Source: an uncultured Poribacteria bacterium
GTDB lineage: Bacteria; Poribacteria; WGA-4E; PCPOR2b
Assembly: GCA_958296125.1 (NCBI GenBank)
Contig: OY282444.1
Span: 1,477,176-1,541,175, forward strand
Direction of reading: 5' to 3'
Length of the DNA: 64,000 nucleotides
A program made the position numbers and the translations under genes. The first letter of the stretch is position 1. Each line of letters opens with the position of its first letter. A model generated the notes under the pieces. That model was not told the DNA's origin. It saw only the letters and a program-made list of their open reading frames with translations, and ran no database searches. Positions 1 through 64,000 of the stretch are shown here, piece by piece.

Positions 1-309
1 ATGCTGATCAAAAGCATCAAACCACTCCGAATGACGCCGACTTTCTGCTATCACCTCAGGCGACACAGGATTGTGATCAAGGTTGGTGTCATCAGCAAAA
101 CTACCCTGCTGACCTGTGGCGATAGCCCCTGTGGTGCCTGTCGTGCCAAGATCCGATTCCACACTGGGCGCAATGGAATCCGGCAATTCATAAACTTTTA
201 CTTCTTGGACAGGTGTGTTCATATCATAGGCAACAAACGCACCAATTCCAATTAGTATAAGAATCGCGGCGACAACCGTCACTATCGTGAAACCTCGTTG
301 AGTTGACAT
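1..309 (-). CDS. membrane-anchored hypothetical protein (3' end outside window)
   Basis: The minus-strand frame opens with ATG at 309-307 and stays open to position 1, so 103 residues are visible and the C-terminus is cut off. A clear AAAGGAGA ribosome site lies about 7 bases upstream. Residues about 6-28 form one hydrophobic segment (GFTIVTVVAAILILIGIGAF), followed by an acidic, Ser/Thr/Gly-rich stretch, so I infer a short cytoplasmic tail, one membrane pass and an exported domain. The layout resembles the proteins at 19438-20172 and 24830-25594, but the visible part does not reach their conserved HELxH region. No function can be given. Confidence 0.7.
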   Translation of the reverse strand, partial: MSTQRGFTIVTVVAAILILIGIGAFVAYDMNTPVQEVKVYELPDSIAPSVESDLGTTGTTGAIATGQQGSFADDTNLDHNPVSPEVIAESRRHSEWFDAFDQH

Positions 310-715
310 AAACTTGTCTCCTTTTTGAAATTTGGGAGTTCATGGGAAGAATGATTCCGTTTTATACTTCACTACATCTGCGAGAAGATGTCAACAAAAA
401 AATCAAGAATTTCTGGTGAGACCTACACGAGCCTACGGGTAAAAAAAATAAGATATCATTGCGCCCCAGCGTTAAAACCTCTGATTCCTACCGTTCCCCA
501 TCTTTGTACCTGGCAATCGCTCCCCGTTTGGCTAACTGCGCTTTTGTATAAGGTATTGGCATTTGCGAAGCCTTCCACCGTTCTATCAAAGAACTTTCCT
601 GTAAACTAGCCCTTTCCCTTCTGCGTTTATCTCCAAATCTGGGTAAACCGTTATGAAAGATATCTGACGGATTAGTGAACGGTTTATCTGATTCCAGATT
701 TGACGGAGATACGCA
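310..715. other. divergent intergenic region
   Basis: This is about 400 bases between two divergent genes. On the minus strand a TTGACA is followed 22 bases later by TATAAA, upstream of the gene ending at position 1; that spacing is too long for a confident promoter. Short open frames here lack ribosome sites and are not believed. Nothing else was recognised. Confidence 0.5.
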
Positions 716-3700
716 TTGAATTTTATCGTCACAAAAATTTTCCGCCCTCCTTCCCTTTTTATCCTCACACTCATTTTCTCCATACTACATCCCCCCGCTG
801 CCTACGCAGAGCCTGTTCTCAAAAACGTGTCGTTAACGGAATCCTACATGAAACGTCGCGCTCTAGCACTCGATAGGGAAGCAACCGAATCCTCAACCGA
901 ACTTGCTGCAGCATTGAAAGCGCAGGATTTTTGGGCACCTCCAGCAAGTGAGGAAGCGCGCAAGGCAGATACGGATGTATGGAAAGGCCCGCCCCCTCCG
1001 GCCGATGAGGAAACAGAAGAACAGGACATCCGCTCAGAGATGTTGATGCCCTACTTCGAGTCGTTGCGCCGATGGAAGAATCCGCCCCTCCTCGATCTCC
1101 GTGAAATCGGCAGTTGGCGCGAGGGAAAACAGAAGGAGAAAGAGAGGGGTATTGCGCTACCGCTCCAGTCGAACCTCCGAATCACCGGACATAAATCGGT
1201 GACAGTCGAACTGAACAAAACACACTATTTTGGCGAAGGCGATATCAACCGTTATGGAGGTGGCTATGGAGGCGGTAGTTTTGGCTCCGGACTCGATCTC
1301 GGACTGACCTCCTCCTACACCTACGATAGCTTGGGCAGCGGTTTCGGTGGCGGGTATGGCGGCGGATATGGTGGTGGCTACGGCGGTGGCTATGGGGGCG
1401 GCTATGGTGGCGGGTATGGCGGCGGTTTTGGAAGCGGTCGCTACGGCGTGCCCCGTGACACTGGGATAAACATTCGGCAAACCCTCGAAGTCGGCTTACA
1501 CGGGCGGGTTGGACAACACACCCACGTTGCTGTTGACTATAGCGACTCCGGCGGTGGCTATGGGGGCGGATATGGGGGTGGCTATGGCGGTGGTTACGGC
1601 GGCGGATTCGGAGGCGCGAAAGAGCAGAAAATCCGCGTTTGGTATGAAGGAACGGAAACGAGTATCCTCAAAACCCTCTCTTTTGGGGACCTGACGCTCA
1701 GTCTGCCTAACACTCGCTTCCTGAATGTCAACCGCAATCTGTTTGGGCTTGAGGCGGTCGCCCAACTTGGTGGAGCGAAATTGACGGCATTCGGCTCTCG
1801 CAGCAAAGGCATCTCTGATATACGTAATTTCCGTGGGGAATCGCGGCGCGCGGCCGGCGGCAGAGGTCTCCAAATTCCCGATGCGAATTATGTTAAAGAG
1901 CGTTTTTACCTTATTCAACTTGGCGAAGATGAGCTCCTCCACGATTCCTACCGTCCAATACAGCGAGGCAGTGAGGAGATCTATATCGATGATAACGTCG
2001 CGAGCAACAATCAGGGCGGAGTGCGGACGGTGCGTGGATATTTCAATCTCCAGCAAGCGGGTCAAGATTATAATATCAATTACGAAACCGGTGAAGCCGA
2101 GTTTTTAACGCCGATTTCCGCCAGCTACGAAATCGTTGTCGCTTATGAATATCTCGGCGAGGGCGGTGGCGTGGTTGGCAATCCGGGGAATGTCTTTGAG
2201 GACGAAAACGGTGACGGTGCCATTGATGAAGAGGGGGAGGAGATTGGTTATGTCACCATCAAAGGGAAAAGCTTACGAGGGACGGAATCGCGGCGCGTGT
2301 ATAGTCTCGGCAACCGGAATATTAGCCCACGGGATTATCAGATCGCCATTGTGCGTCAGGGGGGCGGCGAATCGTTTGATACGGGGTCCGGAGAAATCCC
2401 GTATATCCAAATCTTCGGACTAGATCAGAATGGAGATGGTATCGTCGATCCAGAGTTTATCGATTTTGACCGCGGCCTCCTGACATTCCCCGATTTGCGT
2501 CCCTTTGTCATCGATGATCCCCAAAGTCCTTATTTTCAACATCGTGCACAGTTAAGCAACGAAGCAATCTACCTCGAAAACCCACGGGGGACGGATGCAG
2601 CTTACACGATTATCGCAGATTACTCCTTCCAATCGGAGACCTACAACGTCGGACTGTTTGTAATCCCGGGCAGCGAGAAGGTGAAACTCAATGGACGACA
2701 GCTGCAACGCGATGTTGATTATACGATGGTTTATGAGGTAGGAAGCATTCGCTTTTTTACTGAACTTGATGAATTCGACGAAATCATCGTTGAATTTGAA
2801 AGAACCCCATTCGGTGGGTCATTGCAACAAACGGTTGCCGGGCTATGGCTGGAATATGCCTACGTTCCTAAACCAAAATCGGAGAAGGAAGAAAAGAAGT
2901 TGGACCGGTTCGAAAGGCTTACCGGCAAGAGCGATCGTCTAAAAACGGACGATTGGGCTGACACCGAAGATAGCACCTTCGGACGAAGCTCTTCCAGTGG
3001 TTTTGGCGGCAGATTCGGGGACAGTCGATATGGCGGCAGTAGGTCTGGTGGTTTCGGTGGGGGGTTCGGCGGTGGTTTCGGCGGATACTCAAGTTTAGGG
3101 GGTCGATCGAGACGGGGGCTGCGTACCGGCGGCAGCAGTTATTTCAATCCTACATTCCAAAAAGGATTTAGCTTTGCAACCGGTTACATCCTGAACACCG
3201 GACAAAAACCATCTAGTATTCCCGATGTCAACGGTGCACCCAGTCGCTTGCAGGCTGTTAACTTCAACACCACCTTGGGGCGGGATTTCAATTTGGCGGG
3301 GCTGTTGAATCCGCTGCCGTTTATTGCAGTCCGTAATTTTCCGCTATCCATAAATTTCAGCGGGGAAGCAGCGTTCTCCTATAACAACCCGAACAGCGTC
3401 GGGCTTGCCTTGATTGATAGCATGGAAGGGGCGCGGGAGGTGTCAAACATCCCCACATTCAAACATCATTGGCGCGTGAGCAGCGTGCCTATTGCAGAAG
3501 GGATAACTCTAGACAATCGCGCGCTTTTTCGCGTACTGGCACGAGATCGCAACGAATCCCAAGCTGTCGGCAACTATATGCGTAATCGCGAGGTGCCTGC
3601 ATCGATAATCAATCCGCTGGCAAACTCCACGGAAGAACGCCTCGTCATGGAGGTCGGTTACGATTTGACAGATGTTATTGAAGAGTGGGGCGGTTTCTCG

Positions 3701-6700
3701 TATGGCCTGTCTGCCTCCGGAGAGGATTTCTCAGAGCGCCAATTCCTCGAAATTTGGTTTCGGGTGCGTGGTGACCCGGAGGTGACGTTGCATATTGACC
3801 TGGGTGTCGTAAACGAGGATAGTGACTTGGATAACCGACTTGACACCGAGGATCTTCCACCGGACCTGGCAGACATCAACGGGGATGGAAAAATTGATAC
3901 ATTGGACCTCGATTTGGAAAACCTACCCACCTCCCAAAAATTCCGTGCAAATGGCTCGTTGGATACAGGTGAGGATGTAGGTTGGGAGTATAGCGCGGGG
4001 TTTCAACCGACGAGAGTTGGTCCCAACAACACGGTTTTGGATACGGAAGATCTTAACGGAGACGGTGTCCTAGATGGTATCGATGCCTACCTCGAAATCA
4101 AAATTCCGCTCAACGATATTCCTGAAGAGTGGCTAAAACGCCAAAATCCGAACGGTTGGACATTCCTAAGCATCCCCCTCAGCGCAGCGACGCCTGAAGG
4201 CAACCGCCTGCCGAATCTTGGGTTTATCCAACATGCGCGCTTTTGGCTACAGAAGAACAGACCCGGGGTTGTTACAGGTAAATTTGAATGGGCATCAATT
4301 GAGGTGGTCGGGGTGCAGTGGGAACGCGGTGTAGTCACATGGAACGACACGATTACCAACGAGGCAGCCGAGAGGTTTACCGTTGGCACCAAAGACAACT
4401 TCAATTTCAATGACTATCAGGCCGCCTATGAACAGATTAAGGATGAAGATGATTTCAGAAAGTTGCATCCCTTTACGGAAACAACATACGGTTTCCAACA
4501 ACGGCAGCAGCGCGAACAGACCCTGACGTTGAATTATATGCTGCTGCCGGACTCCTTCGGCGTGACATCACGGGTCCTGCGCGGTCGCCAGCACGGCGAG
4601 GGGCAAGATTTTTCAAAACACGATACGCTCAGGCTGTGGATTTATGGCGACAGAAGCGAAACGACCTTTGTGTTACGCCTTGCACCGAGCATCCGCACCG
4701 GATTTCGGTCTATCTATCGTTCTGCGGGGCCCTTTGAGGATCCGCAGGACCAAGAAGAAGATATCAACGTTTTTGAAAATCTGAAGGACTTTTACGAATA
4801 TACGCGCGTAATCGATTTTGATGGCTGGAAACTGATTGAGATTGAGTTACGCGATCTGAAGCGAAATGAATACCCCGATGCCGACATACCAACCGATTTG
4901 GGCGGTGGTATTCCGACCACTCCCGCAGACCCATCCACGGAACAAGCGGCAGGCTCCGACGAACCGGATGGACATCCGGATGGTTTTGTTGTGCGGGGAA
5001 CAAACAGTTCCCAGCTTTCAATAAAGAACGTCGGAGGCATCCTGATCGGCATCCGCAATGACATTGACCGGGAGATTAGCGGCGAAGTGTGGGTCAACGA
5101 GATCCACCTAAGCAATCCGCTTGTGCGTTCAGGTTGGGCCCGGCGCGGTAACCTGAACGTTAAACTCGGCAACCTGCTCAAGATGAACGGTGGATATGCA
5201 AGGCAAGACAAAGATTTTGAGAATTCCGCCGGTGATACAGGGCGTCAACGCCGACACGATTTGGGATATAGCACAACTAGCAATGATTTCAATGTCAATA
5301 CCGAGCTCACCCTCTTCCCTTGGCTTCCGGTCCGCTACTCTGTCCGAGAGGAGGAATCTGAGACAGAAAGCCAGCCCGGGTCGTTTAGTTCCTTCCAGAG
5401 TGGAAAGAGCAAAACAAAAAATCGGGATTTTTCGGCGAGTTTGAATTTACAGCCGCTCCCAGCGTTGGGATTTGCGCTCAACCGTCAAAACTTTTGGAAT
5501 GAACGCCAAGGCACGGAGCTAAGCGATCTCTACACGGGCTCTTTCCAATACGGTCTCGGCTCGTTTTTTGGGCTTGACGTTCAGTACCACCATGAAGACG
5601 TTGAAACCGATCCATTGACAGCGACAGACACTTATAGCGGCAGCACTTCTTCATTTGGCAGCTATTATGGGCGCAACCGAGATGAAAAGGTTGACAGCGG
5701 AAGTATCTCGATTGACCTCAGCCCGTTTGAGAGTTTTAGCCTGAATCCGCAGTATGAGATTCGTCGCACCCTTGAGAAACGGGATCCTAACGACCAAGGT
5801 GGACGTAGTTCCAGCAGTTTCGCGCGATCAACAGGCACAATAACAACAGCAACGGAGGAGACAGAAGAGCAGGCAGTAGTGCCGGTGTTCACCATTGCGG
5901 AACGAGAACATCGACTTGCTCTGAATCCGCGTCTGAATCGTGATTTGCTAGGTATCCGTCCAACGATTAACAACCGAGTCAGTCTGAGTGAAAACTGGTT
6001 TGGCGATCGAAAAGATGCCCGGATCAGTGCGAATGTTAACTTGGGGCTCAATGTTCGTCCACGGGCGTGGTTCGGCTGGTTGTTTCGGGAACCGGAACCT
6101 GAAGTACCTGCCGAAGAAGGGGATGAGAAGGAAGCAGGAAAGGAAGGGCAGGAGACAAAGGATGAACAGAGTAGTCCAAAATCTGAACAGGCCCCTGAGT
6201 TTGACAGCTTTGAGGAGGAGACACGACTCGAAGAAAGTCGTCAGCGAGAACTTGAGCGGCTAGAACGTATGGGAATTGATCAAGAGGTAGTTGAAGAAGC
6301 GGAGAGTCAACGCGGGGACTGGATTCGTCGGGACAAGGCGGAACTGGAACGGAAGTTGAGAGAACGGCAGACTCAGCAGGGAAAAAAGGAGGTGGGCCTC
6401 ATTCAGCGGAGCATCGAAAGCCTTGGGTTGAATGTGAACATTAGTCTCAATAATCAAGATTCTCTACGGGGACTAGATCCGGGGATGCGGATTGCGGACA
6501 TCTTACAACTCCCGGATGAGGCAGAGGAACGCACCCAGTCGCGTCAGGGGACCCGCTACGGCTTTCGCACATCGGTCGATCCGTGGAGTTGGGCATCGCT
6601 CGGCGGCAACATTGACCTTAGCAACAACTTCACCAAGTCATCGAGTACGTCCTCCCGATCCGAGTCCACACGTTATGAAGGGGATATTAAGATTTTCAAC

Positions 6701-7228
6701 GCAAAAAACACATCAAGCCTTCAGTTGAGATACGGCTATACGCTACGGGATCAGAGCAATATCAATACTCAGATTGGCCAGAGCACCGCCCACGAGCCTT
6801 CGATTAGTTGGAGTCACACATGGGGCAAGACGACAAAGACTGCACTCGGTATGCGCCTGACACAACGCGATGGGGAGCGGAGCGGGATTGATACAACTTC
6901 TTTCATTGTTACACCGAACGTCAGCATCGACTACCGGGTGCGGATAGAGGGTGGAATTCGCCTTCCTTTCATCGGCAAGATTCCCCTCCGGCACGACTTA
7001 GACCTCAGTAATACCCTCTCAACAGTTATCCGTCGTGAACGGTTCGGGGCGAATCGGGAGGAACGGTCTGAGCGATACGAAACGTCTCTGCGGATTGGAT
7101 ATAGGTTGAGCGAGCGCCTCACTGCTAATATGAATCTCGGCTTAAGCTATAATAACGACCGTGTCGAAGAGGGGCGGGATTTTATTTCGGTGGCAAGTGC
7201 GTTGACGGTTCGTGGGGAGTTTGAGTAA
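716..7228 (+). CDS. SprA/Sov-like giant outer-membrane protein with Gly-rich repeats
   Basis: The protein is 2170 residues, close to the size of SprA, the outer-membrane translocon of the type IX secretion system. The TTG start at 716 has GGAG seven bases upstream and gives a signal peptide ending near AYA (31). SprA-like features include a region about 255-370 with repeated beta-type phrases (YSD, WYEGTE, FGDLTLSLPN, NLFGLEA), a block near 570-600 of the type FGLDQNGDGIVD followed by LLTFP, a VKLNGRQLQRDVDYTMVYE-type motif near 660, and a long C-terminal half of alternating beta strands. Unusual additions are Gly-Tyr/Phe repeats at about 208-240, 278-300 and 762-793 and a charged segment near 1795-1890. 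The 3' end overlaps the convergent propeller gene by 47 bases. In Bacteroidota SprA is the channel through which PorV-bound cargo leaves. The family call is fairly firm; activity as a T9SS channel is inferred. Confidence 0.75.
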   Translation: MNFIVTKIFRPPSLFILTLIFSILHPPAAYAEPVLKNVSLTESYMKRRALALDREATESSTELAAALKAQDFWAPPASEEARKADTDVWKGPPPPADEETEEQDIRSEMLMPYFESLRRWKNPPLLDLREIGSWREGKQKEKERGIALPLQSNLRITGHKSVTVELNKTHYFGEGDINRYGGGYGGGSFGSGLDLGLTSSYTYDSLGSGFGGGYGGGYGGGYGGGYGGGYGGGYGGGFGSGRYGVPRDTGINIRQTLEVGLHGRVGQHTHVAVDYSDSGGGYGGGYGGGYGGGYGGGFGGAKEQKIRVWYEGTETSILKTLSFGDLTLSLPNTRFLNVNRNLFGLEAVAQLGGAKLTAFGSRSKGISDIRNFRGESRRAAGGRGLQIPDANYVKERFYLIQLGEDELLHDSYRPIQRGSEEIYIDDNVASNNQGGVRTVRGYFNLQQAGQDYNINYETGEAEFLTPISASYEIVVAYEYLGEGGGVVGNPGNVFEDENGDGAIDEEGEEIGYVTIKGKSLRGTESRRVYSLGNRNISPRDYQIAIVRQGGGESFDTGSGEIPYIQIFGLDQNGDGIVDPEFIDFDRGLLTFPDLRPFVIDDPQSPYFQHRAQLSNEAIYLENPRGTDAAYTIIADYSFQSETYNVGLFVIPGSEKVKLNGRQLQRDVDYTMVYEVGSIRFFTELDEFDEIIVEFERTPFGGSLQQTVAGLWLEYAYVPKPKSEKEEKKLDRFERLTGKSDRLKTDDWADTEDSTFGRSSSSGFGGRFGDSRYGGSRSGGFGGGFGGGFGGYSSLGGRSRRGLRTGGSSYFNPTFQKGFSFATGYILNTGQKPSSIPDVNGAPSRLQAVNFNTTLGRDFNLAGLLNPLPFIAVRNFPLSINFSGEAAFSYNNPNSVGLALIDSMEGAREVSNIPTFKHHWRVSSVPIAEGITLDNRALFRVLARDRNESQAVGNYMRNREVPASIINPLANSTEERLVMEVGYDLTDVIEEWGGFSYGLSASGEDFSERQFLEIWFRVRGDPEVTLHIDLGVVNEDSDLDNRLDTEDLPPDLADINGDGKIDTLDLDLENLPTSQKFRANGSLDTGEDVGWEYSAGFQPTRVGPNNTVLDTEDLNGDGVLDGIDAYLEIKIPLNDIPEEWLKRQNPNGWTFLSIPLSAATPEGNRLPNLGFIQHARFWLQKNRPGVVTGKFEWASIEVVGVQWERGVVTWNDTITNEAAERFTVGTKDNFNFNDYQAAYEQIKDEDDFRKLHPFTETTYGFQQRQQREQTLTLNYMLLPDSFGVTSRVLRGRQHGEGQDFSKHDTLRLWIYGDRSETTFVLRLAPSIRTGFRSIYRSAGPFEDPQDQEEDINVFENLKDFYEYTRVIDFDGWKLIEIELRDLKRNEYPDADIPTDLGGGIPTTPADPSTEQAAGSDEPDGHPDGFVVRGTNSSQLSIKNVGGILIGIRNDIDREISGEVWVNEIHLSNPLVRSGWARRGNLNVKLGNLLKMNGGYARQDKDFENSAGDTGRQRRHDLGYSTTSNDFNVNTELTLFPWLPVRYSVREEESETESQPGSFSSFQSGKSKTKNRDFSASLNLQPLPALGFALNRQNFWNERQGTELSDLYTGSFQYGLGSFFGLDVQYHHEDVETDPLTATDTYSGSTSSFGSYYGRNRDEKVDSGSISIDLSPFESFSLNPQYEIRRTLEKRDPNDQGGRSSSSFARSTGTITTATEETEEQAVVPVFTIAEREHRLALNPRLNRDLLGIRPTINNRVSLSENWFGDRKDARISANVNLGLNVRPRAWFGWLFREPEPEVPAEEGDEKEAGKEGQETKDEQSSPKSEQAPEFDSFEEETRLEESRQRELERLERMGIDQEVVEEAESQRGDWIRRDKAELERKLRERQTQQGKKEVGLIQRSIESLGLNVNISLNNQDSLRGLDPGMRIADILQLPDEAEERTQSRQGTRYGFRTSVDPWSWASLGGNIDLSNNFTKSSSTSSRSESTRYEGDIKIFNAKNTSSLQLRYGYTLRDQSNINTQIGQSTAHEPSISWSHTWGKTTKTALGMRLTQRDGERSGIDTTSFIVTPNVSIDYRVRIEGGIRLPFIGKIPLRHDLDLSNTLSTVIRRERFGANREERSERYETSLRIGYRLSERLTANMNLGLSYNNDRVEEGRDFISVASALTVRGEFE
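1339..1434 (+). repeat. 12-bp-period Gly-Gly-Gly-Tyr coding repeat, array 1
   Basis: Tandem degenerate 12-base units encode (GGGY)n within the SprA-like protein, about residues 208-240. Third codon positions vary between units, so the amino-acid repeat is kept more strictly than the DNA. Confidence 0.9.
1549..1616 (+). repeat. 12-bp-period Gly-Gly-Gly-Tyr coding repeat, array 2
   Basis: A second, shorter array of the same unit lies about 115 bases after the first, between two strands of the conserved N-terminal SprA-like domain (residues about 278-300). A looser Gly/Phe/Ser-rich third stretch lies near 2997-3093. Confidence 0.9.
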
Positions 7229-8870
7229 TTATAAGGGATTGATTCGGTTTCACATCAACAAGCTGATCGGCAGCTCTATTGGGCCACTGCACCGTAATTG
7301 AATCGATTTGGGGGGCATTCCCAATTCCAAAGATAGCTGCGAGCTCGCTCTGTGAACAATAGCTTGCCCCACTTTTCAGGGTGCGGGTCTGCGTTCCAGA
7401 TTTCGACTGTAGGGTAATCTTCGCGCCGATTCCATTCCGATTGCTCTTGATCCCGATCAGTTTCAACTTAATCCAATTATTTCGATTTCCGCCATCGTTA
7501 CGGTATAGATGGGCTGCCGCATTAGAGGTATTAACCAGCACATCCCAATCGCCATCATTATCGATGTCCCCATACGCCGCACCGCGTCCAACGATTGGCT
7601 TTTGGAGGTCTGATCCAACCTTTAGCGCAACATCTTCAAACTGACCGTCACCGATGTTGTGGAACAGATGCGGCGGTTGGGCATACGTCACTTTGCTCTG
7701 CAGGGCGTTGATGTCGCTTTCAATGTGACCATTGGCTGCAAAAATATCAAGTTTTCCATCTAGGTCGAAATCGAAGAAGAAACAGCCAAACGTCAACGTT
7801 AGCAAGCTTGGATGTCCAATGTTGGCAACGGGGGCATCATCAATAAAAAGCTCCCCCTCGTTATGATAAAGATTCATCATCTCATTAGAAAAATTTCCAA
7901 TTACGAGGCTTTCCCGTCCGCTGCCATCATAGTCCCCGGTGTCAACCCCCATCGCCCCTGTCGCAATCCCTCTTTCATCGTAAGCGATACCGGTGAGCAT
8001 TCCCCTTTCGATAAAGGTTCCGTCCCCGTTGTTTTGATAGAGCTTATTCGGTTGTGTGTCATTTGCCTCGAAGATGTCGGGAAAACCATCGTCGTTGTAG
8101 TCAAACACGCAGACACCGAGCGATTTACTGGTCGGGTCCTCGATCTGGGCAATTCGTGAGACATCGGTGAAGGTCCCATCTCCACGATTCCTGAATAGTT
8201 TGCTCGCTTGCCCGGGATATGCTCTGGGACCGCAGTAAGATCTATTCACACCGTCTAACTCGTCGCAGAAAAGATTTGTCTCAGGGGTCCATTCCACGTA
8301 ATTGGCGACAAAGAGATCGAGATTGCCGTCTCTATCGTAATCCAGCCAAGCGCAGCTTGTCCCTAAACTAGGGTTATCAATCCCCGCCCGCTTCGTTGCA
8401 TCAACAAATGTTCCATCGCCCTGATTCTGAAACAACCGATCCGTTGTTAGACAGCTTATATACAGATCATCATCGCCATCGTTATCGTAGTCAGCCACAG
8501 CGACACCGAGCCCGTATAACTCCACAGCCAGTCCGGCAATTTCCGTGACATCTGTGAAAGTTCCGTCTTGGTTGTTCCGATAGAGCCCCATCGTTTGCCG
8601 CCTTCCGGTTGAATGCCCAAGCCAATCTTTACCATTCACCAACAGAATATCCTGCCAGCCATCGTTGTCGTAGTCAATAAAGGCGCAGCCAGAAGCTATC
8701 TCCTCCGGCAGGTACTTTTCACCAAAGGCACCGGTATTGTGGACAAAATTGATTCCTGCCGCTCTCGTAATATCGACAAATTGAGGGAGTGTTTCTGCGG
8801 TGATTCCGTTCTGGATCCAGATCAGAGATATGGAACTGAAAATCCATTTTGTTATCAATGTGGTTTTCAT
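7182..8870 (-). CDS. ASPIC/UnbV and FG-GAP repeat protein (CRTAC1-like)
   Basis: A secreted protein of 562 residues. After a signal peptide (cleavage near ITAET, residue ~25) come at least six Ca-binding-type FG-GAP/VCBS units with DxDxDG loops (DYDNDGWQD, DYDNDGDDD, DYDRDGNLD, DYNDDGFPD, DFDLDGKLD, DIDNDGDWD). This implies a seven-bladed propeller. The last ~100 residues form an UnbV_ASPIC domain (NNWIKLKLIG, GIGAKITL, IDSITVQWPN). Such proteins are common on the surface of marine heterotrophs, but substrates are rarely known. No strong ribosome site precedes the ATG at 8870; the signal peptide supports this start. The last 47 bases overlap the end of the SprA-like gene in antisense. Confidence 0.88.
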   Translation of the reverse strand: MKTTLITKWIFSSISLIWIQNGITAETLPQFVDITRAAGINFVHNTGAFGEKYLPEEIASGCAFIDYDNDGWQDILLVNGKDWLGHSTGRRQTMGLYRNNQDGTFTDVTEIAGLAVELYGLGVAVADYDNDGDDDLYISCLTTDRLFQNQGDGTFVDATKRAGIDNPSLGTSCAWLDYDRDGNLDLFVANYVEWTPETNLFCDELDGVNRSYCGPRAYPGQASKLFRNRGDGTFTDVSRIAQIEDPTSKSLGVCVFDYNDDGFPDIFEANDTQPNKLYQNNGDGTFIERGMLTGIAYDERGIATGAMGVDTGDYDGSGRESLVIGNFSNEMMNLYHNEGELFIDDAPVANIGHPSLLTLTFGCFFFDFDLDGKLDIFAANGHIESDINALQSKVTYAQPPHLFHNIGDGQFEDVALKVGSDLQKPIVGRGAAYGDIDNDGDWDVLVNTSNAAAHLYRNDGGNRNNWIKLKLIGIKSNRNGIGAKITLQSKSGTQTRTLKSGASYCSQSELAAIFGIGNAPQIDSITVQWPNRAADQLVDVKPNQSLIITQTPHEPSTHLPPK

Positions 8871-8924
8871 TATTTTGCTTTTATCGACCTTACGACCTTA
8901 TCTCACGAAAACGGTTGATTATAT

Positions 8925-9917
8925 TCAAGTGCCCACTTTAACCTTCGTATTATGCGTCATCGCTGCCTCAATGGCTAGACAGGTTTCAACCGTTGCAATT
9001 CCTTCGGACAACGGACAAGCTAGAGCCGTATCCTGCAAGATGCTATCGACAAAGTTCTCCATCTCGTATGTCCATTCAGGTGAGCCGCGGCCGTGTAGCG
9101 GTGTCGTTGTTAAACGCTCTGGATTCCATTCGGCTGATTTGTGCAGATAGCCCTGCAGCTCCTCTTCCTCCCACCAACAGCTGATTGTCCCTTCGTGCCC
9201 ATAGACGGAAAGCGACATGATGTATGGACGCACCACCGACATGCTGGTAAACACCTTGCCCATTGCACCATTTTTGAATTTCAGGACTGCGATCCGCGCA
9301 TGTTCTGTATAATCACCGGAAACCTCCTCAATGTCGCCGGCAATCCAGCGCAACAGGTCCACGGAGTGATAGGCGATGCCCAACCGCATCTGCGCGCGGG
9401 GGCTACGTCCCCACGTCAAACGGCTCGGATATTCACCCGGATCTGGCTGATGTGCGTAGTTAGACGAGAGGTAGAAGACATCGCCGATGTTGCCATCGGA
9501 GACAATCCCTTTCGTCTGTGCGTACGTGGGCCAGGAGCGGCAGATATGTCCTGTAGCAGCTTTCTGGTTTGGATGCTCAAACATGGCAATGCGAAGTGCC
9601 CGGCATTCCTCGATCGTGAGGCAAGCGGGTGTCTCACCAAGGACGTGCTTACCCGCTTGCAAGCACGCAAGCAGCTGTTCCGCGTGAAGGTAGGGCGGCG
9701 TGCACAGATTAAATGCCTCAATTTCATCATCCCTCAAGGCTTCGTCGAATGAACGATAGATTTTCGGAACGTCCCACGTCTCCGCTTTCGCCTTTGAAGC
9801 GTCAGAATGCGCTACCACAGCGGCAACTGTCGCTTTTTCAGGAATCGCTTTGTAGCCATTAAAATGGTTTGTACCTGTCCAACCTGTACCGACCAAACAG
9901 ATGTTGACTTTCTCCAT
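8925..9917 (-). CDS. Gfo/Idh/MocA family oxidoreductase
   Basis: This 330-residue NAD(P)-dependent dehydrogenase family protein has an N-terminal Rossmann motif GTGWTGTNH (residues 10-18) and the segment GKHVLGETPAC where the family usually has GxxVxxEKP. The catalytic-type Lys of EKP is therefore replaced by Thr. The C-terminal alpha/beta half includes an IAYHSVDLLRW helix. A strong AAGGAGAT site lies 8-9 bases before the ATG. Family members oxidise sugars, inositols or similar polyols; the substrate cannot be read from sequence. The gene follows the upstream divergent region and probably forms its own transcript. Confidence 0.88.
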   Translation of the reverse strand: MEKVNICLVGTGWTGTNHFNGYKAIPEKATVAAVVAHSDASKAKAETWDVPKIYRSFDEALRDDEIEAFNLCTPPYLHAEQLLACLQAGKHVLGETPACLTIEECRALRIAMFEHPNQKAATGHICRSWPTYAQTKGIVSDGNIGDVFYLSSNYAHQPDPGEYPSRLTWGRSPRAQMRLGIAYHSVDLLRWIAGDIEEVSGDYTEHARIAVLKFKNGAMGKVFTSMSVVRPYIMSLSVYGHEGTISCWWEEEELQGYLHKSAEWNPERLTTTPLHGRGSPEWTYEMENFVDSILQDTALACPLSEGIATVETCLAIEAAMTHNTKVKVGT

Positions 9918-10380
9918 CGCTTAGATCTCCTTAGTTTTGGCAAACTCTTCCGCGCATGAAAACTGATTCGTTATCGGACTCCTTTTAGAGACAAAAAAAT
10001 TGACGCTCACTTCGGAGGTTCTGTGATATAATACCACAAGTTGATACCTGTCATCCTAGGGCCCGTCTGAATACGGAACGTGAAACGTAAGAAGTTTATT
10101 ATATTCATTGATTCAAGTGAAACTATTAATCAACCCTACACCCAATCCAAAGTGGGTACACTCCGCCGCGCTGTGATTTATACAAGGGTCACGGCATACG
10201 GAGTATACCTACTACTAGGAACTTGGGTTATCGGTCGGCATTAAGAGTAGTGGAAAAGTCGGTGTGTGTCAAGCGCAAAAGACCTACTCAACCCAAAGAA
10301 AACAGACCGTGCTGAAAGCCAACGCTTTGCATCAAAAGGACAACCGTCACTCGCAACCAAACGCCGGAGGTATAAAAACT
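9918..10380. other. divergent intergenic region with promoter-like sites
   Basis: This gap of about 460 bases separates a minus-strand oxidoreductase and a plus-strand PhyH gene. An extended -10 element TGATATAAT lies at 10024-10032 on the plus strand; the nearest TTGACG is 21 bases before its TATAAT core, too far for a classical pair. A copy of the AACTTGGGTTA motif also found near 44869, 51046 and 55012 lies at 10220-10230. An in-frame upstream extension of the PhyH gene from 10264 has no ribosome site and is not believed. Confidence 0.45.
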
Positions 10381-11193
10381 ATGCCCAAACTTGTTGAACC
10401 TGTTATCGTAGATCCGGACGACATTGAATCCCAGATTGATTGCTTCAAAACAAACGGCTATGTCATCCTTCCAGATCTACTTTCGCCCCATGAAGTCAAA
10501 ACCCTCAACGATGCCATCGACCGAGATCGGGAGGCAAACCCTTTCATGTGGTATTCTGGAACAGCACCCGATTACAACTGCAATCTCTTGTTGACAGAGC
10601 CCGCTTTTGAGATGACCATCCGCCATCGAAGGTTGCTCTCACTGATCGGAGAATTGATGGGGGGTCCCATCTGCTTTGAGGAACTCGCTGTGCGTCACCG
10701 TGATGGCGAGGCTGAAGCACGTGACACAGGGTGGCATAGGGATCGGGGCTATTGGCCCGAACACGCCCTGAACCTCGATTATCCACAGGTCATCTACTAC
10801 CTGAACGATGTGGACGAGACTACCCACTGTTTTTCTATTAGCCCGGATCCTGCCGGTGGAGAAATCCTCGATGACAAAGAAGCACACCTTGAACGCGGTG
10901 GTATCCTCCATTTCTATGGCAAAGCGGGCTCGGCGATTCTTTTCAACTGTGCTACTTTGCACGGTGTCACACTACGGCAAACCGATAAGGTGCGCCGCAC
11001 AATTCAGGTCTATTATGGACATCCACATCGCCGTTCTTTGAGCGAAGTGACGCTGATGCCCCCAAGTCTGTGGCGAGATCATTCAGACCCAGAAGTTCGC
11101 CGCTTCTATAGCAAGTTCAATAGATATACGAGAGTCATGATGGAAGGGCTCAGTCTGCCCGATGATAGAGAATTCTCGCTTCCGAAACTGTAG
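10381..11193 (+). CDS. phytanoyl-CoA dioxygenase (PhyH) family protein 1
   Basis: This 270-residue Fe(II)/2-oxoglutarate dioxygenase family protein starts at ATG 10381, chosen because GGAGGT precedes it by about 10 bases and the PhyH fold begins directly with FKTNGYVILPDLLSPHEV. The HxD iron motif is in TGWHRDRGYW, the distal iron-binding His in CATLHGVT, and the 2-oxoglutarate-type Arg in KVRRTIQVYYG. All metal ligands are therefore present. Its product class is hydroxylation of an unknown small molecule. The next gene begins within about 10 bases, so the two are probably co-transcribed. Confidence 0.88.
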   Translation: MPKLVEPVIVDPDDIESQIDCFKTNGYVILPDLLSPHEVKTLNDAIDRDREANPFMWYSGTAPDYNCNLLLTEPAFEMTIRHRRLLSLIGELMGGPICFEELAVRHRDGEAEARDTGWHRDRGYWPEHALNLDYPQVIYYLNDVDETTHCFSISPDPAGGEILDDKEAHLERGGILHFYGKAGSAILFNCATLHGVTLRQTDKVRRTIQVYYGHPHRRSLSEVTLMPPSLWRDHSDPEVRRFYSKFNRYTRVMMEGLSLPDDREFSLPKL

Positions 11194-11202
11194 GTGAAAA
11201 TT

Positions 11203-12306
11203 ATGCAATTCAAAGAACATCTTATTGATGACACAATCAGAAGCGTTTACGGGTTGGAAGTCGCCGACATCAACGGCGATGGAAAGAAGGATATTGTCAT
11301 GGGCTCGACCGGTGAGCCGGTCATTGTCTGGTATGAAGCACCTGATTGGAAAAGGCATCTGATTTCGGACCAACACCCCGGCAACATTACCATCGCTGCT
11401 CAGGATTTGACGGGAAATGGCGTACCGGATTTGATCGTTGGAAGTGCATTTAATCGGGGCGATCGTTCTCTCATCGAATATCTACATTGGCTCGAAGCAC
11501 CCGCGGATGGTGGACAGTGGAAGAGTCACTTCATTGAAGAAATCCCATACCTTCACCGTATCGCAGTTGCTGATATCAACGGTGATGGGCAACCCCTTCT
11601 GTTCGCCGCATCAATTCAGGGGCCCGAAGGGGGTTTAGATGATTGGTATGATCCGGGCAGTCTTTGGTGTTACCAACTCCCAAGGGACCCGGTCAATGGA
11701 CCGTGGGAACGCCGTTTAATTGATGGCGAGTTGCATCTCAACCACGGGTTGAGCATCGGCGATGTAGATGGGGATGGTAGGCTCGATATCTTGATTGGCT
11801 GCCGGGACGGGACGATTTGGCTTGAACCCCCTTCGGACCTGTTAACAGGTGAGTGGAGCCGATGGGTGATTAGCGACCAAGAGAGCAGCGAGGTTTTCAC
11901 GGTCGATCTGGATGGGGATGGGGTCAACGAAATCTTATCAATTGAACCGTGGCATGGAAATATATTATCGTGGTACAAGGTGTCGGGGGATTTGAGGACA
12001 GGTCAGTGGACGCGACACCAGATCGATGACACGCTGAATCGCGGACACTCGTTACACGGAATCGACATTGATGGCGATGGGAGGGTGGAAATTATCTCCG
12101 GGTATAACGGTGAAGGCAGGAGTCTTCAACTCTATCGCCCTGAAAACCTTGATCAAAACCGGTGGACGAAAGAGCTTATCGACGACGGTGGCTTGGGAGT
12201 CGGTAATATGCACGTGCTTGACCTGAACGACGACGGCCGAGCGGACATCGTTGCCGGGGGGTTGAGTACAGGCAATGTCAAGTGGTATGAGAATTGGGGC
12301 GCGTAG
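11203..12306 (+). CDS. FG-GAP/VCBS repeat protein
   Basis: About 367 residues, made of repeated FG-GAP/VCBS blades with DxNxDG or DxDGDG calcium-type loops (DINGDGKKD, DINGDGQPL, DVDGDGRLD, DLDGDGVNE, DIDGDGRVE, DLNDDGRAD). Each repeat ends in a phrase like W(Y)EAP or ...RHLI. It lacks a signal peptide, unusual for this fold, so it may act in the cytoplasm or be exported in another way. An AGGTGA site overlaps the stop of the PhyH gene and fits ATG 11203 better than the GTG at 11194. It probably forms a two-gene operon with the PhyH gene. Confidence 0.82.
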   Translation: MQFKEHLIDDTIRSVYGLEVADINGDGKKDIVMGSTGEPVIVWYEAPDWKRHLISDQHPGNITIAAQDLTGNGVPDLIVGSAFNRGDRSLIEYLHWLEAPADGGQWKSHFIEEIPYLHRIAVADINGDGQPLLFAASIQGPEGGLDDWYDPGSLWCYQLPRDPVNGPWERRLIDGELHLNHGLSIGDVDGDGRLDILIGCRDGTIWLEPPSDLLTGEWSRWVISDQESSEVFTVDLDGDGVNEILSIEPWHGNILSWYKVSGDLRTGQWTRHQIDDTLNRGHSLHGIDIDGDGRVEIISGYNGEGRSLQLYRPENLDQNRWTKELIDDGGLGVGNMHVLDLNDDGRADIVAGGLSTGNVKWYENWGA

Positions 12307-12377
12307 ATTTTTGCAGCAAACGCCTGAAAAATAGGAATTGGAGACATCCATTCCATCCGCTTCCAATCTTTTGAACC

Positions 12378-12401
12378 GCCATCCTTCATCTCAAGGATGG
12401 C
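12378..12401. other. 9-bp stem-loop between convergent genes
   Basis: A perfect GCCATCCTT / AAGGATGGC inverted repeat with a 6-base loop lies between the converging FG-GAP and methyltransferase genes. It has no U-tract on either side, so it is at most a weak bidirectional terminator. Confidence 0.4.
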
Positions 12402-12491
12402 ACTTCTGCCCTCCCCAATTTTTGGCATGTTTTGAGAGGCAGTTCTAATTGTTCAATGGTATCAACTGTTTTTTGGTTTAAGATGATCGAA

Positions 12492-13328
12492 TTATACCGC
12501 CGTTGTGAATAAATCCCAAACAGGCTCCTCTTCTGTTTTCTGAATTAGATATTTTCCTGATTCAATACGGTCGCGTGCTAACTTACAATATGCAGGAACA
12601 ATCTCGAATCCTATGTAATACCTTCTCTTCATTTTGCTCACTACAGCAACTTGTCCAGAACCTAAAAATGGATCCAAAACAACATCCCCTTTTTGGCTGG
12701 AATAGTCAAGAATTTTCTCAATGAGTTCAGCTGGCAATTTAGTTGGCGTTTTGACTGCGCCTTGCCAATATTCTCGCTTAATTTCCCAAACATCTTCTTT
12801 GTCTTTATAGTGTGCAGATCCACCGTTTTCAGTCTTGGCATCCTTATCAAATCGGCGATAGGGATAAAATTTCCGTTTCCTGTCGTTTTTGCACAAGAAA
12901 AGACAGTGATAGTGAGAGGTTACATACTTACGCTTGGTAACGACACCAAACTGGTATTTCCAAATCAGGTGATTGACTGTAGTAAGATCGCATTGATCAA
13001 TAGCTATTAAGAGGTCTTTTAGGCAATTCCAACCGGAAAAGATATACATGCTGCCAGAATCTTTTAACACTCTCGTCGCAGCAGAAAGCCATTCAAGCGT
13101 GAATGTGAGATAATCGTTTGCTTCGATTTCATTGTAGCCTTGCAGAACTCTATTCCCTGTTCGGTTATAGTTATGTCGAGTGGCTTTGAAGTCGATAGCA
13201 AAGGGTGGATCCGTTATGACAAGGTCGACGCATTCATTCGGCATTTCGGACATTAACTTAATACAGTTTCCTTGCTTGATAGTATCAATGTATTCAGGAC
13301 AATGTGTATTTGCTATATCTTGTGTCAT
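12492..13328 (-). CDS. DNA methyltransferase (N6-adenine or N4-cytosine type)
   Basis: This 278-residue protein has the catalytic motif IV DPPF at residues 40-43, ahead of the AdoMet-binding motif I DPFLGSGQ near residue 223. That order is the beta-class layout of the N6_N4_Mtase family; DPPF/Y favours N6-adenine. The target-recognition stretch lies between (about 115-205). AAAGGAATACAG precedes the ATG by a normal distance. The gene is visibly richer in A+T than its neighbours and no restriction enzyme is adjacent, suggesting an acquired orphan methyltransferase. It faces away from the acetate-kinase-like gene across an 89-base gap. Confidence 0.88.
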   Translation of the reverse strand: MTQDIANTHCPEYIDTIKQGNCIKLMSEMPNECVDLVITDPPFAIDFKATRHNYNRTGNRVLQGYNEIEANDYLTFTLEWLSAATRVLKDSGSMYIFSGWNCLKDLLIAIDQCDLTTVNHLIWKYQFGVVTKRKYVTSHYHCLFLCKNDRKRKFYPYRRFDKDAKTENGGSAHYKDKEDVWEIKREYWQGAVKTPTKLPAELIEKILDYSSQKGDVVLDPFLGSGQVAVVSKMKRRYYIGFEIVPAYCKLARDRIESGKYLIQKTEEEPVWDLFTTAV

Positions 13329-13417
13329 CTGTATTCCTTTTGCGATCCTTTAGTGGAGATAACCCCCAACAGTTCGTGGATTGCCTTTGCGAGCAGTTAG
13401 GCAGAGGAACTTAACAC

Positions 13418-14626
13418 ATGCTTATACTCTGTGCCAACGTTGGCAGCACTTCATTCAAATACCAAATTATTGATGTCCAAACATCAGCGTCGCTGGTCAA
13501 AGGGGGAGTCGAGCGGGTCGGCAATTCGCCATCACCGTTCACACATGCCATCCCTAACAAACCGATTGTGAGCGGCGAAATTAACGCACCAAACCATAAT
13601 GCTGCGATTGTGCACGCGATAGATCTGATCACGTCCCCCGAAACAGGAGTAATGGCGAATCTCAGTGATCTCGTGGGGATAGGCTTTAAGACCATTCTCG
13701 CCAGAGGGATTTGGCGTTCCGCGTTGATAACAGCGGAGGTGGTCAACACCCTCGAAGCCGATATTCCATTCGCACCCACCCACAATCCCGCTTATATCGC
13801 CTCGATCCGCGCCTTTCAAGATCGACTCCCGGACACACCATTAGTCGCCGTTTTTGAGACATGGTTCCACCAAACGATGCCGGACTACGCCTCCGAATTT
13901 GGTGTTCCGCGAGCGTGGGTTGAGAAACACCATATCCGTCGCTACGGCTTCCACGGTGCCTCACATCGCTACATCTCAGAGCGCACGCCCCAACTGCTCG
14001 GTGCTTCATCGGCGAATCTGCGGATCATCTCCTGCCATCTCGGTGGGAGCTCATCGCTGTGCGCTATCCGCGACGGTCAGTCAATTGACACGACGATGGG
14101 GGTCTCGCCGCAATATGGGCCCATCCAGTCGTCTCGGAGCGGTGATCTGGATCCGTTTGCAGTGCTTTACCTGATGGATGCAGAAGGGTGGGGCACAGAC
14201 GAAATTCGCCGTCAACTGATCGAGGAATCGGGGCTGCGAGGAATTTCAGGTGTCAGCGGCGATTTGCGCGATGTCGAAGAGGCAGCAATGGGAGGAAATG
14301 ATAACGCGCGACTGGCAATGGACACCTTCTTCTATCAAGTCAAGAAGCACATCGGTGCCTACATCGCTGGGCTCGGCGGGGTAGACGTAATTGCGTTCAC
14401 CGGCGGGATCGGCGAAAAGAGCCCGACCGCGCGTGCGGCAATCTGCGCTGGCTTGGAATGGCAGGGCATCCTGTTAGACCCACAGAAGAATGAAAGTCAG
14501 ACCGGCGAAGGCGAAATTTCCGCCGCGGATAGCCGATCGAAGCTCCTTGTCATACCAGCAAATGAGGAAATTATCGTCGCGCGGGAAACGGCAAACGTCA
14601 TCACACAGCAATGTGCTTCCAAATGA
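13418..14626 (+). CDS. acetate/propionate kinase family protein, divergent active site
   Basis: This 402-residue ASKHA-fold kinase of the acetate kinase family keeps N7, S10, S12 and K14 in NVGSTSFKYQ, the RRYGFHGASHRY block (H179), the RSGDLDP block (R240) and FTGGIGE near the C-terminus. Departures from well-studied AckA are the usual catalytic Asp of VFDTxFHQTMP replaced by Glu (VFETWFHQTMP), the LGNG loop reading LGGS, and the HRVVHGG segment with its substrate Arg missing (IGFKTILARG). Ribosome site GAGGAAC precedes the ATG. No phosphotransacetylase is adjacent. It may phosphorylate another carboxylate. Confidence 0.82.
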   Translation: MLILCANVGSTSFKYQIIDVQTSASLVKGGVERVGNSPSPFTHAIPNKPIVSGEINAPNHNAAIVHAIDLITSPETGVMANLSDLVGIGFKTILARGIWRSALITAEVVNTLEADIPFAPTHNPAYIASIRAFQDRLPDTPLVAVFETWFHQTMPDYASEFGVPRAWVEKHHIRRYGFHGASHRYISERTPQLLGASSANLRIISCHLGGSSSLCAIRDGQSIDTTMGVSPQYGPIQSSRSGDLDPFAVLYLMDAEGWGTDEIRRQLIEESGLRGISGVSGDLRDVEEAAMGGNDNARLAMDTFFYQVKKHIGAYIAGLGGVDVIAFTGGIGEKSPTARAAICAGLEWQGILLDPQKNESQTGEGEISAADSRSKLLVIPANEEIIVARETANVITQQCASK

Positions 14627-14652
14627 GCACATAGACAACGCCCGCTCATTTT

Positions 14653-15513
14653 CTACTGTCCACGGTCAAAAAGATAGGTCAGTAGTCGAGCCCCATCCCG
14701 AAAATCGGGAATCAGAATGTCCGCACCGGCGCGAAGCAGCCGGCCCCGTTTGTCCGCGTTCATCTGGTAGCGGTTGTTCTCCACGGATGTCACGCCCACA
14801 GCGATCGCACCGACAGCCTTCGCATTTTCGATTTCCACCGAACCGTCCCCGACGACCAAAAGCTCGCCCCCGGTCAGGTTAAAATCATCAAGAATCTGCT
14901 GAATCACCATCGCCTTTGAGAAGTTCTGGTACTCCCGCAATGCCCCGAAGATACCCCCGTCAAAGTAGGATGCAACCCCTAGCAACCCTGCTTCGTGCCG
15001 AACAAATTCAACATCGGTTCCACTGGCGAGGGAGCGTTTGATGCTGCGTTTTTGCAAACACTGTAGGAACTCAAGCGACATCGGCACACGCAAATCTGGA
15101 GCTTCAATCTCTCCCCTTTCCAGCTTGGCGATGCGTTTATCCACGGTTGGCAAGAGCAGGTTGTTATACAAATCTTTGTATTCCAGTGGTGGCTTCGGGA
15201 CCCCGCCCCGCTTCTCGATCTCCTCACACAGTTGGATCATTTGATAAATGGTTTGCTTGCCGGTCAACCGATCCACAAATTCAACAACAATCCGCTCTAA
15301 CTCCTCCGGTGTTTCATCGGTCTGTGTCTCCTCAAGCAGGATATCAACCATCATGGGCACCATGACGCTCTGCCACCCGTCACGAATCAGCGAAATCGTT
15401 CCGTCGAAATCAAATAGAGCGTGCTGAACCTTGGCCCGTTCGGTTTCGTGGATAATCTCAATTGATGTGTTCTCTAAGGTCTGTGGTCTTGCCACGGTTT
15501 GGAAATCCCCCAT
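14653..15513 (-). CDS. HAD superfamily hydrolase
   Basis: A 286-residue haloacid-dehalogenase-type phosphatase: motif I DFDGT (near residue 36), motif II Ser/Thr in LASGTD, motif III Lys in FSKAMVI, motif IV VGDGSVEIENAK. A helical cap of about 100 residues follows motif I, so it is of the C1-cap, phosphoglycolate-phosphatase-like form. It begins 22 bases after the sulfatase-fold gene ends and lies on the same strand, so they are probably co-transcribed. No clear ribosome site is visible at 15513, consistent with coupled translation. Substrate unknown. Confidence 0.83.
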   Translation of the reverse strand: MGDFQTVARPQTLENTSIEIIHETERAKVQHALFDFDGTISLIRDGWQSVMVPMMVDILLEETQTDETPEELERIVVEFVDRLTGKQTIYQMIQLCEEIEKRGGVPKPPLEYKDLYNNLLLPTVDKRIAKLERGEIEAPDLRVPMSLEFLQCLQKRSIKRSLASGTDVEFVRHEAGLLGVASYFDGGIFGALREYQNFSKAMVIQQILDDFNLTGGELLVVGDGSVEIENAKAVGAIAVGVTSVENNRYQMNADKRGRLLRAGADILIPDFRDGARLLTYLFDRGQ

Positions 15514-15535
15514 TTTTCGACGACATGGAAAGTCA

Positions 15536-17167
15536 TTAAGCTAAGTCTTGCCCCCAATAATACTGCCCATACAGGTGAATCAGGTTTTTCGGATTGTCGG
15601 CTAGCAGGTCGCCAAAGGTTATCTTTTGAATTTCCCGCTTCGGGCCCGGAGTATCCTCTCGATACGCGGAACGTCGCGCCTGACCCTCAGCGGGGAAAGC
15701 AACCCATTGACCCTGATCATCTCGGAAGGCGTATATTGTGCCGCTCATCGGTGTGTGAACTTCGACGTTCGCATCTTGGAAGGGACGAATGCGCGTTTCA
15801 AGGGCCCCGTGATCCGCCAGAAACTCAATCCAAACACGGCGCATCCGTTCAGCTATATCGGGATGGGCATCAACGATGTTATGTTTCTGGTCGGGGTCAG
15901 TTTTCAGGTTATACAGTTCGGAAGGTATCCCCTCCGGTGCACACAAGTAAGCCCACTCATCGTCGGTGATGGTGCTGGGCTCAACGTTTCGGTCGGAGCC
16001 CACCCACCCGTCGAAAGTGGCACCCTCCACCGGTGTATAGCCGGTAGTCCCCGCGCTGGGCGGGAATCGACTTGAGAAAGCATAATCGTGTATCCTTTCC
16101 TCGCCCCCCGTCATCAGGGGCAGGAAGGAGGTCCCTTGGATGTGGGATGGTGTTGATATTCCAAGAAAATCCAAGATTGAAGGTAAGATGTCAGGGGGTT
16201 GGACAATCCCCTGAACCCGCTCGCCTGCCCCCAATCCTTCGGGGTGATGAATCAAGAGGGGAATGCGGATGGTGACTTCGTAGAGCTTGCCGAGCTCCGC
16301 CCCTGGTTTACCTTGCAGGTCGTGGTCTCCGAACAGATGCCCGTGGTCGGAAGCCCAGATGATGAGCGTATTTTTGAAGAGTCCCAACCGTTCTGCCAAA
16401 TCCAAAAAGGCACCCACCCACCGATCCGTCAGGGTAACGTTGCCGGCATAGAGTGAGCGAAGATGCGCCGCCTCCGCTTCAGTCATATATGTTGGGCGAC
16501 CGTATTCCGGGTACAACATCTGATCGCCATCGTAATTGGGATCGGCGTACAGCGCGTAGTCGTACCAAGGGCAATCGAAAGGCTCATGGGGGTCCCACAT
16601 ATCAATATAGAGGAAAAACGACTCATGGTTGTAGTTGGTCTCCAGCCAATCCATCGCAGCCGACATCCCCCGTCCAACGCAGAATTCGCGATCAAACTGG
16701 CGGGCGGCGTGGTTGCGGAGGTAGCCCTGTAGGCCGGGGATGTTGCGGATTTTATGCGGTTGAGCGAACAACTGAATGTCGAGAGCGGGGTCAGTTATCC
16801 ACGGATCGCCTTTCTGGCTATGCACAAATTCGAGTCCCCCAAAACCGCGCGTGTAGTTATAATCGTGCATCGCAAGCATTGGAGTATCCCAGATCATTTG
16901 AGTATGCACACCGTTCGCAGACAGGATTTGTCCCCAAGTCACATCTTCAGGGCTCAGGGGCTGCCACCCCCGAAAAGGGAAACCGAAACGTCCGGTCGCC
17001 AAGTCCCACCGATTGGGCACCGTCGGATAGGAGGCCGCATAAAACTGATCAAATATAGCTGCGCGTTGAGCGAACCCATCCAGATTGGGTGTCTGAATCC
17101 AAGAGTTGCCGTAGCACCCCAAGTGGTCCCTGCGAAAGGTATCGTTCATGATAAAGATGACGTTCAT
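15536..17167 (-). CDS. sulfatase-family (alkaline phosphatase fold) hydrolase with Thr at the formylglycine position
   Basis: A 543-residue protein with the overall plan of a type I sulfatase. The N-terminal metal Asp is D9 (IMNDTFRRDHLGCYG), H194 lies in WDPHEPFD, the distal metal pair in SDHG is D274-H275, and K287 is in GKPG. The nucleophile motif (C/S)xPxR reads TVPNR (49-53), so the residue normally converted to formylglycine is Thr. That makes classical sulfatase chemistry doubtful; a phosphodiesterase-like reaction or a separate non-FGly subfamily is possible. No signal peptide is present, so it is probably cytoplasmic. AGGAGC lies before ATG 17167. It is followed by the HAD gene and preceded by the selenoprotein gene on the same strand. 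Confidence 0.85.
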   Translation of the reverse strand: MNVIFIMNDTFRRDHLGCYGNSWIQTPNLDGFAQRAAIFDQFYAASYPTVPNRWDLATGRFGFPFRGWQPLSPEDVTWGQILSANGVHTQMIWDTPMLAMHDYNYTRGFGGLEFVHSQKGDPWITDPALDIQLFAQPHKIRNIPGLQGYLRNHAARQFDREFCVGRGMSAAMDWLETNYNHESFFLYIDMWDPHEPFDCPWYDYALYADPNYDGDQMLYPEYGRPTYMTEAEAAHLRSLYAGNVTLTDRWVGAFLDLAERLGLFKNTLIIWASDHGHLFGDHDLQGKPGAELGKLYEVTIRIPLLIHHPEGLGAGERVQGIVQPPDILPSILDFLGISTPSHIQGTSFLPLMTGGEERIHDYAFSSRFPPSAGTTGYTPVEGATFDGWVGSDRNVEPSTITDDEWAYLCAPEGIPSELYNLKTDPDQKHNIVDAHPDIAERMRRVWIEFLADHGALETRIRPFQDANVEVHTPMSGTIYAFRDDQGQWVAFPAEGQARRSAYREDTPGPKREIQKITFGDLLADNPKNLIHLYGQYYWGQDLA

Positions 17168-17234
17168 GGATGTGAAAGCTCCTTCTTATCAACCTGCTAA
17201 ACCGAGCCCCGCTTCCGAGAAGAGTGCCTTATCA

Positions 17235-17768
17235 TTATGAAGATTTCGCCAACACGGCAGCAATCTTTTCAACGATACCATCTGCACGACCGCGAATTTG
17301 ATCGGGCGTGAGGCTCTGGATTGGGTGTTCAACGGTAGTCGGATGGAAATCACGGTAGCCGAGCGATTTTGCTTGAACTTCCCCGGCAGCGAAAAACACA
17401 TCCGAGCAGATCGACACGCTGGGGATGCCACGTTCTTCTAAAGCGGTTCCGTCGTGCACACTGCACGATATACAGGAACCTCAGTCCGCCAGTCCTTCAA
17501 CTACGAAATCGCACCGATCGGCGAGCTCCGTGATGAGTTCTTGCGGCGCGGGCCGCGCAAAGGTTGGTTTTGTGACACGAACGACATCTACAAGGTCAAA
17601 ATGCTCACGCATGAGCTCTTCGACACGGTCGAGGAAGATGTCGCTGCCGTTTTTGCTGATGTCCAGCAAGCCCATCACCTTGCCGTTGAGGTCGTCAAGG
17701 CGTGGCGCGAGAAATTTGTCGGATGCGTTGCTCGGAGCGATTGGATCGAGTAAAATTGTGTTTGCCAT
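17235..17768 (-). CDS. UGSC family selenoprotein (in-frame UGA at codon 96)
   Basis: Translation from ATG 17768 (AGGAGG site immediately upstream) runs 95 residues to a TGA at plus positions 17481-17483, and the same frame continues for 81 residues to a stop at 17235. Reading the TGA as selenocysteine gives LADUGSCISC, the UGSC motif that names a known family of (seleno)proteins, with U96, C99 and C102. The continuation (HDGTALEERGIPS, FHPTTVEHP) reads as a conserved protein, not random sequence. A hairpin directly after the UGA supports recoding. The protein is cytoplasmic and about 177 residues; its reaction is unknown, probably redox. The upstream sulfatase-fold and HAD genes are on the same strand downstream. 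A standard gene finder would split it into two pieces. Confidence 0.88.
17445..17480 (-). promoter_or_regulatory. bacterial SECIS-like hairpin
   Basis: Reading the minus strand immediately after the UGA, GGTTCC pairs with GGAACC (outer 6-bp stem) and TCGTGCA with TGCACGA (upper 7-bp stem), separated by a six-base bulge on one side and one base on the other. Letting the top A-T pair open gives an apical loop AGTGT starting 18 bases after the UGA, with a G at its second position. Both agree with known bacterial SECIS rules (loop 16-37 bases after UGA, G in the first two loop positions). Confidence 0.75.
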
Positions 17769-17846
17769 TGTAAACCTCCTGTGGATTCAAAAAATCGACT
17801 TAGATAGCATAGCATTGCCGGTGACTTCTGTCAACACCTATTTCCG

Positions 17847-17874
17847 TGGACTTTCTTTGGTGGTGTGATATAAT
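17847..17874 (+). promoter_or_regulatory. sigma70-type promoter for the ABC ATPase gene
   Basis: TGGACT, a 16-base spacer and TATAAT, with TGA before the -10 giving an extended -10. It lies 68 bases before the ABC ATPase start. Confidence 0.55.
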
Positions 17875-17942
17875 ACGCGAAGCGCAAAACGTGAGACTAA
17901 CAGCAGGACAACCCCAAGAGTTGCCCCTACAATTTTGCAGAG

Positions 17943-18683
17943 ATGATTACAACAACAGATCTGACCAAACGTTTCGGCAAGCTCGCCGCCGTGGATAGCC
18001 TGACCATGCAGGTCGAAGCGGGTGAGCTGTTCGGCTTCCTGGGCCCCAACGGCGCAGGAAAGACCACAACCATCAACATGCTGACCGGCTTGATCCGCCC
18101 AACCTCCGGCACAGCAACGATTTGCGGCTATGATGTCCAGACCCAAGCCTCGCAGGTGAAGGCGATAACGGGACTGATGCCCGATACACCGCACCTCTAC
18201 GAGACATTGACAGGGAGGCAGTTTGTCCACTTCATTGCAGATCTCTACGGAATTGACCCTAAACGGTCCGAGCGGCGGATGGAAGAACTGCTAGCGGTGT
18301 TTGACCTGACCGACACCGCGGACGCGCTGATCAAAAGTTACTCCTACGGTATGCAGAAGAAAATCCTTTTGATAGCGGTGTTGGTGCATGAGCCGCGCGT
18401 CCTGTTTCTCGATGAACCGACAAGCGGCCTCGATCCCAAAAGTGCCCGCAGCGCAAAGGACCTTTTACGGGCGTGCTGTGACCGTGGGTGCACGGTGTTC
18501 ATGACCACGCACATCCTTGAGATTGCAGAGCGAGTATGCGATCGGATTGGTATCATTAACAACGGGAAACTCGTTGCGGTGGGAACGATGGATGAGCTGC
18601 GTCAGAGCCGTACAGCGGCAGACCTGAGCTTGGAGGACATCTTTCTGGAATTAACGGAAAACGTTGAGAGCGAGATTGTTTGA
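17943..18683 (+). CDS. ABC transporter ATP-binding protein
   Basis: A 246-residue ABC-2-type ATPase: Walker A GPNGAGKTT (residues 36-44), Q-loop replaced by the GLMPDTPHLYETLT stretch, signature YSYGMQKK in the LSGGQ position, Walker B LFLDEPTSGLD, H-loop TTH. The signature and layout are those of exporters of the NatA/CcmA type. No permease is adjacent; the next genes face the other way, so the membrane partner must be elsewhere. Start ATG 17943 has only a weak ribosome site (CAGAG). Confidence 0.88.
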   Translation: MITTTDLTKRFGKLAAVDSLTMQVEAGELFGFLGPNGAGKTTTINMLTGLIRPTSGTATICGYDVQTQASQVKAITGLMPDTPHLYETLTGRQFVHFIADLYGIDPKRSERRMEELLAVFDLTDTADALIKSYSYGMQKKILLIAVLVHEPRVLFLDEPTSGLDPKSARSAKDLLRACCDRGCTVFMTTHILEIAERVCDRIGIINNGKLVAVGTMDELRQSRTAADLSLEDIFLELTENVESEIV

Positions 18684-18755
18684 CAGGGCATTCAAGCGTT
18701 CAAAAGTGCATTGGTTCAGCAGTTCATTAATGAACCGATGTGGTTGGGTGGGATA

Positions 18756-19331
18756 TTAATTCAATGGTGGGATATAGGGATCTGTTAAGCGATGCGCTTT
18801 TCGCACCAAATCCGGATTAATAGAAAACCTTTTGGCGGCATCAATCAGATGATTCACGTGAGCGTGCATATCCTTTTCCATCTGGGAGATACGGTTCAAC
18901 AGATACGGCCGATCGCTCTGATAAATCGCGTCTTTGATGGTCGAAACTAACTCCGCATAGATTGCGTCTGACTCACCGGTCTCAAGCGCAACGGCAATCT
19001 CAAATGCCTCACTAAGTGTAACCTGCTTTGCACGCACACGCTCTTCATATTCATCCAATGTTTCGTTAATTCGCTCAATGGATACGTCGGCAAATTGAGG
19101 GGCGGGCGCGTCTAGCCCGAAAGTCTGGGCACAGAGCGAGCGTCCAAAGCCAACAAGGAGATGGTGTTGCCATTCCTCTGCGCTCATCTCCTGCCAAAAT
19201 CGAGCAATTCGTTCATCAACGTTGCCCAATCTGACAGATAGCGTAGCGTATAGCTTTGCATGTCTCAGTTCAATCTCCTGACATAAATCAAAGGTTTCTG
19301 CTAAAGTCACAGCCAATTCGCCTTCTTCCAA
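18756..19331 (-). CDS. ferritin-like/rubrerythrin-type diiron protein
   Basis: 191 residues predicted as a four-helix bundle with diiron-type ligands: Glu in EIELRHAKLY (helix 1), Glu and His in EEWQHH (helix 2), Glu in ALETGES (helix 3), His in DMHAHVNH (helix 4). It has no rubredoxin-like Cys pairs, so it is a stand-alone ferritin-like domain, possibly for peroxide or iron handling. The start is TTG at 19331 without a convincing ribosome site; a GTG seven codons in is an alternative. The downstream end converges with the ABC ATPase gene. Confidence 0.75.
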   Translation of the reverse strand: MEEGELAVTLAETFDLCQEIELRHAKLYATLSVRLGNVDERIARFWQEMSAEEWQHHLLVGFGRSLCAQTFGLDAPAPQFADVSIERINETLDEYEERVRAKQVTLSEAFEIAVALETGESDAIYAELVSTIKDAIYQSDRPYLLNRISQMEKDMHAHVNHLIDAAKRFSINPDLVRKAHRLTDPYIPPLN

Positions 19332-19437
19332 TACTGGTTTTACCTGTCAATGGTACATCAGACAGTAGTGGTGGTTTTAAGTAGCTGAAAACCATTTAAT
19401 GCCGGGGGTCACAGCGGAACAATTTCGGGGAAACAGT

Positions 19438-20172
19438 TCAAGGTAAATCGAGAAACGCGTACGGATCAATCCCTCCATCTTCACGGGGAATAACCTTTAT
19501 CCAACTCGGTTGAGTTCCCCCCACGACTGCCTGTTTGTAGTCCTTAAAAAAATAATGAGAAAGGTAACTATTCATATACTCCTCAACACTCCCCTCCGCA
19601 TTTTCAACCTCTGACCACTTTACATAGAGAGTATCTTTGTAAAGTGGATAGACCTTTCCGTTCTGCTCGCTCAGAACGCCGCTATCTGTCTTCTTCCCCT
19701 GTTTCCAAAGTTTAATCAGGACACGATGGATTAACTCATGCTCTATACTCGCATAACCGTCATAGTAGGCCTTCTCAAGTTCCGCCCAGACGTTTTGACG
19801 TGGGTAATCCAGCGGAATCTCAGGATAGGGGCCCAACCCATGCGGAGATTCATGGAGCGGAGGTGGCAAAGTTTCGGCCGGTGTCAGTTCATATGATCCC
19901 GATTTCGATTCTATTTGGATGGAGTCAGAATCAGTGGGCCCCTCCGAATCCGATTCAGCCTCTGAAAATGTTAGTCTTGAAAGATCTATGTCAACTAACA
20001 GGGCAGGGGACTTTACCAACTCTGACACAGGAATTTTCGTGGGAATCGGCTCAGGGTCAAAATCCGCGTAGTACCATTGATTCAAGACGTAAACACTACC
20101 AACGATACACACTGCGATGATAGACATGCCGATAATGATCGGTTCAGGCACTAAATCCAATAAGGTTTTCAT
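19438..20172 (-). CDS. membrane-anchored protein with HELIH motif, paralogue 1
   Basis: A 244-residue protein with one hydrophobic segment (about residues 11-31), a low-complexity acidic linker (about 45-110) and a compact C-terminal domain beginning LGPYPEIP. That domain is strongly similar to residues about 123-254 of the protein at 24830-25594: both contain EHEL(I/L)HRVLIKLW, NG(K/R)VYPLY, QPSWIKVI and EDGGI(D/E)PY. HELIH at 145-149 fits the HExxH zinc-protease pattern, but no third ligand is certain. Sequence after the stop (GCCGGG...GGAACAAT) also resembles the region after paralogue 2, so the duplication included flanking DNA. Function unknown; probably periplasmic. Confidence 0.78.
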   Translation of the reverse strand: MKTLLDLVPEPIIIGMSIIAVCIVGSVYVLNQWYYADFDPEPIPTKIPVSELVKSPALLVDIDLSRLTFSEAESDSEGPTDSDSIQIESKSGSYELTPAETLPPPLHESPHGLGPYPEIPLDYPRQNVWAELEKAYYDGYASIEHELIHRVLIKLWKQGKKTDSGVLSEQNGKVYPLYKDTLYVKWSEVENAEGSVEEYMNSYLSHYFFKDYKQAVVGGTQPSWIKVIPREDGGIDPYAFLDLP

Positions 20173-20346
20173 AGCGAATAGAGAGATGGTTAATTTCTTG
20201 CTTCAACATCGGCAAGGGTATATAACCGATTTGTCCCAGATAAGCTACGGGGCATATCGGGTGCCGTCAGTCCTACCGTTATGTCCCCTAAAGAATGAAA
20301 TCGAGATCTCGGATGGACTCGCTTTCGATTTCTCCTTCATGGGGTT

Positions 20347-22344
20347 TCACCCCGCTGCATCCTTTCCGATTGTCAACTCGTGTCGCAGGGGATGGGTCGT
20401 GTGATGGGATGGTGAGTATTCACCAAATCGCAGCTCCAACTCTCCCAGACTTTCCAGTGACCCAACGACCGTAACCCAATCGCCAATCTGTAGTTCGGTG
20501 TAACCGTGCGTGATTATGATATGCCCAGCGCGGCGAGCTGATAGGATCAATACATCCGCTGGCAGGCGCAAATCTCGGACAGCCATACCCGCCAGATTGG
20601 GATTACGGATCTCTAAATCGATAATATCGTGGTTCTCCTCCATCCCAAGTAACAGTGATACCGATGATGGTGCCCGCACAAAATGGTCGAGTAAGCTAAT
20701 GATTGCCGTAGAAGGTCTGACGGTAAAGGCACCCAGTTCACGGAAACGGTCATAATTGGCTAAATCATTCAATCGCACGACGAGGTTATCCGTTTCAAAA
20801 TGCTCATAGGCGAGTTCACAGATCCGGTAATTTTCTTCGTCAGAAAGCATGACGACAAGGGCACCGGCTTCCCCTACGCCAAACGCTTGTAACTCGTTCA
20901 ACGAAAAACCGGGCATCGGCTGCACATCAAAATAGGAATTTGCCATATTCTTCATCTCCCCCGTTTGCCTGTATGCGACCTTTACCTCCCAATCGTGCGC
21001 GCGTAACTGCCGAGCGAGTGCCAGCGATTGGCTGTCCGAACCAAAAATAATGGCGCTGTGTATCTGATCCGGTTCTGATTTCTTCGCACGAGGACGGGCC
21101 TCTTTTACCCAGACCAATGCCCACTTAAAAAAGGCAGGGCCGATAATCTGATTCACCACGATAGTGGAAATTATCAGGGTGGCGAAAGCCGGTCCCCACG
21201 TCGGAAACGCTCCTCCGACCTCTTTAGCCAATCCCAATCCAACGCCAGCCTGCGTGATATAAGCCATCCAACTGACTTTGTTGTCAATCATCGGTTCTCC
21301 AGCCAGAACGCCGCCGGTAAACGAACCGATGAATATTCCTACCAAACGAACCACAACCAACAGTAAGGTAATTGGCCAAATATCTGCCAAAATATCCAAA
21401 GTGAGTGAAGCACCGGTCAGTGTGAAAAAGGCAATATAAATCGGCGGTCCAATGTCGCGTAGCGTTTTCAAGAACTCATCGCGCAGGGCGGTTGCATTAA
21501 TCAGCCAGAAACTCCCAATCATGCAAACGAGCAGTGGTTCCACAAACACTTCAAAAGGTAATCTGGCGTGGGTGAAATGACGAATCCAAGCGAATGCGGC
21601 AAAAACCGCATAGCCCGTCAGTAAAATCCCTACTATCTTTGCGATGTGATTGATTCGGCTTGACAGAATCCGTTGTAAGATTCTTCCAACGACATATCCC
21701 CCTGCCAATGCCGCAATCAACTCGGCAAATAGCAAAATGATGAAAGTCAGATTAAACCGGAGACCGGTTAAGAGGGCATCCGCGATCGAGGAATTGACCG
21801 AGAACAGGATGATGACAAGGACATCCGTAACGACAGTAACGCCCATAGCCGTTTGTGTAAATGGGCCCTTGGCACGGAGTTCCTTTATAATTGCAACAGC
21901 GGATGAGGGAGATCGGGCGACTAAAATCGCACCCGCGATAATAGCGATGGCAATTCGGCTTGCAACTGGAAGTCCCCGCATAAACGGTATAAAGTCCGCT
22001 AACACAAAAACGGCCAAGCTGCCCAAGATAAAGGTGCTGACGACAATGCCCGTGCTCACCAAATTAATACTCTTAAATCGGCTTCTTAACTCCTTCAAGT
22101 ACAGTTCACTTCCAGCGACAAAGGCAATAAATGCCAAGGAGAGTTCATCCACAAAACGTAATCGCTCGGTCGCCTCTACTGAGATGAAGCCGAATATAAA
22201 GGGACCTGCAACCATGCCGGTAAAAAGGAAGCCACTGATCAAGGGGAGTTTAAATCTAGCGAACAACTCTCCAATCTGTTTTGAAGCCAGCGCAATGAGG
22301 GTAAAACCGGCGACAAATATGAACAAATTTTGATAGGCTGCCAT
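20347..22344 (-). CDS. CPA2-type cation:proton antiporter with TrkA-N and TrkA-C domains
   Basis: 665 residues. The N-terminal ~400 residues hold about 12 membrane segments typical of the Na+/H+ exchanger fold (LSLAFIAFVAGSEL, VVTDVLVIILF, AYITQAGVGLGLAKEVG). A cytoplasmic RCK/TrkA-N nucleotide-binding domain (about 430-545, starting SAIIFGSDSQSLALARQL) and a TrkA-C domain (about 575-650) follow. This is the KefB/C-like plan of ligand-gated K+/H+ or Na+/H+ exchange. It begins 46 bases after the cytidylate-kinase-like gene, so they probably share a transcript. Confidence 0.9.
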   Translation of the reverse strand: MAAYQNLFIFVAGFTLIALASKQIGELFARFKLPLISGFLFTGMVAGPFIFGFISVEATERLRFVDELSLAFIAFVAGSELYLKELRSRFKSINLVSTGIVVSTFILGSLAVFVLADFIPFMRGLPVASRIAIAIIAGAILVARSPSSAVAIIKELRAKGPFTQTAMGVTVVTDVLVIILFSVNSSIADALLTGLRFNLTFIILLFAELIAALAGGYVVGRILQRILSSRINHIAKIVGILLTGYAVFAAFAWIRHFTHARLPFEVFVEPLLVCMIGSFWLINATALRDEFLKTLRDIGPPIYIAFFTLTGASLTLDILADIWPITLLLVVVRLVGIFIGSFTGGVLAGEPMIDNKVSWMAYITQAGVGLGLAKEVGGAFPTWGPAFATLIISTIVVNQIIGPAFFKWALVWVKEARPRAKKSEPDQIHSAIIFGSDSQSLALARQLRAHDWEVKVAYRQTGEMKNMANSYFDVQPMPGFSLNELQAFGVGEAGALVVMLSDEENYRICELAYEHFETDNLVVRLNDLANYDRFRELGAFTVRPSTAIISLLDHFVRAPSSVSLLLGMEENHDIIDLEIRNPNLAGMAVRDLRLPADVLILSARRAGHIIITHGYTELQIGDWVTVVGSLESLGELELRFGEYSPSHHTTHPLRHELTIGKDAAG

Positions 22345-22390
22345 AGTTGGCTTACCTCAACGAGATTAACTAAAGCATTAGCCAGTGCCG

Positions 22391-23194
22391 TTAGCCCCAA
22401 TGCCTTGGATGATCTCGGAGGATGGTCGGGGGAGCGTGGGGGACGAAAGTAGGAAGTGACCTTGGCTCCGGTTCCCTCCACTTTTCCACGCCTCTACCGC
22501 CTTGCGTTTCAGCCTCCTGATGACGGACAGCGGCAATGATAGCTTTTGCCGCCTGTTCGTCGTTCATTGACCCGGTATTTAACACAAGGTCGTAGTGTTT
22601 TGTATCCGCCCAATCGGCATCGTAGTAATGTTTAATATATTGAGCGTGTTGCTTGTCGACAGCTTCAACTTCTTTCTCGGCTAAGGGATAGACGACCCCT
22701 TGATCCTTCATGACCCGTTTGATACGGTCTGCAACAGGTGCAATGAAGCGTACGTGAAGTGTATTTGGCTTGTCGGCGAGAATTATCTGGCTGCCGCGTC
22801 CGACAATGACAGCATTGTCCAACTCCCACAGCTGTTCAATGACATGCTGAAAGGATCCAAATACTTCCGCCTCAGTCGGAATCAGGTCGTCCTCAACCGC
22901 TGCATCCCTCTCAACAGGATAGCTATCCATCAGGAATTCGGATGGGCAGTAATAGTAAGGAAAATCAAGGTATCGTGAGAACTCTGGCACAAAGAGTTTT
23001 TTGAGGAAACCCTTCAGTCCATTCTCACACCTTTCGTCATAGCGGCTGATCTGTTTTGCGGTTGTGTTGGCGGCACGTGCCACCTCGGTGAGGATATTTT
23101 TATCGGAGTAATTGTATTCTAGGTCCTGGGCAACCTGCCGCGCAATCTGTGCACCGCGACTGTAGTATTCTCTGGAAACCGTGATGACTGCCAT
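22391..23194 (-). CDS. cytidylate kinase-like family protein
   Basis: A 267-residue protein of the cytidylate-kinase-like family (PF13189 type): N-terminal MAVITVSREYYSRGAQIA, where the P-loop has degenerated to SRxxxSxGxxIA, then VGRGSQIIL and HVRFIAPVADRIKRVM. The last 35 residues after GGRGV are Pro/Arg-rich and unlike the family. Members may be nucleotide kinases or sensory regulators fused or linked to transport; the antiporter downstream supports a link here. Start ATG 23194 is followed by a good fit to the family N-terminus. Confidence 0.8.
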   Translation of the reverse strand: MAVITVSREYYSRGAQIARQVAQDLEYNYSDKNILTEVARAANTTAKQISRYDERCENGLKGFLKKLFVPEFSRYLDFPYYYCPSEFLMDSYPVERDAAVEDDLIPTEAEVFGSFQHVIEQLWELDNAVIVGRGSQIILADKPNTLHVRFIAPVADRIKRVMKDQGVVYPLAEKEVEAVDKQHAQYIKHYYDADWADTKHYDLVLNTGSMNDEQAAKAIIAAVRHQEAETQGGRGVEKWREPEPRSLPTFVPHAPPTILRDHPRHWG

Positions 23195-23339
23195 GATTGT
23201 TTACCTCCGTCATAATGTTGAGACGCGATAGCTGCCGCGTCCATTTCAGTTTTTTTTGTATGCTGATGTTCCACTTTACTATTTAGCCAGCCCTTTTATC
23301 TTTCCCTCAAAGCTGCGGTAGACGTTGAAGTCATGCCGA

Positions 23340-23555
23340 TTAGGCAAGTTCGTCCGACTCGCGCTTTCGATTGACGAATTGAACCCCTGTATCATCAAAG
23401 GGCTCCCACATTGGGGGTTCCATTAACTGATGTGCAAAATCAACCCCTTCGCGATACTCCTGAAGAATTTCATAGGTCAGTCGATCTATCGTATGGTTTA
23501 ATCCATCCTCAAAACCGTTGAGTTTGAGCCTTAAAGATGCTTCACTCCAAAGCAT
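23340..23555 (-). CDS. small hypothetical protein
   Basis: 71 residues, acidic and soluble, rich in charged residues (REGVDFAHQLMEPPMWEPFDD). No family recognised. GGAGGAGATCGAT directly before ATG 23555 is a strong ribosome site, and it sits between two genes of the same strand with short gaps, so it is probably a real gene of this unit. Confidence 0.65.
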   Translation of the reverse strand: MLWSEASLRLKLNGFEDGLNHTIDRLTYEILQEYREGVDFAHQLMEPPMWEPFDDTGVQFVNRKRESDELA

Positions 23556-23596
23556 ATCGATCTCCTCCGTATTCTTATCGATGTATTTCGATCAAT

Positions 23597-24211
23597 TCAT
23601 CTTTTCTCTACTAGCAAATCGACGCGCTTGACAAGCTCTTTGTAATCAAAGGGTTTGTCAAGGTAGTCCACACAACCTGCACGCATAAGTTCAAGAAATA
23701 GTGCCTGATCCCCATAGGCGGTGATGACCAGAATAGGGATTTTTATATTCAGGTAATTCAGTTCATCAATCAATTGAAGCCCGGTTAAACCGGGTAGCCG
23801 AATATCCGTGATGAGCAGATCTACCGGCCGACCCTTTGCTCGTGCCGCCAATATCTCCTCCAAAGCCTCCCGCCCCTCCGCTGCGGTCGTAACCTGATAA
23901 TTTGCTGTTTCCAGGATAAATGCAAGGGTGTTAAGCATGTTTTGCTCGTCATCAACGACGAGGATATGTTCTTTTACCATGTTTTCCATATAGACTGTTA
24001 CAGGCAAAGAACACGGCTGGATAGTGGGGATAAGGTTGGACTCCACAGGTGCGCTCTCACAGCGGATCAGATTGGCATCCGTCTCATCGCCGCTATGTCG
24101 CCCGTATGTCCCCAACTGCGCCTCGATCTCCAAGGACTCAGCTTCATAAACTTCACCAATTCCCGTAACATGAAGTGCTTTCTGACCGAGAGTTTGCGTT
24201 AAAGTTTCCAT
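23597..24211 (-). CDS. stand-alone response-regulator receiver protein with N-terminal extension
   Basis: 204 residues. Residues about 82-200 form a CheY-like receiver domain: acidic pair in VVDDE, phosphoacceptor Asp in LLITDIRLPG, Thr in VITAYG, Lys in LDKPFDYKELV. No output domain follows. The first ~75 residues are an acidic extension of unknown role; AGGGAGAATT before ATG 24211 supports this longer start, although a second ATG (MENMVKEHILVVDDE) could give the receiver alone. It heads the minus-strand unit with the small protein, cytidylate-kinase-like and antiporter genes. No histidine kinase is adjacent. Confidence 0.82.
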   Translation of the reverse strand: METLTQTLGQKALHVTGIGEVYEAESLEIEAQLGTYGRHSGDETDANLIRCESAPVESNLIPTIQPCSLPVTVYMENMVKEHILVVDDEQNMLNTLAFILETANYQVTTAAEGREALEEILAARAKGRPVDLLITDIRLPGLTGLQLIDELNYLNIKIPILVITAYGDQALFLELMRAGCVDYLDKPFDYKELVKRVDLLVEKR

Positions 24212-24355
24212 AATTCTCCCTGTGTTGTCTGATATTTTCTATCTTAAAAGAAACGTTTAGTCATCGCTCTCGCGTTCGCCCAATTCTTTGTCCAACAGGT
24301 ACAAAGCCGCGCCAGTATCTGACGGGTTTGCTTTTTCGCCTCGATTTGCTGATTA

Positions 24356-24541
24356 ATGGGCAAAATCTATGCCAAAGTGTGCAAAGGGGCACATGAGGCT
24401 TTTTAATCACAAAATGGCATCGGGGACACGCACGAGAGAAACGGCTCTGTCCCGCTTCCTGACTGCCTCCGCCACGCGCTTCGCAGAATTATTTTGAACT
24501 CACGTCGGTGTCGTCATTGGTATGAAATTAAACAGGGGGAA
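24356..24541. repeat. ~186-bp direct repeat, copy A (interrupted)
   Basis: Nearly identical to 25689-25875 (a handful of substitutions and one indel seen by eye). The shared sequence begins ATGGGCAAAATC and runs to the AAACAGGGGGA segment; copy A then has an inserted element and resumes at about 24671 with AATAGAGAATATCGG. The repeats flank the gene 24830-25594. No open frame is convincingly shared. Confidence 0.9.
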
Positions 24542-24670
24542 GAACTTCAAAGGGGTGAAACGGATGGAAGGTCAATTTTGAGGCGGATGCCCCGCAAACC
24601 CTTTTAGATACAAGGTCCGGGGCGATAGAAACAGATGTTGCTAAAAGAAACAAATGTTTCACCCCTTTGA
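24542..24670. mobile_element. MITE-like insertion in repeat copy A
   Basis: Perfect 15-bp terminal inverted repeats TCAAAGGGGTGAAAC (24547-24561) and its complement (24656-24670) bound a non-coding ~124-129 bp element. The other repeat copy reads straight through the junction (25865-25885), which is the empty site. GGAA at 24538-24541 and 24671-24674, present once in the empty site, may be a 4-bp target duplication. Inner CTTTTAG/CTAAAAG arms give extra structure. It carries no gene. Confidence 0.75.
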
Positions 24671-24829
24671 GGAATAGAGAATATCGGATGGGATTGGTTC
24701 AATCGGTCAAATGTCAAGCGAGTTTCAAACCTCTGGATTTCATGACGAAACCTCCTTCTTGGTGTTAAGATTTTATCGCCCACACAGACGATGCCGGGAG
24801 CCGTGGCGGAACAATCCCAAGTAAGCGGC

Positions 24830-25594
24830 TCAATCTAAGCCGAGAAATGAATACGGCTCAATACCCCCGTCTTCGTAATGAATAACCTTTATCCAACTTG
24901 GTTGAATTCCTTCTCTAACCTCTTCTTGGTAGGATTGGAGAGAACTATGAGCGGTAAAGCTGCTCACATACCGCTCAATGCTCCCATCCTCGTTTTCATC
25001 TTCTAAGTACCTAACGTAGACAGTATCGTTGTAAAGTGGGTAGACCCGCCCATTTTTACTACTCATGAACGAACTATCTACCTTCTCCCCTTGATTCCAT
25101 AGCTTAATAAGGACCCGGTGGAGTAACTCATGCTCTACAGTAGCATGCCCCGTCTCATAGAGATTTTCTAAATCCTCCCAGATATTTTGGTTCGGATAAT
25201 CTGACGGAACTTCAGGATAGGGACCCAACCCAAATATAGATTCACGGAGCGGAAGATCGTCCACTACTTTCTCTATCAACAGTGCCTTCTCCTCCCCCGA
25301 CAGCTCTGCCAAGAAATCATCGATCGATTCACTCTCCACCACAGGCGGAACTGTAGGCTTTGATTCCGTGTGCGTAGGCAATGATTCCCCCCCAATAAGA
25401 TCGGGGTCAACCTCAGCGGGTATAACATTTTGGGACAGGGGCAGAGTCGGCGCAGAGATTTCTAGCACCTCAATAGGTTCAACATCGCCATAGTACCACT
25501 CGCTGCCAGTATAGGAACCGACCACGATCAGAACCGCTAAGATAAACGCCCCGATAACCATAGGTGCACGTAAAATCTCAAATAGGTCTTTCAT
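24830..25594 (-). CDS. membrane-anchored protein with HELLH motif, paralogue 2
   Basis: 254 residues, same plan as 19438-20172: one hydrophobic segment (about 10-30), a Pro/Glu/Ser-rich linker, then a domain starting LGPYPEVP at about 123. HELLH lies at 155-159 in EHELLHRVLIKLW; the domain ends EDGGIEPYSFLGLD. Linker sequences are unrelated between the paralogues while the C-terminal domains align along their length, so selection acts on the domain. A weak AGGA site lies before ATG 25594. The gene sits between two direct repeats, suggesting a duplication or insertion event. Function unknown. Confidence 0.78.
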   Translation of the reverse strand: MKDLFEILRAPMVIGAFILAVLIVVGSYTGSEWYYGDVEPIEVLEISAPTLPLSQNVIPAEVDPDLIGGESLPTHTESKPTVPPVVESESIDDFLAELSGEEKALLIEKVVDDLPLRESIFGLGPYPEVPSDYPNQNIWEDLENLYETGHATVEHELLHRVLIKLWNQGEKVDSSFMSSKNGRVYPLYNDTVYVRYLEDENEDGSIERYVSSFTAHSSLQSYQEEVREGIQPSWIKVIHYEDGGIEPYSFLGLD

Positions 25595-25688
25595 TTGGAA
25601 ATCCTCCTTTACGCCGTTAGTTCCATGCTGTTTCTGTTTTTTTAATTTAGCCCTCTCAATACGAAATCTACTAAATTATAATTATGTT

Positions 25689-25890
25689 ATGGGCAAAATC
25701 CATGCCAAAGTGTGCGAAGGGGGCACATGAGGCTTTTTAATCACAAAATGGCATCGGGGACACGCACGAGAGAAACGGCTCTGTCCCGCTTCCTGACTGC
25801 CTCCGCCACGCGCTTCGCAGAATTATTTTGAACTCATGTCGGTGTCGTCATTGGCATGAAATTAAACAGGGGGAATAGAGAATATCGGGT
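25689..25890. repeat. ~200-bp direct repeat, copy B (uninterrupted)
   Basis: The intact copy of the repeat at 24356-24541 plus 24671-24690. It lies upstream of the membrane-anchored gene and carries the empty site of the MITE-like element at about 25870-25875. Confidence 0.9.
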
Positions 25891-25935
25891 AGGATAGAGA
25901 TATGCAACTAAGGACCTTGGGTCTCCCAACCTGTC

Positions 25936-25955
25936 GGGCGAGGTAACCTCGTCCC
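25936..25955. repeat. REP-like palindrome
   Basis: An imperfect palindrome with GGG-GAGGT / ACCTC-CCC arms in the 570-base gap before the RraA gene. Apart from this and repeat copy B, nothing else is recognised in the gap. Confidence 0.4.
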
Positions 25956-26164
25956 TACGATTGATCAAGGTGCCCCCTCCCCAATCCAGCGATGACGCGA
26001 CTCATGGCATAGATTTCCCAATCTGTGATCCGCTTTTCCGGTCGGATCAAACCGTCAATCGCCAGATTATCGAAAAAATATATACCTTCGCAGTCAAATC
26101 GTGTTATAATCAATTTTCGCAAGTTCCGATTCCGTATTTTGACAGTAGCCCCAAGGAGAAATCT

Positions 26165-26902
26165 ATGAATCCGGTCCAAACAATTTCATCTGAAGAGTTA
26201 GAACTTCTTAAAGTCGCAGATACCCCCACAATTTGTAACGTTATCGAACTGTTTGACGTGCGTCCGCGAAACACCGGCTATATGGATGCCCGCATCCAAG
26301 CCTGTTTCCCAGAAATGCCACCGATGGTCGGCTATGCGACAACAGCGACGCTCTGTACCGGCTCACCGCCGCGTGAAGGGGAGACCTACGCCGGTATGGA
26401 TGGACAAATTGCACAGTTCGATTCGATTCCTGAACCCCGCGTTGTTGTCTTCCAGGATCTTGATGTCCCGTCTGCTGCGGCGACATTCGGCGAAGTGATG
26501 TGCATGACCTATCAGACCTTCGGTTGCGTAGGACTAATCACGAGTGGTACCGGGCGAGATTTAGATCAGGTCCGGGCGATCAACTTCCCGACCTTCACAG
26601 ATGGGACCATCTGCTCTCACGGCTACCACCAAATTACCGATGTGAACGTCCCTGTGCATGTCGGCGGGATCGTGGTGTATCCCGGGGACTTGATACATGG
26701 GGATTGCAACGGTGTAACAACGATTCCGAATCATATTGCGGGTCGTGTTGCCCGTCTGTGCGCGGAATATATGGAAGCTGAAGGCTATGTGCTTGACTTC
26801 CTGAAGACCGGCAAGCGCGATTTGGAAGGGTTGCAGGCAGCGCGCGCCGCGTGCGCTGAGAAGTTTGCTGAACTCCGAAAACGTGCGCTCGATTCGTTAT
26901 GA
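26165..26902 (+). CDS. RraA-like (regulator of RNase E / HMG aldolase family) protein 1
   Basis: 245 residues. Start ATG 26165 has AAGGAGAAATCT before it; an upstream in-frame ATG at 25961 lacks one. Family marks: TSGTGRDLDQVRAI with the conserved Arg-Asp, and VYPGDLIHGDCNGVTTIP, where the usual GDxDG reads GDCNG. The family includes HMG/CHA aldolases and oxaloacetate decarboxylases; RNase E control is limited to a few bacteria, so metal-dependent aldolase or decarboxylase is the better guess. The stop overlaps the next start by four bases (ATGA), which indicates translational coupling to the ATP-grasp gene. Confidence 0.86.
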   Translation: MNPVQTISSEELELLKVADTPTICNVIELFDVRPRNTGYMDARIQACFPEMPPMVGYATTATLCTGSPPREGETYAGMDGQIAQFDSIPEPRVVVFQDLDVPSAAATFGEVMCMTYQTFGCVGLITSGTGRDLDQVRAINFPTFTDGTICSHGYHQITDVNVPVHVGGIVVYPGDLIHGDCNGVTTIPNHIAGRVARLCAEYMEAEGYVLDFLKTGKRDLEGLQAARAACAEKFAELRKRALDSL

Positions 26903-27858
26903 AAATTGGATTGCTCTACGAACCTGCCTATTGGTTTCTATTGGAAGATCTGGTTCGAGGGATCGAACATGAAATCAGGCTTATTGGTGGACAGAGTTAT
27001 CACCTGACAACGGACACGCTAGATCAGACGAACGTCGATCTGGTTTATGTGTTACCCTACGACGAACCGGAAAATCTGAAACACCTCGAAGCAGAGCGAC
27101 TGGTTATCAATTCAGTGCGAGCACAGGAAATCGCCATTGATAAAATCGCGACCTCTCGGCTTATCATCGCAAACAACCTGCCGACACCTGAAACGGTCAT
27201 CTCCCAGACACCCGATGCGGTGATAGAGATGTTAGACCGTTACGGAATCGTTCTGTTGAAATCGACAAACTTATGTGGCGGTGTGGGACATCGGATCTTA
27301 CGGCGCGAGGCTTGCTCCCAACGTCGATTAGGTAGGGGAACGATAACGACCCGGATGCGGGATCAGACCTATCAGGTTGCTTTTGGGGCACGCAGCCGCA
27401 TCCTCGATCGGACGCTCGTGCTTGCGCCTCCTTATTACGCACAACGGTTCATCGGCACGACAGCCCAAACCAATGACCGCGTCTATCGCATGTATGTCGT
27501 CGGGGATAGCGTCGTTATGGGTACAATGCGCGTGAAGGAGGGCGTTGATACGGCTGAAAAATCAATTATTAACGTTGCAACGGGAGCGTATTACCAATTC
27601 TTACAACCCCTCGATGGGGAGATGGTCTCATTCGCCCTACGTCTGGCGGATTTGATTGGATTTGAGATTGGTGTCGTTGATTTTTTACGCGATCCATCCG
27701 GACATCCACTGCTCATTGAAGCTGATTGCGATGGCTGCCATCTTTTCATCTGCCGAAAGTTCCAAGAGGCACCCGGGTACGGCACTCCCTACAATTTTAA
27801 CGCGCATCTTGTGAAACGACTTGCAGAGATTGTGGGTGGTGCCCCACACCGCCGATGA
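26899..27858 (+). CDS. ATP-grasp family protein
   Basis: 319 residues with ATP-grasp character: an N-terminal Rossmann-like part, then VLLKSTNLCGGVGHRILRR (nucleotide-binding loop), and near the end FEIGVVDFLRDPSGHPLLIEADCDG, where the metal-binding Glu/Asn pair reads E-x-D. Such enzymes join a carboxylate to an amine or thiol with ATP. No peptide-ligase subfamily can be assigned. It starts inside the stop of the RraA gene and ends about 28 bases before the PhyH gene, so it lies in the same operon. Confidence 0.75.
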   Translation: MKIGLLYEPAYWFLLEDLVRGIEHEIRLIGGQSYHLTTDTLDQTNVDLVYVLPYDEPENLKHLEAERLVINSVRAQEIAIDKIATSRLIIANNLPTPETVISQTPDAVIEMLDRYGIVLLKSTNLCGGVGHRILRREACSQRRLGRGTITTRMRDQTYQVAFGARSRILDRTLVLAPPYYAQRFIGTTAQTNDRVYRMYVVGDSVVMGTMRVKEGVDTAEKSIINVATGAYYQFLQPLDGEMVSFALRLADLIGFEIGVVDFLRDPSGHPLLIEADCDGCHLFICRKFQEAPGYGTPYNFNAHLVKRLAEIVGGAPHRR

Positions 27859-27886
27859 CGAACCCCAAACGGTTAAGGAGATCAAT

Positions 27887-28717
27887 ATGACCCAACAAAA
27901 ACAGAAAATCTTCTTTGGAGAAGAGGGTTATCTCGTCGTAGAAAACTTACTATCACCCGAAGAATTGGCGGAATGTCAGGCAGAAATTCTGCGTCTGCAC
28001 AAACTTGCCGCCGAACTTGAAGCGAAGGACGAAACCGGTCACTTTCAACGTGAGCCTTACGCCAAAAATGCGTCGCAGGCGTTGGCATCGCGCAGGGTTG
28101 AGGATGATAGGCTTCCGGTACTAAGAAAAGCTGAGAATACCCGTGAATATTCGGAGGTATTTCATCGACTCTCGGTCCATCCGAAGCTGATCCAAGTTGT
28201 GCAAAACCTCATCGGCCCGGATCTATTGCTATTCAGAAGCACCCTAATGTTCAAGCCGGCATTCCACGGTTCATCACACGGCATTCACCAAGATTCTGCG
28301 TATTGGCCGATGGAGCCGCCGACGCTCGTAACCGTGAGCATTGCGCTCAATGATGCCACACCTGAAAACGGCTGCTTTCAGGTGATTCCGCAGAGCCACA
28401 AATGGGGGCTTCAGTCCTGGGGACATATCGCTCGCAAACAGGATGAATCCTTGACAGACCATGACAATCTTGATTTTTCAGAGCAGATCGAGGTCCCCTT
28501 GTCCGCGGGGAGTGCACTGTTTTTCCACAGCCTCATGGCGCACGGCTCCGGGCCCAATAGATCGCCAAATCCAAGGAATACTGCACTTTACGCATACTTC
28601 TCGCCGCAAGTCCGTTATGTGCCACACAACGGGCAGCCGGAGCGAAAGTCTTTTCCTGTCGCTGCTGGACTTGGCGGCAAAGCGGAACTGACCCTCGTCG
28701 CTGAAGGTGCTGAGTAG
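27887..28717 (+). CDS. phytanoyl-CoA dioxygenase (PhyH) family protein 2
   Basis: 276 residues from ATG 27887, chosen for the AAGGAG site seven bases upstream. N-terminal GYLVVENLLSPEELAECQ, iron motif HxD in HGIHQDSAYW, GCFQVIPQSHKWG, distal His in SLMAHGSGPN, then an Arg-rich NPRNTALYAYFSP. All metal ligands are present. Substrate unknown; position after an ATP-grasp gene and before a peptidase suggests a pathway on an amide- or peptide-like compound. Confidence 0.88.
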   Translation: MTQQKQKIFFGEEGYLVVENLLSPEELAECQAEILRLHKLAAELEAKDETGHFQREPYAKNASQALASRRVEDDRLPVLRKAENTREYSEVFHRLSVHPKLIQVVQNLIGPDLLLFRSTLMFKPAFHGSSHGIHQDSAYWPMEPPTLVTVSIALNDATPENGCFQVIPQSHKWGLQSWGHIARKQDESLTDHDNLDFSEQIEVPLSAGSALFFHSLMAHGSGPNRSPNPRNTALYAYFSPQVRYVPHNGQPERKSFPVAAGLGGKAELTLVAEGAE

Positions 28718-28782
28718 CCACCGATCGGCGTTCCACTAACTATCCAATTACAAAAGGACAAAAGGGAGAAAAGAGAAAACCT

Positions 28783-30162
28783 ATGGCGAATTGGGAAAAC
28801 TATCTGGAAAGCCACAAGTCTCGATTCTTGGACGAAATGCTGGACTTTGTCCGTATTCCAAGCATCTCCGCACTATCGGAGCACGCCGCCGACATTCAAC
28901 GGGCCGCTGAGTGGGTCATGGATCGCATGAACGCCGCCGACATTGAAGGAGTACGCATCCTGTCGACCGGTGGACCCCCAGTGGTCTACGGTGAATGGCT
29001 GCACGCCTCCAACAAGCCGACTGTCTTGATCTATGGCCACTTTGATACGCAACCGGTTGACCCGGTGGACCTTTGGTCTGACCCGCCCTTTGAACCAGTT
29101 GTGCGGGAGGGGAAGGTGTACGCGCGTGGTGCCTCAGATGACAAAGGAAATATGCTTATCCCCATCCTCGCTACCGAAGCAATGCTCAAAGCGGAGGGTA
29201 GCTTGCCGGTCAACCTGAAATTCTTTTTTGAAGGTGAGGAGGAGATCGGTAGCGGTCATCTCCCGGACCTGATAGACTCCTATCAAGAATTGTTAGATTG
29301 CGATCTGGTGGTCAGTGCCGATGGATTGCAGTGGCGCGAAGACCAACCCTCACTGCTTGTTGGGTTCAAGGGACTGTGCGCGCTACAGATTGATGTGATA
29401 GGTCCCATTGTAGACCTGCACTCTGGTATCTACGGCGGCACTGTCCAAAACCCGATCCACGCCTTGGTACGGCTCTTGGATTCTATGCGTAGTCCAGCAG
29501 GGGATGTCTTGGTCGAAGGCTTCTACGACGAGGTCATCCCGCTCGCCGCCACGGATCGGGATCAGATTGCCGCTATTGGTCACGACGAGACAGAATATAA
29601 GGAACAACTCGGCGTGAATCACCTGTTTGGTGAGCCCGGTTATACGGCACTTGAAAGAGCGTGGGCTCGCCCAACCCTTGAGTTGAATGGAATCTGGGGT
29701 GGTTTCCAAGGAGAGGGTAGCAAAACCGTCATTCCAAGTGAAGCTCATGCCAAAATCACCTGCCGCCTCGTGCCGGACCAAAACCCCGACAAAATCTTGG
29801 AACAACTTGCCACCCATATCGAGAAACATACGCCTCCGGGGGTAAAGATAGAGATCACCCCAAAGGCTGCGCCCTCCCCGGCGTACCGAATCCCCGACGA
29901 TCATCCGGGAAACCAAGCTGCTTACGCTGTGCTTGAAGAGATGTACGGAAAAACGCCGTACTACACCCGGCTAGGCGGTACGCTCCCGGTATGCCGTCTC
30001 TTCCTAGATAAACTGGATGTCTATACAGTGACCTTCGCCTTTGCCTTGGAGGATGAAAATGCACACGCCCCGGACGAATTTTTCCGGATTAGCAGCTTTG
30101 AGCAAGGTCAGAAAGCCTATTGCAAGCTGTTACATCGACTCAGCCAGCAGGAAGGGTTGTAA
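28783..30162 (+). CDS. M20 family metallopeptidase (dipeptidase)
   Basis: 459 residues of the M20 dipeptidase/carboxypeptidase group, with all expected zinc and catalytic residues: His and Asp in YGHFDTQP, bridging Asp in ASDDKGN, Glu pair in GEEEIGSGHL, Asp in VSADGLQW, His in ENAHAPDE. A dimerisation insert occupies about 195-330. No signal peptide, so cytoplasmic. It follows the PhyH gene by 65 bases with a GGGAG site about 13 bases before ATG. Confidence 0.92.
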   Translation: MANWENYLESHKSRFLDEMLDFVRIPSISALSEHAADIQRAAEWVMDRMNAADIEGVRILSTGGPPVVYGEWLHASNKPTVLIYGHFDTQPVDPVDLWSDPPFEPVVREGKVYARGASDDKGNMLIPILATEAMLKAEGSLPVNLKFFFEGEEEIGSGHLPDLIDSYQELLDCDLVVSADGLQWREDQPSLLVGFKGLCALQIDVIGPIVDLHSGIYGGTVQNPIHALVRLLDSMRSPAGDVLVEGFYDEVIPLAATDRDQIAAIGHDETEYKEQLGVNHLFGEPGYTALERAWARPTLELNGIWGGFQGEGSKTVIPSEAHAKITCRLVPDQNPDKILEQLATHIEKHTPPGVKIEITPKAAPSPAYRIPDDHPGNQAAYAVLEEMYGKTPYYTRLGGTLPVCRLFLDKLDVYTVTFAFALEDENAHAPDEFFRISSFEQGQKAYCKLLHRLSQQEGL

Positions 30163-30205
30163 GATTCCGCGTTCAGCCGTGCCACAGTAGGAAGGAGCAG
30201 GAACT

Positions 30206-30997
30206 GTGCAATTAGCCAATCAAACCGCGATTATAACAGGGGCTGGATCGGGGATCGGTCGTGCGACCGCCCGCCGATTCGCTGCCGAAGGTGCCCGCAT
30301 CGTAGTGGCGGACATTAACGACGCTGCCGGAATGGAAACCGTCGCTGCGATCGAAAGCGAAGGTGGGACCGGTCGGTTTGTGCATACCGATGTAACGGTT
30401 GCCGCCGAGGTCGAAGTGATGGTGCCTCAGACGCTTGATGCCTACGGCGGGGTTGATATTTTGGTGAACAATGCGTACTTCTGCGCTGGAGACGATATTC
30501 TCGCCGTTGATGAGGAACTGTGGAACAGAAATATCCGCGGATGCTTGTCAAGTGCCTTCCTCTGTTGTAAAGCTGCATTGCCGCACATGATTAGTCAGGG
30601 GAAAGGGGCGATTGTTAACATCGCTTCGGTGAATGGGGTGCTCGGACTCGGCGAGGAGGCGTACAGTGCTGCCAAAGCAGGAGTTATCTCGCTGACGCAA
30701 AACATCGCTGTCCGCTACGGAGAAGCTGGTGTCCGCGCCAATTCAATCTGTCCGGGGTCCATTCAAACGCCTGCATGGAAAGCAGTGCTTGAAAAAGATC
30801 CAGACCTCTTCAACCGTCTATCAAAATGGTATCCGCTCAAACGGGTTGGCAAGCCTGAAGAAATCGCTGCAGCCGCTCTCTTTCTGGCATCAGACCAGGC
30901 ATCTTTTGTCACAGGGACAAACCTCATCGTTGATGGGGGACTGACCGCCGGGCTGAAGCGTATGGGTGAAGAACTGGTGGGAGAGGGTACAGAATAA
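30206..30997 (+). CDS. short-chain dehydrogenase/reductase (SDR)
   Basis: 263 residues, classical SDR: cofactor motif TGAGSGIG (11-18), NNA in ILVNNAYF, catalytic Ser in NIASVNG, YSAAK (Tyr and Lys), PGSIQTP, and C-terminal IVDGGLTAG. D37-type acidic residue in VVADIND suggests NAD preference. The start is GTG 30206 after GAAGGAGCAGGAACT. Same-strand neighbours on both sides suggest membership of the run. Substrate is an alcohol/ketone of unknown kind. Confidence 0.9.
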   Translation: MQLANQTAIITGAGSGIGRATARRFAAEGARIVVADINDAAGMETVAAIESEGGTGRFVHTDVTVAAEVEVMVPQTLDAYGGVDILVNNAYFCAGDDILAVDEELWNRNIRGCLSSAFLCCKAALPHMISQGKGAIVNIASVNGVLGLGEEAYSAAKAGVISLTQNIAVRYGEAGVRANSICPGSIQTPAWKAVLEKDPDLFNRLSKWYPLKRVGKPEEIAAAALFLASDQASFVTGTNLIVDGGLTAGLKRMGEELVGEGTE

Positions 30998-31037
30998 GTT
31001 AACCACATTTAAGCGTATAGAGATTGGAGACACGACA

Positions 31038-31880
31038 ATGACATCAACACGACTCAACGACCAACAGATGGCATTCTTTGATACGTTTGGCTTCCTGTCT
31101 TTTCCGGGATTATTGGCAGACTGCGCTGATAAGATTATCGACGAGTTTGAAGCCATCTGGGCTTCCCATGGTGGCGGACACAACGGGGGACTGCACGACG
31201 GGGTGAATCGTTCTTGCATTTTCCCGTTCCCAGATCTAAGTGAATACCTCAGCTCCTTGCTCGATGACCCGCGCATCCATGACATCGCCGCCGGCATTTG
31301 CGGTGAAGACTTTAACTACACGAGCGGCGATGGCAATTTCTACGCCGGTAACACCCGTTGGCACTCCGACGGCTACGACGGAAACCGGCCGATGAGTATC
31401 AAGATTGCTTTCTACCTCGACCCACTGACACGTGACACCGGCGCGCTCCGCATCATCCCCGGTAGTCACCGCGTTGGCGAGGCTTATGCTGACACCATTG
31501 AGCGCGATATCCGTGAAAGTGGGCAGATCTGGGGGATGTCCGGCAGTGCTGTCCCGGCCCTCATTTTGGAGACGCATCCCGGCGATATTGTCGTCTTCAA
31601 TCATAACCTCAAGCACGCTGCGTTTGGTGGTTCTGAGCGGCGCCGGATGTACACGATGAACTTCTGCCGGCGCTACCCGAACGAGCGACTTGGGGAGTTG
31701 CGCGACAAACTTGGCAAAGAGGCACGATTCTGGATTGATCGCATCCACGGCGAAGCGATGATTCGTACCGCGGGGCCAGAGCGGATGGTACACTTGGAGC
31801 AGGTGATGGAAAACGACACCCACCTCGCTGAATTACACCGCGAACTCAGAAAGACAATGGCAGAGCCGTCGCGCGGATGA
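31038..31880 (+). CDS. phytanoyl-CoA dioxygenase (PhyH) family protein 3
   Basis: 280 residues from ATG 31038 (GGAGA eight bases upstream; the in-frame extension from 30966 overlaps the SDR stop and has no site). Iron ligands: HxD in TRWHSDGYD and His in NLKHAAFGG, with RRRMYTMNF supplying the Arg. It shares long phrases with the PhyH protein at 59541-60356 (GEDFNY.SGDGN, YLDPLT.DTG, LETHPGD), so the two are close paralogues, unlike PhyH 1 and 2. Confidence 0.88.
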   Translation: MTSTRLNDQQMAFFDTFGFLSFPGLLADCADKIIDEFEAIWASHGGGHNGGLHDGVNRSCIFPFPDLSEYLSSLLDDPRIHDIAAGICGEDFNYTSGDGNFYAGNTRWHSDGYDGNRPMSIKIAFYLDPLTRDTGALRIIPGSHRVGEAYADTIERDIRESGQIWGMSGSAVPALILETHPGDIVVFNHNLKHAAFGGSERRRMYTMNFCRRYPNERLGELRDKLGKEARFWIDRIHGEAMIRTAGPERMVHLEQVMENDTHLAELHRELRKTMAEPSRG

Positions 31881-31936
31881 TGGCTCTATTTGATATAACC
31901 CCTCTAAAGGCTAATCAATGTGAGAAGGAACAAAAA

Positions 31937-32228
31937 ATGGATTTATGGAATCAGGAAGTAGATCGGGATTTTTTCAATCAATCCGAAACCTCTTGATGAC
32001 GAAGATACGATAAAGACTACGACCAAGAAAGGGTTTATCAGATTTGACTCTTATGAATTTTTGAAGCATTCTGTAGTTGAATTGCTTTCGAGGAAACTCA
32101 ATTTTTTCTCCAGCATGAAAAGCAAAGAGGAACTTGGGCGATTTATTGAGATTGCAGATAAAGAACCAACCTATGAACTGAAAGCAGAAGTATTTCTTAA
32201 ATTATTGGAGTCTGAAGCGAATGGATAA
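31937..32228 (+). pseudogene. small methyltransferase-linked gene with frameshift
   Basis: ATG 31937 after AAGGAA opens a frame that stops after 19 codons at 31994-31996. Skipping one base in the T6 run at 31969-31974 joins it to a frame open to TAA at 32226-32228, giving about 96 residues (…DRDFSINPKPLDDEDT…KSKEELGRF…LLESEANG). The stop overlaps the methyltransferase ATG by eight bases, the usual sign of coupling. No family was recognised; a restriction-linked or control protein is possible. Either a real frameshift mutation, programmed slippage or a base-calling error in the T run. Confidence 0.55.
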
Positions 32229-33132
32229 AACCAAGGCCAGCCCTCGAAAAGGCGGAACAAAGACAAGTAAATTTGGAACTTCCGGAAGGGTTAACCATGA
32301 TTCTAGCGAATTTTATGATAGTAAACTTTATGCTGATAGGCCCCCTCCAGAAAAAGTCGAATTCATAGAAAACCCAATTGACAATGAAATCCTCAACCAA
32401 ATTTATTGTCAATCGAGTGAGAATATGTCAGAGATACCGGATTCGAGTATCCATCTAATGGTGACTTCTCCGCCATATAATGTAAAAAAAGAATACGATC
32501 AGGACTTGTCCCTAAGCGATTATAGGGACCTGCTTAGAACCGTGTTTACCCAAACCCATGAAAAATTGGTGACGGGTGGACGGGCTTGTATTAATATTGC
32601 GAATTTAGGACGTAAACCCTATATCGCATTGCACGGACATATTATCGAAGATATGTTAGAAATTGGCTATTATATGCGGGGAGAAATCATCTGGAATAAA
32701 GCATCAAGTGCCAGCCCTTCGACCGCATGGGGAAGTTGGATGTCTGCGGCAAATCCTGTTTTGAGAGATATTCATGAATACATCTTGGTCTTTTCTAAAG
32801 GGTCATTTTCAAGGAGACGAAATCGGAAAGAGAATTCAATCAGAAAAGAAGAATTCTTAGAATGGACGAAAAGTGTCTGGACATTTCCAGCAGTATCCGC
32901 CAAAAGTATTGGACACCCTGCCCCGTTTCCCGAAGAATTGCCGCATAGATTGATTCAGTTATACACATTCAAAAACGATGTTGTTTTAGACCCGTTTTGT
33001 GGAAGTGGTACGGCTTGTTTAGCTGCACTTAAATCAGGTAGGAGCTATATCGGCTATGATATTGAAGAAAAATATGTTGAACTTGCAAACAACAGGATAG
33101 AACGATATTCCTCTCAAACCAGATTATTTTGA
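32221..33132 (+). CDS. DNA methyltransferase, TSPPY type
   Basis: 303 residues: motif IV TSPPYNV (about 82-88) before motif I DPFCGSGTACLAAL (about 261-274), so beta-class layout. TSPPY is usual in N4-cytosine and some N6-adenine enzymes. The first ~45 residues are charged and disordered-looking. Upstream is the overlapping frameshifted small gene. The DNA is A+T-rich against the neighbouring PhyH and TonB-receptor genes, which suggests acquisition. It is not closely related to the methyltransferase at 12492-13328. No restriction enzyme is recognised. Confidence 0.88.
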   Translation: MDKTKASPRKGGTKTSKFGTSGRVNHDSSEFYDSKLYADRPPPEKVEFIENPIDNEILNQIYCQSSENMSEIPDSSIHLMVTSPPYNVKKEYDQDLSLSDYRDLLRTVFTQTHEKLVTGGRACINIANLGRKPYIALHGHIIEDMLEIGYYMRGEIIWNKASSASPSTAWGSWMSAANPVLRDIHEYILVFSKGSFSRRRNRKENSIRKEEFLEWTKSVWTFPAVSAKSIGHPAPFPEELPHRLIQLYTFKNDVVLDPFCGSGTACLAALKSGRSYIGYDIEEKYVELANNRIERYSSQTRLF

Positions 33133-33176
33133 ATAGCACGTGTGAGTCAAAGTAGAATAGGTGGGATAGCCAGAAA

Positions 33177-36100
33177 ATGAGTAAATACGCAAAAGACGCT
33201 CGCCCCTTGACGAGAGGAGAGCAAAGCGGGTTAGGTTTTGAAATGAACATCCCGCTCTATTTTCGTGAAGTCCGTCCTGATAGGACAGGCGCAAGTGCCT
33301 ATTCCTACTTCCTGCTCATTGTAGCTTTCGTAGCGGTGGCAGGCATCCGGGGTGCTTCTGCTGCCATCACCGGGAAGATTTCAGGTGTAGTCACCGCTGA
33401 GGCGACGAAAGCACCGCTGGCAAATGTCACGGTAACAATAGTCGGGACAAGCAGCACGACAACGACAAACGATGCAGGCTATTATGTCATGATTAATATC
33501 CCGCCGGGAGGTTACGATGTGAAGACAAAACTCACCGGCTACGGTTCGGAGACAGTGGCGGGCGCGAAGGTGTTCGCCGGGCTTACCACAACCTTAAACT
33601 TCGCGCTGGAGGCTGCCGATGTTGTCACGCTCGAAGCGGTGACGGTTAGAGCTGCCAAACCGCTGATTAAGGGGGATGTTACACAAACAACAAGAATTAT
33701 TGAAGCAGAGGATATCGCCGCCATGCCCCGTGATACCGTGAATGGGATGCTCCAAACACAGGCAGGTGTTTCGGTGCTCAACTCCACTGGCACGCTCCAT
33801 ATTCGAGGGGGCCGCTCAATGGAGGTTAAATACCTTATTGACGGTCTCCCGATTAATGATCCGATTGGCAGAGGCTTGGGTGTGCATATCAGCACCAATG
33901 CCCTTGAGCAGATGGAAGTCATCACAGGGGGATTCAATGCAGAACATGGTGATGCACAATCCGGTGTAATTAATCTCATCACGAAAGCCGGCACGCAAAA
34001 ATTTTCTGGTCGAATCCGGTATCGAGTTGGGCAGTGGACGACGCACCACGGCGACCCGTTATACGGTCCTTGGCGAGATCCGGACAACGGCTTCCGACCA
34101 GTGGCACTTGAACCTTTCAGGGGAATCTTCCTCGGTAAGCCTCACGATTATCAAACACCCTATCGAGGGCAAGATGTTACCGTTGGGGAGTTGGCCGATC
34201 GAGAGGGCGATGCACAGGTCGTTTTCACGGAGATTGTCCCCGGTGTATATGCGGATAGGACAGAAAATCCGTTGCTTCCCGTTATCGACCCCAATACAGG
34301 TCAGCCCAAAGTGGATGCCACGGGTGAGGTCCTGATGGCACGCCAACCCTACAAAGATACCGATGGCACCGTTATTGACTATGAGAAGAAACAGGTAACG
34401 CTGTTAGATGGCTACATCGTGGATTTGAACCAGTACAGCGGGTTGTTCAACGATACGAAAGCGTATGATTTGCGTCCGAGCCATATTGGAGAATTCGCGA
34501 TCAGCGGGCCGATATGGGGCAATCGTTTGACGTTCTCCGCCGCCAGCCAGTTGCGACGAGATGAAAATTATCTGCCCAATGATGATGCGATGGGATACAC
34601 CCTTCAGGGCAAACTCAAGTTTGAAGTGACACCCCAGCTCAAACTCACCGCAAGCGGGCTTTTCGATCAGCGAGAATCCACCTCCTATGGCGGTAGGATG
34701 CGCTTTTTGCCTAGCGCGATTCCGGTGGGGAATAGGGATGGACGGGGCGTTTCCCTGCAACTCTCACATAACCTCAATTCGGGCACCTTCTATACGGTGA
34801 CGTTTGGGCAATTTCATCGTTCCTTTGAGAGTCATCAACCGGCGAAATTGTGGGATCCATTGAATAAAACGTTTGAGGAAAATGCCTGGGACCCCGAAAA
34901 ATCCTTTGAGGAAAATCAGGCAGAAGGAAGAATAAGAAACCCGACCCAACAGGCATACAACGATACCAACTACTTCATTGCAGGAGATGACAACGGTTGG
35001 ACCACCCGCAATTCGACAACATCAATACTGAAAGCGGACTTTGCCAGCCAAGTTACGGCACATCACCAGGTCCAGACGGGCGTTGGGCTTATGGCACACG
35101 AGCTCTATAATCTCGGGGCGACAAATTATGGGAGTTCAAACCTCTACATGGAGTTTTATGATGTATCGCCTAGCTCCATGAGTGTATACGCGCAAGACAA
35201 GATGGAGTATGCCGGAATGATTGTTAATGCGGGATTGCGGTATGACCTGTATCGGCCAGATGGAATCTCGCCCGCCGACCCCTTGGATCCGCTTGAGCTC
35301 AACTCTGATGGAACAATCAAGTTGGATAAAAGCGTTTACATAGTTGGTCTGCCCATCATCAAAAATCCGGTTGAGGCTTCCATCAAACAGATGCTTGCGC
35401 CACGCCTCGGCATCTCGTTTCCGGTAACAGACCGGGCGAAGCTGCACTTCACGTATGGGCATTACTACCAGATTCCGCGGGGCGATGATCTCTACGAAAA
35501 CCTCAACTTTGATATGCGGGGTGCAATCCGCAGAAAAGGGAATCCTGACTTGGACCCGGAGAAAACAATCGCCTACGAAGTCGGGGTGGCACAGCAATTC
35601 ACCAATGACTTAACCGCTGATTTCACTGGGTTTACGAAGGATATCGACAAACTTGTGAGTAGTGTGCACGTTGATATTACCAACGATTACAGTTATTTCA
35701 TTAACGACATCTACGGACGGGTTCAAGGATTTGAGTTGACGGTTCGCAAGTGGCGCACGGGGGGGAGTCCGGTTTCTGGGATGCTCAGTTATACCTATTC
35801 CGTCGCGAAGGGGAAAGGCTCCAGTCGAAATCTGGGCTACCTGACCTATTATCGGGCCCAACCCGAAGTCACTGAAAGCCACCCCTTAAACTGGGATCAG
35901 CGGCACATTGTCTCCGGAACTTTAAATATTCAACTGCCCCTTGATACCGCTATCAACCTGATTGGCAGGTACGCCAGTGGCTTGCCCTACACGCCAAATC
36001 CGAGCGCGCCGATTAAACCTGATGTGAACTCGAAGCGTTACCCGCCAACCTACAATGTTGACGCGCTTATTAGCAAGCAAAGCTGGATTGGTGGGTTGAC

Positions 36101-36275
36101 ATATACCCTCTTTGCAGATATTCGGAACATCTTCAACACGAAAAACCTCGATGACCTGATTGATCCGGTGACGTACGACCGATATGGTCTCCCGCTCAAC
36201 GATAAGAAGCATTCGGATCCGCTCTCGTGGAGTTCACCACGCCTTGTTATGATTGGTGTGAGTCTGGATTTTTAA
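33177..36275 (+). CDS. TonB-dependent receptor with carboxypeptidase-regulatory-like domain
   Basis: About 1032 residues. Order: hydrophobic export signal ending near GASAA (residue ~62), a carboxypeptidase-regulatory-like beta domain (about 64-145, ITGKISGVVT...GYYVMINIPPGGYDV), a plug domain (about 150-275, with IRGGRSMEVKYLIDGLPIND and NAEHGDAQSGVINLIT), then the beta-barrel ending in aromatic F. ATG 33243 is a plausible later start because 40 residues before the hydrophobic core is long for a signal peptide. Two small membrane-protein genes follow within 20 bases. The ligand (sugar, siderophore, peptide) cannot be told. Confidence 0.9.
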   Translation: MSKYAKDARPLTRGEQSGLGFEMNIPLYFREVRPDRTGASAYSYFLLIVAFVAVAGIRGASAAITGKISGVVTAEATKAPLANVTVTIVGTSSTTTTNDAGYYVMINIPPGGYDVKTKLTGYGSETVAGAKVFAGLTTTLNFALEAADVVTLEAVTVRAAKPLIKGDVTQTTRIIEAEDIAAMPRDTVNGMLQTQAGVSVLNSTGTLHIRGGRSMEVKYLIDGLPINDPIGRGLGVHISTNALEQMEVITGGFNAEHGDAQSGVINLITKAGTQKFSGRIRYRVGQWTTHHGDPLYGPWRDPDNGFRPVALEPFRGIFLGKPHDYQTPYRGQDVTVGELADREGDAQVVFTEIVPGVYADRTENPLLPVIDPNTGQPKVDATGEVLMARQPYKDTDGTVIDYEKKQVTLLDGYIVDLNQYSGLFNDTKAYDLRPSHIGEFAISGPIWGNRLTFSAASQLRRDENYLPNDDAMGYTLQGKLKFEVTPQLKLTASGLFDQRESTSYGGRMRFLPSAIPVGNRDGRGVSLQLSHNLNSGTFYTVTFGQFHRSFESHQPAKLWDPLNKTFEENAWDPEKSFEENQAEGRIRNPTQQAYNDTNYFIAGDDNGWTTRNSTTSILKADFASQVTAHHQVQTGVGLMAHELYNLGATNYGSSNLYMEFYDVSPSSMSVYAQDKMEYAGMIVNAGLRYDLYRPDGISPADPLDPLELNSDGTIKLDKSVYIVGLPIIKNPVEASIKQMLAPRLGISFPVTDRAKLHFTYGHYYQIPRGDDLYENLNFDMRGAIRRKGNPDLDPEKTIAYEVGVAQQFTNDLTADFTGFTKDIDKLVSSVHVDITNDYSYFINDIYGRVQGFELTVRKWRTGGSPVSGMLSYTYSVAKGKGSSRNLGYLTYYRAQPEVTESHPLNWDQRHIVSGTLNIQLPLDTAINLIGRYASGLPYTPNPSAPIKPDVNSKRYPPTYNVDALISKQSWIGGLTYTLFADIRNIFNTKNLDDLIDPVTYDRYGLPLNDKKHSDPLSWSSPRLVMIGVSLDF

Positions 36276-36292
36276 AGGAATCGCCTGAAGCC

Positions 36293-36520
36293 ATGAAAAA
36301 GATTATTATAATCATCATTTTCTTAGGTGGTGGTGTAATAGCTATACTCACTGCAAACCATCTGATGCTTAATAAGCCGCTTGCAGATGTACTCAAATCC
36401 GATTCGCGTAATTCTGGTATTCATATGACAGCGCACTATGGTAACTATATTATTCCATCAGTACTTGTTATCGACTTGCGAAAATTTCTGGCAGAAATAG
36501 CACCACCGATTCTTCGTTAG
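36293..36520 (+). CDS. small single-pass membrane protein
   Basis: 75 residues: a start MKKIIIIIIFLGGGVIAIL forms one membrane segment, then about 50 residues without a known motif. ATG 36293 is preceded by AAGGA 14 bases upstream, so initiation is uncertain. It lies 17 bases after the TonB receptor and 12 before the next gene, so it is probably part of that transcript. Confidence 0.6.
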   Translation: MKKIIIIIIFLGGGVIAILTANHLMLNKPLADVLKSDSRNSGIHMTAHYGNYIIPSVLVIDLRKFLAEIAPPILR

Positions 36521-36532
36521 GAGGAAAGGAGC

Positions 36533-37135
36533 ATGAAACTCTATTTATATGATATAGTGTTTCCAATTGGGTTTGGGATTCCGGCAATATTTTTTCTCGT
36601 TATTGGACTTCGGGGCATTTTGATCAAGCGACCTTTCTTAATCTCACAAAGATGGTTTCTTTCAATTATGTTTGCTATTTTTATTCCAATAATCTTACAG
36701 TCTCTCTTATTGCGCCTACCCAACGGTTTCAATTTGATAAGTTGGCTGAACCCCCTTATATTTGGGTTTGTTCTTCTAATGATGTGCTATCAAATGAGAG
36801 GTTACAGCGCATATGCTGTTACAGATACGTCGTTTCGTGAGGCACTAGTCGAGGCTTTGCAAAAGCTACAATTGCCCTACGAAGAAAGCCTTTCTTTAAT
36901 ACGCCTCACATCTATTGAAGCTGACCTACAAGTGTCTATTCAGGGATGGATGGGAACAGGGCTTATCAAAGTCAAACAGCGTGCACACCGTTCTGTGCTT
37001 AGAGAAATCGTTAATGCGATGAACGAATACTTCCGCATGTCGTCTGTACCCACAAATATGATTACCTGCGTTTTCTTTCTGGTTATGGGAGGTTTTATGA
37101 TTATCTTCGTCGTTAGCACGTTATTCATCTTCTAA
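36533..37135 (+). CDS. membrane protein of unknown function
   Basis: 200 residues with four hydrophobic segments (about 8-28, 42-60, 68-86 and 175-198) and a soluble middle part of about 85 residues (FREALVEALQKLQLPYEES). No family recognised. A strong TAGGAGGAAAGGAGC ribosome site precedes the ATG. It belongs to the group after the TonB receptor. Confidence 0.7.
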   Translation: MKLYLYDIVFPIGFGIPAIFFLVIGLRGILIKRPFLISQRWFLSIMFAIFIPIILQSLLLRLPNGFNLISWLNPLIFGFVLLMMCYQMRGYSAYAVTDTSFREALVEALQKLQLPYEESLSLIRLTSIEADLQVSIQGWMGTGLIKVKQRAHRSVLREIVNAMNEYFRMSSVPTNMITCVFFLVMGGFMIIFVVSTLFIF

Positions 37136-37225
37136 CCAATTGAAAGCGAGTTTTCCAAGTTGACAGCATGGAATTTGAATCGCATCCTAACCGCGCAGCA
37201 AGTAATTTCGCTAAATACTACGCAA

Positions 37226-37459
37226 ATGACTGACATAACCACGTCTAATGACGAATTGCGTCCTGAGTATGACGAAACAGTGTTGAAAAGTGGGATTCGT
37301 GGGAAATATGCAGGACAATATGCTGTTGGCACAAACATTGTCCGTCTTGCACCAGATGTTGCCGCCGCTTTCCCCAACGAAGAAACTGTTAATGAAGCTT
37401 TACGATTTGCATTGAAGGTCATGGATGAGGCAAAGCAACTAGCCTGCCATTGCGATTGA
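37226..37459 (+). CDS. ELRPEYD-type antitoxin-like protein
   Basis: 77 residues from ATG 37226 (a TTG start at 37160 would give 99). The phrase ELRPEYDETVLKSGIRGKY, then VRLAPDVAAAFPNEETVNEALR, matches a small protein type common near toxin-antitoxin genes in many bacteria. I saw no toxin partner: the next gene is the DUF-type protein at 37695. Ribosome site is weak. Function is an inference from this resemblance. Confidence 0.55.
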   Translation: MTDITTSNDELRPEYDETVLKSGIRGKYAGQYAVGTNIVRLAPDVAAAFPNEETVNEALRFALKVMDEAKQLACHCD

Positions 37460-37558
37460 TAACGGGCTCTGGTGTGTCAAACCCTGTTTTGGCAAACTTC
37501 CATTGTGCTTGTCGAATTCATCGAATAACTAAGCTCGGGTGTTATACAGGAGAGTCAA

Positions 37559-37690
37559 ATGAAACTTCAAGAATCAATACCACTATCAGACATCTACAAT
37601 CGGATCGACGAATCTGATACATAGTGTTTTTGAAGAATAAAAAAGCAGTAGAATTCGTTACGCGAGCGTTAGAAATTAAGAAAGGAGATT
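37559..37690 (+). pseudogene. gene remnant duplicating the 3' end of the next gene
   Basis: After a CAGGAG site, ATG 37559 opens a 21-codon frame ending at 37624 whose last part (DIYNRIDESDT) and following DNA (TTTTTGAAGAATA) copy the end of the 37695-38120 gene (DIYNRIDASDT). Its first ten codons are unrelated to that gene's interior. It looks like a tandem duplicate collapsed by an internal deletion. Confidence 0.6.
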
Positions 37691-37694
37691 CTAA

Positions 37695-38120
37695 ATGAGA
37701 TACGCTAGCATCACCGAATACAGTGAATTTTGGGAACCGATCCGCCGGGAAGGCCTATTTGCTGGGAAACCTGTACCGGTCCGTGATGAGTATCATATTA
37801 TGAAAACGGTCCATGGAGTGCAACTGTTTCTTACCCTTAATAATAACAGCTGCTTTATCAAACTGGCATTTCGATGGAAGAACAAATCGGAATGCCGAGA
37901 CAAGATTTCGGAACGCCGAGACGAGATTATGGAGCTATTCCCAGAATTAGAATACAATTATGAATATACGGAATCGCCCAAGTTTGCATTAGTTAGATTT
38001 CCGGTGATCGATAAGGGCAAAAAAGATCGAGACGATTGGCCCGAAATCCGCGAGAAATTGCTCAACATGGGCACTGACATCTATAATCGGATCGACGCAT
38101 CTGATACATGGTGCTTTTGA
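37695..38120 (+). CDS. DUF4268-like small protein
   Basis: 141 residues with the phrases FWEPIRREGLFAGKPVPVRDE, FLTLNNNSCFIKLAF and DKGKKDRDDWPEIREKLLNMG, which I recognise as a conserved uncharacterised family (DUF4268-like). It often lies in accessory regions near restriction-modification or antitoxin genes. AAAGGAG precedes the ATG at normal distance. A partial copy of its 3' end lies just upstream. Confidence 0.65.
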   Translation: MRYASITEYSEFWEPIRREGLFAGKPVPVRDEYHIMKTVHGVQLFLTLNNNSCFIKLAFRWKNKSECRDKISERRDEIMELFPELEYNYEYTESPKFALVRFPVIDKGKKDRDDWPEIREKLLNMGTDIYNRIDASDTWCF

Positions 38121-38223
38121 AGAATAGAAAAATCGAACGTCAACACTGTTAATGAGTGTCTGGAAATTAACCATCCAGAAAACAAGGTACTATCACTCCA
38201 ACTATCAATAGGAGGCTAACAAG

Positions 38224-39279
38224 ATGAACACCAAAAAAATCACAACGCTCGCATCTGTATTAGCGATTGTCATTCTCGTTGCAGGGCTTTCCGCCTGCGA
38301 ACAACTTCAGCAAATTCTCCAACCCACTGCGCCATCGCACGCCTGCACGGATGGCACCCGAGTCCTCAATGTCGGGTTTTATGCTTATTTCTCACCCGTG
38401 AGTTACAGTGCCGCCGAAGACCCTGCGTCCGAGGGCTTCAACACGCATCTCGGCTATGAAGCCGCCCTGTTGAACGCTCTCGAAGCCATGCAAGGCGCAG
38501 GATTGGCCTTTGTCCGCCATCCTATCGCGGTCTGGCCGGATATCTGGCTTAAATCCGCCGAACAGGAATACGATATTGTCGGCGGCGGCATCACAATTCT
38601 CGACTCTCGGACCCGAGATGCGACCGGCGACCAAGTCGTCAACTTTACGTCGGGACATATCAAGTTTCGCCAGTCGCTTTTGGTGCGGAGCGAAGATGCA
38701 GAACGTTTCGCTACCCATGCCGATCTGACTAGCGAGGTGCGCGTGGGTGTGCTTGCTGGCACGACCGGAGAAGCACGCTTGTTAGAACTGACGGGGCTCA
38801 TTGATGCCAACGGTGTCCTCGCTGAAGGGACGCGCGTTGAGACACCGCTAGGTACCGTCGTTGCTGATGGCACCGCGGCGTACATGATTACCGCCGCTAA
38901 CACCACCCCAAATTTGGTAGGGCGGAGTCATCTCTATCCACCTTCGGGAAACATGCCGCAAGTCATCTATCTTGGAAGCGAGGTTGGCGAATCAGAACTT
39001 CTCGAGGCCCTCACCGCAGGTAGTATTGACGCAGTGGCAAGGGGAGAGATCGGAAACCGCGATGCCGCCCAGGCCTCCGGTAACACTTTCGCTGTTACCG
39101 CCCTTGATGAGAAATTTGAACTCGGCGGGTTTACACTGGCGGTGGAAGATGCAGCCCTCGCTACCTGCATTGATGCGAAGCTCGACTATCTAACGGATAA
39201 CCGGAATATCGGCTATGCGGAATGGGTGGCAGCCCCCTCGGTATTCATGCGTCGCGCCCAGATGTGGAACCCTAGGTAG
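38224..39279 (+). CDS. periplasmic solute-binding lipoprotein (SBP family 3 type)
   Basis: 351 residues. Lipobox VAGLSAC (Cys near 25) after a hydrophobic signal. The body has the pattern of bacterial extracellular solute-binding proteins, family 3: VLNVGFYAYFSPVSY, DIVGGGITIL, VRVGVLAGTTGE, GSIDAVARGEIG and a hinge pattern between two lobes. Normally such proteins feed an ABC permease for amino acids or similar ligands, but no permease is adjacent. AGGAGG precedes the ATG. Confidence 0.78.
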   Translation: MNTKKITTLASVLAIVILVAGLSACEQLQQILQPTAPSHACTDGTRVLNVGFYAYFSPVSYSAAEDPASEGFNTHLGYEAALLNALEAMQGAGLAFVRHPIAVWPDIWLKSAEQEYDIVGGGITILDSRTRDATGDQVVNFTSGHIKFRQSLLVRSEDAERFATHADLTSEVRVGVLAGTTGEARLLELTGLIDANGVLAEGTRVETPLGTVVADGTAAYMITAANTTPNLVGRSHLYPPSGNMPQVIYLGSEVGESELLEALTAGSIDAVARGEIGNRDAAQASGNTFAVTALDEKFELGGFTLAVEDAALATCIDAKLDYLTDNRNIGYAEWVAAPSVFMRRAQMWNPR

Positions 39280-39324
39280 CTATGACATGCAGCCATGACA
39301 TACATGGAGAATCAAGGGTTATCT

Positions 39325-39359
39325 GAACGCGACCTTGAACCTTATCTCGGTTCGCGTTC
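39325..39359. other. stem-loop after the solute-binding gene
   Basis: GAACGCGA pairs with TCGCGTTC across a 19-base loop that includes an inner AACC/GGTT pair. It lies 46 bases after the stop of the lipoprotein gene but lacks a U-tract, so terminator function is doubtful. Confidence 0.35.
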
Positions 39360-39427
39360 CTGCGTGTCAGAAGTTCTGAATCGGCTTTGTCATCAACATT
39401 CGCAATATATGAGGTAAAACGAAAACT

Positions 39428-42391
39428 ATGAAATTATTGCGATACCCCTTCTTATCTATGATTTTTGCACTCGCCACGCTATCGGCCAGTGCTGGCGTGG
39501 ATTGGAAGGCACTTGATGTAGGCAATCTGTCGTCTGCGGTCTTCAACACCGCAGTCGTCGGCTACTCTAGTAACCCGACCGCAAACCCTTCAGGGTGGTG
39601 GCCCGCGGGAACAAACGATTCTTACATCTATGAAGGCGATATCTGGATCGGTGCCAAAAAAGGCGGGGAGATCGGGGTCTCCACATCAGATGGCAGGCAC
39701 AGCGAAATTTGGCCCACCGACGATGTGCCTGAAGTGATTTCAAGCAAGCCCGGTGTGACAACAAAAGGAACGCCGACAAGCCAAGCTATCATGTTCAAAT
39801 GTAGCGACACAAACCCTGAAGCAAATCAGGGATTGGTTCTCGGATTAGAACTTGAAGTCAACGGCTTTCAATGGAGTTATGCCCCCCTCTACGATTTCTT
39901 TATTCTAGAATACAAGGTCAAAAACGTTGGCAGCGAGCTGCTTGGAGACCTGTTTATGGCGTTCAGGTATGATATAGACGTTTCCAGCAATGAAACAGGT
40001 ACAGCAAGCTACTCGGCTGATGACTTTATCGCACTGGATGAGACACCGGATGCCCTCAACCCCGATGCACACCCGAACCGTTACCTCTCTTACGGGTTCT
40101 CCAACGCATCCGCCCCCGGATACATTGGTTTGCGGGTATTAGACGCGTATGTGGGGGATAACCCACAAGATGCCGAGGCAAAAATTCCTTTTACAGCGCA
40201 TAAACGGATTACCATATCTACTGACCCAACAACTGACGCGGAGATGTACGCTTTAATCAGCACCCCCGGTGTTGACCCTCTCCCCGCAAATTACGATGAT
40301 CAACGTTTTATCCAGTCTTACGGGCCCGTTGCATCGCTTGCTCCCGGGCAGGAATTCACCTTCGTCACGGCGGTGGCTATCGGTGAAGGACTTGCCGGTT
40401 TACAAGCGTCTGCGGATTGGGCGCAGAAGTTGTATGATGATGCGTACGTTGCACCCGCCCCGCCGCCGTCCCCGCTGGTAACAGCTTATCCCGCCGATAG
40501 ACAGGTGACGCTCGTCTGGGAAAGCACTGAACGCTGGGGGGATAAAAGTATCGAAGAATATGTTGATGTAACCGATCCGGAGAAAATTTTTGAGGGCTAT
40601 AGGGTCTATCGGCGAGAGTCCTCTTACGATCCAGCTACCGGTGCACCTGTAACAGATTGGACGATGCTAATGGAGTTTGACAAACCGAGCGCGACCGGTA
40701 ACTTCTTCACGGTCGCACATGTCGGTAAACAGTCAGACGCTACCATTGAAAGTGGCGGCGATGAACCGTCTTTGGCTGACTTTTTCAAAAACGCTGTCTA
40801 CACAATCAAATTTAATTCCAGCACCACCTTTGAGGTGGTTAATACGACACTGTGGGAGGTTATGGCGCAGAATCCCCAATTCCCAGCGAGCGGTGAGGGA
40901 TATGTTGTCGTGAAAGATCCGAATACAGGAGAACCTTATCCCGACGGAACCTATCGTTCCGGTGCACTAATCTACTTCGGGGGGTTGTATGTGGCAATTA
41001 CGGACGGTCCCTCAGGTCCGCCCGTGGCTGGCGATATCTTTCGCGTCGTTTCCACACCTTCACAGGCACTCGGTGAAGATGCAGGCATCAAGAATTTCTA
41101 CACCGATGAAGGATTGACCAACGGAATTCAATACACCTATGCGGTGACCTCATTCGATACTGGCAACCCGAAAACCGGGCTTATCTCGATGGAGAGCAGC
41201 CAGATTGAGACGATGGTCCACGTCGTTCCACGCGCCCAACCCGCTGGGTATCGAGAGGCAACCGCTGATGTGGAGGGTCAAGGGGTGGGAGCTGTCACCG
41301 TTGAACCGATGGTGCTTGCGCCAAACAAGGTGACGGGCCATCAATATAAAATCGTCTGGCAGGGCGCGAAACAGATAGGATCCGGTGCGTATATCACAGG
41401 TCCCGGCTATCAACCGCCCTCTTATAAAATTATCGACATGACAACAAATCAAGTGGTAGTGGAGCAGCAGCCGTTTGAGTGGTATGATCCGGATCACGGC
41501 GAGGCTGTTGCGGTGCTCTCCCCGATGTTTGATGGAATCGTCTTGAAGATAAAAGGGGTGGATGTGAGCTACGGGAGCCCCACCGAAAACCCGATCAACA
41601 ACGTCGAACTGAGCGCAGGCTCCGTTCCGGGGTGGACGGTGGACATTCAATCTCCCGGTGTCGGAGAGAACACCTGGCCTAACATCTTCTGGGCAACGTA
41701 TTACCGCCCGCATACGTACTCGATCACGTTCATTGACGATATACACATCAAAGTGGTGGACGAAGATACGGGCGAAGAAATTCAGTTCAACGAGCAGCGT
41801 GCCGAGGGATACGCAATCCTAGGGGCAGGGTGGAGTGATGCATATAGCAGGGAGGACACACCGGGGTTTTTTCGGATTTATATTCGGGGTGGGTACGTCT
41901 TCATAAAAGATCCCAACCATGAAATCTCCGCTGGGGATGTATTCATTGTTGACATGGGGGGGATCAGTGCGCCGCGGGATGGTGATGAATTTCTGCTGAC
42001 GACACAGGGCGAGTCGCTCGCCGCTGAAGACATCAAAGCAGATCTAGAACGAATCCGCGTCGTGCCAAATCCCTACTTCGTCACGAACAGGGCTGTGACT
42101 GTTGAAGGAACGGATAAGATCTTCTTCACGCACCTTCCGCCGCGGTGTACTATTCGGATTTACACGTTAGTGGGTGAATTGGTGCGGGAGATCGAACATG
42201 AAAGCTTCGCGCCTTTCAACGCAGATGAGCGTTTGGCACAGGGTGACAAGGGCGGCACAGAGACATTCGACCTCCTCAATCTCTACAATCAAGCCCTTGC
42301 GAGTGGAGTCTATATCTATCACGTTGAAGCACGTGATGACAGCAATGCCGTTATCGGGAATAAACTCGGTCGGTTTGCAATTATTCGATAA
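39428..42391 (+). CDS. secreted protein with C-terminal T9SS-type sorting domain
   Basis: 987 residues: signal peptide (cleavage near ASAG, ~23), a large beta-rich region, a fibronectin-III-like segment near 350-400 (VTLVWESTERWG...FEGYRVYRRES), and a C-terminal domain of ~110 residues: VVPNPYFVTN, IFFTHLPPRCTIRIYTLVGELVREI, SGVYIYHVEARD, IGNKLGRFAIIR. The PNP start, the IRIY(T/N)LxGE strand, SGVY and the terminal K/R-rich strand match type A sorting domains (or the related FlgD-Ig fold). The next gene, 11 bases on, is PorV/PorQ-like. Cargo role unknown. Confidence 0.78.
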   Translation: MKLLRYPFLSMIFALATLSASAGVDWKALDVGNLSSAVFNTAVVGYSSNPTANPSGWWPAGTNDSYIYEGDIWIGAKKGGEIGVSTSDGRHSEIWPTDDVPEVISSKPGVTTKGTPTSQAIMFKCSDTNPEANQGLVLGLELEVNGFQWSYAPLYDFFILEYKVKNVGSELLGDLFMAFRYDIDVSSNETGTASYSADDFIALDETPDALNPDAHPNRYLSYGFSNASAPGYIGLRVLDAYVGDNPQDAEAKIPFTAHKRITISTDPTTDAEMYALISTPGVDPLPANYDDQRFIQSYGPVASLAPGQEFTFVTAVAIGEGLAGLQASADWAQKLYDDAYVAPAPPPSPLVTAYPADRQVTLVWESTERWGDKSIEEYVDVTDPEKIFEGYRVYRRESSYDPATGAPVTDWTMLMEFDKPSATGNFFTVAHVGKQSDATIESGGDEPSLADFFKNAVYTIKFNSSTTFEVVNTTLWEVMAQNPQFPASGEGYVVVKDPNTGEPYPDGTYRSGALIYFGGLYVAITDGPSGPPVAGDIFRVVSTPSQALGEDAGIKNFYTDEGLTNGIQYTYAVTSFDTGNPKTGLISMESSQIETMVHVVPRAQPAGYREATADVEGQGVGAVTVEPMVLAPNKVTGHQYKIVWQGAKQIGSGAYITGPGYQPPSYKIIDMTTNQVVVEQQPFEWYDPDHGEAVAVLSPMFDGIVLKIKGVDVSYGSPTENPINNVELSAGSVPGWTVDIQSPGVGENTWPNIFWATYYRPHTYSITFIDDIHIKVVDEDTGEEIQFNEQRAEGYAILGAGWSDAYSREDTPGFFRIYIRGGYVFIKDPNHEISAGDVFIVDMGGISAPRDGDEFLLTTQGESLAAEDIKADLERIRVVPNPYFVTNRAVTVEGTDKIFFTHLPPRCTIRIYTLVGELVREIEHESFAPFNADERLAQGDKGGTETFDLLNLYNQALASGVYIYHVEARDDSNAVIGNKLGRFAIIR

Positions 42392-42402
42392 TCGGTAAGC
42401 AC

Positions 42403-43506
42403 ATGCACAACCCTATTTTTATGAATCGAGCAACGTGGCGATTTGCCTCAACAATTTCTATTCTCTTAGTTATCGTTACGTTTTTATGGGCAGCTCCAAG
42501 TGATGCGACCACTAATGTGGGGACTGCCGGTGCACAGTTTCTGAAAATTGGACCCGGAGCGCGGGTGGACAGTTTAGGAGGCGCGTTTGGTGGACTTGCT
42601 AACGATGCCACTAGCATCTATTGGAATCCAGCCGGGCTAAGTCAACTCAAACAGACCAGCTTTTCGGACACGCATACAATATGGCTTGCCGATACCCGCT
42701 ACAATTACCTCGCGTTCGCCACGCCGATAGAAAAGGTAGGCACCTTGGGCGCAAGTGTTACATTCCTCAACATCCCTGATACGGAAATCACAACGCTTGC
42801 AAAGCCAGACGGGACGGGCCTTTGGTTCTCGGCTTGGGATGCGGCGGTGTCAGTGGCGTATTCCAAACAGCTCTATGAAAAAGAGTCAGGGGTCAACCTC
42901 TCCTTCGGCATTAACGCCAAATACATTCATCAGCAGATCCATCGGGAAAGTGCCACCGGGGTTGCTGTTGATGTCGGGACCTTATACCACACAGGTTGGA
43001 GAAGTTTACGCATCGGGATGTGTTTCTCGAACTTCGGTCCCGAGATGCGTTTCAGCGGTCCGGACCTTGAGACCGGTGCCGAAGAAGCCGGGGATTCAAG
43101 AAACGCGGACTATCGCCCTTATCCAGATACGACGAATCCGACGCGAAAGGCTGAATTGGAAACCGTAGAGTTTCCGTTGCCGTCCAATTTCCGCCTCGGT
43201 ATCGCCTACGATTTGCTTGATACCGGCGACAACCTTCTCACCGTCGCGCTTGATGCCAACCATCCGAATGACAACAGCGAACGGTTAAACGTTGGGTTAG
43301 AGTACTGGTACAGAAAGATGGCGGCGATTCGTGGGGGTTATAAATTTCGCTTGGGACCGGAACGAGGTGATGATGAAGAGGGGCTTACGCTCGGCTTGGG
43401 TATCCACGTGAATTTTGCCGCAACGATGCTTTCTCTGGATTATGCGTTCGCTGACTTTGGGCATCTGCAACAGGCACATCGTGTGAGCCTGGGTATGAAA
43501 TTCTAA
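42403..43506 (+). CDS. PorV/PorQ-family outer-membrane protein
   Basis: 367 residues. After an export signal, TTNVGTAGAQFLKIGPGARVDSLGGAFGG and NDATSIYWNPAGLSQL are the hallmark of the PorV/PorQ (UPF0164-like) family, a FadL-like outer-membrane barrel. It ends SLGMKF with an aromatic C-terminus. In T9SS bacteria PorV binds cargo released from the SprA channel, and PorQ-like members are auxiliary. The upstream gene, 11 bases away, encodes a protein with a sorting-like C-terminus. Which of PorV or PorQ is represented cannot be said. Confidence 0.8.
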   Translation: MHNPIFMNRATWRFASTISILLVIVTFLWAAPSDATTNVGTAGAQFLKIGPGARVDSLGGAFGGLANDATSIYWNPAGLSQLKQTSFSDTHTIWLADTRYNYLAFATPIEKVGTLGASVTFLNIPDTEITTLAKPDGTGLWFSAWDAAVSVAYSKQLYEKESGVNLSFGINAKYIHQQIHRESATGVAVDVGTLYHTGWRSLRIGMCFSNFGPEMRFSGPDLETGAEEAGDSRNADYRPYPDTTNPTRKAELETVEFPLPSNFRLGIAYDLLDTGDNLLTVALDANHPNDNSERLNVGLEYWYRKMAAIRGGYKFRLGPERGDDEEGLTLGLGIHVNFAATMLSLDYAFADFGHLQQAHRVSLGMKF

Positions 43507-43550
43507 GAACTACTAACAAAAACCCGCTGTTGGAACAAAGGAGCAATACC

Positions 43551-44813
43551 GTGCTTTTCAACAAAACCCGTGCACAGGAGTACATGCGTCGTTGCGGTGT
43601 GGATGTCTTGGTAGCGACCTCACCGGTCAACATTACCTATTTTTCGGATTATCGATGCTGGATTGATCCGCTGTTCAAAGCGTATATGATGGTGCCGGGC
43701 GCACCAAGCGATCCCGATCCGACTGCCGCTTATGCAATCTTCCCACTAGATGGCGAACCCGCGCTCGTAACCAGTCCGACGTTCGCAGTGAACGCGTCCG
43801 AACTGTGGGTGCGAGACCTGCATATCTTCGGTGACCACGGACTGGACGATTCGCTGCCGTTGCCGGCGTTGTCCGATGCGGAGCAACGCATCTTTGATCT
43901 ACTCCACAGGCCGCAGCAAAATGCCACTCCGACTGATGCCCTCTTGAGCATTCTCAAGGCACGAGGGTTGACTGACGCGCGAATCGGAATCGAGATGGAG
44001 GGGCTATCATCAAGAGCAAAAGGCATAATCGAGACAGAGCTGCCGAAGGCACAGATCAAGGATTGCTCAAACCTTATTCGCCTCGTTCGAATGGTCAAGA
44101 CTGAAGATGAACTGTCACGCCTAACCCGTTCGGCGGCGATCAGCGAGACGGCAGCGATGGAAGCACTCGCGCTTGCTCGACCGGGGCACCCAATTGCCGA
44201 TGTCGTCCATCACTATCGGCAGCAGATTGCCGAGGAGGGTGCAGATTTCGATCACTTTGCGTTTGGAGTGCGTGGCTTGGGTCTTGCCACGGAGCCAAAC
44301 TATATTCTGACTAACGACGATGTGCTCTATGTAGACTTTGGCTGCATTTATAGAGGGGGATTCTCCGACAGTGGCACGACATTAGCGATGCGCGAACCAT
44401 CGGCGGCACTGATTGACAAGCACAGCGCGTTGCGGGAATGCGTTGCGGCGGGGGTGGCGGCGATGACCCCAGGTGCAAAGGCATCGGCCGCTCAAGCTGC
44501 CATGTGGAAAACACTCAATGCACACGGCATCACAGCCTCGTCTCCTCATGGACATGGACTGGGCTTGGAAGTCCGTGATTACCCAATCATCGTCGCGGAC
44601 AACGGACAGCGGATTCGCGATGATTGTGTGGACTTCCCTTCAGACCTACCGCTTGAGGCGGACATGGTTATCAATCTGGAAGCGATGATTTCGATGCCGG
44701 GCGTTGGGTCGCTACACATTGAGAGATCGTTCGTTGTAACACCCAACCGTAGCCGCCCGCTGATTCCACAGGATCGGACGCGACCTATGCAACCAGACCA
44801 AGCGATGGCATGA
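43551..44813 (+). CDS. M24 family metallopeptidase (Xaa-Pro aminopeptidase-like)
   Basis: 420 residues from GTG 43551 (AAAGGAGC seven bases upstream; a TTG at 43530 is less likely). N-terminal creatinase-like domain to ~170, then the pita-bread domain with metal ligands: Asp in YVDFG, Asp in FSDSGTT, His in SPHGHGLGLE, Glu in INLEAMIS, Glu in HIERSFVV. All are present. Prolyl dipeptidase, creatinase-like or DMSP-lyase-like activities occur in this family. It follows the PorV-like gene by ~45 bases. Confidence 0.87.
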   Translation: MLFNKTRAQEYMRRCGVDVLVATSPVNITYFSDYRCWIDPLFKAYMMVPGAPSDPDPTAAYAIFPLDGEPALVTSPTFAVNASELWVRDLHIFGDHGLDDSLPLPALSDAEQRIFDLLHRPQQNATPTDALLSILKARGLTDARIGIEMEGLSSRAKGIIETELPKAQIKDCSNLIRLVRMVKTEDELSRLTRSAAISETAAMEALALARPGHPIADVVHHYRQQIAEEGADFDHFAFGVRGLGLATEPNYILTNDDVLYVDFGCIYRGGFSDSGTTLAMREPSAALIDKHSALRECVAAGVAAMTPGAKASAAQAAMWKTLNAHGITASSPHGHGLGLEVRDYPIIVADNGQRIRDDCVDFPSDLPLEADMVINLEAMISMPGVGSLHIERSFVVTPNRSRPLIPQDRTRPMQPDQAMA

Positions 44814-44820
44814 ATAAAAT

Positions 44821-44887
44821 CCAAGTTGCTAGGTTCTGTTGACATTTCATCGTACACTTATTTAGATGGCAACTTGGGTTAAAATAA
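44821..44887. repeat. inverted CCAAGTTGC / GCAACTTGG pair with TTAAAATAA tail
   Basis: CCAAGTTGC at 44821-44829 and its complement at 44869-44877 frame a 39-base spacer; a TTGACA lies inside. The right arm continues into GGTTAAAATAA, as in the other copies of this motif near 51046 and 55012. Confidence 0.6.
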
Positions 44888-44914
44888 AAAGCTAGTTATG
44901 GAACGAGTAAATTG

Positions 44915-44969
44915 GAGAGCCAAATTTCCCACATATAATATCTGAATCGGTGTAAAAAATTTGGCTCTC
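44915..44969. repeat. 13-bp perfect inverted repeat, 29-base loop
   Basis: GAGAGCCAAATTT at 44915-44927 and AAATTTGGCTCTC at 44957-44969 lie between the convergent M24 peptidase and NHL genes. It could be a bidirectional terminator or a tiny mobile element. Confidence 0.7.
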
Positions 44970-45013
44970 ACGATGAAGCTGTCAATTTGTGGTTGGCAAG
45001 GCACGAGATCAAT

Positions 45014-45901
45014 TTAGACGCGGACAAACTTCTGCAACCGCTGTCCGCGGCCCGCCTCGCCGATTTCAGCAACATAGACGCTGCCCTCGTCATCAACGCA
45101 AAGTCCGTGCGGCGACTGGACAATACCGTTGTTTGTCGCACCGGAGAACCGACTCAGTCGCTCTCCCTCCGGGGTCCAAACGCTGACATGCCCGCCTGTC
45201 CCCTGCTCGACCACATAAATCATGTTGTCATCAGTGACCCACACATCGCCGGGTGCCGACACATCCGTCCACGTTTCCATGTGTTTCCCATCCGGATCGA
45301 AAATCTGGATGCGGTTGTTCTCACGGTCACAGACGATGACACGCCCCGTTTTATCACAACCGATGTTATGGACCACTGCGAATTCACCCGGGCCGCTGCC
45401 CGCTTCGCCCCATGCCAGAAGATGTTCACCCTCTTTGGAATACTTGTGCACAAGGCGATTGCCGTATCCGTCCGAGACGTAGATTTCCCCTTCTGGACCG
45501 AGTGCCACGCCGGTGGGCATGTTATATTCGCGTTTGTGGTATGTCACACCAGCAACACCGCGTGTTCCCCACTCGCGCTCCAAGTCACCAAGCAACGTGT
45601 ACCGGCGCACGATATGCTGCCACGCATCGGTCAGATAGACTTCATCGTCGGGACCGATGAAAATTCCGTGCGATTGGCTGATTAGGTGCGGGGAAACACC
45701 GAAATCCCCATACCCCCACGAGGTGACGAAGTTACCTTCTTTGTCGAAAACAATGACCGGATGTGTGCCGCGGGTAAAGGCGAAGATCCGTCCCTTGGAA
45801 TCGATTGCTGCATCCGACACCATAGAGAAAACCCAACCTTCCGGCAGTTTTGGCCATCCGTCAACTAACTCATATCTATAGTCTCCCTCTCCTAATGCCA
45901 T
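45014..45901 (-). CDS. NHL-repeat beta-propeller protein (amidating-lyase-like)
   Basis: 295 residues from ATG 45901, picked for the GGAGGTATAAC site; a longer frame to 46057 has none. Repeats of the NHL type recur about every 45-50 residues, with phrases such as GPDDEVYLTDAWQHIVRRY, GPEGEIYVSDGYGNRLVHKY, RVIVCDRENNRIQIF and GSVYVAEIG. A six-bladed propeller is expected. No signal peptide; it may bind a ligand or act as a lyase of the peptidyl-hydroxyglycine type. A good promoter lies upstream. Confidence 0.82.
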   Translation of the reverse strand: MALGEGDYRYELVDGWPKLPEGWVFSMVSDAAIDSKGRIFAFTRGTHPVIVFDKEGNFVTSWGYGDFGVSPHLISQSHGIFIGPDDEVYLTDAWQHIVRRYTLLGDLEREWGTRGVAGVTYHKREYNMPTGVALGPEGEIYVSDGYGNRLVHKYSKEGEHLLAWGEAGSGPGEFAVVHNIGCDKTGRVIVCDRENNRIQIFDPDGKHMETWTDVSAPGDVWVTDDNMIYVVEQGTGGHVSVWTPEGERLSRFSGATNNGIVQSPHGLCVDDEGSVYVAEIGEAGRGQRLQKFVRV

Positions 45902-45941
45902 GTTATACCTCCAAAATTGAAGTTTGAAATGATGCGTTTCT

Positions 45942-45970
45942 ATTTTAGCATGTTTGCCGGTTTGGATCAA
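45942..45970 (-). promoter_or_regulatory. sigma70-type promoter for the NHL gene
   Basis: On the minus strand TTGATC, 17 bases, then TAAAAT lie about 41 bases before the NHL start. Confidence 0.6.
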
Positions 45971-46125
45971 TAACAAAGCGGAACTTCTTGAGAGATTCAA
46001 GAGGCATCTTTCGGGCGGCGTGGAAGTCCTCGACTTCCAAGGAGGCAAGACGGTCAAGTGGAAACTTCCTCACCATAGGATCATTTAATCCTTCGGTCTG
46101 CGGGGGGATTAGAAGGGGGGTATTC

Positions 46126-46146
46126 CCTGGTCTCCCCGATAGATCG
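46126..46146. repeat. 21-bp sequence shared with 61184-61204 (inverse orientation)
   Basis: The segment starting CCTGGTCTCCCCGATAGATC just after rpoZ ends is the exact reverse complement of one before the oxidoreductase gene at 61243. Both lie between genes. Confidence 0.7.
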
Positions 46147-46149
46147 CCT

Positions 46150-46476
46150 TTACAGCCCCTCTTCCGCCTCATCCGGATCTTTCACATCGTCCTCCTCACA
46201 GTATTCTTCGATTGGCTGAGATTCTTCCAACACCTCTTCTTCCTCGCTATCAATGGAACCGAATGGCGAATCTTCTAAGGGCTCTTCCGGTTGATAGTCA
46301 ATCGTCCCTGAGCTCATTTCATTGATTGCAATCGTTACAGGTTTCTGGGCATTATTAATCAACATGGGCAGGCTATTTTCAGCATTGAGTTCACGTGCCC
46401 GTTTCGCTGCGATATTCACAGACAAATATTTGTTACCGCCCTGCTCCAAGATGTCCTCAAGATAGATAAGTGGCAT
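46150..46476 (-). CDS. rpoZ: DNA-directed RNA polymerase omega subunit
   Basis: 108 residues. The first ~60 contain the omega signature: LEDILEQGGNKYLSVNIAAKRARELN and KPVTIAINEMSSGTIDY. A strongly acidic tail of about 45 residues (EEPLEDSP...DEAEEGL) follows; longer than the short E. coli tail. Omega holds the beta-prime subunit during assembly. GAGGTTACTCAGA precedes the ATG and a near-consensus promoter lies 41 bases upstream. rpoZ often sits beside gmk; that gene is not here. Confidence 0.88.
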   Translation of the reverse strand: MPLIYLEDILEQGGNKYLSVNIAAKRARELNAENSLPMLINNAQKPVTIAINEMSSGTIDYQPEEPLEDSPFGSIDSEEEEVLEESQPIEEYCEEDDVKDPDEAEEGL

Positions 46477-46516
46477 TCTGAGTAACCTCGCAATTTATGG
46501 ATAATTTAGGAAGTAT

Positions 46517-46545
46517 ATATTATCAGGGATTGCCCGAGTTGTCAA
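46517..46545 (-). promoter_or_regulatory. sigma70-type promoter for rpoZ
   Basis: Minus strand: exact TTGACA (46545-46540), 17-base spacer, TAATAT (46522-46517), ending 41 bases before the start codon. Confidence 0.65.
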
Positions 46546-46885
46546 GACAATTTCTACCAATAATTCTTCGGTCCGTGCCGAAAACGGAAAACTAAATAGC
46601 CTTATATCAATCCAATCCGCCGAACATTTCAGATCTTAATGTTGTTTGCCTATCCTGGGGGACAACAGCATCGTAGATCCGTCCTCAACCCATTTGCCCC
46701 GATCGGTCAGGATCTCACTTGCTAGATGCTTTGAACCCTGATTTAACCGAGGACATTTAATTGTTCATCCGCTTAATCCCCGATTTTTAACGCTCCCGCT
46801 GCATTTTCCCAAATGGATAAACCAATCTCATAGCGTTTCGTCCAATTATTGGGGTGAAAATTAGGACAAATTAGGAGGGATACCA
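46546..46885. other. intergenic region between divergent units
   Basis: About 340 bases upstream of the permease run. TTAGGAGGGATACCA directly before the TTG start of the first permease is the ribosome site; no other gene, repeat or structured RNA was recognised. Confidence 0.5.
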
Positions 46886-48190
46886 TTGAGAATTGGCGAA
46901 GGGTTTTCAGTCGGATTTACAGCGATTCACATGAATAAGATGCGATCGCTTTTGACAATGCTTGGGATTGTTATCGGCATCGCTTCTGTGCTGGCGATGA
47001 TTGCTATCGGCGATGGAGCAAAGATGATTGTGCTTCAGGATGCCCAAAAGATTGGCGGTGCCAATCAAGTCACGTTGTATCGGAGCGGCCATATCCGCAA
47101 AGGCAATCGCTGGGTGCGGAATCGCAGCAACGAATATTTTGAGTATGGAGATGTGCTGGCGATTGAAGCCGAATGTCCTTCTGTTGAGGGGGTCATCCCT
47201 CGTATTCCTCAGTGGCGTGGGGTGCTTGTGCAAGCGGAAGGCGGTGCCGAAAAACGGACAACGTATGAAGGGATCACACCTTTCTACCAAATTGGGATGA
47301 ACTGGGAGCCTGCAAGGGGCCGTTTTATCACAGAGGAAGATGTTGCCAATCGGACCAAAGTCTGTGTCCTTGGATCGGAGGTGGCGAGCGAGCTCTTTAG
47401 TAATCAAGATCCAGTTGGTAAAACAATCAAAATCGCACGCAGTGCTGGTAACAGGTTTCGTCGCGGGGCGCAACGCAGTCAGGACAGAAGTATGGAACGG
47501 TTTACCATTGTGGGCATAATGAAGCCGCGCGGGAGAAGTCTCCGTTTTGGGTGGAATCTGGATGACCGGGTACTGCTCCCCCTAACAACCGTTCAGGAGC
47601 GGTTTACTGGTAACGACCGGGTCACAATGATTTCCGTCCAAGCAAAGCACATAGACCTGGTCGACCAAGTTAAGGAAGAGGTCAAAGCGGTGATCCGGCA
47701 ACGGCACCGCAATCAGGACAATTTCTTCAACATCTGGGAAATGAAGAAAGGTATGGAGCAACTGCTCAAAATTAGCCGGATTATCAAAATCGTGCTCGGT
47801 GTCATCGCTGGATTTTCACTGCTTGTGGGCGGCATTGGTATCATGAACATGATGTTGGTCTCTGTAACGGAACGGACCCGAGAAATTGGCTTGCGAAAAG
47901 CGATCGGTGCCAAACGGCGGGATATCCTCTTCCAATTCTTGGTTGAAGCGATTGCGATGTGCAGTGTCGGCGGGGTGCTTGGCATTGGGGTGGGTGTTGC
48001 TGCCGGGTACGGCATGGCAAATATTGCAGTAAACATTGTTAAAATTGTCCCGGAGTGGCCCGCTGTCATTTCCACGCAATGGATGATTATCTCGGTTGCC
48101 TTTTCGGCAATGATTGGTATTATCTTCGGTGTCTATCCTGCGGTAAAAGCCGCACAACTTTCGCCCATTGAAGCATTGCGGACCGAATAG
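46886..48190 (+). CDS. MacB-type ABC permease 1
   Basis: 434 residues: N-terminal membrane segment in KMRSLLTMLGIVIGIASVLAM, periplasmic MacB_PCD domain (about 50-270), then an FtsX domain with three membrane segments (about 280-420: IAGFSLLVGGIGIMNMMLVSVTERTREIGLRKAIGAKRRDIL). TTG start with TTAGGAGGGA upstream. This is the permease half of MacAB-type exporters. Its ATPase partner is not in the run. Large stretches of DNA at the 3' end are nearly identical to permease 3. Confidence 0.9.
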   Translation: MRIGEGFSVGFTAIHMNKMRSLLTMLGIVIGIASVLAMIAIGDGAKMIVLQDAQKIGGANQVTLYRSGHIRKGNRWVRNRSNEYFEYGDVLAIEAECPSVEGVIPRIPQWRGVLVQAEGGAEKRTTYEGITPFYQIGMNWEPARGRFITEEDVANRTKVCVLGSEVASELFSNQDPVGKTIKIARSAGNRFRRGAQRSQDRSMERFTIVGIMKPRGRSLRFGWNLDDRVLLPLTTVQERFTGNDRVTMISVQAKHIDLVDQVKEEVKAVIRQRHRNQDNFFNIWEMKKGMEQLLKISRIIKIVLGVIAGFSLLVGGIGIMNMMLVSVTERTREIGLRKAIGAKRRDILFQFLVEAIAMCSVGGVLGIGVGVAAGYGMANIAVNIVKIVPEWPAVISTQWMIISVAFSAMIGIIFGVYPAVKAAQLSPIEALRTE

Positions 48191-48318
48191 ATACGAGAAA
48201 AAAATTTGAAACTGAGTGAAGAACTCTTAAACGTGTGGATTTAATTGGAAATAGAAAGTCCGCCATCCTCGCTTATGAAAGCGTTGAGAATGGAATTAAC
48301 ACGAAAAGAGGGAGCACC

Positions 48319-49620
48319 TTGAAACTCAGTGAAGGATTTTTAGTTGGATTTACAGCCATTCATACCAATAAGATGCGGTCCCTCTTGACGATGCTTGGGA
48401 TTATCATCGGTGTAGCTTCGGTGCTTGCGATGATCGCTATCGGTGATGGTGCGAAACTGATGGTGCTTGAGGACCTTCAGAAGCTGGGCGGGGCAAATCA
48501 TTTTCGTCTGTATCGCGAGAATTGGATTAAAAAAGAAGGACGCTGGGTGCGCAACCGCAGTAGTGAATATTTAACGTATGAAGATGTGCGAGCGATTGAA
48601 GCCGAGTGCCCTTCCGTCATTGGTGCTTGGCCACGCATCAACTATTATGGGATTCTCGTGCTCGCCGAAGGTGGCGCGGAAATACGGACGGGGGTGATAG
48701 GCATCACGCCCTTCTACGAAATTGGGATGAATTGGGGGATTGGACAGGGGCGTTTTCTTTCCGAGGCTGATATCGCCAATCGGACCAAAGTCAGCGTTCT
48801 TGGGGCAAAAGTAGCAATGGAACTATTTGGCAACCAAAATCCCATTGGCAAAGAGATTCGGGTTGTCCTTGATTCTGAAGGGTGGAGCGGGGGTTGGAGA
48901 CCGGAAAGAGTGGTGGAACGGTTCACCGTTGTGGGAGTGATGAAGCAACGTGGGGACACCCTCCGTTTTGGAGGCGGTAGCTGGAGTTTGGATGACCGCT
49001 TATTCCTGCCACTGACAACCATGCAGGAGAGATTTACCGGAAACGACCATGTCCGGGGAATTTCCATCCAAGCACAAAGTGCTGAGTTGATTGAAAAAGC
49101 TGTCGAACAAGTCAAAACGGTTATGAGAAAGCGACACCGCAATCAGGACGATTTCTTTCGCCTCCAAATAATGAAGGCCAGTATGAAGGAATTGGATAAG
49201 GTCAGCTTGATTATCAAAATCATGCTTGGTAGTATCGCGGGATTTTCGTTGCTCGTTGGCGGTATTGGCATCATGAACATGATGTTGGTGTCCGTGACCG
49301 AGCGCACCCGAGAGATTGGATTACGAAAAGCACTCGGCGCAAAACGCAGGGATATTTTATTCCAGTTTTTGCTCGAAGTGGTTTTTATGTGTGGTGTCGG
49401 CGGTCTACTCGGTGTCGGATTAGGTGTCTTTGCCGGACAAGGCATGGCAAATATCGCTGTAAAGGTTGTTAAGATCGTCCCGGAGTGGCCCGCTGTGATC
49501 TCCGCACAATGGATGGTTATCTCAGTTGCCTTTTCAGCGGTCATTGGGATTTTCTTTGGGTTGTATCCCGCCGTTAAAGCTGCCCGACTTTCTCCCATTG
49601 AAGCGTTGAGAACGGAATGA
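48319..49620 (+). CDS. MacB-type ABC permease 2
   Basis: 433 residues with the same plan as permease 1. Start TTG 48319 (GAGGGAG just before) is chosen because it aligns with the paralogues' N-termini (KLSEGFLVGFTAIHTNKMRSLL); the open frame from 48235 adds an unrelated 28 residues. The periplasmic domain diverges more from 1 and 3 than the membrane parts do. It differs at the FtsX end too (LLEVVFMCGVGG), so it has escaped the homogenisation seen between 1 and 3. Confidence 0.88.
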   Translation: MKLSEGFLVGFTAIHTNKMRSLLTMLGIIIGVASVLAMIAIGDGAKLMVLEDLQKLGGANHFRLYRENWIKKEGRWVRNRSSEYLTYEDVRAIEAECPSVIGAWPRINYYGILVLAEGGAEIRTGVIGITPFYEIGMNWGIGQGRFLSEADIANRTKVSVLGAKVAMELFGNQNPIGKEIRVVLDSEGWSGGWRPERVVERFTVVGVMKQRGDTLRFGGGSWSLDDRLFLPLTTMQERFTGNDHVRGISIQAQSAELIEKAVEQVKTVMRKRHRNQDDFFRLQIMKASMKELDKVSLIIKIMLGSIAGFSLLVGGIGIMNMMLVSVTERTREIGLRKALGAKRRDILFQFLLEVVFMCGVGGLLGVGLGVFAGQGMANIAVKVVKIVPEWPAVISAQWMVISVAFSAVIGIFFGLYPAVKAARLSPIEALRTE

Positions 49621-49635
49621 ACTGTAAGGAAAAGA

Positions 49636-50931
49636 ATGAAGCTAACCGAAGGGTTTTCAGTAGGGTTCAGAGCCATTGGCATAAACAAGATGCGGTCTCT
49701 CTTGACAATGTTAGGGATTATCGTTGGTGTCGCTTCCGTGCTTGCGATGATTGCTATTGGCGATGGAGCGAAGACGATTGTACTTCAAGATGCGGATAAG
49801 CTGGGGGGTGCCAGTCAATTTAGTATGTGGCGCGGTGGCTGGATTAAAAAAAATGGTCAATGGGTCCGCAATCGTAGCAGCGAGTTCCTAAAATACGAGG
49901 ATGTCGTAGCGATTGAAGCGGAATGTCCTTCGGTTCAACTGGTGATACCGCGTATTCCGCGATGGGGTGGTGTTCTCGTTCAAGCTGCAGGCGGTGCCGA
50001 AAAACGCACCGGGTATAACGGTGTCGATCCGCACTTTCCAACTGGGATGAATTGGGGGGTGGAGCGGGGACGTTTCTTTACGGAAACTGAATTCAACGAA
50101 CGGCATAAAATCTGTGTTATTGGATCCGAACTCGCGACTGAACTGTTTGGCGATGATGAGCCTATCGGCAAAGAGATTAAGGTCGCACGTAGCGCGGACT
50201 GGGAAATCAGATGGGAAGGGCGAGAAAGAGTGATGGTGCGATTCACGATTGTAGGCGTGATGAAGAAGCGCGGAAGAAGTCTGCGTTTTGGCTGGAATCT
50301 CGATAACATTTTGTTTGTACCTTTGACGACTGCACAAGAGAGATTTACGGGAAATGACCATATCGGAATGCTGACTATCAAGGCAAAGCACATAGATTTG
50401 GTTGACAAGGCTCAAGAAGAGGTCAAAGCAGTCATGAGAAAGCGGCACCGCAACCAAGACGATTTTTTCCACATCCGGGTTTTGAATGAAAGTATGGAGC
50501 AACTGCATAAAATTAGCTGGGTTATCAAAATCACGCTGGGTAGCATTGCAGGGTTCTCGTTGCTTGTTGGCGGAATCGGCATTATGAATATGATGTTGGT
50601 TTCCGTTACGGAACGCACACGAGAAATCGGACTACGAAAAGCGATTGGTGCCAAACGGTGGGACATCCTCTTCCAATTCTTGGTTGAAGCGATTGCAATG
50701 TGCAGTGTCGGTGGACTGCTTGGGGTTGGATTGGGTATTGGTGCAGGTTACGGCATGGCGAATATTGCGGTAAAGATTGTCAAAGTCGTCCCGGAGTGGC
50801 CCGCTGTCATTTCCACGCAATGGATAATTATCTCGGTCGCCTTTTCGGCAATGATTGGTATTATCTTCGGTGTCTATCCTGCGGTAAAAGCCGCACAACT
50901 TTCGCCCATCGAAGCATTGCGGACCGAATAG
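49636..50931 (+). CDS. MacB-type ABC permease 3
   Basis: 431 residues, same domains: membrane segment 17-40, MacB_PCD 50-265, FtsX 275-420. AAGGAAAAG before ATG 49636, 15 bases after permease 2. The DNA of its last 100 bases differs from permease 1 at only a few positions, including past the stop codon (GAATAGATA). Confidence 0.9.
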   Translation: MKLTEGFSVGFRAIGINKMRSLLTMLGIIVGVASVLAMIAIGDGAKTIVLQDADKLGGASQFSMWRGGWIKKNGQWVRNRSSEFLKYEDVVAIEAECPSVQLVIPRIPRWGGVLVQAAGGAEKRTGYNGVDPHFPTGMNWGVERGRFFTETEFNERHKICVIGSELATELFGDDEPIGKEIKVARSADWEIRWEGRERVMVRFTIVGVMKKRGRSLRFGWNLDNILFVPLTTAQERFTGNDHIGMLTIKAKHIDLVDKAQEEVKAVMRKRHRNQDDFFHIRVLNESMEQLHKISWVIKITLGSIAGFSLLVGGIGIMNMMLVSVTERTREIGLRKAIGAKRWDILFQFLVEAIAMCSVGGLLGVGLGIGAGYGMANIAVKIVKVVPEWPAVISTQWIIISVAFSAMIGIIFGVYPAVKAAQLSPIEALRTE

Positions 50932-50974
50932 ATATATTCATCCAAGTTGCCACCTTGATCGGGACGGGGTTTCC

Positions 50975-51002
50975 GTAGGGAATGCAGATTTGCGTTCCCT
51001 AC
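50975..51002. other. 12-bp hairpin between permeases 3 and 4
   Basis: GTAGGGAATGCA pairs with TGCGTTCCCTAC (one G-T pair) across a 4-base loop. No U-tract follows, so it is more likely a REP-like element or RNA processing/stability site than a terminator. Confidence 0.6.
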
Positions 51003-51045
51003 ACTAGTCGACATCCACCAACACCAAAGGGTAAGAACATAAGTA

Positions 51046-51058
51046 GCAACTTGAGTTA
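51046..51058. repeat. GCAACTTGAGTTA motif copy
   Basis: Lies 45 bases before permease 4; a CCAAGTTGC arm is at 50942-50950. Related copies are at 10220, 44869 and 55012. Confidence 0.55.
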
Positions 51059-51102
51059 TATTAGTACATCGGTCCAAGAATTCAGTTGTAGGAGGAAATT
51101 GC

Positions 51103-52818
51103 ATGAATCTCATTGAATGTATTATGATTGGACTTGCCAGCTTACGTCGTCATCCACTTCGTTCCGGATTGACTATTTTAGGCATTGCCATCGGTGTTGG
51201 TGCGGTGGTGAGCATGGTTTCCGTCGGAGACGGCTCGCGCGCGCTGGTCTTAGGCGAAATTGAGCGCACCGGTGGATTGAGCATGATTGAGATCTATCGA
51301 GACGCTTGGGATCGGCAATCGGGGACATTCAGCAGAAGGGCGGGACGTACGCTGCGACGCTGGCGCCGCAACCGCGCGGAACGCTTGGAAACCGAAGATG
51401 TATACCAGATCATGGCAAGAGCCAGGGGGGTCGTTCATGTAGTCGGTGAAGATGATAGCGGCGGCTGGAGCGTATATTACCAAGGTTCCAGCAAGGCATC
51501 AAGGGTAATTGCAGGAACCGCAGGTTACGACCGGTCGCACAATTGGTATCCAATCATGGGACGCTTTTTCACAGAGGAAGAGGTTGAAAGCGCGAGCACG
51601 GTCACCGTTATCGGTTATAAAATCTACGATGAAGTCTTCAAAGGTGAAGACCCAATTGGCCTGGAGATGAAGGCGACACGGACAACGAGTTGGGGGCCAC
51701 GATATGACGTGCGCTTGACGGTGATCGGTGTATTGGAAGAGAAAGGCGACGCGATGGATACCGAAGGATGGGATGACCGCTTTGTAATCCCCCTCACAAC
51801 CTTTCAGCAACGCTTTACCGGGCGGAAGTCGGTCGAGCGCATTCGTGTGGAGGCGACAAGTCTCGATGAGGTTGAACTTGCAAAAGAGGAATCGAAACGA
51901 ATCTTGGGAAGACTGCACAATAACTCTGGAGAGGAATATCAATACTGGACAGCACAGGAGGAACTGGCGACCGCCGAAAAAGTCGGTAATACAATGAAAT
52001 ATCTAATGGGCGGGATCGCGCTTATTGCGCTCTTTGTGGCAGGCATCGGTATCATGAATATCATGCTAGTCTCGGTCACAGAACGAACAAAGGAGATCGG
52101 TTTGCGCAAGGCACTTGGGGCAAAGCGGCGCGACATTTTGATGCAGTTTCTGATCGAGGCGTTGGTCTTGAGCATAACGGGCGGTATCTTCGGCGCAATC
52201 CTTGGTATTTTTCTAGGGAAGGGGAGTGCCATGTTAATCACCAAATTTGTGTGGGAAGGCAGCAATTGGCCCTCGGTCATTTCCTATTCTACCATGCTCA
52301 TCGCCATGGGTGTCTCTGTGAGCATTGGGGTTATCTTTGGATTGTATCCTGCCTATAGAGCGGCAATCCTAATGCCGATAGAAGCGTTGCGGGAGGTGTC
52401 GGGAGAGGAAACCCTCAAGATTGATGGAGAAGAATTTAAGCTTGCCCCGCTTGCCGGAAGATTTTGGGGACAGTTACTGGACAGCTTGGTCTACGCTGCC
52501 ATCGTTGCTATTCCGTTCGGTGTGTGGACGCGTATCGGTTTAGAAGGTTCCAATATTGTGCTCTGGGTTGCTGCCTCCATTGCGCTACTGTATTTACTTT
52601 TTCAAGATGCTCTAAACGGACGAAGCCTTGGTAAAAGACTCATGAAAACAAGGGTCATTGATTCAAAGAGTGGGTTGCCTTGCAAAGTGTGGCAATCTTT
52701 TCTTCGCAATCTGTCGCTGCCAATCCTTGGAGTGATTGATTGTATGTTCATCTTAGGAGAGAAAAAACAGAGGCTGGGTGATAAACTTTCAAAGACACTT
52801 GTGGTCAGGGTTACATAA
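51103..52818 (+). CDS. MacB-type ABC permease 4 fused to an RDD domain
   Basis: 571 residues. Residues 1-430 repeat the MacB_PCD plus FtsX plan (KEIGLRKALGAKRRDILMQF). From about 446 a further domain begins APLAGRFWGQLLDSLVYAAI and carries GRSLGKRLMKTRVIDSKSG and QRLGDKLSKTLVV, the signature of the RDD family of small membrane proteins (two or three more membrane segments). Fusion of an ABC permease with RDD is unusual. GTAGGAGGAAATTGC precedes the ATG. It is a more distant paralogue than 1-3, and its stop lies 46 bases before the adaptor's GTG start. Confidence 0.88.
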   Translation: MNLIECIMIGLASLRRHPLRSGLTILGIAIGVGAVVSMVSVGDGSRALVLGEIERTGGLSMIEIYRDAWDRQSGTFSRRAGRTLRRWRRNRAERLETEDVYQIMARARGVVHVVGEDDSGGWSVYYQGSSKASRVIAGTAGYDRSHNWYPIMGRFFTEEEVESASTVTVIGYKIYDEVFKGEDPIGLEMKATRTTSWGPRYDVRLTVIGVLEEKGDAMDTEGWDDRFVIPLTTFQQRFTGRKSVERIRVEATSLDEVELAKEESKRILGRLHNNSGEEYQYWTAQEELATAEKVGNTMKYLMGGIALIALFVAGIGIMNIMLVSVTERTKEIGLRKALGAKRRDILMQFLIEALVLSITGGIFGAILGIFLGKGSAMLITKFVWEGSNWPSVISYSTMLIAMGVSVSIGVIFGLYPAYRAAILMPIEALREVSGEETLKIDGEEFKLAPLAGRFWGQLLDSLVYAAIVAIPFGVWTRIGLEGSNIVLWVAASIALLYLLFQDALNGRSLGKRLMKTRVIDSKSGLPCKVWQSFLRNLSLPILGVIDCMFILGEKKQRLGDKLSKTLVVRVT

Positions 52819-52864
52819 GGTGTTAAATCTAAGTAGCAGTTATCAACAAAGGAGTGGTCAAATA

Positions 52865-54784
52865 GTGAAAAAGATAATCGGAGCTGTTGCGATTTTCATT
52901 TTAGCGGCAACCCTCGTATCATGTGGGTGGATCAGAGGGCGCGGGAAAAAAGACGACGCAGCTGAGAAACGAGTTGAAATTGTCAGAAGTGGAGATTTCC
53001 AGAAGATAATTAGTGCAACTGGAAATCTCGAAGCACTGATTGATGTCGAAGTTAAAGCAAATGTTGCGGGCGAAATTATTAAACTGTATGTGGATGATGG
53101 AGATTACGTTGAGAAAGACCAGGTGCTGCTAGAGATTGACCCTGAACAGTATATCGAAGAAAAGAAGCAGGCTAAAGCCGATGTCGATGCTGCTAAGGCG
53201 CAACTCATGCAGGCGCAACTGAACATTATGTTAACAGCTGAAGGGCTTGAGAGTTCGCTGCAACAAGCCAGAGACAGCGTCAGAATTGCCCAATCGAATT
53301 TGAGGACAACCTTAGCGGCTTCACTAACGCAGATTACTGAGGCTGAAACAAATATCCACACGACGCAAAACCAGTTGAATCAAGATCAAATTGCGCTAGA
53401 ACAGGCAAAAATCGAACTCAACCGGGCAGAAATAAGGCTCGCTGAACTTAAAAACGAACTTGAGTCCGTGCGAGTGGAGCGGGATAACGCCGAATCTGAA
53501 TGGAATCGGAATAAGGAACTGTTCGAGAAGAAATTGGTTGCTAAGAAATCCTTGGAGGAGGCTGAATCGAGATATGCCAATGCAGAATCACAATACAAGA
53601 GGGCTGATAAGCAGTTAGAGTCTCAGCAGCAAACTGTCAATTCTCAAAATAAAACCATTAAGACCAGAGAAACTGCAATTGCAAGTCGTCAGGCAATTTT
53701 AGCGTCTCATCAGTTGAATTTGGAAAGACTCAGTGAAATGAGACAAGCGGAAGAGGAGGAGAAAAATCTCCAACTGCAAATCGCTCAAACCCGCCTTCAG
53801 GAACTTGATGCCAGCATCGACAATGAAAAAATTGTCACCGAGCAAGGGGAGGTGAGCGCGCAAGCGAATCTCCTGCGCCGTCTGAGTAGCCTGAAGAACC
53901 AGGATGAATTTTTGGAATGGACAGTCATCAAGGCTCCGATGGCTGGCACTGTGACCCTACTCGAAATTGAAGAGGGGGAGATTGTGACCTCCGGTCGCTC
54001 GGCTTTTTCGCAGAGCCCGCCGTTGATGACCATTGCGGACCTGTCAAAAATGGTGGTGAAGACTTACATCAACGAAGTCGATATGGAACGCCTTAGGTTG
54101 AATCAGATGGCAGAAATTAAAGTTGACGCATATAAGGACACAAAATATGAGGGCCGTGTCGTCGAAATCTCTCCAAGTGGAGAGGAGCGGGATAACATTA
54201 TTACCTTCGAGGTAATGGTTGAGGTGGTTGGCTCACCCTCTGAGTTGCGGCCAGGCATGAGTGCTGATGTCGATGTTATTACCTACGAGGAGAAAGATGT
54301 CTTGATGCTGCCAATTGATGCAATCCAAGAGGAAAAATCGGCAATCGCCACGGCGAAAGTCGGTACTGATGCCGATGCTTTCAAAACAGATCAAGAAGTC
54401 GAACTCAAAACTTTAAGCGGAAAGAGCTTCAAAGGAAAAGTAACCAGCATCAGCGGAAACCAATTGACGATTAGTCTTGATAGTTCACAGCGAGGCTTGC
54501 GTGATGGTGAGCGCACCTTTACACTTTTTGTAAACGGTAAGCAGAAGGCGGACGGGGTTTCGACAGATATTAAAATCACGAAAGATAAGTTCGTCGCACT
54601 TGATGCAAAAGGCAGCTCTGAAAACGGGAAGGATGCCTCGAAAACTCAGAAGGGCAAGCGAGTTTCTATTGAGACGGGCGAGCAGAACGAAACCGATGTC
54701 ATTATCAAGAGTGGACTGGTAGAAGGTGATCGAGTGGTTTTACCTGATCGAAAAAAACCTGAGGGAGGTCCAGGCAGACCTTAA
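52865..54784 (+). CDS. periplasmic adaptor (HlyD/MacA family) lipoprotein
   Basis: 639 residues from GTG 52865, with AAAGGAG upstream; a longer frame reaching 52778 overlaps permease 4 and lacks a site. Lipobox LVSC (near 21). Domains: lipoyl/barrel-sandwich half (IDVEVKANVAGEIIKLYVDDGDYVEKDQVLLEIDP), a very long coiled coil of about 240 residues (75-315, rich in Gln/Glu/Ala), second lipoyl half (TVIKAPMAGTVTLLEIEEGEIV), beta-barrel (LRPGMSADVDV), then an extra domain of about 110 residues (EVELKTLSGKSFKGKV) before the membrane-proximal end. It is the adaptor for the permease run. Confidence 0.9.
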   Translation: MKKIIGAVAIFILAATLVSCGWIRGRGKKDDAAEKRVEIVRSGDFQKIISATGNLEALIDVEVKANVAGEIIKLYVDDGDYVEKDQVLLEIDPEQYIEEKKQAKADVDAAKAQLMQAQLNIMLTAEGLESSLQQARDSVRIAQSNLRTTLAASLTQITEAETNIHTTQNQLNQDQIALEQAKIELNRAEIRLAELKNELESVRVERDNAESEWNRNKELFEKKLVAKKSLEEAESRYANAESQYKRADKQLESQQQTVNSQNKTIKTRETAIASRQAILASHQLNLERLSEMRQAEEEEKNLQLQIAQTRLQELDASIDNEKIVTEQGEVSAQANLLRRLSSLKNQDEFLEWTVIKAPMAGTVTLLEIEEGEIVTSGRSAFSQSPPLMTIADLSKMVVKTYINEVDMERLRLNQMAEIKVDAYKDTKYEGRVVEISPSGEERDNIITFEVMVEVVGSPSELRPGMSADVDVITYEEKDVLMLPIDAIQEEKSAIATAKVGTDADAFKTDQEVELKTLSGKSFKGKVTSISGNQLTISLDSSQRGLRDGERTFTLFVNGKQKADGVSTDIKITKDKFVALDAKGSSENGKDASKTQKGKRVSIETGEQNETDVIIKSGLVEGDRVVLPDRKKPEGGPGRP

Positions 54785-54803
54785 CCTATCAGTTCAAGAT
54801 ACA

Positions 54804-54833
54804 AGCGTCTCGGGCAACCGAGGCGCTTTTTTT
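54804..54833 (+). terminator. Rho-independent terminator of the permease-adaptor operon
   Basis: Nine-base-pair stem GCGTCTCGG / CCGAGGCGC (one G-T pair) with a GCAA tetraloop, followed by seven T. It starts 20 bases after the adaptor stop. Confidence 0.9.
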
Positions 54834-54871
54834 ATGCCTTTTTGCATCTTTCTGCACAACCTGTTTTTGCT

Positions 54872-54900
54872 TTGACAGAGAAGCCTATCCGTGATAAAAT
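54872..54900 (+). promoter_or_regulatory. sigma70-type promoter before hxlA
   Basis: TTGACA, 17 bases, TAAAAT with TGA before the -10. It lies 138 bases upstream of hxlA and just after the terminator. Confidence 0.65.
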
Positions 54901-55011
54901 GCTGAAGAGTCGTATGCGGGCAGAAAAGGATAGGTACGATAATATAATATCAAAAAGATATAGGCCTTACGTAGTTGAATGTCTCAATGTTTCGTAATGG
55001 CGATTCAACCA

Positions 55012-55024
55012 GCAACTTGCGTTA
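55012..55024. repeat. GCAACTTGCGTTA motif copy
   Basis: Ends 13 bases before the hxlA start and is followed by AGATAATAACTG; no ribosome site lies between it and the ATG, so this element sits where the leader and start should be. Confidence 0.55.
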
Positions 55025-55037
55025 AGATAATAACTGT

Positions 55038-55682
55038 ATGAAACTGCAACTCGCTTTGGACTCAATGAATAGTCAGGAAGCCAAACGTATCCTTGAGAAA
55101 GTTAGTAATCTCGTGGATATTGTCGAGGTCGGCACACCCCTGCTCATGAAAGAGGGCGTAAAGGCTGTCACAGAGATTAAGAACGCCTACCCACAGCTTG
55201 AGGTGCTCGCAGATCTCAAAATCATTGATGCTGGCGATATTGAGGCAAGAATTGGTTTTGAGGCGGGTGCCGATATTGTGACCGTCCTGGGGGTGGCGCA
55301 TGACGTTACGATTCGCCGCGCCGTGAACCAAGCCCATATCCTCAGTAAGAAGGTGATGATAGACCTGATAGCGGTCGGTGATATTCAGACGCGCATCGAT
55401 CAGATCGATGCCATTGCCCCAGATTACTGCTGCGTCCATACAGCCTTTGACCTCCAAGCCCACGGTATACATCCCCTGCGAGAAATTCAGCTTGTTCAAT
55501 CTGCTCTGAGGCGGGCTCAGATGGCGGTCGCGGGTGGGATAAATCCGGAGAGCTTACCAGATATTATCGTTTATCGTCCGGCAGTCGTGATTGTGGGTGG
55601 TTTCATCACAAATCATCTAGAACCCCGTCAGGCGGCTCTCGAAATTAGAGAACTGCTTGGCTTAAAAAAGGGAAATCAGTGA
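55038..55682 (+). CDS. hxlA: 3-hexulose-6-phosphate synthase
   Basis: 214 residues, TIM-barrel OMP-decarboxylase superfamily: LQLALDSM (phosphate/substrate Asp), VEVGTPLL, LADLKIIDAGDIEA (the D-x-K-x-x-D-x-x motif), AVAGGINPESL and VIVGGFIT. HPS condenses formaldehyde with ribulose 5-phosphate in the RuMP pathway; the related KGPDC enzymes share the fold, but the adjacent PHI gene makes HPS likely. No Shine-Dalgarno-like sequence before ATG 55038. The stop overlaps the PHI start by four bases. Confidence 0.85.
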   Translation: MKLQLALDSMNSQEAKRILEKVSNLVDIVEVGTPLLMKEGVKAVTEIKNAYPQLEVLADLKIIDAGDIEARIGFEAGADIVTVLGVAHDVTIRRAVNQAHILSKKVMIDLIAVGDIQTRIDQIDAIAPDYCCVHTAFDLQAHGIHPLREIQLVQSALRRAQMAVAGGINPESLPDIIVYRPAVVIVGGFITNHLEPRQAALEIRELLGLKKGNQ

Positions 55683-56239
55683 ACATACAGGCATATATCA
55701 GTCAGATATGTGATGAACTGAGCGAGACCGTGGGGCATGTCTGCAACGATTCGGCGGAAAAACTAGCTGATGCAATCATAGATGCCGAAACTGTCTTTGT
55801 CGCTGGTGCTGGGCGATCCGGTTTGGCGATGAAAAATTTTGCGATGCGCTTGATGCACTTAGGCTTTGATACTCATGTCGTGGGGGAGACCGTAACCCCT
55901 AGCATCACAGAGAAAGATGTGCTGCTGATCGGTTCGGGTTCAGGTTCAACCAGCAGCTTGGTGACCAGTGCCAACAAAGCCGATGCAATTGGTGTCACTA
56001 TCTGCCTCATCACCATCGATGAAAACTCACCGATTGGCAAACTGGCAGAGGTGGTTCTCCCCATCTCCGCTCCTTCACCAAAGATCGACAGAGATGTCGG
56101 TTTTCGTTCAGTGCAGCCATTGGGCTCTCTGTTTGAACAGAGTCTCCTGTTGACCTTGGAGGCGATTATCCTCCTACTGATGGAGAGAACTGGGAAAACC
56201 CCGGAATCGATGTTTACTAGACACGCCAATTTGGAATAA
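55679..56239 (+). CDS. hxlB: 6-phospho-3-hexuloisomerase
   Basis: 186-residue SIS-domain protein: VFVAGAGRSGLAMKNFAMRLMHLGF (SIS core), then GSGSGSTSSLVT where most PHI proteins have GSGSGET, and VGFRSVQPLGSLFEQ. It isomerises hexulose 6-phosphate to fructose 6-phosphate, the second RuMP step. GTG start overlapping the hxlA stop shows translational coupling. Confidence 0.87.
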   Translation: MNIQAYISQICDELSETVGHVCNDSAEKLADAIIDAETVFVAGAGRSGLAMKNFAMRLMHLGFDTHVVGETVTPSITEKDVLLIGSGSGSTSSLVTSANKADAIGVTICLITIDENSPIGKLAEVVLPISAPSPKIDRDVGFRSVQPLGSLFEQSLLLTLEAIILLLMERTGKTPESMFTRHANLE

Positions 56240-56259
56240 AAATAAAGATAGACTGGCAC

Positions 56260-57186
56260 ATGATTATTGACGCACATTCCCACATCTTCCCTGAAGTCCG
56301 CGGCGCGACGGGTACGGGTCTCAGCCGTGGATTGGGTTATGGCCGCATTGCTGTCGGTAATGAAGAAACCCAACTGTTGCCACCGTATAATGAAACAACC
56401 GTATTCACACCTGAAATGCTTTTGGCAAATATGGATTGGGCAGGCGTTGACAAGGCAGTGCTGCTGCAGGGGCCGTTTTATGGGGAGTGTAATTCGTATG
56501 TCCTTGAGGCACTAAACCGTTATCCGGATCGTCTCGTCGGCGCGGCTTATTTCGATCCATGGGAGACGAACAATCGCCAAGAATTTGAGACCATCACAGC
56601 GTCTTCGGTCTTTCGGGTAGTCAAACTAGAGTGCTCTGAGGCGACTGGATTGTGTGGTTTGCACCCCAACGCTAGGCTCGATATGCCCGACATCGCTTGG
56701 CTCTGGGATGCGCTTGAACGGCATGGATTGGTGTTGACGCTCGATTTGGGGGCTATAGGCAGCCGTTCTTATCAGACTGGTGCCGTGCGTGCTGTCGCGC
56801 AGGGCCATCCAGATCTGCGGATTGTTATCGCGCATCTGGGGCAGCCGAATCCGACAGCTGAAGCGGATGGGCAACACTGGGGCTTGTGGCTGGACCAGAT
56901 TGACCTCGGACAGCTGCCCAATGTGTGGTTTGATACCGCCGCTTTGCCAGCCTATTTACCGGAGGAGGATTTCCCCTATCCGACTGCGGAACGGTATCTC
57001 TACCTTGCGGTTGAACGCATCGGGCCGTCGAAAATCTTATGGGGCACGGATCTGCCGGGACTGCTGCGGCACCTAAACTATCCACAACTAGTAAAGTTGG
57101 CAAAACTGCACACACAGTCGCTTTCCTCCGACGAACAAGCGATGATCCTCGGAGAAAATGCAATGAGCGTCTACGGCGTTGATTAA
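56260..57186 (+). CDS. amidohydrolase family protein (PF04909 type)
   Basis: 308 residues: metal pair in MIIDAHSHIF (DAHSH), His in IVIAHLGQP, Asp in ILWGTDLPG, tail ILGENAMSVYG. This is the 2-amino-3-carboxymuconate-semialdehyde decarboxylase/uracil-type amidohydrolase group, using one or two metals. Substrate not deducible. It starts 20 bases after hxlB, so it is in the same unit, and precedes the sarcosine-oxidase-like gene. Confidence 0.82.
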   Translation: MIIDAHSHIFPEVRGATGTGLSRGLGYGRIAVGNEETQLLPPYNETTVFTPEMLLANMDWAGVDKAVLLQGPFYGECNSYVLEALNRYPDRLVGAAYFDPWETNNRQEFETITASSVFRVVKLECSEATGLCGLHPNARLDMPDIAWLWDALERHGLVLTLDLGAIGSRSYQTGAVRAVAQGHPDLRIVIAHLGQPNPTAEADGQHWGLWLDQIDLGQLPNVWFDTAALPAYLPEEDFPYPTAERYLYLAVERIGPSKILWGTDLPGLLRHLNYPQLVKLAKLHTQSLSSDEQAMILGENAMSVYGVD

Positions 57187-57227
57187 ATCGGTCAGTAAAG
57201 CGGGTTAGAAAAAGGAGAGTTAATAAA

Positions 57228-58346
57228 ATGCACCGAGATGCGGAAATTCTGGTCGTCGGGTTGGGGGCGATGGGGAGTGCGGTCCTATATCACCTCGCTC
57301 GCCAAGGGGCGGCACCAGTTGGCATAGATCAATACCCTGTCGGTCATACCCACGGCAGCTCGCATGGCCACTCAAGAGCGTTCCGAGTCTTCTATAACGA
57401 TGCTGTATACGTGACCTTGGTGAAAGCCGCCCTTCCTCTGTGGCAGGAATTAGAGATGCTTTCTGGCGACCAACTACTTACCCCTAATAGTATGTTAGCC
57501 TTCGCCAAGCCGGGGAATGAACGATTGGATCAAAATATTCGCGTCATGCAGGAAACGAAAACGTCACACGAGGTGTTGACCGCTGAAGAGGTTGCCTCCC
57601 GATTTCCGGCACTTCAACTCCCGGCGGGCACCGTTACCTGCTACACCCCAGACTCAGGTTTCCTAAACGCAAGCCGGTGTGTTCAAACGCATGTGTCACA
57701 AGCCGAGCGTTTCGGGGCAACAGTTCACAGTGGGGTCAGCGTCCACCATATTGATAGCAGCAAGGAACGTCCCGAAGTTGAAACATCAGTAGGCAGCTAT
57801 CGTTGCACACGACTTATTGTTGCCCCTGGACCGTGGGCTTCGCAGCTTCTCAAAGATCTTTCGCTGCCGCTTGAGGTAACACGACAGCAGAAATTCTACT
57901 TCCAGCCGCAAGACGGGGCAGCATTATACCAGCCAGATCGTTTGCCCGTCTACGCGGACTATGATCGGCATTACTACGGCTTTCCCTACTATGGGCCCGG
58001 AATCAAGGTCGCTGATGACGGGCATGGGCCCGTGACCTCCCCTGAAACGATCGATCGAGGGCTAGACCTGAACGTGCAGAATGCGTTGGAGCAGTGGCTC
58101 GAAACAATTATGCCCGGAGTCAACCCTTCCTTCGTCGAAGGCGCAACCTGTATGTATACGCTCACGCCAGACCGCGATTTTCTCATCGGGCATCATCCAC
58201 TGAATTCAAACATCTTCGTCGGCGCAGGATTCTCAGGACACGGCTTTAAGTTTTCAACCATCGTCGGTAAGATTCTCGCTGAACTCGCCATTGACGGCAA
58301 AACGGATTATCCGATTGACCAATTTCGACTGGACCGCTTTGGATAG
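57228..58346 (+). CDS. sarcosine oxidase / N-methyltryptophan oxidase-like flavoenzyme
   Basis: 372 residues of the monomeric sarcosine oxidase family. FAD motif VVGLGAMGSAVLYHLA (near 9-24), flavin-linking Cys C308 in ATCMYTLTPD, and K341 in GHGFKF, the oxygen-activation Lys. These residues suit covalent FAD and demethylation of an N-methyl amino acid, with formaldehyde and peroxide as products. AAGGAGAGTTAATAAA precedes the ATG. Formaldehyde would feed the hxlA-hxlB pair upstream. Confidence 0.85.
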   Translation: MHRDAEILVVGLGAMGSAVLYHLARQGAAPVGIDQYPVGHTHGSSHGHSRAFRVFYNDAVYVTLVKAALPLWQELEMLSGDQLLTPNSMLAFAKPGNERLDQNIRVMQETKTSHEVLTAEEVASRFPALQLPAGTVTCYTPDSGFLNASRCVQTHVSQAERFGATVHSGVSVHHIDSSKERPEVETSVGSYRCTRLIVAPGPWASQLLKDLSLPLEVTRQQKFYFQPQDGAALYQPDRLPVYADYDRHYYGFPYYGPGIKVADDGHGPVTSPETIDRGLDLNVQNALEQWLETIMPGVNPSFVEGATCMYTLTPDRDFLIGHHPLNSNIFVGAGFSGHGFKFSTIVGKILAELAIDGKTDYPIDQFRLDRFG

Positions 58347-58447
58347 ACAGACTAACCTTCGGAAGGATGGTCTCCGCCATCTGGATAGAGAAAGCAGACA
58401 TTCTTTTAGAAAATTCTAACGAACAATCGCTGAAATGAGGAAAACTA

Positions 58448-59509
58448 ATGGCTAAAACCTATCGTATCGGCATTATTGGCTGCGGCGGGATGGGACGCGC
58501 TCATTCGAGAGCTTACACTCAAAATCCGGCGACAGAATTGGTCGCCGTCATGGATGTAAACGCGGAATCGGCGAAAAGCCTTTCCGAAGAATTTTCTATC
58601 CCCGCTGTATATACCGACTATAGCCAGATGTTAGAAAAAGAAGGGCTCGATATTGTGAGCATCACAACATGGCAGGGAGTCCGCGCTGAGATTACGATTG
58701 CTGCGGCAAAGACGGGAGTCAAAGGGATCCTCGGTGAAAAACCGATGGCGGCCTCCTTGGGGGAAGCGGATGCTATGATTGCGGCATGTGAGGAGCATGG
58801 GACCAAGCTGGTTATCGGGCATAACGGACGCTTCAGCCCAGCAAACACTGAGATTCGGAGGCTCATCCAAGACGGTGCTATCGGACAACCAACGCTGCTC
58901 CATCGAAGGTCAAAGCCCAATGCCGGTTTGCTCAATATTGGCACACACGCCATCGATGGGATGCGATATCATCTGTCGGACCCGGAAACGCTTTGGGTGA
59001 TTGGTCAGGTTTCTCGCACCACTAACAGATGGGAACGTCGGACACGGTGTGAAGATTTATGTATGGGATTGATTTGCTTTGAAGGCGGTGCGCGCGGCAT
59101 TTATGAAAGCGACTTGCCTGAACCCACAGTCCCGGCAGCGATAGTCTCTGGAACAGACGGACAAATCAAAATGGGAGAAGACGGGGCAGTGCTGCTGCAA
59201 AATAATCAAGCAAGCGGCTGGCAGGAGATTCAGCCGCGCCCGGAGCCGACCGATCAATACCAAGAACTAATTGATTGGATAGAGGGAAGAATTGCTGAAC
59301 ATCGCAGCACAGGACAACAGGGCCGGTATACAATGGAAATCATGATGGCGATCTACGAGTCGTTACGGATAAAAAATGTGGTTACGATGCCGCTCGAAAC
59401 CAGCGAATCGCCGCTTGAACTGTTGTTGGAGGAGGGCGTTTTTCCTGAGCTGACGGAGGGGCGTTACGATATTCGGGCACCCTTCCCAGAGCAGGGGAAG
59501 CGTGTGTAA
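58448..59509 (+). CDS. Gfo/Idh/MocA family oxidoreductase 2
   Basis: 353 residues: GIIGCGGMGRAHSRAY (9-24), ILGEKPMAASL with the conserved Lys, then NIGTHAIDGMRYHL with the catalytic-type His. All classical residues are kept, unlike the protein at 8925-9917. GAGG precedes the ATG. It is followed by a PhyH gene with a 31-base gap; probably part of a catabolic run. Confidence 0.9.
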   Translation: MAKTYRIGIIGCGGMGRAHSRAYTQNPATELVAVMDVNAESAKSLSEEFSIPAVYTDYSQMLEKEGLDIVSITTWQGVRAEITIAAAKTGVKGILGEKPMAASLGEADAMIAACEEHGTKLVIGHNGRFSPANTEIRRLIQDGAIGQPTLLHRRSKPNAGLLNIGTHAIDGMRYHLSDPETLWVIGQVSRTTNRWERRTRCEDLCMGLICFEGGARGIYESDLPEPTVPAAIVSGTDGQIKMGEDGAVLLQNNQASGWQEIQPRPEPTDQYQELIDWIEGRIAEHRSTGQQGRYTMEIMMAIYESLRIKNVVTMPLETSESPLELLLEEGVFPELTEGRYDIRAPFPEQGKRV

Positions 59510-59540
59510 ACAAATTGACTGCATATTCTGGAGGGATTCT

Positions 59541-60356
59541 ATGAAACTCACCGAACAACAAATCAATTTTTTCAACACCTTTGGCTACCTCATGTTTCCC
59601 AGCCTCTTCTCACCCAACGAAGTCGAGTGGATTGCCGAAGAATTTGACTTCTCCATCCAAACCTTCGGCAAAGGTAAAGCACATGATGGCTCAAAGCGAA
59701 CTATGTTTGGCGGTCCGATTGAACATCGTCCAAGGCTTTGCTCCTTGCTAGACGATCCGCGCGTTCTAGGGGTTGCCGGTGGGGTTTTGGGTGAGGATTT
59801 CAACTACGCCAGCGGCGATGGCAATTATTACACCGGCGACACGGGCTGGCACCCGGATGGCAGTTGGGGGCAACTCTTTTCCTGTAAAATTGTATTCTAC
59901 CTCGATCCACTGACAGCTGACACCGGTTGTTTGCGTGTTATCCCCGGTAGCCAGCGTCCGGAACATTTTGTGAGATCGGAAAAGATAGACCCGAACCGAT
60001 CCGAAGAACGTTTCGGTGTTCCACCACAAGAATTTCCCGGTAGCGTTGTGTTGGAAACGCACCCGGGTGATCTAGTCATTTTTAATCACGACACCTATCA
60101 TGCGTCCTTCGGTGGCGGTAAACGGCGACGGATGTTCACCATGAACCTGACCCGCCACTGCACAACCGAGCCGGACCTAGAGACTTTGCGCCGCTACTTG
60201 AGCATTCACTCCCCCGGTGGCTACAACATCGACACCGGTGCCAGCATGTACTACCCGACCGTACTCGATACCGCTGACGAGAAACGGATGGTTCATCTTT
60301 GGCAATGTGTCGAAATCCACGATGAACTATTTCCACAATACGCTCGGCGGTCCTAA
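59541..60356 (+). CDS. phytanoyl-CoA dioxygenase (PhyH) family protein 4
   Basis: 271 residues from ATG 59541 (GGAGGGATTCT before it; the frame from 59502 overlaps the oxidoreductase gene). Iron motif HxD in TGWHPDGSW, distal His in DTYHASFGG, Arg in GKRRRMFTMN. Close paralogue of the protein at 31038-31880: both open with an N-terminal (Q)xxFFxTFGYL/FL and share GEDFNY-SGDGN and YLDPLT-DTG. Substrate unknown. Confidence 0.88.
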   Translation: MKLTEQQINFFNTFGYLMFPSLFSPNEVEWIAEEFDFSIQTFGKGKAHDGSKRTMFGGPIEHRPRLCSLLDDPRVLGVAGGVLGEDFNYASGDGNYYTGDTGWHPDGSWGQLFSCKIVFYLDPLTADTGCLRVIPGSQRPEHFVRSEKIDPNRSEERFGVPPQEFPGSVVLETHPGDLVIFNHDTYHASFGGGKRRRMFTMNLTRHCTTEPDLETLRRYLSIHSPGGYNIDTGASMYYPTVLDTADEKRMVHLWQCVEIHDELFPQYARRS

Positions 60357-60405
60357 ACCGTTGTGCAGTTCAAACCTTCGCAAAATTTCTTGAGGAACTA
60401 AGCCA

Positions 60406-61095
60406 ATGAATTTTGAAGAGATTAAGCGGCGGCTGTTGGCACTCGATACCGCCTGCGTATGTGACGGTAATAAAGCAGGAAGAGCTGCCGATCCTACGGT
60501 TAAAGAGCTAAGGGTTATCGATCCAGCCATCCGCCCTATCCGAACCGGACTCAAACTTGTCGGGCGAGCACACACAGTGACCTGTCATGAAGACTTTCTC
60601 ACGGTGATCAAAGGGTTGCGGGATGCTGAACCGGGGGAGGTGCTTGTGATTGATACTCAGGGGAGTCGTCGTGCGGTGGCGGGTGAACTCTTTCCGACAG
60701 AGGCAGCGCGGAAAGGGTTAGCTGGCATTGTCATAGATGGTCCCTGCCGGGATACCAAAACAATCAGAACTTTAGATGTGCCCTACTATGCACGGTCCTT
60801 CAACCCGATAGCGGGGACAACCGCAAAAATCTTCGAGACACAAATCCCGATTGCCTGCGGCGGCGTTATTGTGAACCCGGGAGATATTATTTTCGGCGAC
60901 GATGATGGACTTGTTGTAGGGGGCATCGATGAACTGTCAGAAGCGATCTCAATTGCCGAAGAAATCCAGCGGAAGGAAGATCTGATGCTAAAGCAGATGG
61001 CGGCAGGTGTAAGTCTGTTTGAGATGTTGAATTTCGACGAACATTATGCGGCGGTGTGTGCTGGAGAAGAGAGCAAGCTAGAATTTACAGTTTAA
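60406..61095 (+). CDS. RraA-like protein 2
   Basis: 229 residues: IVIDGPCRDTKTIRTLDVPYYAR and IVNPGDIIFGDDDGLVV, the intact GDxDG metal/phosphate motif of the RraA/HMG-aldolase family. Less close to RraA 1 (GDCNG) than to typical members. GAGGAAC before ATG 60406; the gap to the PhyH gene is 49 bases, so co-transcription is likely. Role: probable aldolase/decarboxylase on a small oxo-acid. Confidence 0.87.
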   Translation: MNFEEIKRRLLALDTACVCDGNKAGRAADPTVKELRVIDPAIRPIRTGLKLVGRAHTVTCHEDFLTVIKGLRDAEPGEVLVIDTQGSRRAVAGELFPTEAARKGLAGIVIDGPCRDTKTIRTLDVPYYARSFNPIAGTTAKIFETQIPIACGGVIVNPGDIIFGDDDGLVVGGIDELSEAISIAEEIQRKEDLMLKQMAAGVSLFEMLNFDEHYAAVCAGEESKLEFTV

Positions 61096-61154
61096 GCAAA
61101 TCGGCATCATTGTAGACGAAGAATCGGAGCGATATACCAGCCAAACCTGCCTGT

Positions 61155-61204
61155 CCCGTTCGCGGGGCCCTCGGAACGGGGGACGATCTATCGGGGAGAC
61201 CAGG
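61155..61204. repeat. palindrome plus the 21-bp repeat shared with 46126-46146
   Basis: CCCGTTC (61155-61161) and GAACGGG (61174-61180) form a stem. The copy of the 21-bp shared segment follows at 61184-61204, ahead of the oxidoreductase start. Confidence 0.6.
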
Positions 61205-61242
61205 TATGCTTGGGAGTATGTCACATTGCAGGAGAAAATAAT

Positions 61243-62415
61243 ATGTCACTTGGAAGAAAAATACGTTATGGAATGGTCGGCGGCGGCCCGGACGCGTTCA
61301 TAGGTGCGGTTCACCGAAAGGCTGCGGCACTCGATGGAGAAATCGAACTGGTTGCCGGAGCCTTCTCTGCATCACCTGAAAAATCGCAGCAACAGGGTGT
61401 GGAGTTGCTACTTGACCCTAACCGCGTGTACGACTCATATCAGGAGATGGCGGAAAAAGAGAGTGCCTTGCCAGAAGGGGAACGCATTGACTTCGTGTCC
61501 ATTGTGACACCCAATCACCTTCATTTTGAGGTTGCTAAGACGTTCATAGAAACAGGATTTCATATCGTTTGTGATAAGCCACTGACAACGACGCTAGCAG
61601 ATGCAGAAGCACTCTGTGAGCTAGTGAAGCGGCACGATGTAATCTTTGCGCTGACACATAACTACACGGGTTATCCGATGGTCAAGCAAGCCCGTGAATT
61701 GGTATCGCAAGGGCTGCTCGGATCGGTTCGGAAAATTGTTGTCGAATACCCGCAGGGATGGTTGGCAACGTTCTTGGAGGGTGATGGTGCAAAGCAGGCA
61801 GTCTGGCGGACAGATCCAAGCCAAGCGGGGGTTTCATCCTGTATCGGGGACATTGGGTCACACGCAGAAAATCTCGCTCACTACATTACCGGCTTAAACT
61901 TAGAAGAGATCTGTGCGGACCTGACCACCTTCGTTGAGGGCCGAAAGCTCGAAGATGATGGGAATATCTTAGTCCACTATAAAGGCGGCGCACGGGGGCT
62001 GCTTTTCGCCTCCCAGATTGCTGTCGGTGAAGAGAATAATCTCCGCATTCGCGTCTACGGCATGAAGGCTTCGCTCGAATGGCATCAAGAAAATCCGAAT
62101 TATCTCTATGTCCGTTTTCCAGATGGTCCTGAGCATGTGTATAAGCGTGGCAACGACTACGTTACTCCAATCGCGGCGCACAATTCACGACTACCCTTTG
62201 GACATCCGGAGGCGTTCATAGAAGCGTTTGCGAATGTCTATGTCAATGCTGCACGCACGCTTGCTGCAAAGCTCACCGGTGGAACGCCAGATGAATTCGA
62301 TACAGATTTTCCAACTGTGCAGGATGGGGCACGCGGTGTTCACTTCATCCACAAGGCGGTGGAAAGCGGGCATAAGCGGGGATGGGTAGACGCAAGCTAT
62401 ACACCACCGGCATAA
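61243..62415 (+). CDS. Gfo/Idh/MocA family oxidoreductase 3
   Basis: 390 residues from ATG 61243 (GCAGGAGAAAATAAT site; the frame from 61210 is less likely). GMVGGGPDAFIGAVHR is a longer cofactor loop, IVCDKPLTTTLADAEAL is the E/DKP motif with Lys, and GDIGSHAENLAHYI holds the His. Phrase YPQGWLATFLEG is typical of a subfamily with a large C-terminal domain. Sugar or inositol dehydrogenase class; the next gene is a sugar isomerase-like protein. Confidence 0.9.
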   Translation: MSLGRKIRYGMVGGGPDAFIGAVHRKAAALDGEIELVAGAFSASPEKSQQQGVELLLDPNRVYDSYQEMAEKESALPEGERIDFVSIVTPNHLHFEVAKTFIETGFHIVCDKPLTTTLADAEALCELVKRHDVIFALTHNYTGYPMVKQARELVSQGLLGSVRKIVVEYPQGWLATFLEGDGAKQAVWRTDPSQAGVSSCIGDIGSHAENLAHYITGLNLEEICADLTTFVEGRKLEDDGNILVHYKGGARGLLFASQIAVGEENNLRIRVYGMKASLEWHQENPNYLYVRFPDGPEHVYKRGNDYVTPIAAHNSRLPFGHPEAFIEAFANVYVNAARTLAAKLTGGTPDEFDTDFPTVQDGARGVHFIHKAVESGHKRGWVDASYTPPA

Positions 62416-62514
62416 CGTGAAATGTAAAACTTCTTACCCTTTAGGGTTGGCAGATATAAGGTTCCTTTACCAACCAAGGCATGATTTTTTACGAACTATA
62501 CAAGGAGGAATAAG

Positions 62515-63513
<999 letters not shown>

Positions 63514-63579
63514 TCGTGCCCTGTAACTAATTTTCGGAAATAGACTTTCCATCCATTCTTCTAACCCCCTACCCCAATC

Positions 63580-64000
63580 ATGACTAACAAACAGCAAACA
63601 AGACCAAGTCAGAAACTGGAAAATCTCGTGCTTGAACAGCGCAGTAGGCACAAAGATCAGGCCACAGGTACATTTCAGGAGATTCATCAAACCGTTCGCT
63701 GGAATCCACGACAAACGGGGCTCATTATCTGTGACATGTGGGATGACCATACGTGCAAGCGCGCTGCCCAACGAGTCGCAGAGATGGTGCCGACAATGAA
63801 TCAAATGGTGTCAGCAGCGCGGGAGACCGGCGTGTTTATCATTCATGCGCCGAGTGGCAGGATGTCGTTTTATGATAAGACACCACAACGTCGTAGGGCC
63901 ATCAAAGCCCCGTTTGCCGAATCTCCGGTGGAAATCAGGTGGAACTATTGGGACCCTGAGCGTGAAGGTGAGCCACTGCCTTTTATACAGAGCGGCGGGT
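63580..64000 (+). CDS. isochorismatase-like cysteine hydrolase (3' end outside window)
   Basis: ATG 63580 opens a frame of 140 codons running off the window edge. LIICDMWDDHTCKRAAQRVAEM with the catalytic-type Asp, and GVFIIHAPSGRMSFYDKTPQRRRA, are typical of the isochorismatase/nicotinamidase-like fold; the Cys nucleophile would lie beyond the edge. The ribosome site is poor. It follows the isomerase by 66 bases on the same strand. Confidence 0.75.
   Translation, partial: MTNKQQTRPSQKLENLVLEQRSRHKDQATGTFQEIHQTVRWNPRQTGLIICDMWDDHTCKRAAQRVAEMVPTMNQMVSAARETGVFIIHAPSGRMSFYDKTPQRRRAIKAPFAESPVEIRWNYWDPEREGEPLPFIQSGG

Follow-up and report, generated by a model that had tools for sequence, protein, structure and literature searches.

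The UGSC gene and its in-frame TGA

In the genome of an uncultured Poribacteria bacterium, a sponge symbiont (5.16 Mb, 98.9% completeness, one contig), one reading frame is interrupted by a single TGA codon, which raises the question of whether this codon ends the protein or encodes selenocysteine (Sec), and what the resulting protein might do. The frame occupies positions 17235-17768 on the minus strand of the stretch of DNA analyzed here (64,000 nucleotides of contig OY282444.1, positions 1,477,176 to 1,541,175; hereafter the window). It runs from an ATG at 17768 to a stop codon at 17237-17235, and its sole internal stop is the TGA at 17483-17481; when this TGA is read as U, the frame stays open for 177 residues, with Sec at residue 96 in the center of the protein (GLAD-UGSC-ISCSVHDG). 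The initial annotation, which had described a frame split by one TGA at the U of a UGSC motif, gave both the coordinates and the residue count correctly. A ribosome-binding site, GGAGG, can be read from the sequence at 17775-17779, 6 nt before the ATG, and a promoter-like TTGACA-17-TATGCT is found further upstream at 17806-17834 as a consensus match only, both on the minus strand. The read-through protein scores 160.9 bits against NF041046 (cut-off 125) and 170.4 bits against PF24696 (cut-off 25), the latter covering residues 6-174 of 177. It thus exceeds the curated cut-offs of the full models and carries the U/C-G-S-C motif. The UGSC family is already known as a major family of the GOS selenoproteome (PMC2398784), with Sec, a bacterial SECIS and Cys homologs, all of which are shared by the window gene along with the full-length match and the motif; no difference was seen in the gene itself, and the locus adds an ordinary member to an established family.

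It is evident that coding constraint persists beyond the TGA. Mean identity between the window protein and 58 relatives is 70% before the TGA and 71% after it. Third codon positions are the most divergent on both sides, at 0.55 versus 0.16-0.20 upstream and 0.58 versus 0.14-0.24 downstream, in agreement with the earlier remark that the downstream half looks conserved. The UGSC gene is present in 63 of the 85 genomes of the Poribacteria phylum, and all full-length copies contain exactly one internal TGA. In the Poribacteria copies that were read, this TGA is the U of UGSC, with one fused copy having USTC, and the named relatives of 67-94% identity are all Candidatus Poribacteria. More distant homologs in haloarchaea, Arthrobacter, Roseovarius, Embleya and others have Cys at the Sec column, and TGA is found there again in Acidovorax sp. 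T1 and Paracoccus ferrooxidans, the latter with selB nearby. The in-frame TGA is therefore either kept or swapped for Cys. In 29 aligned homologs, other than two fusions from Sporomusa and Vibrio described below, U/C96 and C99 are invariant. In Acidovorax sp. T1 (L088:6001-6291) and P. ferrooxidans (L094:5977-6546), annotation has taken the TGA for a stop and shows the UGSC gene as truncated or as two genes; in P. ferrooxidans, selB lies ~4.5 kb downstream of the UGSC gene.

The genome encodes the Sec machinery. A tRNA-Sec gene (selC) was found by both Rfam and ARAGORN (76.6 bits), selB (370 bits) and selA (601 bits) lie in a single cluster at C1:47917-51463, and selD (370 bits) is located at C1:1302552-1303472 (L025). 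The selD gene has an in-frame TGA of its own, so that selenophosphate synthetase is probably itself a selenoprotein here too. The presence of selA, selB, selC and selD together matches a test that the initial annotation had proposed, as do the family-model search and the comparison of residues at the Sec column; its statement that the motif is known from selenoproteins and Cys homologs is likewise borne out, and neither of the outcomes that it regarded as fatal (no Sec machinery, or relatives with an unrelated residue or a true stop) was encountered.

A conserved SECIS hairpin

Two nested inverted repeats had been reported directly after the TGA. Both exist, and the apical loop lies 18 bases away as reported, but only the inner one is conserved. 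The inner stem-loop, UCGUGC-AGUGU-GCACGA (17452-17468, minus strand), has a 6-bp stem and a 5-nt loop with G at loop position 2, and its loop begins 18 nt past the UGA. Published bacterial SECIS rules specify a loop of 3-9 nt, a stem of 4-16 bp, a G in the first two loop positions, a distance of 16-37 nt from the UGA and a minimum free energy of ≤ -7.5 kcal/mol (PMC13188914), and the window hairpin conforms to all of them (5 nt, 6 bp, AGUGU, 18 nt, -15.5 kcal/mol). The 39-nt fold has a z score of -3.0, and none of 200 shuffled sequences is equally stable; a longer stretch of 61 nt reaches a z score of only -1.2. Among 28 distinct relatives, the inner stem is paired in 167 of 168 cells (99.4%). 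The outer stem GGUUCC/GGAACC (17445-17480, minus strand; 17480-17475 with 17450-17445) is complete in close relatives only and paired in 64% of cells, and the outer repeat was therefore ruled out as a part of the SECIS. An Rfam search of the window gave no match.

The pairing is preserved where the sequence changes. At the pair that closes the loop, one Poribacterium has U-A for C-G (TGC...GTG to TGT...GTA), and Acidovorax and Paracoccus have G-C (TGG...GTC), in these two despite a Cys to Trp substitution. Among 81 conserved degenerate codons compared in 59 relatives, the hairpin codons S101 TCG, S103 AGT and H105 CAC are invariant, and C102 TGC has one exception, which is compensated; the only other invariant codons are D95 and the TGA itself. 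The conservation of the hairpin is well beyond chance. These comparisons argue that the SECIS is maintained by selection in Poribacteria, and they offer a clean case of RNA-level selection within a coding sequence.

Standard gene callers would close the gene at 17481, and one might regard the locus as a pseudogene or split gene in which translation really ends at the TGA, giving a product of only 95 residues. This is highly improbable, since the TGA, the protein sequence past it and the hairpin are all conserved and the Sec machinery is present. The TGA at U96 is almost certainly decoded as selenocysteine: the SelA/SelB/SelC/SelD system would read it, with the hairpin after the TGA as a guide.

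Relationship to PrdB and GrdB

UGSC proteins have been treated as thioredoxin-like in the literature (PMC2398784, PMC13188914). Profile comparison points elsewhere. When compared by hhalign with a diverse PrdB-like alignment, the UGSC family aligns Sec on Sec with a probability of 93% and a pairwise E value of 3.4e-7, and the score (52.1) is well above the top one of 200 decoys (24.4). The match is weak when the PrdB profile is built from Poribacteria only (P = 0.012; 1 of 150 decoys scored higher). In searches against 18,950 models, GrdB (TIGR01917) is a weak match for 20 of 29 UGSC proteins (best E 0.0034) and PrdB for 4 of 29 (best E 0.0081), and the Sec region of the window protein falls within its GrdB alignment. 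Like PrdB (TIGR04483) and GrdB (TIGR01917, PF07355), UGSC has a UxxC between a strand and a helix, with Sec on Sec, and an equal spacing of 18 residues to the next strand motif (GIPSV / GIPTI). Unlike GrdB, it lacks the GrdB N-terminal region, and its sequence is far below the cut-offs: the window protein scores 13.8 of 602 bits against TIGR01917, and PF07355 gives no match to it. UGSC was thus rejected as a PrdB or GrdB proper. The profile homology supports a distant kinship between UGSC, a stand-alone, single-domain protein, and the Sec domain of PrdB/GrdB (selenoprotein B).

The AlphaFold2 model of UGSC (pLDDT 71.5, pTM 0.73) alternates alpha and beta elements in the order b-a-b-a-b-UGSC-a-b-a, the motif following the third strand, with residues 97-101 below 50. 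Flavodoxin-like proteins are among its best PDB structure matches, and TM-scores are mostly 0.3-0.5; no thioredoxin appears among the top 50 matches of this model, whose confidence is moderate and whose UGSC loop is poor. Searches of PDB sequences with either UGSC or the partner protein described below returned chance matches only. The UxxC motif and the listing of UGSC proteins among Trx-like-fold proteins (PMC13188914) would favor the thiol-disulfide oxidoreductase of thioredoxin fold that is assumed in the selenoproteome papers. We consider this assumption improbable: the strand order of the model and the place of UGSC in it disagree with thioredoxin, which is also missing from the best 50 structure matches, profile homology leads to PrdB/GrdB, and in two lineages a separate thioredoxin is supplied by a fusion or an adjoining gene.

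The genome encodes a further selenoprotein (C1:1378184 region, L125, minus strand), which is PrdB-like and has the motif FLTPV-U-PLC-NQSVG; TGA is at U in 30 of 30 Poribacteria copies read. It is, like UGSC, a relative of PrdB/GrdB with a TGA-encoded Sec, but it is far closer to PrdB (155 bits) and has a different pattern of occurrence.

A partner protein

On plasmids, UGSC is found beside a family of ~320 residues (330-370 residues in the plasmid homologs) annotated as 'hypothetical protein', for which neither a Pfam or NCBIfam name nor a solved relative was found. All 18 plasmid records with UGSC also carry this partner, nearby or fused. Partner-UGSC fusions are present in Variovorax boronicumulans, Neorhizobium and one Poribacteria-class genome, and have the same architecture as a UGSC/Unknown_1 fusion reported previously (Figure S1 of PMC2398784); matched by architecture and not by sequence, the Unknown_1 domain is probably the partner family. 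Whereas that report concerns a fusion, most Poribacteria have two separate, distant genes that co-occur. In the window's genome the partner gene lies at C1:2095282-2096088, unlinked to UGSC and ~0.6 Mb from it.

Like UGSC, the partner family is present in 63 of the 85 genomes of the phylum. Both genes are found in 61 genomes, neither in 20, and the remaining genomes are mismatched, two in each direction (P = 3.6e-15, Fisher's exact test, which ignores shared ancestry). Inside one genus the four-way count is 11/1/0/6; the PrdB-like gene, used as a control, shows no association with UGSC within that genus and was dropped as a candidate co-occurring partner. UGSC and the partner are jointly absent in separate groups (G016, G019, G024 and six members of genus g10), and shared ancestry alone is therefore an unlikely cause of the co-occurrence. 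Fusion, adjacency and co-occurrence together support the existence of a dedicated partner for UGSC.

The partner has no similarity to PrdA, in which it differs from D-proline reductase, and was set aside as a candidate PrdA/GrdE on that ground; a PF09338 search of the genome returned nothing, and the control of that search also gave no signal. A common fold for UGSC and the partner was discarded, as the two show no profile similarity. None of the viral contigs searched encodes the partner. In three haloarchaea (L090, L091 and L185), two paralogous partner genes flank UGSC, and these paralogs may form a partner heterodimer.

Thioredoxin links and a proposed function

A TrxB-like gene is found within flanks of about 5-8 kb at 8 of the 18 plasmid UGSC loci, three of them above the TrxB equivalog cut-off, and in Arthrobacter the genes trxB, trxA, partner and UGSC stand in a row. 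In one Poribacterium (G023), the partner is extended at its N terminus by a segment with CPTC and TVPT, and UGSC is the next gene directly downstream. PDB matches of this extension are nearly all thioredoxins (best E 0.0026), at a level below the Pfam reporting limit. With the exception of the G023 fusion, no TrxB/Trx gene lies close to either UGSC or its partner at the Poribacteria loci examined. A single clear TrxB is encoded in the window's genome.

Taken as a whole, these observations are probably best explained by a thioredoxin-fed two-component (seleno)reductase. UGSC and the partner would act as one enzyme in which the partner helps to bind a small substrate, and the selenolate would attack this substrate or be oxidized by it. 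A selenenylsulfide would then form between Sec and C99 of the UxxC, to be reset by thioredoxin and thioredoxin reductase. The profile comparison supports placing the Sec of UGSC where the catalytic Sec of proline/glycine reductase lies. The model for these enzymes is that the Sec subunit attacks a substrate held through a carbonyl group (PMC10298544), and relatives of GrdB have been proposed to defluorinate fluoroacetate (PMC10838667). The analogy to proline reductase is incomplete, the partner being unlike PrdA and without a solved relative or a named family. Plasmid UGSC loci include genes for transporter substrate-binding proteins, CoA transferases, CoA lyases and PEP-mutase-like enzymes, and such contexts in other organisms hint weakly at carboxylic-acid or CoA-linked catabolism.

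Some fusions depart from this chemistry. In Sporomusa termitida (L182:7317-9041) and Vibrio europaeus (L183:5323-7008), UGSC-partner fusions have DMGTS for the UGSC-type motif, so that Met and Ser replace both redox residues, and they are encoded next to aconitase X and DUF126. Both match UGSC weakly (28.3 and 24.9 bits, cut-off 25). These apparently redox-dead versions suggest that redox chemistry is dispensable to the architecture, which would have another role there. One could extend this to the whole family and regard UGSC as a domain of the partner enzyme that acts as a scaffold or binds substrate without redox chemistry, where Sec or Cys tunes the protein and is not its catalytic center. 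The two fusions and their link to aconitase X and DUF126 fit such a scaffold, but we think it improbable for the family given the invariance of U/C96 and C99 in the 29 other homologs and the selection that keeps the SECIS in Poribacteria. It is somewhat less improbable, though still unlikely, that UGSC is a detoxifying selenoperoxidase or repair protein, with the partner serving it as a subunit for docking or regulation, and not a catabolic reductase. UxxC chemistry and a supply of thioredoxin would also suit the reduction of peroxides or sulfenates, and an AhpC/TSA gene adjoins the partner gene in the window's genome. AhpC/TSA does not recur as a common neighbor of the partner, however; the plasmid loci have transporters, CoA transferases and lyases instead, and the homologous Sec domains of PrdB/GrdB reduce small molecules, not peroxides (PMC10298544).

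Returning to the two-component reductase, we tentatively propose, at somewhat less than even odds, that UGSC and its partner constitute an unrecognized class of thioredoxin-coupled (seleno)reductases, tied to proline/glycine reductase by the Sec domain only and distributed across Poribacteria, haloarchaea, actinobacteria and proteobacteria in Sec, Cys and apparently redox-dead versions. If so, selenolate-based reductive cleavage chemistry would enter lineages not known for such chemistry. Since 2008, UGSC proteins have ranked with the most common selenoproteins of aquatic environments, with no function assigned to them (PMC2398784), and the literature searched contains no description of the unlinked partner, the PrdB/GrdB kinship or the thioredoxin links. 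Naming a partner, a likely electron donor and a homologous enzyme family could turn a 'hypothetical' protein into a testable two-protein system, and Cys or Sec forms have cultivated hosts in Natrinema, Arthrobacter, Roseovarius, Variovorax and Paracoccus.

Genomic neighbors of UGSC

The initial annotation had placed UGSC upstream of a sulfatase-fold gene and a HAD gene on the same strand. The strand and order are as described, with a sulfatase-superfamily gene at 15536-17167 (PF00884, 111.7 bits) and a HAD-family hydrolase gene at 14653-15513 (PF00702, 39.5 bits), both on the minus strand downstream of UGSC; as pointers to function they did not hold up. Only within the genus of the window does the sulfatase gene adjoin UGSC; the HAD gene is loosely syntenic and variable in position. 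An operon with these genes was accordingly rejected as a functional clue, and both were judged to lie outside the system, as local synteny only. An acetate-kinase family gene lies beside the HAD gene on the plus strand (13418-14626; PF00871, 360 bits), and its proximity to UGSC is conserved only within the genus; acetyl phosphate is a product of glycine reductase.

Other neighbors vary among Poribacteria. M81/MlrC-type genes (L162:6709-8187; also L037, L112, L113 and L116) are found near UGSC in some genomes and beside the partner in others, the two loci being unlinked. Outside the window's genus, a TPR protein of ~110 residues is encoded just upstream of UGSC on the same strand at 22 Poribacteria loci (e.g., L034:5643-5975).
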